From an uncultured Opitutia bacterium (lineage in GTDB: Bacteria > Verrucomicrobiota > Verrucomicrobiia > Opitutales > Opitutaceae), in NCBI GenBank assembly GCA_903877135.1, contig CAIRCN010000080.1:1-33925 (forward strand): a stretch of 33,925 nt of DNA. The letters run 5' to 3'. Below are positions 1 through 33,925 of this stretch, in pieces (position 1 is the first letter of the stretch; each line of letters opens with the position of its first letter). The position numbers and the translations under genes are program-made. The notes below the pieces were generated by a model. It made no database searches, was not told where the DNA came from, and saw nothing but the letters and a program-made list of their open reading frames with translations.

Positions 1-75
1 GGTGGGGGTCGAACCCACAAGACTTTCGTCGGTAGATTTTGAGTCTACTGCGTCTGCCAATTCCGCCACCCGGGC
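1..75 (-). tRNA. tRNA-Leu (anticodon CAA), 3' end cut by window edge
   Basis: On the minus strand the gene begins at base 75 with acceptor strand GCCCGGG, followed by a D arm. The anticodon stem GTAGA/TCTAC encloses loop CTCAAAA, giving anticodon CAA. A long variable arm typical of class II tRNAs follows. The T arm is GTGGG-TTCGACC-CCCAC. Only one base of the 3' acceptor strand is inside the window, so the matching CCCGGGC, discriminator and CCA lie beyond the left edge. Confidence 0.93.
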
Positions 76-268
76 ATGGGTGAGAGGCGGACGCTAGTTC
101 GCGCTCTCAACATGTAAATCCGAAATTAGTCACGGACACTGGCAGGACTGTGCGAGAGGGTGTGTTATCCGATGTTGAATCGCAGACTTTCCGGATGTGG
201 AAAAACGTTGTTGGCGGAAAATGTCGGGTTGACGCGCGGCGGCTCACACCGTCGAGTTTCTCTTACCC

Positions 269-1381
269 ATGATCCGCGTTTTTGTTTCTGGCTGTTACGA
301 CATTTTACATGCGGGCCACCTACAGTTTTTTCGCGAGGCCCGCGCGCTGGGGGACCACCTGACGGTGTCGTTCGCTTCGGCAGAGGTGCTGTGGCTTCAC
401 AAACATCGGCGTAGTTCATTGCCGGACGACCACAAACGCGCCCTACTCACTGCGCTCGACATGGTGGACGATGTCGTTGTGGGCACATGCGAGGAGGAGG
501 GGTTGGATTTCAAGGATCACTTCCTGCGCCTGCATCCGCATATTCTCGCCGTCACGGAGGACGACAAATACGGCCCATTGAAGCGCGAACTCTGCTCTCG
601 AGTAGGCGCAAGCTACCAACTGTTGCCAAAAACACCGCCACAGTTTTCGCCCGTCTCTACTTCGCAGATTGTGCGCTTCATCCGCGCGCCTGAGGAGGCG
701 CCGCTGCGAGTCGATTTTGCCGGTGGTTGGTTGGACGTGCCGCGGTTTGCGCGCGCCGGTGCCTATGTCGTCAACTGCGCCATCGCGCCGACGGTGTCGC
801 TGCGCGACTGGCCCTACGAGCGCAATGCCGGGCTCGGCGGCAGCGGCGCGTGGGCGCTGCTCAACGGCCGCGACGGCGTCGTCTCGGAGCTCGACCTCGG
901 CGTGGGCTGGCAGGACCCGGCGATCATCGCCGAGGGCGGGCTGTGCGTGTGGCGCAGCGGCCGCCGGCCCGATCTCGAGCTGAAGCACGACGGCGCGTTT
1001 CTGCGCGGGCGGCTCGCGCTGTTCTGGACCGGCCAGCCGCACGACACGCCCGACCTCGCCAAGCTGCCGCGCGACTATGACGCCATCGCCCGCGCCGGGG
1101 CAACGGCGCGCGACGCGGTGTGGCGCAGCGACCTCGCGTTGCTGGCGGACGCCGTGCGCCAGTCGAACGCGGTGCAGCGGGCCGAGGGCATGGAGGCGCT
1201 GCCAGATGCGGCGGGCGCGCTAGCGTGCAAATATTGTGGCGGCGGTTTCGGTGGCTACGCCGTCTATCTGTTCGCCGAAGCGGCGCAGCGTGACGCGGCG
1301 TGCGCGCAGCCGGGTTTCCGGCCGATCGAGCCCTACCTCGCGCTGCTCGGCTCGGCGCCGGCGCAGCCAGGCGGCGCCTGA
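269..1381 (+). CDS. Fused HxGH-type nucleotidyltransferase and compact GHMP sugar kinase
   Basis: A 370-residue protein of two domains. Residues 1 to about 135 form a cytidylyl/adenylyltransferase domain of the TagD/HldE-C type: GCYDILHAGH near residue 8 carries the HxGH nucleotide-binding motif, and ALDMVDDVVVG is the usual second segment. From about residue 145 a GHMP kinase domain follows: RVDFAGGWLDVP (motif 1), GLGGSGA (motif 2, phosphate loop), GWQD with the probable catalytic Asp, and CKYCGGGFGGY (motif 3). The WQD form is that of heptose-7-phosphate kinase HddA and fucokinases. The kinase part is short, about 225 residues against the usual 300 or more, and most of the shortage lies between motifs 1 and 2. 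A likely role is activation of a sugar or sugar phosphate to an NDP-sugar for envelope glycans; the substrate is unknown. No clear ribosome binding site precedes the ATG. It is convergent with the next gene. Confidence 0.8.
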   Translation: MIRVFVSGCYDILHAGHLQFFREARALGDHLTVSFASAEVLWLHKHRRSSLPDDHKRALLTALDMVDDVVVGTCEEEGLDFKDHFLRLHPHILAVTEDDKYGPLKRELCSRVGASYQLLPKTPPQFSPVSTSQIVRFIRAPEEAPLRVDFAGGWLDVPRFARAGAYVVNCAIAPTVSLRDWPYERNAGLGGSGAWALLNGRDGVVSELDLGVGWQDPAIIAEGGLCVWRSGRRPDLELKHDGAFLRGRLALFWTGQPHDTPDLAKLPRDYDAIARAGATARDAVWRSDLALLADAVRQSNAVQRAEGMEALPDAAGALACKYCGGGFGGYAVYLFAEAAQRDAACAQPGFRPIEPYLALLGSAPAQPGGA

Positions 1382-1408
1382 CAAAGCCGCCGGCCGGCGC
1401 GGCGCTGG

Positions 1409-4400
1409 TCACCACTCGAATTCGTTCTCTTGCGTCAGCCCTTTTAGCAGGGGGCTTTTGTCCGTGAGGTAAAAGCTGGGATCGGAAAGCGGACCGGCGA
1501 CATCGAAGTTGATGCCAAGCACCTTGCCGCGCATGTCGATCAGGCGGCGCGCCAAGTCGAGGTTGATGTATTCCGCGGTGAGGTTGATCGGGCCTTCGAG
1601 GCGCAGCTGCCGCAGGGAAAGAGCCGTGGGCGAGGCGGTGAATCCGGCCACCTCGAAGACTTTGAACGGGATTTTCAGGATGACGCGTTTTTTCACGAGG
1701 GCGGCGATGCGGCTCAGAAAATCGAGCTCGTGAATCAGGACGAGGCGGTCGGCACGGATGCTGCCATCGAGCGTGTTCGTGGGGTTACGCCAGTCCAGGG
1801 TGCCCTGCAGTGCGAGGTCGCCGCCGGCGAAGGAATCGGACAAGGGGAGAAACGTCGCCAACAGGGAATTCATGGGGCGCGCGCCGGCAGGCAGAAACGC
1901 CACGGGCGCGGCGGCGGCATGGAGCCAGCCGCCAACGTCGGTGAGCGCAAACCGCCACGGCTGGCGCCCAACGGCCGGGTCGAGTTGCAAGTCGACCCGG
2001 GTTTTCTCCCCGGCGGCGCCGGTGAGCTTGAGGCGGCGGGGCAGCCCGTCGCGCAGCTCCGCGGTGAGGGCGATGCCGGTGAGCTGCTGGGCCGGGGCCA
2101 GTTTCAGTTGGGCGATGTCGGCCTGGAAATCCAGCGCCGGCAGGGGGAGCACGGGGATGACGGTGGTTGACGGCGACGCGGACTCCGGGGCAGGCGGCGG
2201 CGCGTATGGCCGGGAGGCGGGGGCCGGAGGGACGGTCATGGCGACGACGCGCGCCTGCTCCTCGCTCCACGCGGTGATGGCGGGAGTGACTAGCGTGATC
2301 CACTCGGTGAGATCGAAGAGCGGGGAGCGCAGAGTCAGTTGCGTAGCCCCGCCGGTGGCCGGGGTCGCGTCGAACTCGCAGGCGCTGCGGCCGATCACGG
2401 TGTCGCGCAACTGGAGGCGGGCGACGCCGGGCAGCAGGTTGAGGGCGGGCAGGAGGTTGTCGCTCAGGTCGGCTTCGGCGCGGGTGCGCAGCGGCGAGAC
2501 TAGCAGGCCCTGCGCGTCAATGGCCGAGGCGAGACGCGCTGGTACGGTCGGCGTGCGCGCCGTGAGGCGGGAGTCGCTGACGATCCCGGCGGGCCGGCCG
2601 GTGGCTTTCGACCATAACAGGAACGGCACGGCAACGTGGGCGGCTGTGAGGTCGATTTCGTTGTGGATATCGACGGTTTGCGGGGTGAGGGCGAAGGTGC
2701 CGGTGACATTGGTGGTGCCGTCGATCCAAGGCGCGATCGCGAGCGTTTCCGGCTGCCAGCGGTAGCGACCACGGACGGTGGAGCCGGTGACTTCCGCCTG
2801 AAGATCGAGCGAGGATTGGCCGAGGCGAATTTCCTTGGGCACCAGGGGAAACACGACCTTGCTGGCCGCCACCGCGACCTCGGCGCGCAGGTCCGTCGCG
2901 ACTTTGGCCGGATCGAGCGGAGCCGAAGCCGAGAAACGGACAGTCGCGTGGCCGGCGAGCCGGTCCAGATCGAGGCCGGTGGGCAGGGGCACCTCGGCCT
3001 TGCAGGTGGCGAGGAGGGCCGGCAGGCGGGCGAGATCGATGGTGACGTTGCCGGTGACTTGGGCGTGCCGCGACGGCGCCAGCGGTTGGTCGATGGTGGT
3101 GGTGAAATTGGTCAGCTCGACGCCATCGGTCGAGGCGCGGTCGATCAGGAGCAGCAGGCGGTCGAGCCCGCCGGAAAGTTCGAGGCGTTGCACTGCGACC
3201 GCGGTCCGGCCGGGCAGATGCAGGCTGATCTTCTGCAGGTCGGCGCTGAGCGTGAGGGCGGTCAGCGCGGGCCGCGAATCAGTGGCAGTGGCCTTGAATT
3301 CGGATTGCAGATCGAGTTGGACGAGCCGGCCGTGCAGCTCCGCGCCATTGAGCTGGGCGGGGCGGAAGACGACGGGGACCCGGGCATAGGCCCAGTCCAG
3401 CGGCACGTCGCGCAGCCGCAGGTGGAGGGCGCCTTTCAATTCCTGCCCGAGTTCCATGCGCGCATCGTCAATCAGCAGCGAAGGGCCGCCGAAATCGGCC
3501 TCCACCTTCAGGCGCTCGAACCGCAGGGGCAAAATCCCCGCCGCGCCGGCCACGAGGAGATGCTCGACGGGGAGATCGGCGCCCAGCCAAGGGTTCGCCT
3601 TGACGCGGCCTTTCTCCGCGCTCAGCCGGACGGTCGCGGTCGCCGCCATGTGTTCAAGGCTGTCGGCGAAGGGATCGGCGGACACCTCGACGTCAATGTT
3701 CAGCGGCAGCTCGATGGCCTCGAGAGGCATCGGGGCCTGACAGCGGAGCGTGGCCAGCGGCAGACGATTTAGGCGCAGCCCCTCCAGGCGAGCGGCGGCG
3801 GCGACCCGGCGCAAGGCGGGGTCGAAGCGCCAGACGACGTCCACGGGCACGCGTTCCTCGCCGATGCGGAACAGGGCGGCTTGCGTGCCCTTGAGGGCGG
3901 TGATTTTCGGATCGATCCACGGCAGGACGGCAAAGCTCAGCTCGATGCCCGTTTCGAGCCACTCCAATCCGAACAACGCCAGATCCTCGGCAAAGGGAGC
4001 GACAAGGGATTGCAACCCCGGGCCGAGCAGCGGCAGGAAATCGGCGGCATACCACTGTTCGAGTTTGAGGTTCAGATGGGCGACGGCACCGCCGCGTTGG
4101 GAAGCGGCGGTCAACGGTTGCGGGGAGCGAAGCTCGATGCATTCAAGCGCGAGCCGCGCGCGCCCGCTCACGAATTCCATTTGCTCGACCGCCAGATGTT
4201 GCAGTCCCTCGTCGAGATGTCCGTTGAGCGTGAAGGAGGAAACGGGAAAGGGCTGCGCCAGCCAGCGCAGGGATGGCCCCCGCGGCACCACACGGCCGGC
4301 CCCGGCGACGATCCGCCAGCGCACCTCCTCGAGCGTGAAAGGCCAGCGTCCCCGCAATTTGAATTCCGCCCGGAGCGGCGCATCCAGATCGGGGATGGGA

Positions 4401-5908
4401 AACCGGCGCAAGACGGCGAGTTCCCAGCGCGCCTCGACGAAATCCGGCAGCGTCACCTGTGTTTCCACCAGACCCGTGGCCGGGTCGAAATCTCCCCCCG
4501 CCTCCACCGCGACCACCTCCTTGTTGACCGTGATCCCGGTGCGCGTGGCACAGTGCAGGCGGGGCAGACCGGCGGCGTGATCGCCGGTGAAGTGAAGATC
4601 AAACTTGGTCGCGCCCAAGCCCAGTTCGGCGCATTCCCCGGCCGTGAGGCCCAGCTTGGCGCGCAGTCCGGCGGGCAGCCATTCCATCAGCGCCGGCAGC
4701 GGCAGCGCGGCGAGTTCCACGCGCCCGTCCCCGGTCAAGGCCGTGCCCTGCGACTGCCATGACAGGCCGGGGCTGCGCAGCGTGACCGGCCCAGCCTGCA
4801 CGGTGAATGCCTCGACACGACCGCGGGCGCCGTTGTCCTCGACGTGCAGCGCGAAGCGGAGCGGAGCCACCTTGAGCGGGCGCACAAGCAAGGCGGACTG
4901 GGTGACCGTGAGGGCGGTGGTGGCGAGGTAGGCGGCGGCGGAGTCGAGCCGCAGCCGCAGGGGATCGCCGCTCAGGGAGACATCCAGATTAATGAGGCCG
5001 CTGATTCTCGGCAGATCGGCGCGGTTAAGCAGCGTCAGCCAGTCGCCGAGGGGGCAATCGATCACCTGAAGCTCCAACGTGGCCGGCGCGGACGCCGAGG
5101 TCCGGGCGGCGGCGAAGGAGAGGTGCGTGGCGGGCGCATGTTCGGCCTGAGCGACGGCGACACTGGCCTTGAACTGGCCCAGCCAAGCGCGGGTGAGAGG
5201 GAACTGCCCGGAGAACTGCGCGGAACCGGGGCGGCCGTCCACATGAAGGTCGAGCGAACCGTCCAGATCCACTTGTCCGGCGTGCGACCGGTGCAGGTTC
5301 ATCTTCACTGGGTCGGCGCCAATCAAGCCGACGCCAAAACCGGGCGGCAGGCGGAGCCGGGCCCGGTCGAGCTGCACGTTCAGCGTCTGCCCCACGGACG
5401 GCAGGAGATTAGCCGGAAGATCGGCCAGCGCGAACGCCGGCGTGGCCGTGGATGACGCGGCTGGCCGTGTCGCTCCCGGCAGCGCGATGAGTTGCGTTTT
5501 CCCGGCCGGATCGGTGCGCAGGGTCCCCGCGACATCCGCGAGCTGGATTGATTTCGGCAGCCAGCGGGCGCGCACCAGATCGAGCAACCGCCATCGCACA
5601 GAAAGCGATTCCAGTACCAAGGCTTCAGACTGCACCGCGTCACCGACGCTGACGCGCGCCACCAGCAACTGCAACGTGCCATCGGGCCGGGCCCGGAGCC
5701 AGGGCGACTCGATGAGGATCTGCAGACCCTCGCCCCGCATCTGTTGCGCCGCCATGAAGGCCAGCGGGTGCAACGGCCAGCCGGGCCACCAGAGGGCAAG
5801 GAAAGCGAGGCAGCCAGTCGCGAGAACGCCGCGCCACAACCATCGCCACCAGCGGCCACAACGCGAATGGGACAAGGCTTTCGCGTTGGTTGCGAGTAAG
5901 GGGTTCAT
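1409..5908 (-). CDS. Very large AsmA/TamB-like envelope protein
   Basis: About 1499 residues. Residues 1-24 are basic and Trp/Arg-rich, residues 25-43 form one hydrophobic membrane segment, and the rest looks like a long periplasmic chain of repetitive beta-strand segments (many alternating 'LxLxG...' stretches). The C-terminal part (GGDLALQGTL, then DMRGKVLGINFDVAGPLSDP) resembles the closing region of AsmA/DUF3971/TamB-family proteins, thought to form groove-like bridges for lipid or protein transport between the membranes. The frame is open 31 codons upstream, but those ATGs would overlap the divergent gene at 5991. I therefore chose the ATG at 5908, directly before the basic membrane-anchor region. 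Family membership is read from architecture and is less certain than the membrane-anchored periplasmic nature. Confidence 0.75.
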   Translation of the reverse strand: MNPLLATNAKALSHSRCGRWWRWLWRGVLATGCLAFLALWWPGWPLHPLAFMAAQQMRGEGLQILIESPWLRARPDGTLQLLVARVSVGDAVQSEALVLESLSVRWRLLDLVRARWLPKSIQLADVAGTLRTDPAGKTQLIALPGATRPAASSTATPAFALADLPANLLPSVGQTLNVQLDRARLRLPPGFGVGLIGADPVKMNLHRSHAGQVDLDGSLDLHVDGRPGSAQFSGQFPLTRAWLGQFKASVAVAQAEHAPATHLSFAAARTSASAPATLELQVIDCPLGDWLTLLNRADLPRISGLINLDVSLSGDPLRLRLDSAAAYLATTALTVTQSALLVRPLKVAPLRFALHVEDNGARGRVEAFTVQAGPVTLRSPGLSWQSQGTALTGDGRVELAALPLPALMEWLPAGLRAKLGLTAGECAELGLGATKFDLHFTGDHAAGLPRLHCATRTGITVNKEVVAVEAGGDFDPATGLVETQVTLPDFVEARWELAVLRRFPIPDLDAPLRAEFKLRGRWPFTLEEVRWRIVAGAGRVVPRGPSLRWLAQPFPVSSFTLNGHLDEGLQHLAVEQMEFVSGRARLALECIELRSPQPLTAASQRGGAVAHLNLKLEQWYAADFLPLLGPGLQSLVAPFAEDLALFGLEWLETGIELSFAVLPWIDPKITALKGTQAALFRIGEERVPVDVVWRFDPALRRVAAAARLEGLRLNRLPLATLRCQAPMPLEAIELPLNIDVEVSADPFADSLEHMAATATVRLSAEKGRVKANPWLGADLPVEHLLVAGAAGILPLRFERLKVEADFGGPSLLIDDARMELGQELKGALHLRLRDVPLDWAYARVPVVFRPAQLNGAELHGRLVQLDLQSEFKATATDSRPALTALTLSADLQKISLHLPGRTAVAVQRLELSGGLDRLLLLIDRASTDGVELTNFTTTIDQPLAPSRHAQVTGNVTIDLARLPALLATCKAEVPLPTGLDLDRLAGHATVRFSASAPLDPAKVATDLRAEVAVAASKVVFPLVPKEIRLGQSSLDLQAEVTGSTVRGRYRWQPETLAIAPWIDGTTNVTGTFALTPQTVDIHNEIDLTAAHVAVPFLLWSKATGRPAGIVSDSRLTARTPTVPARLASAIDAQGLLVSPLRTRAEADLSDNLLPALNLLPGVARLQLRDTVIGRSACEFDATPATGGATQLTLRSPLFDLTEWITLVTPAITAWSEEQARVVAMTVPPAPASRPYAPPPAPESASPSTTVIPVLPLPALDFQADIAQLKLAPAQQLTGIALTAELRDGLPRRLKLTGAAGEKTRVDLQLDPAVGRQPWRFALTDVGGWLHAAAAPVAFLPAGARPMNSLLATFLPLSDSFAGGDLALQGTLDWRNPTNTLDGSIRADRLVLIHELDFLSRIAALVKKRVILKIPFKVFEVAGFTASPTALSLRQLRLEGPINLTAEYINLDLARRLIDMRGKVLGINFDVAGPLSDPSFYLTDKSPLLKGLTQENEFEW

Positions 5909-5925
5909 GGGCTGGAAAGCCAATC

Positions 5926-5953
5926 TTGACCTAAGGGCGTTAGCTAATAATAC
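5926..5953 (+). promoter_or_regulatory. Candidate sigma70-type promoter for the outer-membrane gene pair
   Basis: TTGACC at 5926-5931 and TAATAC at 5948-5953 are separated by 16 bp, and the ATG lies 37 bp further on at 5991. The A/T-rich patch stands out in a GC-rich window. Found by eye only. Confidence 0.4.
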
Positions 5954-5974
5954 GAAATCCAAGACTGAGGTAAA
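5947..5974 (-). promoter_or_regulatory. Candidate promoter for the AsmA-like gene, overlapping the opposite promoter
   Basis: On the minus strand, TTTACC (5969-5974) and TATTAT (5947-5952) are 16 bp apart and point to the ATG at 5908. Its -10 shares bases with the plus-strand -10, so the two divergent genes may compete for polymerase. Found by eye only. Confidence 0.3.
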
Positions 5975-5990
5975 CTTATAATTCTGCCCC

Positions 5991-7019
5991 ATGAAAAACA
6001 TAACCCGTCTGGTCTGGCTTTCTACAGCGGTGACCTTTGCCCCGGCTGTATTTGCTCAGGGAACAATGCAACAACCTCCTGGTTATTATCCTTACTCCGA
6101 CCAATCCTCGCACAACACCGCCGTTGCGATTGGTTCTCCCACTTCCTCCGTCGGTGCAGCCTCCGCTGATACATTTGATCTTGGGGCACAGATGAGCATT
6201 GCGGACGCAACGCAGGCCTTCTCGCCGTCCGAGCCGCCATCGGCGACACCGACAACGACAGAGTCCGCTGCTGGCTCCGCGACGGGTTCAACCGTCGTTC
6301 AGGTTGCAGCACCGCAACAGATCGACATCGAGGCCGGCGGCGGATCTTTTGAAGTGAACGGCCAGAAAGCCGACATCTACACACTCAAGGTTCCCTACAG
6401 CCAAAAACTCAGCGAACGTGGCACCCTGCAGCTTTCCCTGCCCGTTTCCATCGCGGTTTACAAAAATGTGCTCAATCCGGCCACCTTCCAAATAGTAGAT
6501 GCCAAAGCCTATGGGGTTGGCCTTAATGCCGGCTACGCCTGGCAGGTTTTCACCAAGCAGGATAACGTGCCCTACCGCTGCAAGATCACACCCTCGGCCG
6601 GCTTGTTCTATCGGGACAGCGCCGATTTGCGGCAGGGCGCATTTGTCTTCAATAGTGGCTTTTCGAGTTCGCTCGCCTGGCAGTATTCCCCCGGCTGGGT
6701 GCTGAACCTCGGCAACTCCGTGTCGCTGGCTTGGAACTCAGGCATCAAGGGCTATCCAGACCCCGTGCGTGACAACCAACAGACCCTGTCCAACGGGCTG
6801 CAGATCTTCCGTATGCTCGGCCGCTGGACCTACTACGGCTACGTGATCGACACCGAGGCATTGTGCGATGTGCTAGTGGATTCCTACCAGTCCTATGCAA
6901 TCGGTGCGGCCTATCAACTCACCAAGAGCCGCAGCCTGCGAGCGACGCTGAATTATGATCAAGGCAATGCCGGCTACAAATCGCTCAGCGTCAAACTTGG
7001 CACCGGTTGGCAGTTCTAA
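5991..7019 (+). CDS. Outer-membrane beta-barrel protein with low-complexity N-terminal region
   Basis: A 342-residue exported protein. Residues 1-22 are a signal peptide (basic start, hydrophobic core, AVFA before the cleavage site). Residues about 28-115 are rich in Ser, Thr, Pro and Ala and probably disordered. From about residue 115 the chain alternates polar and apolar residues with many aromatics, as in barrel strands (for example ADIYTLKVPYSQKL), and it ends in GTGWQF with the C-terminal Phe used by BAM-recognised barrels. I do not recognise a specific family; porin-like or surface-assembly roles are possible. Base composition is less GC-rich than in neighbouring metabolic genes. A second barrel gene starts 22 bp downstream, so the two are likely co-transcribed. 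Confidence 0.72.
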   Translation: MKNITRLVWLSTAVTFAPAVFAQGTMQQPPGYYPYSDQSSHNTAVAIGSPTSSVGAASADTFDLGAQMSIADATQAFSPSEPPSATPTTTESAAGSATGSTVVQVAAPQQIDIEAGGGSFEVNGQKADIYTLKVPYSQKLSERGTLQLSLPVSIAVYKNVLNPATFQIVDAKAYGVGLNAGYAWQVFTKQDNVPYRCKITPSAGLFYRDSADLRQGAFVFNSGFSSSLAWQYSPGWVLNLGNSVSLAWNSGIKGYPDPVRDNQQTLSNGLQIFRMLGRWTYYGYVIDTEALCDVLVDSYQSYAIGAAYQLTKSRSLRATLNYDQGNAGYKSLSVKLGTGWQF

Positions 7020-7041
7020 CCGACCTACGGGGTCTGTCAGC

Positions 7042-8049
7042 ATGAGGAAGGTGATCGCCTTTGGGCTGACCTTGGCCGGTTTGAGTTTGGTTATTCCCTG
7101 CGGACTCCGTGCTGCCGATGCCACGGCCTGCACTTACCGGCTCGAACTCGCCAACGGCGAGGTTCTGGTGGGCACGCTGGTGTCCGAGGAGGAAGGCGCG
7201 TTCGTGTTCCGTTCCCAAACTTGGGGGGGATTGCGTGTACCCAAGGCCGGCTCACATCTGAGCGTTATCGCCGCACCCGCGAAGGAACCGGCAGGCAAGG
7301 CTACTGACTTGGCGAAAGCACAAACACCTTCATCTCCAACGGAGAAACCACACGCACCGACACCGGCTGCAAGCGCTGCAGCTTCCCCGCCAGTCGCCAA
7401 GTGGAAGAAGTCGCTGGAGGCCGGCTATTCCTATCAGGCGCGCGGCAACCTCGTCTCCGCATATTCCACCTATGTGCGCGGAGAAATTACCAGAGAAGAC
7501 CCGAACAGCCTGATCACCTTTGGCACCCGTTACATTTATGGAAGCCAGAACACCCTCCGCAACACCGACAAGCTGGATGTGTCCTTCAAATTGCGGCAGA
7601 AGACTTTTGGCCGGATCGATATTCGCAACGAGCTCAGTTATAGCTACGATTACCTGAAGGGGCTTTCTCACCAGTTTGAAGATGTGCTCGGTCTGAACTA
7701 TGTCGTCTTTGCCCTACCTCATTTCCGCTACTCGATCGGTCCCGGACTGGCGGTGCAATATTCCCAGCCAAGCTTGGGCGGCGGAGGATACAAGTTATTG
7801 GGTGATATTTCCCATGAGTTTACCTGGCAGATCACGAACAAGATCAGCCTCAAGCAAACCGCCAGTTACCTCTACCAGCCCGCGGACATGCGGGATTATC
7901 GGCTGCGCGCCAACTCCGTCCTTTCTGGCCAAGTCTCAGATCACATGAGTGTGAACCTGCGCTACGAATACGAATTCGAGGCGATCCGCCCGGTGCCGGA
8001 CGGGCGCTCCGACAACCGCGTGTTCACGACTCTCGGTTACACGTTCTGA
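7042..8049 (+). CDS. Outer-membrane protein of DUF481/YdiY-like type
   Basis: A 335-residue exported protein. Residues 1 to about 25 are a signal peptide. Residues 30-65 form a small beta segment with LANGEVLVGTLVSEEEG, a pattern commonly found at the start of DUF481 proteins. A Pro/Ala/Thr-rich linker runs to about residue 115. The rest is barrel-like (for example YSYQARGNLVSAYSTYVRGE) and ends in LGYTF. The ATG at 7042 was preferred to an upstream in-frame ATG because the signal peptide begins there and the upstream one lies inside the previous gene. Function is unknown; DUF481 proteins are outer-membrane proteins, some of them induced by acid stress. Confidence 0.72.
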   Translation: MRKVIAFGLTLAGLSLVIPCGLRAADATACTYRLELANGEVLVGTLVSEEEGAFVFRSQTWGGLRVPKAGSHLSVIAAPAKEPAGKATDLAKAQTPSSPTEKPHAPTPAASAAASPPVAKWKKSLEAGYSYQARGNLVSAYSTYVRGEITREDPNSLITFGTRYIYGSQNTLRNTDKLDVSFKLRQKTFGRIDIRNELSYSYDYLKGLSHQFEDVLGLNYVVFALPHFRYSIGPGLAVQYSQPSLGGGGYKLLGDISHEFTWQITNKISLKQTASYLYQPADMRDYRLRANSVLSGQVSDHMSVNLRYEYEFEAIRPVPDGRSDNRVFTTLGYTF

Positions 8050-8343
8050 AAACAGAAGTGCTCGGGTTTGCTTGCTCCGGTTCGGTTTGCTCAGTGACCA
8101 ACCAGCTCGGCCCGTATCCTGTCGAAGTGTCTACGCGGAAGCGCTGGATCGACCCAGTGATTATTACCGACCATATCACTGCAATGACGGAGGACAGACT
8201 TGTCCTGCGCGGAGAGATTTGGGAGTGTGCGACTCTGTGCCCCGACACACTTCAAAACGCGCCGAGCTGATATGTTTTGCGAGGCGGAGCCATCGCCCGC
8301 GCGGCCCGCGCTTTTGTCGGAGCAGGCTGTTTACCGTTACACC

Positions 8344-8510
8344 ATGGAAAAATCAGACTCGGATTCATCGGCACCGGCGGCATCGGCAGTGCGCGCACAT
8401 TCGCAGCTTCTCCACGCTGCCAAACTGCGAATTCGTGGCTCTCGCCGAGTTACGCCTCGAACTCGCGCGTGCGGTTTAAATCGAGCATCGCGCGGCACCT
8501 TGGCTGCTAA
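8344..8510 (+). pseudogene. Decayed 5' fragment of a Gfo/Idh/MocA oxidoreductase gene
   Basis: The start of a dinucleotide-binding oxidoreductase can be read across frames: M-E-K, then IRLGFIGTGGIGSA, then HIRSFSTLPNCEFVALAE, then probably KSSIARHLGC. This needs about three indels: one A missing in the A run after the ATG, two extra bases near 8394, and one extra T near 8475. The reading matches the start of the intact oxidoreductase at 10455-11516, which has KIRLAFAGVGGMG and CEVVALAE at the same spacing. Only about 56 codons remain, with no catalytic EKP region. The relic stops two bases before the 3' end of the opposite-strand epimerase gene. In the roughly 294 bases between 8050 and this relic I see no gene. 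Confidence 0.72.
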
Positions 8511-8512
8511 TA

Positions 8513-9352
8513 TCAGCGGATACCGCGGCGGATAAAGGCCAGACCGTCGGTGTAGACGTCCTTGGGATCGGCGAAGAGGTCGCGCCAGACGCGGGTGGCA
8601 GCGGCGAGATCGGGCAGCGACCGGCCAAAAGCCTCGATGACGAGCCAGCGATCGTAGCGAATTTTTTTCAACATCGCGAAAGTCTCGGCCCACCTCACCT
8701 GGCCTGTGCCCGGCGTGCCGCGGTCGTTTTCGCTCAGGTGCACGTGCACGATGTGTTGGCGCACCGCCTCAAGCGCGGCGGGCGAGTCTTTTTCTTCGAT
8801 GTGCGCGTGGAAAGTGTCCCACATCATGCCACAGGCGGGATGATTGATTTCGCCGACCCATTTCGCGGTGTCGGCGGCCGTGGTGAGAAAGTAGCTTTCA
8901 AAGCGGTTCAGGTATTCGACGGCGAGCGTCACTTTCACGGCGGCGGCGTGGTCGGCGACCTGATGGAAAGTCTCGATGCCGCGCAGGCGCTCGTCGCGCG
9001 TGGGCGCCGTGCCGCTGAAAACGCCGAGCGGCGAATGCAGCGGACCGCAGAGCACCTCGGCGTGAAATTCGGCGCAGCGGTCGAGCACCCACTTGAGGCG
9101 GTCGACGGCAGCCTGCCGGATTTTCGCATCGGGGCTGATCGGGCTGGCCTCCGGCGCCATCACGGTCACGGCGGTGGAGCCGAGGCCGAGGTTGCGCAGT
9201 TTTCCACCGAGCGACCGGTAGTCCGCCGACGTGCCTTCGAAGACGGGAATCTCGACGCCATCATAGCCGGTCTGCTTCAGCGCGGCGAGGAGTGGGTCGT
9301 GGGCTTCGGAAACCTTCGCGGTCCAAAGCAGGAGGTTCATGCCGATTTTCAT
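8513..9352 (-). CDS. TIM-barrel sugar epimerase of the D-tagatose/D-psicose 3-epimerase type
   Basis: A 279-residue AP-endonuclease-2-like TIM barrel, the usual length for ketose 3-epimerases. The metal ligands can be placed: E146 (VEYLNRFE), D179 (MMWDTFHAHIEEKD), H205 (HVHLSENDRGTPG) and E240 (LVIEAFG). Their spacing (33, 26, 35) equals that of E150/D183/H209/E244 in Agrobacterium D-psicose 3-epimerase. The enzyme should move a proton at C3 of a free ketose or a keto-sugar in the cytoplasm. Its ATG overlaps the stop of the preceding propeller gene by four bases, so translation is probably coupled. It is the last gene of a three-gene operon that starts with a Gfo/Idh/MocA oxidoreductase. The natural substrate cannot be told from sequence. 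Confidence 0.85.
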   Translation of the reverse strand: MKIGMNLLLWTAKVSEAHDPLLAALKQTGYDGVEIPVFEGTSADYRSLGGKLRNLGLGSTAVTVMAPEASPISPDAKIRQAAVDRLKWVLDRCAEFHAEVLCGPLHSPLGVFSGTAPTRDERLRGIETFHQVADHAAAVKVTLAVEYLNRFESYFLTTAADTAKWVGEINHPACGMMWDTFHAHIEEKDSPAALEAVRQHIVHVHLSENDRGTPGTGQVRWAETFAMLKKIRYDRWLVIEAFGRSLPDLAAATRVWRDLFADPKDVYTDGLAFIRRGIR

Positions 9353-10452
9353 GCGTTGCCTTGGTTGAAGTAGATGGCGAGTCCGTCCTTGCCCGGCGCC
9401 ACGACATCGAGTCGCCCGTCGCCGTCAAGGTCGGCGACGGCGAAATGAATGCCGAGGCCCTTGCCGGTGCCGAGGGGGCCGAAGTCGATGACGTGTTTCG
9501 CGAAGGACTCGCCGGTCCACTTGAAGACATACCAGCCGTAGGGATCCTTGTCGCCGCCATCGCCCTGCGGGTGGGCGCGGAAGCGCTTGCCGGTGATGAG
9601 CTCGTCTTTGCCGTCGCCGTCAATATCCACCCATTGGAGGTCGTGATACTGGCTGCTGAGGGGATCGATCTCGTGGCGCGTCCATGTGCGCTTGCCGTCG
9701 GCATCGAGCTGGTAGTCCCACCAACTGAGGCCGTAACCATGACCCTCGCCGAGGATCAGCTCGTTCTTGCCGTCGCCGTTGAGGTCGACGACGAGGATCG
9801 GCACGCTGGGCGCGCGGCCGAGGTCGAAGTCGGCGTGCCAGATCCACTCGCCGTTGTAGGGATCGGCGGGAGCTTCGAGCCAGCCGTCGCGGAGGATGAA
9901 GTCGCCGCGGCCGTTGCCGGTAAGATCGCCGAAGCCGAGACCGTGGCCCTGATCCTTGTTCTCGCGGCCAGACATCCTGAGCTTGTGCGTGGCGAACTTG
10001 CCGGTGCCTTTGCCCCGCGCGTCGCGGATGAGCTTGTAGACGACCAGAGGGGCGCCGGGAGTGTTGGGAACGATTTCCAGATCGCCGTCGCCGTCGACAT
10101 CCCACGCACGGGTCGACTCGACGGAGCCGGTCTGCGCAATGATGTGCTCGGGCCAGTCCTTCGTGTAGTCGCCGGTGTTTTCGCGCCAGCGGAGGGTCTG
10201 CCCCCACCAGCCGCCCGTGATGTAGTCGAGCCGGCCGTCGCCATTGATGTCCATAGCGATGGTGGAAAAATCGTCGTAATATTCGTCGTGCGCGGTGACG
10301 CCGCCGATCTTGTGCTGCTGCTTGAAGTCAGGGCCTTGATACCAGAAGCCGCCGCTGACGATGTCGGGAATGCCGTCGCCGTTGACATCAAAGATGCCGG
10401 CCGACTCGTAACGCTCGGCCGAGAGGACGCGTTTATGAAATTGGAGGGCCAT
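9349..10452 (-). CDS. FG-GAP/VCBS repeat propeller protein without signal peptide
   Basis: A 367-residue protein with seven calcium-loop motifs of the D-x-N/D-G-D-G-x-x-D/E kind: DVNGDGIPD, DINGDGRLD, DVDGDGDLE, DLTGNGRGD, DLNGDGKNE, DIDGDGKDE and DLDGDGRLD. Seven motifs fit a seven-bladed beta propeller. The ATG at 10452 lies two bases after the stop of the upstream oxidoreductase gene. The protein starts MALQFHKRVL with no signal peptide, so it is probably cytoplasmic, unlike most FG-GAP proteins. Similar propellers form the catalytic part of fungal aldos-2-ulose dehydratase, so a dehydratase or lyase acting on a keto-sugar is one inferred possibility. A structural or binding role cannot be excluded. 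Confidence 0.82.
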   Translation of the reverse strand: MALQFHKRVLSAERYESAGIFDVNGDGIPDIVSGGFWYQGPDFKQQHKIGGVTAHDEYYDDFSTIAMDINGDGRLDYITGGWWGQTLRWRENTGDYTKDWPEHIIAQTGSVESTRAWDVDGDGDLEIVPNTPGAPLVVYKLIRDARGKGTGKFATHKLRMSGRENKDQGHGLGFGDLTGNGRGDFILRDGWLEAPADPYNGEWIWHADFDLGRAPSVPILVVDLNGDGKNELILGEGHGYGLSWWDYQLDADGKRTWTRHEIDPLSSQYHDLQWVDIDGDGKDELITGKRFRAHPQGDGGDKDPYGWYVFKWTGESFAKHVIDFGPLGTGKGLGIHFAVADLDGDGRLDVVAPGKDGLAIYFNQGNA

Positions 10453-10454
10453 GG

Positions 10455-11516
10455 TCAGACTCCTTTGAGCATGCGGATGTATTCGCGGGCGATCTTGATG
10501 TCTTCGAGCGCCTCGGGGGCGAGGCACGGTGCGGGCGCTTCGCCGCGGACCGCCTTGATGAAGTTGAGCGCCTGATTGCGCATGGCGTGCATCCACGGCA
10601 TCTGCGGGTGCAGCGTGACGGGGACGGCGCCCTGACCCGGGTCCTTGAGAATCTCGACAGTGCCGGCGCGGTTGTGCGCGAGCGGGGCGGGCAGCGAGAG
10701 CTTCACGTAGCCGCGCTCAAATCCGACGAGCGCGGTCTCCTGCCAGTCGATCGTCGTCTGATAAGCCGCCATCTCGATGGTGCAAGGAACGCCGCTCGCG
10801 CTGTGCGCGACAAGGAGAACTTTCGCAGGATCGGCGTAGGAAACCTTGTAGGGCTCGCCGACGAGGAAGCGCAGGAGGTTCACCTGATGGATGTAGTAGT
10901 TCACGAACGCCTCGTATTCCTTGGCGGTCGCCGCGTCCATGTCGGCCGGCGGGGGATCGAGTTCGAGCGCCGGGATCGGATCCACGCTGTGAATCGTGTC
11001 GGTCCAGCCCGCGGCGACCCAGTCGCCCGGCGGCATGGAGACGCGCACGTAGGTCAGTTTACCAAGTTCACCGGAGGCCTTGAGTTCATCAATGGTCCGC
11101 TTGGCATACTCGGTCGCGGGGTCGCTGCGCTTGTGGTAACCGACCATGTGCCACGTGCCGCTCTTCGCGACCGACTCGACGATGCGTTCGCCAACCGCGA
11201 CCGACGCCGCGATGGGCTTCTCGGTGAAGATTGGCACGCCCGCGCGCGCAATCTCGGGCACCAGAATCCCGTGCCGGGTGAAGGGTTGCGAGGCAACGAT
11301 AGCATCGACCTTTTCGGCCGCCAGCATCTCAGCGATGGTGCGGTAGACCTTGGGCACGTTGTATTTCTTGGCGACGGCCTGCGCCTGCAGGGGGCGCATT
11401 TCGGCGAGGGCGACGACTTCACAGTCGTCACGCAGCGTAGCGTAGTTGCGGAGATGAGCGGCCTGGCCCATCCCGCCGACACCGGCGAAAGCGAGGCGAA
11501 TTTTCTTTTGGGACAT
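10455..11516 (-). CDS. Gfo/Idh/MocA-family NAD(P)-dependent oxidoreductase
   Basis: A 353-residue protein. The Rossmann domain begins KIRLAFAGVGGMGQAAH with the G-x-G-G-x-G loop at residues 12-17. The family EKP motif with its catalytic Lys is at 99-101 (FTEKPIAASV). The C-terminal half has the family's open-sheet domain with YYIHQVNLLRFLVG. Such enzymes oxidise a sugar, cyclitol or glycoside hydroxyl, or reduce the ketone. It is the first gene of a three-gene operon with the propeller and the ketose 3-epimerase-type gene (2-bp gap, then 4-bp overlap), and it is divergent from an AraC-type regulator that may control it. The specific substrate is unknown. Confidence 0.88.
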   Translation of the reverse strand: MSQKKIRLAFAGVGGMGQAAHLRNYATLRDDCEVVALAEMRPLQAQAVAKKYNVPKVYRTIAEMLAAEKVDAIVASQPFTRHGILVPEIARAGVPIFTEKPIAASVAVGERIVESVAKSGTWHMVGYHKRSDPATEYAKRTIDELKASGELGKLTYVRVSMPPGDWVAAGWTDTIHSVDPIPALELDPPPADMDAATAKEYEAFVNYYIHQVNLLRFLVGEPYKVSYADPAKVLLVAHSASGVPCTIEMAAYQTTIDWQETALVGFERGYVKLSLPAPLAHNRAGTVEILKDPGQGAVPVTLHPQMPWMHAMRNQALNFIKAVRGEAPAPCLAPEALEDIKIAREYIRMLKGV

Positions 11517-11591
11517 AAGAACTCACAGACTATCAGCATTCGGAGCTGGCGTGAATGGCGGGCGTTGCCAAGACTTGTCGGAAATTGCCCT
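11517..11591. promoter_or_regulatory. Divergent control region between oxidoreductase operon and AraC gene
   Basis: Seventy-five bases separate the two divergent ATGs. An AraC regulator adjacent to a catabolic operon normally binds here. TTGCC occurs twice within 25 bases (in TTGCCAAG and AATTGCCC), but I see no convincing operator or promoter boxes. Confidence 0.4.
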
Positions 11592-12374
11592 ATGAAAGCC
11601 TCCGTCTGTGAGTTCCTGAGCGCCGGTGAAGTGCAGCCGCAGCGCGACTGGCACATGCCGAGCCACAGCCACCGCATCCACGAGCTCATCGTGGTGCTGG
11701 GCGGACGGATGACCCTGAAAACCCCCGGCGAAACCGTGCAGGCGGAGGCGGGCGACCTGCTGTTCTACCGCGCCGGTGTCGCGCACGAGGAAACCTCTGA
11801 CCCGGCCGATCCCGTGAATACGTTTTTCATCGCCTTCAAGGCGGACGCGCCGCTCGTGGCAAATGTTGCCCTGCGCACACGCGATGCCGACGCGCGCGTC
11901 CGGCAGATGGCGGCGTGGCTGCTGCGCGACCAACGCTCCGGCGTCGCGCCCGAGCGCCTCCATCCGCTGCTCGCAGCGGTGCTGGGCGAGGTGCGGCGGC
12001 TGGGCCACTCGCCCCGCGACCCGTGGCTGGAGGAGATGCGGATGCACATGGAGCAGAATCTGGCGCGCGCGATTTACTTGGACGATCTGGCCCGGCGGGT
12101 GCGCATGAGCAAATTTGCCTTCGTGCGGAAATTCAAGCGGCTCGGCGGGCGCACGCCCATGCAGGAATTGCAGTTGATGCGGGTAAACCGCGCCCGGGCG
12201 ATGATGCTGGCGTCAGGCCTTCCGGTAAAGGCTATCGCGCCCGCGGTCGGGTTGAACGACGAATACCAGTTGTCAAAATTGTTCCGGCGCCATTTTCACC
12301 TCTCGCCCCGCGAGCTGCGTACACGCTCGCCACGCGATCGTGATGGAGCCGGCGCAACCAAGCGGGCGTCATAG
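11592..12374 (+). CDS. AraC-family transcriptional regulator with cupin sensor domain
   Basis: A 260-residue protein. Residues about 15-80 form a cupin-like ligand-binding barrel (HMPSHSHRIHELIVVLGG, then AGDLLFYRAGVAHEE). Residues about 145-245 are the double helix-turn-helix DNA-binding domain (IYLDDLARRVRMSKFAFVRK and PVKAIAPAVGLNDEY, followed by FRRHFHLSPRELR). The frame stays open far upstream, but the ATG at 11592 begins the recognisable protein and lies in the divergent intergenic region; the upstream extension is antisense to the oxidoreductase gene. It probably senses a sugar and controls the divergent operon and perhaps the isomerase gene downstream. Confidence 0.88.
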   Translation: MKASVCEFLSAGEVQPQRDWHMPSHSHRIHELIVVLGGRMTLKTPGETVQAEAGDLLFYRAGVAHEETSDPADPVNTFFIAFKADAPLVANVALRTRDADARVRQMAAWLLRDQRSGVAPERLHPLLAAVLGEVRRLGHSPRDPWLEEMRMHMEQNLARAIYLDDLARRVRMSKFAFVRKFKRLGGRTPMQELQLMRVNRARAMMLASGLPVKAIAPAVGLNDEYQLSKLFRRHFHLSPRELRTRSPRDRDGAGATKRAS

Positions 12375-12377
12375 GCC

Positions 12378-12389
12378 CCATCCGGATGG
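12378..12389. repeat. Perfect 12-bp palindrome CCATCCGGATGG
   Basis: It lies 3 bp after the AraC stop and 53 bp before the isomerase ATG. With no loop it is not a terminator; it could be an operator half-site pair or chance. Confidence 0.3.
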
Positions 12390-12441
12390 ACAACGGGCAG
12401 CCAAGCCGCATGTTCGCAAAACCTCACCTCACTACGCCACT

Positions 12442-13329
12442 ATGAGCACTGTCGCCCAAACCCGCACCGGTGATTTTCCCATCGGACTCCGTCTCACCGG
12501 CACCCTGGCCGCCCGACCTGTCGCCGAGACCGCGGCGTGGGCGCGGGCTAACGGCTTTGGTTGCGTGGATATCTACGCCAACCAGTGCAGCACGATCCCT
12601 GCGTGGGAGCAGGCGGGCATGCCCGTGGGCACAATCGATCTTTTTGGCAACGAGTGGACCGGTATGCTTTCGGCCGACGCGGGCAAGCGTCGGGCGACCG
12701 TCGCACTCGCCGTGCAGGCCGTCCGCGCCAGCGCTGCGGCAGGTGCGAAAATCCTTTTTGGCGTGATGCTAGCCGAGGACGTAAAGCTGCCGCGCAAGGA
12801 GACGTTCGGCTACATGGTGGAGAGCTACGGCCAGATCGGTAATGTGCTGAAGGAAACCGGCACGCGTCTCGCGATCGAGGGCTGGCCGGGCTGCAATGCC
12901 CACTGCTGCACGCCCGAGTCCTACCGCGCCTTCCTCAAGGAGATGAACAGCGACGCCTTCGGTATCAACTACGACCCCTCTCACCTCATCCGCATGGGCA
13001 TCGATTCCTTGCGCTTCCTCGAGGAATTCGGCGAACAGGTTGTTCACATGCATGGCAAGGACACCTGGCTCGACGCCGAGCGCGTCTACGAACTCGGCCG
13101 TGAGCAAGATCCCGTTTTCGTCAAGGGCTTCCCGTGGGGCGGCTCGTTCTGGCGCTATACTGTCCCCGGCCACGGTATTGCGCCTTGGACCAAGCTCCTT
13201 GAGATCCTCGTGCGCAAGGGCTACAAGGGCGCCGTCTCCATCGAGCTCGAGGACGTGAACTTTAACGGCGCCCTCGATGGCGAGCAGCGCGGCTTCATTG
13301 CTAGCCGCGATTTTCTGCAGACCGCCTGA
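12442..13329 (+). CDS. TIM-barrel sugar phosphate isomerase/epimerase family protein
   Basis: A 295-residue AP-endonuclease-2-like TIM barrel (IolE/xylose-isomerase-like fold). Probable metal ligands are E146 (AIEGWPGC), D178 (INYDPSHL), H204 (VHMHGKDTW) and a Glu in VSIELED near 268-270. The NYDPSHL and HMHGKDT motifs are typical of the subgroup found with Gfo/Idh/MocA oxidoreductases, for example in inositol and 3-keto-sugar metabolism. The ATG at 12442 was chosen because upstream codons look non-coding. It follows the AraC gene in the same direction (67-bp gap) and is followed by a strong terminator, so it ends the transcription unit. It is clearly different from the 3-epimerase-type gene at 8513. 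Confidence 0.87.
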   Translation: MSTVAQTRTGDFPIGLRLTGTLAARPVAETAAWARANGFGCVDIYANQCSTIPAWEQAGMPVGTIDLFGNEWTGMLSADAGKRRATVALAVQAVRASAAAGAKILFGVMLAEDVKLPRKETFGYMVESYGQIGNVLKETGTRLAIEGWPGCNAHCCTPESYRAFLKEMNSDAFGINYDPSHLIRMGIDSLRFLEEFGEQVVHMHGKDTWLDAERVYELGREQDPVFVKGFPWGGSFWRYTVPGHGIAPWTKLLEILVRKGYKGAVSIELEDVNFNGALDGEQRGFIASRDFLQTA

Positions 13330-13335
13330 GTTGCC

Positions 13336-13376
13336 GCGGGGGCAAAGTGGTGCTTGTCGCCCCCGCTTTCGTTTTT
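13336..13376 (+). terminator. Rho-independent terminator after the isomerase gene
   Basis: GCGGGGGC (13336-13343) pairs perfectly with GCCCCCGC (13359-13366) across a 15-nt loop, followed by TTTCGTTTTT. It sits 6 bp after the stop codon. Confidence 0.85.
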
Positions 13377-13387
13377 ACGCTACCGCT

Positions 13388-14221
13388 GTGCCCCGGGTTG
13401 CCCCGTCCTCGTTTCGCTTTCGCCTGATCCTTGCTCTTGCGAGCAGCCTGCCGGGCGGATTCTGCGCGGGTCGCGACGTGACGACGGCTTGGGAACTGGT
13501 CGCGCGCCATCTGCCCGGCGACGCCCTCGCGCAACTCGGCGCGGCGAGCGCAGACCCCAGCCGCGAGGCGAAGTTGGCCCGCGCAGTCGCACAGATGGAC
13601 AGCCAGCCCGTCACCGAGGCGCGCTTGCAGCAAGTCGCAGAGCAACTGACTACATTGGCGCGCGGCGACGACGAGATCGCGGCGGCGGCGGCCTACCTGA
13701 CCGGGCGGCTTTACCAGGTGCATCTGCCGACGCCCGATCCGTCGCGGGCGGCCCATGAATATGAGCAGCTCGCGGCCCGCCACCCCGGTAGTTACTGGGC
13801 GCAGCTCGGCTTGGTGAAACTTGCCCTGCTCGTGCTCTACGTGCTGCCCGAGCCCACGGAGCCCGCGGCCCGGCTCGCCGTGGCCGTAGCGCTGCTGCCG
13901 CGACTGACCGCACCGGAGTTGCGACGTGACCTGCACATCGTGCTCGGCCGCGCCAAACTGTTTCACGGCCGGCCCGGCACTGAAGTGTTGGAGCAACTGC
14001 TCGCGGCCGACCGCATCGGCGGTTTGAGCGGCGTTTCGCGCGCGGATCTGCAGCTGCAGATTGCAGAGTTGTCCCGTCGCGAAGACAACTGGGCGCAGGC
14101 ACGCGACTATTTCTCGCGCTTCCTCGCCGAGAACGAAGTCGATGCACGCGCCTATCAGGTGAAGGAAAAGCTCGCGGAGATCGCGGCACACCTGCGCACC
14201 GGGAAGGCGGCACGGCCATGA
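13388..14221 (+). CDS. Secreted helical-repeat (TPR-like) protein of unknown function
   Basis: About 277 residues from a GTG at 13388. The start is uncertain, but the stretch directly after it is basic then hydrophobic (RFRLILALASSLPGGFCAG), as in a signal peptide. The remainder is Ala/Leu-rich paired helices with TPR-like spacing, such as AAAAAYLTGRLYQVHL, then AAHEYEQLAARHPGSYWAQL, and near the end DNWAQARDYFSRFLAENEVD. Its last bases overlap the ATG of the solute-binding protein gene (ATGA), indicating translational coupling and a joint function. It may be a periplasmic scaffold or partner of that binding protein. Confidence 0.7.
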   Translation: MPRVAPSSFRFRLILALASSLPGGFCAGRDVTTAWELVARHLPGDALAQLGAASADPSREAKLARAVAQMDSQPVTEARLQQVAEQLTTLARGDDEIAAAAAYLTGRLYQVHLPTPDPSRAAHEYEQLAARHPGSYWAQLGLVKLALLVLYVLPEPTEPAARLAVAVALLPRLTAPELRRDLHIVLGRAKLFHGRPGTEVLEQLLAADRIGGLSGVSRADLQLQIAELSRREDNWAQARDYFSRFLAENEVDARAYQVKEKLAEIAAHLRTGKAARP

Positions 14222-15825
14222 TGAAGCCGAGCAAATCGCGCCTGACGCTGGCGCTGTTCGCCACAGGCTACGTCCTCGCAATCTGCTGGGTGTTCACCCG
14301 CTCGACTCCGCTGGCGCCGAAACGACCGGTGACGGTCCGCATCGCGCACTGGCAGATCGAAAAAGGACCGCCCGATGGTTTCGACGCGGTGATCCGCCGC
14401 TACGAGGAGCTGAATCCGCGCGTGCATGTCGAGCAAGTCGCGGTGCCCTCGGCCGTTTACCGCCTGTGGCTGCGTTCGAACCTGAGTGGCGGCATGGGCA
14501 CCGACCTCGTCGAGTTTGGCTATTTCATCGGCGGCGTGAACGACATTCCTGTGCGGTATTTCGAGCCGCTCACCCGCCTGATGGGCGAACCCAATCCCTA
14601 CAACCGCGGCACGCCCCTCGCCACTGTGCCGTGGAGGCTGACCTTCGCCGACGGGCTTTATTTCGAACTCACCCAAAGCCCGGAGATCGGCCAGATCTAC
14701 GCCGCCACCCTCTCGCAGGGCAGCATGCGGCTGTTTTGCAACCGTGAGCTGCTGGAGAAAATCGCCGGTCTTGGAACTGGCGCGCCCAAAACGCTCGCCG
14801 CCTTCCGCACGCTTTGCGCCCAAACCGCCGACTATGCGCGACGGACCGGCGCGGTCGTGCACCCGCTGGCCGGGTCGCTCAGCAACGGCCAATGGATCAT
14901 CGACTTTACCATGATGGGCAGCGTCTCGGGCATGAACCTGGACCTCGACCGCGAAGGCTATCTGGCGCGCGCGCCGCGGCAGGCGATGACGGATTATCTG
15001 CTGGGACGGTGGAACTACCGCCGGCCCGAGCTGCAGGCAGCGCTCGCGCTGGCCCGCGAGATGGCCCTGCAGATGAAACCCGGCTTCGCCCAACTCGGGC
15101 GCGACGACGCCGTGCAGGAGTTCATGCGCGGCGAGGCGCTGTTTATTTTCAGTGGCACCTACGACGCCACCAGCCTGAAGAAGCTCGCGCCGTTCACCGT
15201 CGAGGCCATGCGTTATCCCCAGCCGCAAGCGGACGATCCCGTGATCGGCCGCTATATCCGCGGCCCGTTTCAAGACGGAACGATCGCCACGAGCATGGAA
15301 ATTTACCTGAACAAGGACAGCCGGCACAAGGACGAGGCCGTCGATTTTCTACGCTTCATCACGAGCCAAGAGGGCGGGCAAATTTTTCAGGAGCACAGCG
15401 GCTGGCTGACCTCGGTGCGCGGCGTGCCAGCGCCGCCCGAGCTCGAAATCTACCGCCCGACGGGCGAGGGCTACCACACCGGCATCCAATACATCGGCAT
15501 TGGACCCAACTCGACGATGAAGTTCTGGCAGCACCTGCACCTGCTGGTCGGCCCGCAAGGCAGCGTGGACCGGTTCGTCGACGCGTTGGAAAAAGACCTG
15601 CCGGAGGCCGTCACGGCAGACCTGCGCCTCGAAGTGAGCGGCAACCTCACTGCCTTGCGCACCGTGGATTCCGAGATCGTGGCGATGAGCGTGCTCAACC
15701 GGCTGCAACCGCTGGATGCCGACCGGGTGAAGCGCCAGCATACGCTCGCCAGCAGCCAGACACTCTCCGAAGCCAACGGCTGCGAATCCGCCTGGGTGCT
15801 CGCACGCCACGGCTACCAGCCGTGA
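14218..15825 (+). CDS. Membrane-anchored extracellular solute-binding protein (family 1)
   Basis: A 535-residue protein. Residues about 8-26 form a hydrophobic N-terminal segment without an obvious lipobox or cleavage site, so it is probably membrane-anchored. The rest follows the fold of carbohydrate ABC-transporter binding proteins: VTVRIAHWQIEKGPPDGFDA then YEELNPRVHVEQVAVP at the N-terminus, EFMRGEALFIFSGTYD in the middle, and SRHKDEAVDFLRFITSQEGG near the C-terminus. It should bind a sugar or oligosaccharide in the periplasm. The ABC permease and ATPase genes usually found downstream are absent; a secreted-protein relic on the other strand follows. It is translationally coupled to the helical-repeat gene before it. 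Confidence 0.85.
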   Translation: MMKPSKSRLTLALFATGYVLAICWVFTRSTPLAPKRPVTVRIAHWQIEKGPPDGFDAVIRRYEELNPRVHVEQVAVPSAVYRLWLRSNLSGGMGTDLVEFGYFIGGVNDIPVRYFEPLTRLMGEPNPYNRGTPLATVPWRLTFADGLYFELTQSPEIGQIYAATLSQGSMRLFCNRELLEKIAGLGTGAPKTLAAFRTLCAQTADYARRTGAVVHPLAGSLSNGQWIIDFTMMGSVSGMNLDLDREGYLARAPRQAMTDYLLGRWNYRRPELQAALALAREMALQMKPGFAQLGRDDAVQEFMRGEALFIFSGTYDATSLKKLAPFTVEAMRYPQPQADDPVIGRYIRGPFQDGTIATSMEIYLNKDSRHKDEAVDFLRFITSQEGGQIFQEHSGWLTSVRGVPAPPELEIYRPTGEGYHTGIQYIGIGPNSTMKFWQHLHLLVGPQGSVDRFVDALEKDLPEAVTADLRLEVSGNLTALRTVDSEIVAMSVLNRLQPLDADRVKRQHTLASSQTLSEANGCESAWVLARHGYQP

Positions 15826-15857
15826 AGTTGGCGCAGGCAGGCCGCCAGTGCTGCACT

Positions 15858-16466
15858 CTATGGCATGAGGAAGATTTCGGCGAGGGCAACGCCTGTGGTG
15901 CCACCAACGCCCGAAACGTGCGCGCTGTAAACGCCGGGCGGCAGCGTCACCAGGAGCGCGGCGTCCTTGCTCGTGTCGGCCGCGAGGGCACCCGCACCGA
16001 CTGCCGCGCAGGCGTTTTTCAGCACCGAGGTGCCGCCCCAGTCATCGTTGCTCGCGATGACGGTGCCGGTGTTTTCGGTGGCTGGATGTTCGTCAGCGCT
16101 AGCGTGGCGCCTGTCGCGCCGGCGGCGGCGAGGGCGACGCCGTTGAGCAACCATTGATATTGCGTGCTGGTGAGCTGCTTGAGGTGGCGACGGGGGGCGT
16201 GAGGGTCAGCGAGGAGCCGGCCTTGACCACGTCAGTGCGCGACCGGTCTGCGCGGACGCCGATGCGAGCGGAATCTGGCGGATGCTATTCGGATACGCAA
16301 CACGGGGCAAATTTGCCGTTGCAGCCAAGCGACCGGGCAGCGCAGCAGCCGCGATGACCAGAACGACAACCAGCGCCCAGCACAGGGAGCATGTTACACG
16401 GCGGGTGCGCGCGGAGCGGAGCGAGGATGCGGGCGAAATAATTCTGATCAAACGGGCAATATGCAT
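15858..16466 (-). pseudogene. Relic of a secreted Ig-like/NDNW-repeat protein
   Basis: Read on the minus strand from ATG 16466, a signal peptide is intact (CWALVVVLVIAAAALPGRLA). Frame changes then follow. KAGSSLTLTPPVA and QYQWLLNGVALAAAGATGA continue as an Ig-like domain in other frames, and a third change joins GTVIASNDDW to SKDAALLVTLPPGVY and VSGVGGTTGVALAEIFLMP, ending at a normal stop. The last part closely matches the C-terminus of the intact metalloprotease at 18194 (GTVIASNDNW, SKDAAMVVTL, VSGVGGTTGEALIEIYLMP). At least three frameshifts and a large internal loss make it non-functional as one protein. It is a decayed paralogue sharing the same C-terminal module. Confidence 0.75.
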
Positions 16467-16505
16467 CGCAGAAAACGGACCTGTCTTCGGCAGGTTGGGA
16501 CCTCG

Positions 16506-16524
16506 TGGCACCAAAATTGTGCCA
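16506..16524. promoter_or_regulatory. Inverted repeat TGGCAC-N7-GTGCCA, possible operator
   Basis: A perfect 6-bp inverted repeat with a 7-bp A/T-rich centre, 132 bp before the symporter ATG and 39 bp upstream of the relic start. The size and symmetry suit a dimeric repressor, but no regulator can be assigned. Confidence 0.35.
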
Positions 16525-16656
16525 AAATCGCCGGCTCTGGTCCGCTTCTTTCTGACATAACGAAGATCTCGGCCGCGCCCAGCCAGGGAAATTTCCGCAA
16601 GTTCATTCAGGCCAATTCAAGTTGCCTCATGCCGTCCGGCAAGTTGCTCTGCCTCG

Positions 16657-18126
16657 ATGATACCGATCGTGCAGAACCCCAAGAAAACGCGCGGACGTGA
16701 TATCGCCGGTTACGCGCTGGGCGAAGGCGCGACGTCGCTGACCATGAACGGCATCTCCGGCTTCGCGATGCTGTATTACACCCAGGCGCTGGGCCTGCCG
16801 TTCGCGCAGGCGGGCGTGGCGTTCGCGGTGTCAAGCGTCTGGGATGCGTTGGTGGACCCGGCGATCGGCCACCTGAGCGACAACACTCACACGCGCTGGG
16901 GCCGGCGGCAACCGTATATCCTGTTCGGTGGACTGCTACTGGCCGTCAGTTTCTATTTTTTGTGGGCGGTCCCGGGTTTCGTTGGCCGGGGCGCGCTACT
17001 TTTTCCCTATGTGCTCACGATGAACCTCATTGTCCGCACCGCGTATGCGATCTTCACCGTCCCATATGTCGCGCTCGGCTATGAAGTTTGCACCGACTAC
17101 CATCAGCGCTCGCAACTGCAGGGCGCCCGCCTGGCGCTCAACATGCTGGTCAATCTCCTCGGGCCGGCGCTCGCATGGTCCGTGTTTTTTCCCGACCGGG
17201 CGGGCGGCCCCGAAGCCACAAGCGTTGTGTCCAATTTCCTCCACATGGGCACGGTCTTTGCGCTCGCCACTGTGGGCTTCACGGCGGTCGTGGTCCTAAC
17301 CACCCGCCACCACATCACAGATACGCGCGGCGTGGTCACCGGCACGGGCAACAGCCTGCGGGCGTTTTTGGGTGATTTCCGAGAAATCATCGCGGACCGC
17401 TACCTGCGGCCAATCATCTTTTTCATGTGCGTCGGCGGGATGGCCGCGGTCTTTGTCGCGACGCTGCAGATGTATCTCTATGTCTATTTCATGCACCTGA
17501 CGGCGCTGCAGAAGACCATCATCCATGGCGGCGGCATGGTGCTCTGCGGTTCGGGCGGTTTTGCCGGAGTCTGGCTCGAGCGCCGCTTCGACAAGAAACA
17601 TGCCGTCTGCATCGGGGCGGGGATCACGGCATGCGCCGACCTACTGGCCGCGATTCTCTTTTTGGGCGGGGCGCTGAAACCGACCACCGTGTGGGTGGTG
17701 CATGGGCACACGCTGCCGATTGCCGTGATCGTGTTCGGCGCCTGCGATATGCTCAACTGGTTCGGCATCGGCCTCTTTTCTTCGCTGGCCAGCTCGATGA
17801 TCGCCGATGTCGCCGAGGTGAACGAGTTGGAATCGGGCACCCGCAAGGATGGCGGTTATGCGGCCATTTTCGCCTTCACGACCAAGCTGATCCTGTCGGT
17901 GGCCGTCTTCACCGCCAGCGCCTGTCTCGCATGGGTGGGTTTCGTCAATGGCAGCGATCATCAAACGCCGGAGGCGATCCGCTGGCTTGTGCTGCTGACC
18001 TTCGGTTTGGGCTCGTTTTTCGCGACGCTGGTCATCCCCATCGCCCTGCGCTATCCCATCGATCAAGCTTACATGACGAAGGTGAAAGCGGCCCTGGCGC
18101 TGAGAAAAACGCCCGCAGCGGCGTGA
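16657..18126 (+). CDS. GPH-family (MelB-like) sugar:cation symporter
   Basis: A 489-residue integral membrane protein with about 12 hydrophobic helices. The N-terminal region has GYALGEGATSLTMNGISGF and YYTQALGLP, and the signature loop between helices 2 and 3 reads DPAIGHLSDNTHTRWGRRQP, typical of glycoside-pentoside-hexuronide:cation symporters. The central loop ends with DKKHAVCIG, and the second half contains SSMIADVAEVNELESGTRKDGG, the family's conserved second signature. It should import a sugar or uronide with H+ or Na+. It stands alone on the plus strand between two minus-strand secreted-protein genes or relics. The substrate may belong to the oxidoreductase/isomerase island upstream; this is inference. 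Confidence 0.9.
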   Translation: MIPIVQNPKKTRGRDIAGYALGEGATSLTMNGISGFAMLYYTQALGLPFAQAGVAFAVSSVWDALVDPAIGHLSDNTHTRWGRRQPYILFGGLLLAVSFYFLWAVPGFVGRGALLFPYVLTMNLIVRTAYAIFTVPYVALGYEVCTDYHQRSQLQGARLALNMLVNLLGPALAWSVFFPDRAGGPEATSVVSNFLHMGTVFALATVGFTAVVVLTTRHHITDTRGVVTGTGNSLRAFLGDFREIIADRYLRPIIFFMCVGGMAAVFVATLQMYLYVYFMHLTALQKTIIHGGGMVLCGSGGFAGVWLERRFDKKHAVCIGAGITACADLLAAILFLGGALKPTTVWVVHGHTLPIAVIVFGACDMLNWFGIGLFSSLASSMIADVAEVNELESGTRKDGGYAAIFAFTTKLILSVAVFTASACLAWVGFVNGSDHQTPEAIRWLVLLTFGLGSFFATLVIPIALRYPIDQAYMTKVKAALALRKTPAAA

Positions 18127-18193
18127 ACTGGAATACGAACACGGAGCGTATGGAATAGGCACTTCTCCCCTCGCCTCACGCCATTCACCTGCC

Positions 18194-21100
18194 CTACGGC
18201 ATCAAGTAAATCTCGATCAACGCCTCGCCGGTGGTGCCGCCCACGCCGGAGACTTGCACCGTATAGGACTTGCCGGCCTGAAGCGTGACCACCATGGCGG
18301 CGTCTTTGCTGGCGTCGAGAAGGTGGAAGGCGCCGACATTGTCGAAGGTCGGCGTGAGCGAGGAGGCCCAGTTGTCGTTGCTGGCGATCACCGTGCCGCC
18401 GGCGTCGAAAACGGAAAACTGCGGATCGACCAGCGTGCCGTTGACCCCGTAGCTGGCAAGCGTGGGGCCGACCGCGCGGATAAGCACCTGCCTAGTGCCC
18501 GTGCCGGAGAGGACAAAGCCGGCGATGAGAATGTTGTCGCCCGTGCCGACTTGGAAACGCGCGGAGAGGTTGACCAGCTTGCGACCATCATTCGGGCCGG
18601 CGTCGTAGGCTTCGACGAGGATGGCGCCTGGACCCGTGGCGGTGGCCTGTGCGGTGTGCGGGCCGTTGATCGACTGCTGGAGCGCGGCATCCTTACTGGC
18701 GGCGTCGAACGCAAAGGCACCGAGACTGGCGAAGGTTGATGCGAGCGAGGCGTCCCAGTTATCGTTCTGGGAAACAAAGGCCCCGGCGCCGGTGTAGAGC
18801 GTCAGACTAGGATCGACTACGCCGGTGAGACCGTAGCGGCCGAGAACAGGGCCGGCAGCGCGGACGAGCATGGGCTTAGCCCCGCCATTGACCACGAAGC
18901 CCACGATCAGTGTCTGTCCCCCCGCCATCGCGGCTCGCACCGAGAGGTTGGCAAGGTAGCCATTCGGCGTAATGGTGTCGGGCAGGCCGTAGTAGAAGAT
19001 GGGCGTGGAGGAGCCACTAGGAGTGAGGCTCGCGGAGACTATTTGGGTGGAGGCGTTGATTGTGAGGGAGAGCGCCGCGTTGTTGCTCGTGGTGGCGGTG
19101 AGTTGGCCACTGGCGTTGACGGTGCCGGTCGCCCCATCTACGGCGGTGGGAGTCGTGCTCACGACAACGGCCTGGCCCGATGGCCCGACGACCGTATAGG
19201 TCGCGCCACCAGCGGTGTTCAACGCCGCGGCGGTGTAGAGGCCCGCCAGAGCAGAGGAGCCAGTGTCCGCGGCCCCGGTGAAAGTTTCGCCGAGGCCGAT
19301 GAGTTGGCCCGTGAGCGCGCCATTGGGGGCAATCTGGCCGGTGAGCGTGAAGCTGGCCGCGGCCACGGAGGTTTTGACGACGGGCGCTTCGGGCGAGGCA
19401 AGCGCGAGGCCGCTGGCAGCCGCACCGGCGAGAGGAATGATTTCCGTGCCGTTCACGGTGAAGGCACCGTCGGTGCCGACGGTGAGACTGACCACAATCG
19501 CGCTGTGGCGGCCCGGCAGGTAGGCAATGAACGTGGCCGTGCTGTCGCGGCGGACGTAGAGCGCCCCGCGAGCGCCGGAGGCGAACGTGCCGAAATAAAT
19601 ACCGGCGAAACTGGGCGGCACGACCGTCAATGTCCCGTTCACGAGAGTCAGCGTATAATTGTCGGCACTGCCGCCTGAAACCGTGATGGGGTAGACGCCA
19701 ATTGGGCTGGAGGCTGTCGCGGTGGTTGCAGCGACAGGCAGGGAGTTCAAGACCGTGCTGGTTTCGTCATTAACGAATCCGGTGTAGCTCAGAGTGAGCG
19801 GCGGATTGGCGGCGCCTTGGATTTTCGCCAAGTTGCCTCCAGTGACCTTAAGTGGAGCTTTCGAGACGGTCAGAGTGCCCGCGACATAACTGATCTCGTA
19901 GTTGTTTGAGACCCCACCCGACGCGGTGATTGGGTAACTGCCCACCGTTGAAGTAGCGGTGGCGGTGGTCACAAGCGAAGGAACTGCGGTCAGGCTTGCC
20001 AGGCCATCGCTGTTGATAAACCCGCTGTAGCTCACGGTCAGGGACGGATTGGCGGCTCCGTAAGTGCGGCTTACATTGTCCGCGGTCGCGGTGAGCTGCG
20101 CTTTGTTGACCACGAAACTTTGGGCCACACTGGTTGCAGCGTCATAGGTAGTATCGCCCGTCTGACTCGCACGAATTGTCACTGTGCCTGCGCCGGTGAT
20201 TGTAACCGTGTTACCGGAAACTGTCGCTGGCCCGCTCACAACCTTGAGACTGACTGGCAGCCCGGACGAGGCGCTGGCGAGGGGTTTGAAAGGTGCAGCT
20301 CCAAATGAACAGTCCGCGATTGCGTCAAAGATGATCGTGTGGGCCTGCTTCGCCGGTGGCGTCGCAGAATACACGGTCCGCAGGTCGGTGTTATCCAGTA
20401 TTTGATAAACCAAGGCGCCGGAAGCGGCCACCGTGACGAGGAGGAGTTGACTGCTTGGAAGGGGGAGGAGGCGCAGGGCGGTGCCAGGGAAAGTTCGGTC
20501 ACGGAGCAAGAGAAGCTTGTCGCCGGACCATGTTTGCACCTCAGCCGTGTTGTTGGCGGATAACCGCACGGTGTGGAACTGGCCGCCCATCCAGACGCCA
20601 TCCAGAAAGGAATTCGCCATAACACCAACGCGATTTAGTTGCTGGCCATTGAAAGTATAACCGGAACCGAGGACAACCAGGCTGCCATCAGGCGAGGCAC
20701 GAATCGGGGTGACCATGCCTTGAGTGTCAGTAAAAGAACTCGAACTATAGTTGCTGGTAGTGAGATGCCCAGTTCCATCGACCGCTTCCCAGACTAGGTT
20801 CGGTCCAGAAGATTCATACGTGAAATAATACAGGTGGCGGTTGGCCGGGCACCACTCATACTCCCTGGAGAAATAGTTGTTATTTAGGATGGAAACGAGC
20901 GTCCCGGCCGGCGCAAAGGAGAGATGCAGGCGGCCACCCGTTCCTGCCGAGCCCTCTGCTGCCACGAAAATGTCATCCGCCATCTGAAATCCGCCGGGTT
21001 CCAATCCCGGCATAACATAGGCCGGCACCGGTTTCAGATCGCCTGAATCAAGGGCAATACGACGGATCTGATGGGCGTTTTCGTCAAAGTAGAGCGACCG

Positions 21101-23797
21101 GGTCTTGGTGGAGTAGGCGAGATAGTTGGGGTAGCTGGGCAGCGACAGGGACGGCAAATAGCCTTGGGTTGCCGCCGACCAGCGGTGGATAGTCTGGTCG
21201 AGCTTGCTGTAGATGAATACTACCCCTGTTTCGTCCACCAGCAGCTGGGCCGCTTGCAGATTGGTGGTAAGTGGATTGGCCGTCGGGCCCAGGGTGGAGG
21301 GAAGGAGCGAACTGACGGCGACTTTTTCGACCGTCGGAGAACTTCCGGCGGCTGTAGGCTGCGCAAAGAGAAGCAGATTGCCATTCTTGCGCGAGAATCG
21401 CGCCCCGACGATGTGGCTGTTCACCGCTCTGATTTCGCGGCCGCTGCCGTCGGTGACACTGACCCTACCGCCGCGGAGGACATAGTAACCCGTGGTATCT
21501 GTGGGTGCTATATCCGTGAAGCGGTCACCCACGCACCCGGTATAGGTCAGGTCCGATGCCTTGTATATGACCCCGCTATCATCGGTGACGAGGTCACCCG
21601 TCCCCAGCACAAAGGTACTTGCCGCCACCGGGAAAATATCGCCGTTGGGGGACGGCAGATAGTCACCAAAAGTCCCGTCGGCCTGCACAAGAAGGGAGCA
21701 AATAAACGCACCAGTGTTCGCGGCGGTGCGGGCGTAGATCCGCCGTGTCAGCGGGTTGTAACTATGCCCTATAGTGAACCCATAGGAAATATCCTTTGAG
21801 TCGATCTTTTGCCCCGTTTGACGATTATACGAGGAAAGCTTGGTGAGCGAAAGTTTGATATAGATTGTGACCAGGGTGTTATCCGCGACTTGGATAGACT
21901 TGAGGGCGGCGTCGGCGGTCAGCAGGGTAGTGGCGGCTCCGAAACTACGATCCGTGCGGGTTACGGTGGCGCCTGAGGCAATGTAAATCGCGTCTGCGGC
22001 AATGGCGAAGTCGGTGGGGGTCTGACTGAGCAGCCAAGGAGTGAGCCAGGACTCGCTGGCCAAGTCATAACGCGCAATCTGTGCCGGATTTTTGTAGAGG
22101 AAGTAAACAACGCCATCCACTTCCAAGGCTTTGAGCCAATAGTAATCCGTCGGGGAAAAATTGGCATCGTATCCCAGCCCCACAAAGACGGTTTTGCTGT
22201 AAATGTCTCCGCCGGCATTTGAGACTTTGACAAAGTATTCACCCATGCCGGCGGGATCTGTGACCGATACGTCGAGGTAAGTATAGGTAGCGCCGGAGAT
22301 CGGCACGCCGTTGTGATACCACTGCCAGTGGTTCGCATTGATGCTGCCATTTACATACAACGTTGCACCGGTGGAATACTTTTGAATCGATAGCCCGTTG
22401 ATCGTCGGGACGGGCACGGGATTCACGGTCATCGTCGCCGGCGTGCTGTAGGTCGTGCCGGCGGAATTGTGCGCGGCGCAGCGAAACTGGTCGCCGTTCA
22501 TCGCGAGTGTAACGCTATTCACCATCAACTGCTCCATCGTAGTGCCAGCATGGCCGCTGTCCTCGGTAAGATTAACCCAGTCGCCGCCAGCAGCCGGCAG
22601 CCGTTGCCACTGGAGGGTAGGCGTGGGAATGCCGCTCGCCTGCGCGATGAACGGCACGCTGGCCAAAGCCGTGGTCACTTGATTCTTGGGCTGAGTCGTA
22701 AAAACGGGGAGCACGCCACCCCCAAAGAGCAGGTTAAGGGTGATCCAGCCCGTGCTGGGGATTTTCCCCTTGGACACATCGCCCCACCCGTCGACGGCGA
22801 TGTAATAGATGGTGCCGGCCGTGGCGCTAATGCTGACCTTGCTTGTGCGCTGGCGTGAGGCGGTGGGATTTTGATCGACCGTCTCCGCGTCGTCGTTGGC
22901 GGCCACCAAATTCAGAGCCGAAAGTGCCGTGCCGGTGTAGACACTCATCACTGTGTCAAAATCACTACCCAGAGTGTTAATGGCCGTGGTGCCGCTGTTG
23001 GGAGCGGTCCATTGCCACCAGACGGAGTGCCCGTTCGCCACACCATTGTGATTGGGCTCGCCCGATTCCCGCGTTGCGGCGAGGTTGGAGCCGGTGAGCT
23101 GAATGGCGCTGTCAGTCAGGGTGATGACGCTGGCTTTTGAGAAATTGTCGTTGGCCGGCGCGAAGCCGGGTGGACCGTAAAGGCGTTGGGCCCCAGCGAT
23201 GTCATCAGTCAGCAGGAAGCCGATGTCACTGACCCTGCTGTTCATGATGGCAGCGAGATATTGCCCGTTTTCATCGGGGTGACCCAAACCGAGGACGTGC
23301 CCCAGTTCGTGCAGGGCCACCCGTTGAATATCCATCACACCCGGGCGCAGATTATTCCGGTAAGAATCCCAAGTATAGGCGGTATTGAAAATAATATCCG
23401 CCTCGGTGCTCGTGTTGCCGCTGGAGTAGGAAACCGTCACCGCCAGTGTGCCAACGCCAAACGACTCGCCCGCAATCGTGCTGTCCAGGACGATTTCATT
23501 TACTCCGTTGCCAAGGCCATAGTTGGCAGGCCTAGTCTCGGTGCCGGTCAGTTGCATGGTTCCGATTTGGGCGTTCCATGGGGCCATGGCCGCGTGGACG
23601 CTGCTGCTGAGGCTGTTGCCATCCGACAAGTTGGCGATCGAGGATAATTCAATGAGCAAATTGATAGGGCCCGTCTGCCAACGGATGGCGTAGATGCCGC
23701 TTTGGTCGGTATATAGAATGTAACCCCGAACTGAGGTCGCGACCACAAGGCTAACCACCAGCAACGCCAGGCTGCGCAGAAATCGCCTAGTTTGCAC
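18194..23797 (-). CDS. Giant secreted matrixin-like metalloprotease with PPC, Ig, MBG and NDNW modules
   Basis: An 1867-residue exported protein. Signal peptide at residues 1 to about 25. A metzincin catalytic domain follows: zinc site HELGHVLGLGH at 163-173 (HExxHxxGxxH) and a Met-turn (AAIMNSRV) near 185, as in M10A matrixins. Approximate later modules are a PPC-like beta domain at 215-355 (GHSVWWQWTAP, then GTIYYIAVDGWGD), two Ig-like domains at 365-545, a long beta-rich, possibly propeller region at 550-1150, a bacterial Ig-like domain at 1170-1235, two MBG domains at about 1235-1390 (SRTYGAANPSLTVSYSG and the variant AKIQGAANPPLTLSYTG), and two C-terminal repeats with NDNW and SKDAA near 1677 and 1807. 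It ends in IEIYLMP. It probably degrades protein outside the cell or displays on the surface. No propeptide cysteine switch is obvious. The start overlaps the upstream companion gene by 11 bases. Base composition is less GC-rich than in nearby metabolic genes. Confidence 0.88.
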   Translation of the reverse strand: MQTRRFLRSLALLVVSLVVATSVRGYILYTDQSGIYAIRWQTGPINLLIELSSIANLSDGNSLSSSVHAAMAPWNAQIGTMQLTGTETRPANYGLGNGVNEIVLDSTIAGESFGVGTLAVTVSYSSGNTSTEADIIFNTAYTWDSYRNNLRPGVMDIQRVALHELGHVLGLGHPDENGQYLAAIMNSRVSDIGFLLTDDIAGAQRLYGPPGFAPANDNFSKASVITLTDSAIQLTGSNLAATRESGEPNHNGVANGHSVWWQWTAPNSGTTAINTLGSDFDTVMSVYTGTALSALNLVAANDDAETVDQNPTASRQRTSKVSISATAGTIYYIAVDGWGDVSKGKIPSTGWITLNLLFGGGVLPVFTTQPKNQVTTALASVPFIAQASGIPTPTLQWQRLPAAGGDWVNLTEDSGHAGTTMEQLMVNSVTLAMNGDQFRCAAHNSAGTTYSTPATMTVNPVPVPTINGLSIQKYSTGATLYVNGSINANHWQWYHNGVPISGATYTYLDVSVTDPAGMGEYFVKVSNAGGDIYSKTVFVGLGYDANFSPTDYYWLKALEVDGVVYFLYKNPAQIARYDLASESWLTPWLLSQTPTDFAIAADAIYIASGATVTRTDRSFGAATTLLTADAALKSIQVADNTLVTIYIKLSLTKLSSYNRQTGQKIDSKDISYGFTIGHSYNPLTRRIYARTAANTGAFICSLLVQADGTFGDYLPSPNGDIFPVAASTFVLGTGDLVTDDSGVIYKASDLTYTGCVGDRFTDIAPTDTTGYYVLRGGRVSVTDGSGREIRAVNSHIVGARFSRKNGNLLLFAQPTAAGSSPTVEKVAVSSLLPSTLGPTANPLTTNLQAAQLLVDETGVVFIYSKLDQTIHRWSAATQGYLPSLSLPSYPNYLAYSTKTRSLYFDENAHQIRRIALDSGDLKPVPAYVMPGLEPGGFQMADDIFVAAEGSAGTGGRLHLSFAPAGTLVSILNNNYFSREYEWCPANRHLYYFTYESSGPNLVWEAVDGTGHLTTSNYSSSSFTDTQGMVTPIRASPDGSLVVLGSGYTFNGQQLNRVGVMANSFLDGVWMGGQFHTVRLSANNTAEVQTWSGDKLLLLRDRTFPGTALRLLPLPSSQLLLVTVAASGALVYQILDNTDLRTVYSATPPAKQAHTIIFDAIADCSFGAAPFKPLASASSGLPVSLKVVSGPATVSGNTVTITGAGTVTIRASQTGDTTYDAATSVAQSFVVNKAQLTATADNVSRTYGAANPSLTVSYSGFINSDGLASLTAVPSLVTTATATSTVGSYPITASGGVSNNYEISYVAGTLTVSKAPLKVTGGNLAKIQGAANPPLTLSYTGFVNDETSTVLNSLPVAATTATASSPIGVYPITVSGGSADNYTLTLVNGTLTVVPPSFAGIYFGTFASGARGALYVRRDSTATFIAYLPGRHSAIVVSLTVGTDGAFTVNGTEIIPLAGAAASGLALASPEAPVVKTSVAAASFTLTGQIAPNGALTGQLIGLGETFTGAADTGSSALAGLYTAAALNTAGGATYTVVGPSGQAVVVSTTPTAVDGATGTVNASGQLTATTSNNAALSLTINASTQIVSASLTPSGSSTPIFYYGLPDTITPNGYLANLSVRAAMAGGQTLIVGFVVNGGAKPMLVRAAGPVLGRYGLTGVVDPSLTLYTGAGAFVSQNDNWDASLASTFASLGAFAFDAASKDAALQQSINGPHTAQATATGPGAILVEAYDAGPNDGRKLVNLSARFQVGTGDNILIAGFVLSGTGTRQVLIRAVGPTLASYGVNGTLVDPQFSVFDAGGTVIASNDNWASSLTPTFDNVGAFHLLDASKDAAMVVTLQAGKSYTVQVSGVGGTTGEALIEIYLMP

Positions 23798-24425
23798 GTT
23801 GAGCCTGGGTCACGGGGTTGGTGTTCTTGCCTTTGATCTGGCGGATGAAATCCTCCGGCGTCAGAGCTCCGGTGGTGATGAGCGCGCGGCGCTGCAACTC
23901 TGCGGTCGCGCCCTCGGTCATCGGCAGGCTCACTTCCGCCGGGTCGTGCAACGGCACCTTGTTGGACCGGGCCACGTAGGTGCGACCGGTGGCGGCTTCT
24001 TTTAGGATCGGATACCGACCGTGCATCATGCCGTAGAGCGGGCTCACGTTCCGGCCATTGCCGTTGACAAACAGGATGTCCTCGTCGCCGACCTGAAACT
24101 TGGGCGCCCCCTGCACGGTGAGTTCCTCCTGGCCCACCCGACCGCCCAGCATTTCCAGGGTTAACTTCGCTGGCGGGCTGCCCGCGATCACTTCGACGAC
24201 CTCCAGTTCGACCTCGGTGAAGATTTTCACGCCGTGGCCGCGGGTCTTTTTCAGCGAACTCACTTTCTTCACCACGGCCCGCACGATACAGTCCGATCCA
24301 TTCACGAGTTGCGCAAACTCCGGCGGAATCACCGTGGTGGCGTTACTGGTGGGCGCGGTCAAGGCCAAGCCGAATACGAGAGACAGCAAGCCGCAAAGCG
24401 CGGCCGTTATTTTGCACCAAATCAT
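23787..24425 (-). CDS. Small secreted protein translationally coupled to the metalloprotease
   Basis: A 212-residue protein. Residues 1 to about 29 form a signal peptide (KITAALCGLLSLVFGLALTA, then a polar region ending SNA). The mature part is beta-rich with EVELEVVEVIAGSPPAKLTL, LTVQGAPKFQVGDEDILFVN and SPLYGMMHGRYPIL, and ends in a polar tail. I do not recognise an enzyme family. Its 3' end overlaps the metalloprotease start by 11 bases, so the two are co-translated and probably work together. A chaperone, inhibitor or propeptide-like partner is plausible because the protease lacks an evident propeptide; this is inference. Confidence 0.75.
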   Translation of the reverse strand: MIWCKITAALCGLLSLVFGLALTAPTSNATTVIPPEFAQLVNGSDCIVRAVVKKVSSLKKTRGHGVKIFTEVELEVVEVIAGSPPAKLTLEMLGGRVGQEELTVQGAPKFQVGDEDILFVNGNGRNVSPLYGMMHGRYPILKEAATGRTYVARSNKVPLHDPAEVSLPMTEGATAELQRRALITTGALTPEDFIRQIKGKNTNPVTQAQRAN

Positions 24426-24485
24426 GGCGAAGAAGGGTGAGTTAGGATGCGTTCCTGTCCGGACGAAAACGGCAGCTGACGCTAT

Positions 24486-24514
24486 ATTAATTCGCTTCCA
24501 TCGACCTGCCGCAA
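24486..24514 (-). promoter_or_regulatory. Weak candidate promoter for the protease operon
   Basis: On the minus strand TTGCGG (24509-24514) and ATTAAT (24486-24491) are 17 bp apart, about 60 bp before the ATG at 24425. The remaining intergenic sequence up to the tRNA-Ser gene shows nothing else I can support. Confidence 0.28.
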
Positions 24515-24708
24515 GCCGATTGGCCGGTGCGCGATTTTATACCAAAAAATGCGGAGTGGTTAGCGGCGATCTTCCCAAGTGGGATATCGGGGGCGGTGGC
24601 ACCACCTCGGCAATTTGACGACGCCACAACACTCGCCCACCCGGCCAACCGCACCCAAAACACAGGCTTGCCGCGGTTTTTCGGCGTGGCATGGTTCTGT
24701 CCTCCTCT

Positions 24709-24798
24709 GGAAGGGTGGCCGAGCGGTTTATGGCTCCAGTCTTGAAAACTGGCGTGGGCGTAAGCTCACCGTGAGTTCGAATCTCACCCCTTCCGCCA
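24709..24798 (+). tRNA. tRNA-Ser (anticodon TGA) with encoded CCA
   Basis: Acceptor GGAAGGG pairs with CCCTTCC, followed by discriminator G and CCA. The anticodon stem CCAGT/ACTGG encloses CTTGAAA, giving anticodon TGA. A long variable arm (GGGCGTAAGCTC) and T arm GTGAG-TTCGAAT-CTCAC complete a class II tRNA of about 90 nt. Confidence 0.96.
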
Positions 24799-24823
24799 TT
24801 CCCCATCCGGCGGCTCTCGCGAT

Positions 24824-25824
24824 CTATGCCGGCACGCGCGTCCACAGCCCCGTCTGCGCCGAATCGTAACACGCCGCGATGATCGCCACCGTATCGAGTG
24901 TGGCGGCAAGGTCTTGTGTGCACTCCATCGGCGTCAGCTCGCCGCGGATCGCCGCCACGAGCCGGTGCACTTGCGCGGGACGCGACGCGACGGCCGCGAG
25001 CGGCTGCGGCTCAGCACGACCATGGCAGCCGGTGAAGTAGTCCCGGCCGACCTGCCAGAGGGAATTTTCGGAGCCGATGATCTCTAGACCGTTCTCGCCG
25101 CCGGTTTGCGTCCATGCGGCCTCGACCGTTCCGAGCACACCGCTGGCGAAGCGCAGATGCGCCACGCCGTAATCGTCGCACCCCAGATAGATGCCCGCGT
25201 GATTGCCGATCTCGGCCCACACTTCGCGCACCGGCCCGAACAGCGTGCGCACCAGATGCACCGCGTGCGTGCCGACGTCCATGAACGCACCGCCGCCGGC
25301 CAACCCCGGCTCCGCGAACCAGCGCAGGTCAGGGTTGTCGAACCAGCGTCCATAGGCGCCGAAGTGCGAATTCCGCACCCGGATGCGCGTCACGCGGCCA
25401 AAGTCCCCACGACCCAGCATCGCCTCCGCCGCGCGCAGTTCGCCGGTGAACGGCAGAAAAAATCCGCAGAACAACACGCCCGGATGCGCCCGCACCAACG
25501 CCGCCACCTCGCGCAACTCCGCCGGCGTGGTAACGAGCGGCTTCGCGCAGAAACCGGTTTTCCCACGGGCAACACCTGGCGCAGCAACGGCAGATGCCGC
25601 GTGTTTTCCGCACAGATCACAAAACCGTCCACCGCCGGGTCGCGCAGCAACGCGCCAAGGTCGGGCACGTAGCGTGCGCGGGCCAGCTCCGCGTAGCGCA
25701 GCCCGCGCTCGGGCACGTCGTCCCACACGGCGTAAACCGTGCGGCCGTCAGTCGCACCCACAATCCCCTCAATGAACGGCCGCGCGTGGATGTGCGCCGT
25801 GGAGACAAACGCCAGGCGCGCCAT
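24824..25824 (-). pseudogene. Gfo/Idh/MocA oxidoreductase broken by a one-base frameshift
   Basis: The N-terminal part (from ATG 25824, MARLAFVSTAHIHARPFIEG through LLRQVLPVGKPV) and the C-terminal part (FCAKPLVTTPAELREVAALV through FAEPGLAGGGAFMDVGTHAV to LWTRVPA) lie in different frames that join near 25551-25560. Adding one A to the AAA run at 25551-25553 restores one protein of about 333 residues, the normal size. Two features are odd even when repaired: the usual GxGxxG loop is replaced by STAHIHA, and the family EKP motif reads AKP, although the catalytic Lys remains. It lies 6 bp after the intact oxidoreductase gene in the same direction and ends 25 bp from the tRNA-Ser 3' end. It could be a real pseudogene or a homopolymer sequencing error. 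Confidence 0.8.
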
Positions 25825-25830
25825 GGCTGG

Positions 25831-26883
25831 TTAGAGCTTGAGGGTGATCTCGCCGCCCTGCTGCGACGACGCGTAGACGGCCTCGAGTATGCCGATGACA
25901 TTGATGGTCTCGGTCCACGGCACCGGCGAGGGCTTGCCATTTACGACGCAGTCGTGGAACGCAGCGATCTCGTGCCAGTGCGGGTGTGGCACGTGCTCCG
26001 GCAGGGCGAGCGTCCCCTGCGCCAGCACAGCGTTTGGCGCAGCGGCAAATTCGCCGCTCGGCCAGCTGACGCCGCCCTTGCGGCCGAAGAGCTGCGCCAG
26101 CAACTCCTCGTCGTCCTTCTGGTGACCCATCCACGCGGCCTCGAGCACGAGCGTGGCGCCATTGTCAAAGTGCACGAAGCCCGCCGCAAAATCCTCCACG
26201 CTGTAACGCGCCCGGTCCCACTCACCCCAGCGGTTCGGCATGTCGTGGCCCTTCGCGAAATTCGTCTTCGAAGTGCCGGAGACGCGAACGGGTTTTGGGA
26301 AACCCATCAGCCAGAGGCAAAGGTCGAGCGCATGCACACCGATGTCCATGCACGGGCCGCCGCCGGCGAGTTTGGCGTCGATGAAACCGGGGGCCGGTGG
26401 GAGCCAGGCGCGGCGCATGGCGCGGACGCGGGCGTGGTAGACCTCGCCGAGGTTGCCGCCGTCGACCCAGGCCTTCACCGCGCGGCCGGGCGCTGTGAAA
26501 CGCTGGTGCTGCGCCGTCATGAGATTGAGTTTTTTCTTGTCGGCCAGTTGTCCGATCTGCCGCACCTCAGCCGTGCTGACGGCGAGCGGTTTTTCGCAGA
26601 GCACGTGCTTGCCCGCGGTGAGCGCGGCAAGCGCGGCGGGCGTGTGGATCTTGTTCGGCGTGCAGATGTCGACCGCATCGAGGTCGAGCTTCAGCAGCTC
26701 GCGGTAGTCGGTAAAAACCTGCGCACCGCCGGCGGCCTCCGCGGCTTTTTTCGCCGTGGCCTCCGAGACGTCGGCAATCCCGACGATTTCGGCCTCGGGG
26801 AGATTTCTCCAACCGGGGATGTGAACGGCTTGGGCGATGCCGCCCCCGCCGATGATGCCTACGCGGAATTTTCGGGTGCTCAT
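25831..26883 (-). CDS. Gfo/Idh/MocA-family oxidoreductase
   Basis: A 350-residue protein. Rossmann loop RVGIIGGGGIAQAVHIPGW at the N-terminus, TPNKIHTPAALAAL in the middle of the dinucleotide domain, the EKP motif in HVLCEKPLAVST near residue 98, and the second-domain motif GGGPCMDIGVHALDLCLWL with the conserved D-x-G-x-H. The ATG at 26883 was preferred over an upstream in-frame ATG because the sheet of the Rossmann fold starts directly after it. It should act on a sugar or polyol with NAD(P). It is followed after 6 bp by a broken relative, so the pair likely formed one operon. It is well diverged from the oxidoreductase at 10455. Confidence 0.9.
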   Translation of the reverse strand: MSTRKFRVGIIGGGGIAQAVHIPGWRNLPEAEIVGIADVSEATAKKAAEAAGGAQVFTDYRELLKLDLDAVDICTPNKIHTPAALAALTAGKHVLCEKPLAVSTAEVRQIGQLADKKKLNLMTAQHQRFTAPGRAVKAWVDGGNLGEVYHARVRAMRRAWLPPAPGFIDAKLAGGGPCMDIGVHALDLCLWLMGFPKPVRVSGTSKTNFAKGHDMPNRWGEWDRARYSVEDFAAGFVHFDNGATLVLEAAWMGHQKDDEELLAQLFGRKGGVSWPSGEFAAAPNAVLAQGTLALPEHVPHPHWHEIAAFHDCVVNGKPSPVPWTETINVIGILEAVYASSQQGGEITLKL

Positions 26884-27003
26884 GAAATTGAGAAGTTCAC
26901 CTGCAAGCGATGGCCAACCGCGCCATCGCGACAATCCCAAACCAACTCAGGCGCGCAGCCAGTCGCCGAATAATCTCAGCTCAACTTTGGAAAATGCCGC
27001 CGC

Positions 27004-27720
27004 TCAAAGGTCCCCAAGCTGCGGTCGGAGGACGATTTCCTCGACGACGGTCCGGCGGCACAGGCGATAGATATTCAGGAAGGCCCGTGCAACATCCTCA
27101 GCCGGCATCATCCGTTCCGCGGGCACGCCGCTGCCGTCCCACGAGGGGGAAACCGTCGCTCCCGGATGCACGCAGCACACCCGCACGCCCTTGTCCCGCA
27201 ATTCGGCGCGCATGACTTTGCTCAGGCCTGTGACGCCAAATTTCGCCGCGCAATACGCCGCGCCGCCCGGATAGGCCTGCAAGCCCGCGATCGAGCTCAT
27301 GTTAAAAATGTCGCCGCGGCCGCGCGCCACCATCCCGGGCGCAAACGCCCGCGACACGAGGAAAACGCTGCGCAGGTTGGCGGACACGATCCGGTCGAAA
27401 TCCGTCACGGTCATCTCGTCGAACGGCGCGCCGGCGAACTTGCCGGCGTTGTTTACGAGCACATCAACGGTGCCGAACCGCTTGGCCACGGACGCCGCCA
27501 GCGCGGACACGGCGGCTTCGTCGCTCACGTCGCAGACAAAACACTCCACCAGCGCGCCGACCTTGGCGCAGACGCGCGCCACGGCGGCGAGGTTCTTCGC
27601 GTTGCGGGCGACGAGGGCGAGCCGTGCGCCGCGGACCTCCTTGGCGAAGACCCGAGCGATCGCCGCGCCGATCCCCTGCGAGGCGCCGGTGATCAGGACA
27701 ACTGGACCGCGGGTCGCCAT
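27004..27720 (-). CDS. Short-chain dehydrogenase/reductase, possible sepiapterin-reductase-like step
   Basis: A 238-residue classical SDR: cofactor loop TGASQGIG at 11-18, an Arg-containing segment after strand 2 (ALVARNAKNL) favouring NADPH, NNAG at 90-93, catalytic Ser near 143 (NMSSIAG), and Y156-x3-K160 (YCAAK). The C-terminus is VEEIVLRPQLGDL, a form frequent in 3-ketoacyl-reductase-like SDRs. The start lies 4 bp after the FolE2 stop, and PTPS precedes FolE2, so the natural inference is reduction of 6-pyruvoyltetrahydropterin or a related pterin. Sequence alone does not prove this, since SDR substrates are hard to predict. Confidence 0.85.
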   Translation of the reverse strand: MATRGPVVLITGASQGIGAAIARVFAKEVRGARLALVARNAKNLAAVARVCAKVGALVECFVCDVSDEAAVSALAASVAKRFGTVDVLVNNAGKFAGAPFDEMTVTDFDRIVSANLRSVFLVSRAFAPGMVARGRGDIFNMSSIAGLQAYPGGAAYCAAKFGVTGLSKVMRAELRDKGVRVCCVHPGATVSPSWDGSGVPAERMMPAEDVARAFLNIYRLCRRTVVEEIVLRPQLGDL

Positions 27721-27724
27721 AGCT

Positions 27725-28705
27725 TCAGCACAGCAGCGCGCCGAAGTTCATGAAGTCGGCAGTGAAGCCGCCTTTCACGCCTTTGCAGATCACACTCACT
27801 GCGTCGTGCGAGTGCAGTGACTCGAGATGCGAGCAGGCGATCTGGAAATCCTTGATGCGCTTGTCGGCGTCGAACTCCTTGTAGAGCAGCCGCGCAGCGT
27901 CCTCGACGAACTTAAGGTGCGCGCCGTTGAGTTCGGCGAAGGCCTGCTCGTCTTCGCGCTTCACCATCACCTGCGTCTCCGTCTGGAGCGCGTTGAGGCA
28001 GTGCGCGTGCACGTCCTCGATCCAGATCTTTTTACCCTCGGCCTCCTCGATGGTGATGCGCGCCTTGCTGCGCTGCGAGTGCGGCACGCCGTAAGCGCCG
28101 CGGGCGTCGCGGGCATGCTCCGTCAGCTCGGCCGAGCACGGGCAGGCCGACGAGTAGACGAAGTCGAAGTGGATGAAGCGGCGGTATTGCCCGGTGCGGG
28201 TGAGCACGCCCTCGAACGCCACCATGTAATACTGGTAGCCCTCTAAGCCGCTGCGCAGGCTGCGGTGCAGCATCGGATAGGAGAACGTGATCTTGAGGCG
28301 CGCGGCCTTGCTCTTCACGTTGCGCAGGTAGGCCCGGAGGATTTTGCCCATCCACTCCCCGGTGAAGATCTCGTCCTTGTGGTCATAGAACGAGCGGACG
28401 ATGCGGCTCATGTTGATGCCCTTCAGCTCCGCCTCGAGCGACACGGTGCCGGTAATGCTCGCCTCCAGCGTGTGCACTTCGCCCTGCTTGGTGCGGAACC
28501 GGAGCGGTAGCTTGAAATTGTGCACCCCGACCTGCTGAATCGGGACATTCGCCCCGTGGATAGTATCGTGCGACGCCTCCATCATGTCGGGCAGTGTCGT
28601 GCGGTAGGCGCCGGTGGCGCGGAATTTCCGGTCGTAGCCGCGCGCAATGCGCGGCTCGGCCCCGCTCGCGGAGCGGTGAAGATACATCGGTTTGGTTTTG
28701 CTCAT
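27725..28705 (-). CDS. folE2: GTP cyclohydrolase FolE2 (GTP cyclohydrolase IB)
   Basis: A 326-residue member of the FolE2/COG1469 family, which converts GTP to 7,8-dihydroneopterin triphosphate and does not depend strictly on zinc. Recognisable blocks are [29 protein letters not shown], the active-site segment [10 protein letters not shown] (Cys188), VPHSQRS (His209), and [14 protein letters not shown] near 291-304 (E295, H298, H300), matching the family's ESIHNHDA block. It is somewhat longer than the shortest bacterial FolE2 proteins because of its N-terminus. It lies between a PTPS gene (65-bp gap) and an SDR gene (4-bp gap) in one direction, which points to unconjugated pterin (tetrahydrobiopterin-type) synthesis rather than only folate or queuosine. 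Confidence 0.93.
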
Positions 28706-28753
28706 GTCGTTTTTGCGGGGACGGTGGCAAGGCGGTTGGGACGATAACCGTAG

Positions 28754-28770
28754 GCCCGCGGGGTGCGGGC
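28754..28770 (-). terminator. Short hairpin between PTPS and folE2 genes
   Basis: GCCCGC and GCGGGC form a 6-bp stem with a 5-nt loop directly after the PTPS stop. No T run follows on the minus strand, so it is more likely an attenuating or mRNA-stabilising hairpin than a full terminator. Confidence 0.3.
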
Positions 28771-29250
28771 TTAGCTGGTCGGAGTGTCGGGTCCAAAAAA
28801 GTCGGCGTAGTTACGCGGGGTCTCGTAGAGCCGGACGCGGTGGAGCTGGCCGGGCGGGAGATGCGGGGCCATCTCGTTCCAGAACGCGATCACGAGATTC
28901 TCCGTGGTGGGGATGATGCCGCGGAGGAAGGCGACCTCGTCGTTGAGGTTGCGGTGGTCGCACTTGTCGACAACGACGCGGTGGAGGAGCCGTTTCAGCG
29001 CGCCGAGATCCATGAGATAGCCGGTGGCGGGGTCGGCAGGGCCTCGGAGCGTGACCTCGAGCACATAGTTGTGGCCGTGCCAGTGCGGGTTGGTGCACAG
29101 GCCGTATTGCGCCTGGTTCCACTTCAAGCTCTTGGTCGGGTTGTAGAGCCGGTGCGCCGAGTTGAAGTGCACCTGCCGGGTGATGAACACGGTGCCGCGT
29201 TGCACGCGCGGGGCGCGGGCGGCGGGGCGGCGGGAAGCTTTGGCAGACAT
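28771..29250 (-). CDS. 6-pyruvoyl-tetrahydropterin synthase of the BH4 (animal-like) type
   Basis: A 159-residue protein counted from ATG 29250. The zinc ligands are H33 (NSAHRL), H58 and H60 (HGH). The catalytic residues are C52 ([14 protein letters not shown]), D98-H99 (CDHRNLN) and E143 (LYET). These positions equal rat PTPS H23, H48, H50, C42, D88, H89 and E133 with a constant shift of ten. The C-x5-HGH spacing, [14 protein letters not shown] and PTTEN are those of true PTPS; QueD proteins have shorter Cys-to-HGH spacing and other sequences here. It should convert dihydroneopterin triphosphate to 6-pyruvoyltetrahydropterin. It is first in an operon with folE2 and an SDR and is divergent from the nucleotidyltransferase gene. 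The first 17 residues are basic and look dispensable. Confidence 0.9.
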
Positions 29251-29259
29251 GGAGGTGCA

Positions 29260-29287
29260 GAAGTAGCACAAAAGCACCGCGGGTCAA
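29260..29287 (-). promoter_or_regulatory. Weak candidate promoter of the pterin operon
   Basis: On the minus strand TTGACC (29282-29287) stands 16 bp from TACTTC (29260-29265), just before the PTPS ATG at 29250. The -35 is good and the -10 poor. If used, the transcript would have almost no leader. Confidence 0.25.
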
Positions 29288-29385
29288 TTACGCCGGCGAG
29301 GTTTGCGCGGCGCCGGCGGCGTTTCGGGTTGAACCGGTCGGCGGGGCGCGCTGAGTTGTGCGTCAGCCCTTCCCCGCCTCCGCCC

Positions 29386-30234
29386 ATGAGAATCCGCAAA
29401 GCTCTCGTCACCGCAGCCAATCCCCGCCAGCGCACCCTCCCGCTCCAGACGCTCGTCGACCCGCACGGCGAACCCAAGTCCGCCCTCCAGATCGTGCTCG
29501 AGGAGGCGGCGGGGGCGGGCATCGAGGAATTTTGCATGGTGGTGTGCCCGGGCGACGAGGCCGCCTACGCCGACGCCTGCGGCGCGCTGCGCCCTGCCGT
29601 GCGGTTTGTCACACAGCCGGCGGCGCGCGGCTACGGCCACGCGGTGCTCTGCGGCCGCGAGTTCACCGGCGGCGAGCCGTTTCTGCATCTCGTCGGCGAC
29701 CACCTGCACGTGGCGCAGGGCAAGACGAGCTGCGCCCGCCAGCTCCTCGACGTCGCCGCCGCGGAGAACGCCCCCGTGTCCGCCGTGCAGCCCACCCGCG
29801 AGAGCCAGCTCACCTCCTACGGCGCGGTCGGCGGCCGGCTCGTCGGCGGCGACCGACCCCTCTACCAGATCGAGGCGGTGCTCGAAAAACCCACGCCCAC
29901 CGTGGCCGAACAGCAGCTCATCGTGCCGGGCCTGCGCGCGGGCTTCTACCTCTGCTTCTTCGGCCTGCACGTGCTCGGAACTGAGATTTTCACCCTGCTC
30001 GACGAACAACAGGCTGCCGCGCCCGACCGCCCGCTGGGGCTCTCGCCCGCGCTGCACACGCTCGCCGGCCGCCAGCGTTACCTCGCCTTCGCCGTCGCGG
30101 GCCGCCGCTACGACATCGGCGCGCCCTACGGCCTGCTGCTCGCCCAGCTCGCCCTCTCACTCTCCGGCCGCGAGCGCGACCGCGTCCTCACCCAGCTCGT
30201 CGAGCTGCTCGCCCTCCGCCCGACCGAATCATGA
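29386..30234 (+). CDS. GalU-like sugar-1-phosphate nucleotidyltransferase with altered nucleotide loop
   Basis: A 282-residue protein of the NTP_transferase fold. GalU-type landmarks are ALQIVLEEAAGAGIEEFCMV, RGYGHAVLC (82-89, cf. GLGHAV in GalU), the acidic VGDHLHV (D105), SYGAVGG, and VLEKPTPT. The normally glycine-rich start (AAGLGTRFLPATK) reads ALVTAANPRQRTLPLQTLVD, so the nucleotide loop has lost its glycines but keeps a basic residue. Activity may be changed or may depend on a partner. The gene overlaps the next one by four bases (ATGA), indicating coupling to the kinase/pyrophosphorylase fusion. The frame extends far upstream, but the ATG at 29386 is where the fold begins. It is not the housekeeping GalU by sequence. 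Confidence 0.82.
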   Translation: MRIRKALVTAANPRQRTLPLQTLVDPHGEPKSALQIVLEEAAGAGIEEFCMVVCPGDEAAYADACGALRPAVRFVTQPAARGYGHAVLCGREFTGGEPFLHLVGDHLHVAQGKTSCARQLLDVAAAENAPVSAVQPTRESQLTSYGAVGGRLVGGDRPLYQIEAVLEKPTPTVAEQQLIVPGLRAGFYLCFFGLHVLGTEIFTLLDEQQAAAPDRPLGLSPALHTLAGRQRYLAFAVAGRRYDIGAPYGLLLAQLALSLSGRERDRVLTQLVELLALRPTES

Positions 30235-33200
30235 GCCTGCGCGTCACCGACATCATCGATTCCGGCGACAACGCCAAGCGCAATCTCGCGATTGACCGCT
30301 GGTGTGCCGGCCGGCCGGCTGCGGAGCTGCTCGCCGCGTGTGCGGAGCTCGACGCCTACCGGCGCCGTGAAACGAATCTCTACAAACGCGTCCGCGCGCT
30401 CTTCTTCCTCACCGCGATCCACCGCTACCACCTACCCGCACGGCCGGAGCTGCCGCGATCGGGCCGCGTGCCGTTCGCCGGCTTCCGCCACCTGCTCGAG
30501 CGGCGCTTCGAGGAGGCGATCGCGGCGTTTCTGCGCGTGCAGACCGACCAGGGGCCGAGCGAAACGCTCTCCAGCGCGCTCGCCGCCGCACACCACGCGC
30601 TGGCCTTCCAGACGCTGGCCGACCAGGTGCGGCGCACCGTCCGCTCCACGCGCGGCAACGCCTGGATGTTCCGCCTCGGTCACCCGCTCGACCAGCCGCT
30701 GCGGGTGCGACCTGAACTCCTGGCGCGCGACACGCCCGAGACACCGCATCCCGTCCTGCGCGAGCGCACGCCGGTGCGCATGGACCTGACACACTGCGGC
30801 TGGAGCGACATCTTCTTCCTAGGCATGGATTTCCCCGAGGGCGCGCGCGTGCTCAACATCTCCATCGACCTCGGTGTGCACGGCCGCGACGCGGCGCCGC
30901 GGCCGCCGGTGGAGGCGTTTTTCCGCGTGATCGACGAGCCGGTGATCCGGTTGGCCAGCGTCGACCTCGAGGCCAGCGCCTGTCTCACGACGCTCGACGA
31001 AGTGTTCGATTTTGGCCGCGACTACCTCGGTCTGCTCAAGGCCGCCATCATTGCTGCCGGTCTCGTGCCACCCGGCATCGAGCGCTCGGGCGCGAGCCTC
31101 GCGGAACTGCTCGGCGCCATTTTCGGCCCGGGCCGCGGCTTCGAGCTCGTCAGCAACGTCAACCGCATCCCCAAGGGTTCGCGGCTCGCCGTCTCGACCA
31201 ACCTCCTCGGCGCCCTGATCGGCGTCTGCATGCGCGCGACCGGGCAGGTCCGCTCGCTGACTGGCGCGATGGACGAGCCGGAGCGGCGCAGCGTCGCCGC
31301 CCGCGCCATCCTTGGCGAATGGCTCGGCGGCTCAGGTGGCGGCTGGCAGGACTCCGGCGGCCTGTGGCCCGGCATCAAGCTCATCGAGGGCGCGCCGGCG
31401 CAGCCCGACGACCCGGAATACGGCGTCAGCCGCGGGCGACTGCTGCCGCGGCACACCCTGCTCGGCCACGACCGCATTCCCGCCGAGGCGCGCCGGAAAC
31501 TCCAGGATTCGCTCGTGCTCGTCCACGGCGGCATGGCGCAAAACGTAGGCCCCATCCTCGAGATGGTCACGGAGAAATACCTCCTGCGCGGCGAGGCCGA
31601 GTGGGCCGCCCGTCAGCGCGCCGTCGCCACGCTCGACGATATCCTCGCCCTGCTCGCCGCCGGTGATATCCGCGGGCTCGGGGCCGCGCTCACCGCCAAC
31701 TTCCGCGGTCCGCTCCAGACCATCATCCCGTGGGTCACCAATCTCTACACTGAAACGCTGATCGAGCTCACCCGCGCAGAATTCGGCGACGACTTCTGGG
31801 GCTTCTGGATGCTCGGGGGCATGTCGGGCGGGGGCATGGGCTTCATCTTCGCACCAGAGCGTCGGCGCGAAGGGCAGGAGCGCCTCCGCGATATCATGCT
31901 TGCCACCAAGCGTGAGTTCCAGGCCGCACTGCCGTTCGCGATGGACCCGGTCGTCTACGATTTCGCCATCAACGAGGACGGTTCGGTCGCGACCGTGCTG
32001 ACCGGCGACGCGGCGTTGCTGCCAGTGGCCTACTACCAGCAGGCGATGCCCGCGTGCCTCCGGCGCGCGGCGCGCGACCTGAGTGCCCGCGAGCGGCGCG
32101 ACCTGCAGCAGTTCACCCACGCGGCGCGCACCCAGCCGGAATTTTCCGGCGCGCTACCCGCCCTGCTCGACCGGATGCTGCCCACCAACGACACCAACGG
32201 CGGGAGCGGCCGGCGCCTCACGGAGCTGCTTGCGGAAAACGGTTTCGACCGCGCCCAGCACGAGCAGATTCGCAGCGACCTGCGCGCGGGCCGCATCGGG
32301 CTCGCGATGAACCGGCTGTCCGCCACAACCCGCATCGAGGACGTGAAACCCGGCGCGCTGTTCGACGCGACCAGCGGCGGGAGCGAGCATCGCGCCGCGG
32401 GGGCGGCGGCCTTGCGGCGCGGCGAAGTCGCCGTCGTCACCTATGCCGCGGGTGTCGGCAGCCGCTGGACGCAGGGCGCGGGCGTCGTCAAGGGCCTGCA
32501 CCCGTTCGCCCGGCTGGGCGGACGCCACCGCAGCTTTATCGAGACGCACCTGGTAAAGACGCGCCGCGCGGCGGCCGAGGCTGGCGCGGCGATCCCTCAC
32601 GTGTTCACCACGAGCCATCTCACCCATGCGCCGATTGAGCACTGGGTGCGCGGCGCCGTCGGTGCCGCGTGGGAGAGCGACGTATGGCTGTCGCCCGGCC
32701 GCTCGATTGGGCTGCGGTTGGTGCCGACTGTGCGCGATCTGCATTTCGCATGGGAGGAGACGGCCCAGCAGAAGCTTGACGAGCAAAAGGAAAAGATGCG
32801 CGAAAGCGTCCGCGCCGCCCTGACCGGCTGGGCCCGCACCTCCGGCGAAGGCGCCGACTATACCGACAACGTGCCCGAACAGTGTCTCCACCCCGTCGGC
32901 CACTGGTTCGAGCTGCCGAATCTACTGAAGAACGGCACCCTCGCCCGCTTGCTTGCGGCCCACCCGCAGCTGCGCACGCTGGTCGCGCACAACATCGACA
33001 CGCTCGGTGCCACGCCCGACGCCGCGCTGCTCGGCTGGTTCCAAGCCAGCGGCGCCACACTCGGCTGGGAAGTGATTCCCAAGCGCATCGAGGACCACGG
33101 CGGCGGCCTCGCGCGCGTCGACGGTCGCCTGCGCATCGTCGAGGGCCTGTCGCTGCCCCGCGAGGAGGACGAGTTTGCGCTCACCTACTACAGCACCAAC

Positions 33201-33548
33201 ACCTGCTGGGTGGACATCGACCGGTTGCTCGCGGTCTTCGGGCTCACGCGGGCCGACCTCGCCAACGAGGAGCGCAATGCCGCCGCCGTCCGCGCGCTCG
33301 CCACCCGGCTGCCGACCTACGTGACGCTCAAGGACGTCAAGAAACGCTGGGGTCACGGCCAAGAGGACGTCTATCCCGTCGCACAGTTTGAAAAACTCTG
33401 GGGCGATATGACCGCGCTGCCCGAGTGTCGCAGCGTTTTTGCGGTGGTGCCCCGCGCGCGCGGCCAGCAACTCAAGGACCAGGCGCAGCTCGACAGCTGG
33501 CAGCGCGACGGCTCCGCCGCCCACATCGAGTCGCTCTGCGCGTGGTGA
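30231..33548 (+). CDS. Fucokinase-like GHMP kinase fused to a UDPGP-family pyrophosphorylase
   Basis: A 1105-residue protein. Residues 1 to about 175 are helical and of unknown role. A GHMP kinase follows: RMDLTHCGWSDIFF near 184 (motif 1), IPKGSRLAVSTNLLGALIG near 311 (motif 2, cf. PKGSGLGTSS in fucokinases), GGSGGGWQDSGGLWPGIKL near 366 with the probable catalytic Asp, and LGGMSGGGMGF near 527 (motif 3). From about 735 a UDP-sugar pyrophosphorylase-like domain follows: TYAAGVGSRW then VVKGLHPF (nucleotide loop and Lys), HNIDTLGATPDAALLGWF near 920, EVIPKRIEDHGGGLARVDG and YYSTNTCWVDIDRL. The implied two-step reaction is free sugar to sugar-1-phosphate to NDP-sugar, as in bacterial FKP (L-fucokinase/GDP-fucose pyrophosphorylase), but with the domain order reversed and a UDPGP-type partner. 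The substrate is unknown. It is translationally coupled to the GalU-like gene. Confidence 0.82.
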   Translation: MSLRVTDIIDSGDNAKRNLAIDRWCAGRPAAELLAACAELDAYRRRETNLYKRVRALFFLTAIHRYHLPARPELPRSGRVPFAGFRHLLERRFEEAIAAFLRVQTDQGPSETLSSALAAAHHALAFQTLADQVRRTVRSTRGNAWMFRLGHPLDQPLRVRPELLARDTPETPHPVLRERTPVRMDLTHCGWSDIFFLGMDFPEGARVLNISIDLGVHGRDAAPRPPVEAFFRVIDEPVIRLASVDLEASACLTTLDEVFDFGRDYLGLLKAAIIAAGLVPPGIERSGASLAELLGAIFGPGRGFELVSNVNRIPKGSRLAVSTNLLGALIGVCMRATGQVRSLTGAMDEPERRSVAARAILGEWLGGSGGGWQDSGGLWPGIKLIEGAPAQPDDPEYGVSRGRLLPRHTLLGHDRIPAEARRKLQDSLVLVHGGMAQNVGPILEMVTEKYLLRGEAEWAARQRAVATLDDILALLAAGDIRGLGAALTANFRGPLQTIIPWVTNLYTETLIELTRAEFGDDFWGFWMLGGMSGGGMGFIFAPERRREGQERLRDIMLATKREFQAALPFAMDPVVYDFAINEDGSVATVLTGDAALLPVAYYQQAMPACLRRAARDLSARERRDLQQFTHAARTQPEFSGALPALLDRMLPTNDTNGGSGRRLTELLAENGFDRAQHEQIRSDLRAGRIGLAMNRLSATTRIEDVKPGALFDATSGGSEHRAAGAAALRRGEVAVVTYAAGVGSRWTQGAGVVKGLHPFARLGGRHRSFIETHLVKTRRAAAEAGAAIPHVFTTSHLTHAPIEHWVRGAVGAAWESDVWLSPGRSIGLRLVPTVRDLHFAWEETAQQKLDEQKEKMRESVRAALTGWARTSGEGADYTDNVPEQCLHPVGHWFELPNLLKNGTLARLLAAHPQLRTLVAHNIDTLGATPDAALLGWFQASGATLGWEVIPKRIEDHGGGLARVDGRLRIVEGLSLPREEDEFALTYYSTNTCWVDIDRLLAVFGLTRADLANEERNAAAVRALATRLPTYVTLKDVKKRWGHGQEDVYPVAQFEKLWGDMTALPECRSVFAVVPRARGQQLKDQAQLDSWQRDGSAAHIESLCAW

Positions 33549-33636
33549 CGCCACGTCCGGGGTGGGGGTGACGTCACAGGAATCGCCCGTCTCTACTTGC
33601 AGTGCAGGCCCGGCGCGCGCCTAGTGCCCACCAGTC

Positions 33637-33828
33637 ATGCACTCGCCGCCCACGCGCCCGCCCGAAGTTGGCCGGCTTCACGAAATCGGCGTCCGCGTGC
33701 TCACGTGGTGGCCGGCCAAGATGACGGGCACGTCCCTCGGCATGGCCGCGTTTTTCCTCGTTTATTTCTGGGTGCTCCGGCACCCGTGGCAGCAGCGGGA
33801 TGAAACTCATCTTCTTCGGGCGGTTTGA
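33637..33828 (+). pseudogene. Truncated N-terminal fragment of a membrane protein, possibly PAP2-phosphatase-like
   Basis: A 63-codon frame with one membrane helix: VLTWWPAKMTGTSLGMAAFF then LVYFWVLRHPW. The sequence is coding-like up to about 33790 and then turns into low-complexity CTTCTTCG-rich sequence with a stop, as if the gene were interrupted. The WWPAKM...TLGM-type start recalls N-termini of some PAP2-family phosphatases, but this is a weak memory-based match. The last 97 bases (33829-33925) show only short repeats. Confidence 0.35.
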
Positions 33829-33925
33829 AACTCATGGTTGCTTCGGTGGAAATTCTTCCGCCGCTTCACGCAAAAAAGTTCTTCTTCGTCGGGTGGATTT
33901 TCTTCCCTCGTGAACCGGATGGCGA

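Follow-up and report, generated by a model that had tools for sequence, protein, structure and literature searches.

Results

Genes of the locus

Three genes read in one direction lie at positions 27004-29250 on the minus strand of the window, by which we mean the whole 33,925-nucleotide stretch of DNA that was analysed, and all three are present where the preliminary description of this DNA had placed them. Their order on that strand is PTPS, FolE2 and SDR. The first gene (28771-29250) encodes a predicted 6-pyruvoyltetrahydropterin synthase of the PTPS-II type with 159 aa from the ATG at 29250, the second (27725-28705) encodes FolE2, a type IB GTP cyclohydrolase I of 326 aa, and the third (27004-27720) encodes an SDR of 238 aa that is predicted to be a sepiapterin reductase of the Chlorobium tepidum type. 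PTPS and FolE2 lie 65 bp apart, and the SDR start at 27720 confirms the claim that this gene begins 4 bp past the folE2 stop. The open frame of the PTPS extends from a GTG at 29277 to 28771 (168 aa); on the sequence, the ATG at 29250 appears to be the likelier start, because the first possible start of the relatives L026, L028 and L032 falls at about that position.

A Gfo/Idh/MocA oxidoreductase gene (25831-26940, minus strand) lies directly downstream of the SDR. This gene was considered as a fourth member of the pathway and rejected; it was matched in one of the 18 other loci of the order (L026) and probably stands outside the pathway. A second gene of the same family (24824-25824, minus strand) is split over two frames, 25390-25824 and 24824-25726, which we attribute to a frameshift or a sequencing error. 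On the plus strand, positions 30231-33548 encode a 1105-aa protein that has a weak UDPGP match at residues 884-1003 and adjoins a nucleotidyl transferase-like gene.

PTPS

The PTPS protein matches Pfam PF01242 with 115.3 bits and falls under both NCBIfam curated cut-offs, that of the general family (85.2 vs 125.5 bits) and that of QueD, TIGR03367 (64.2 vs 89.25 bits). The residues C52, D98, H99, E143, H33, H58 and H60 of the 159-aa numbering, which correspond to C61, D107, H108, E152, H42, H67 and H69 of the 168-aa frame, are presumably the catalytic and zinc residues of rat PTPS, and none of the seven varies in a 19-row alignment. The residue set with rat spacing that had been claimed for this protein is borne out, since the numbers fit from the ATG at 29250 and the HMMER alignment of the window PTPS to rat PTPS runs without a gap across 130 residues. 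Of the solved structures, 3i2b (4.5e-31) and 1b66 (1.6e-30), the human and rat PTPS, come closest; 2oba (3.9e-11) and the 6-carboxytetrahydropterin synthase 4ntm (2.5e-7) follow. The ranking was unchanged when a 19-row PTPS profile was compared with the solved structures (3i2b 152.8, 1b66 152.6, 2oba 59.8 and 4ntm 48.2 bits).

The signature of the protein is C61-TNPHW-HGH in the 168-aa numbering, that is, Cx5HGH. According to the signatures given in an excerpt of PMC5041015, CxxxxxHGH denotes PTPS-II, CxxxHGH denotes QueD (PTPS-I) and ExxHGH denotes PTPS-III. The Cx5HGH form is present in 79 of the 80 loci of a second collection, which was drawn from genome contigs as the best 80 of 580 relatives (L060-L139). 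Two relatives within the same gene cluster depart from the signature: the PTPS of L037 (6353-6856) has Cx3HGH through a two-residue deletion, and that of L095 (6001-6492) lacks the signature cysteine.

In a 69-row tree, a branch with support of 98/94 has six QueD-side rows on one side and, on the other, the window PTPS with the remaining bacterial PTPS-II and three animal enzymes; in a count of QueD versus animal plus window rows, the split occurred in 100% of 200 bootstrap trees. The window PTPS thus sides with the animal enzymes and not with QueD, and its Cx5HGH form together with this position upholds the earlier statement that it is no simple QueD. The tree contains long branches (the QueD-like row of the same genome is very long, and the PH0634 and nematode rows are long), and relations within the PTPS-II side are largely unresolved; therefore, we claim no special tie of the window PTPS to animals. 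The rows of L024 and L025 include short flanking sequence beyond the gene, from which stop signs were deleted; several rows are cores or begin at a chosen in-frame base instead of a start codon. The reading of the window protein as QueD was rejected on the missing CxxxHGH, the TIGR03367 score and the tree position, and the reading as a folate-bypass enzyme of the PTPS-III type was rejected on the missing ExxHGH (Pro stands where this signature has Glu) and the same tree position.

FolE2 and other pterin genes of the genome

FolE2 exceeds the curated cut-off of NCBIfam NF010200 (281.8 vs 215 bits) and matches PF02649 with 241.7 bits. A search of the genome with PF01227 found no FolE, and FolE2 is therefore the sole GTP cyclohydrolase I detected in this genome, which agrees with the proposal that it replaces FolE. 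Because no other such enzyme was found, FolE2 probably feeds folate and queuosine synthesis as well. Elsewhere in the genome lies another COG0720 gene, whose product has the CxxxHGH signature; on its sequence this protein is likely QueD, and it falls under the curated QueD cut-off (76.1 vs 89.25 bits). A QueC gene and a FolB gene are also located elsewhere. Since these three genes are encoded outside the cluster, the queuosine and folate pathways probably have their own later enzymes and do not depend on the window PTPS.

SDR

The SDR contains PF00106, and none of the 25 NCBIfam models listed for it reaches its cut-off. In four comparisons, the proven sepiapterin reductase of Chlorobium tepidum (2bd0) ranks first. 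A single-sequence search of the PDB with phmmer gave 145.3 bits for 2bd0 and, by a thin margin, 140.1 bits for the next entry, 3rkr, an uncharacterised SDR. With a 25-row profile, 2bd0 scored 215.7 bits and the next entry 187.7 bits. The predicted model of the SDR has a mean pLDDT of 95.1; Foldseek of this model placed 2bd0 first with E 3.3e-26 and TM 0.94 (next, 3.3e-23), and VIA-align also placed it first, with Z 36.4 and an rmsd of 1.2 over 234 aligned positions (next, Z 33.8). The Foldseek and VIA-align matches listed include no animal sepiapterin reductase, which we do not count as evidence. The sequence and the predicted model thus favour the suggestion that the SDR stands in the place of a sepiapterin reductase.

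The SDR and 2bd0 share 89 identical residues over 232 aligned positions (38%). S143, Y156, K160 and W194 of the SDR align with S145, Y158, K162 and W196 of 2bd0; the Ser-Tyr-Lys triad is invariant in the 25-row set and in another set of 21 rows, and the Trp is invariant in the former and kept in at least 90% of the latter. Moreover, the C-terminal stretch RTVVEEI-LRP is kept. Phe-99 of 2bd0 is not kept and is aligned with Gly-97 of the SDR; in a study of the Chlorobium sepiapterin reductase, Phe-99 and Trp-196 reportedly matter for the L-threo product. A reading of the SDR as a pterin reductase of the FolM/PTR1 type was rejected: the motif TGxxxRxG, which we take to be the cofactor motif of that type, is absent, and the SDR has TGASQGIG.

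Conservation of the gene order

A close match to the PTPS occurs in 19 of 177 genomes of the order, including that of the window. Among the 18 other loci, 17 have FolE2 behind PTPS on the same strand; the exception is L043, where FolE2 comes first and a different SDR, 28% identical, lies nearby on the other strand. The survey of related genomes recovered the three-gene order PTPS-FolE2-SDR in 15 of these 18 loci, and because this order is kept so often, we exclude a chance origin of the cluster. At L034, two genes (L034:7923-9825) separate folE2 from the SDR, one for a C-5 cytosine DNA methylase and one with weak likeness to an Eco29kI/GIY-YIG nuclease; they are perhaps an inserted restriction-modification pair.

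Among the best 80 of 580 relatives in the second collection, the 39 nearest loci (L060-L098) belong by name nearly all to Opitutae, Opitutaceae, their genera or Verrucomicrobia. FolE2 follows PTPS in 39 of these 39 loci and the SDR is present in 33; three of the six loci that lack it end at a contig end. The 41 more distant loci (L099-L139) have FolE2 after PTPS in 14 cases and an SDR of more than 100 bits in 10, with both at one locus and neither at 18. The collection and the set from the order partly overlap and are not independent, as exemplified by L103 and L040 (G057 contig 16), whose contigs are equally long and whose PTPS cores are identical. A scan of the gene directly after PTPS covered 12 of the 41 distant loci (11 of 26 loci whose gene layout was drawn up, plus L099), and this gene is FolE in 10, a SOUL-family gene at L101 and the SDR itself at L099. 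Because FolE stands directly after PTPS in 10 of 12 scanned loci, the data suggest that this slot serves GTP cyclohydrolase I activity. At five loci of Rhodothermota and Bacteroidota (L100, L105, L108, L111 and L114), FolE lies between PTPS and the SDR.

In a sample of 387 genomes of the phylum, which took other genomes of the order than the 177-genome set, PTPS was found at E <= 1e-25 in 30 genomes, 29 of them from the family of the window, probably Opitutaceae to judge by its nearest named relatives. Among the genomes of this family listed in this sample, 29 of 36 have the gene and seven do not. The preliminary description had spoken of tetrahydrobiopterin synthesis in a limited set of bacteria, and this must be corrected for the family, in which PTPS is common.

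The SDR and PTPS also occur apart. The SDR at E <= 1e-40 is absent from three of the 19 PTPS genomes, and six genomes of the order have it at this threshold with no PTPS match. In three of the six (G020, G054 and G138), the SDR is 50-52% identical and a FolE2 lies approximately 4-5 kb off on the opposite strand; these genomes may have lost PTPS, or their SDR may have a different pterin as its substrate. For the remaining three, with an SDR 37-48% identical, FolE2 was not found in the stretch examined. Conservation of the SDR without folE2 and PTPS had been named in advance as evidence against the proposed pathway, and it is partly seen: the six genomes lack a PTPS match, and three of them have FolE2. 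The loci of G020, G054 and G138 (L054, L055 and L056 with L048-L050) belong to another family, and in them a pterin carbinolamine dehydratase gene precedes FolE2.

Possible users of the cofactor

The genome of the window is 97.29% complete, so that a miss is possible, and it gave no match to aromatic amino acid hydroxylase (PF00351), NO synthase (PF02898) or carbinolamine dehydratase. Within the order, the hydroxylase occurs in 4 of 19 PTPS genomes vs 1 of 158 others (Fisher p 0.00046) and the dehydratase in 15 of 19 vs 57 of 158 (Fisher p 0.00043), in tests that ignore shared ancestry; NO synthase occurs in 2 of 19 vs 10 of 158. A hydroxylase or an NO synthase is encoded in six of the 19 PTPS-FolE2 genomes; in the other 13, neither was found. 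The hydroxylase is thus associated with PTPS and is insufficient as an explanation of the operon, and the proposed survey of related genomes for it found none in the window genome and, among the 19 PTPS genomes, none in 15. One protein of the broad fatty acid hydroxylase family PF04116 is encoded in the genome (L059, 335 aa), and its role as an alkylglycerol-monooxygenase-like consumer is a guess. Two genomes of the window's family, G050 and G102, encode a bacterial NO synthase along with PTPS and FolE2, which makes them candidates in the search for a bacterial NO synthase that uses biopterin.

Discussion

The identities of the three genes rest on family, tree and predicted structure, and their order rests on conservation. 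On sequence and modelled structure, we consider it highly probable that they form an operon for a cofactor of the tetrahydrobiopterin type, and the interpretation given in the preliminary description is mostly supported. In the proposed pathway, FolE2 would convert GTP to dihydroneopterin triphosphate, PTPS would convert the latter to 6-pyruvoyltetrahydropterin, and the SDR, acting as a sepiapterin reductase, would use NADPH to reduce both ketones of the side chain. We infer these reactions, as well as the use of NADPH and the co-transcription of the genes. Judged from the sequences, a tetrahydrobiopterin would be the likeliest product; it may be of the erythro or threo form and free or glycosylated.

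SDRs readily change substrate, and the operon might instead yield a different tetrahydropterin. The SDR would then reduce one ketone only or another side chain, to give, for example, a lactoyl-type product, or a further step would give a glycoside. The thin single-sequence margin of 2bd0 over 3rkr and the loss of Phe-99 fit such a product, and so does the sugar that Chlorobium attaches to tetrahydrobiopterin, as stated in a part of PMC5683033. However, 2bd0 is set further from the next entry in both the profile and the structural comparison, and Trp-196 and the C-terminal RTVVEEI-LRP are kept; we consider a different product improbable. It is hardly credible that PTPS is a QueD or a PTPS-III enzyme with the SDR as an unrelated neighbour: the score of the other COG0720 protein makes the QueD of this genome uncertain and six genomes of the order carry the SDR with no PTPS match, with identities of 37-48% in three cases, but the Cx5HGH signature, the tree position, the conserved adjacency of the SDR and the presence of FolB and QueC all argue against it.

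Tetrahydrobiopterin is a cofactor best known from animals, and a biopterin pathway is also known in Chlorobium and cyanobacteria. The operon proposed here for a tetrahydrobiopterin resembles the animal pathway in that its PTPS aligns to the rat enzyme without a gap; unlike that pathway, it has FolE2 instead of the GTP cyclohydrolase found in animals, and its SDR has the Chlorobium enzyme as its best match. The Chlorobium tepidum pathway, in which 2bd0 makes L-threo-tetrahydrobiopterin, has the SDR closest in sequence and predicted structure, with the triad and Trp-196 kept, although the identity is 38% and Phe-99 is not shared. The PTPS-II of Synechococcus, a member of a COG0720 subfamily, has the same CxxxxxHGH signature and was compared by that signature alone, as published in the excerpt of PMC5041015. 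The PTPS-FolE-SDR clusters of Rhodothermota and Bacteroidota have the same order and an SDR 42-57% identical, whereas their middle slot holds FolE (PF01227) and that of the window holds FolE2 (PF02649). Such clusters are probably already known, because a figure legend in PMC5041015 refers to conserved gene contexts for PTPS-I, II and III and names Rhodothermus marinus. Therefore, we regard the window cluster with FolE2 as a further example of a known bacterial pathway, in which gene identity and order are well supported and the product is a proposal short of proof. A search of the open-access literature, with subscription papers mostly outside its scope, found nothing on Opitutaceae with tetrahydrobiopterin, and the cluster may have been reported.

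These observations place a biopterin pathway in a verrucomicrobial family in which the gene order is widely kept, and they show one position of a gene cluster occupied by either of two distinct GTP cyclohydrolase families. They also raise the question of what consumes the cofactor in bacteria that have none of the known users, which we consider the part most worth following. Pteridine glycosides have been found in cyanobacteria and Chlorobium, and light protection has been proposed for them, according to parts of PMC3546692 and PMC5683033. Tentatively, and at somewhat less than even odds, we suggest that a tetrahydrobiopterin of the window's family, which is probably Opitutaceae, perhaps in the L-threo form and perhaps glycosylated, may serve a pterin-dependent enzyme that is as yet undescribed or may have an enzyme-free role in redox chemistry or light protection.
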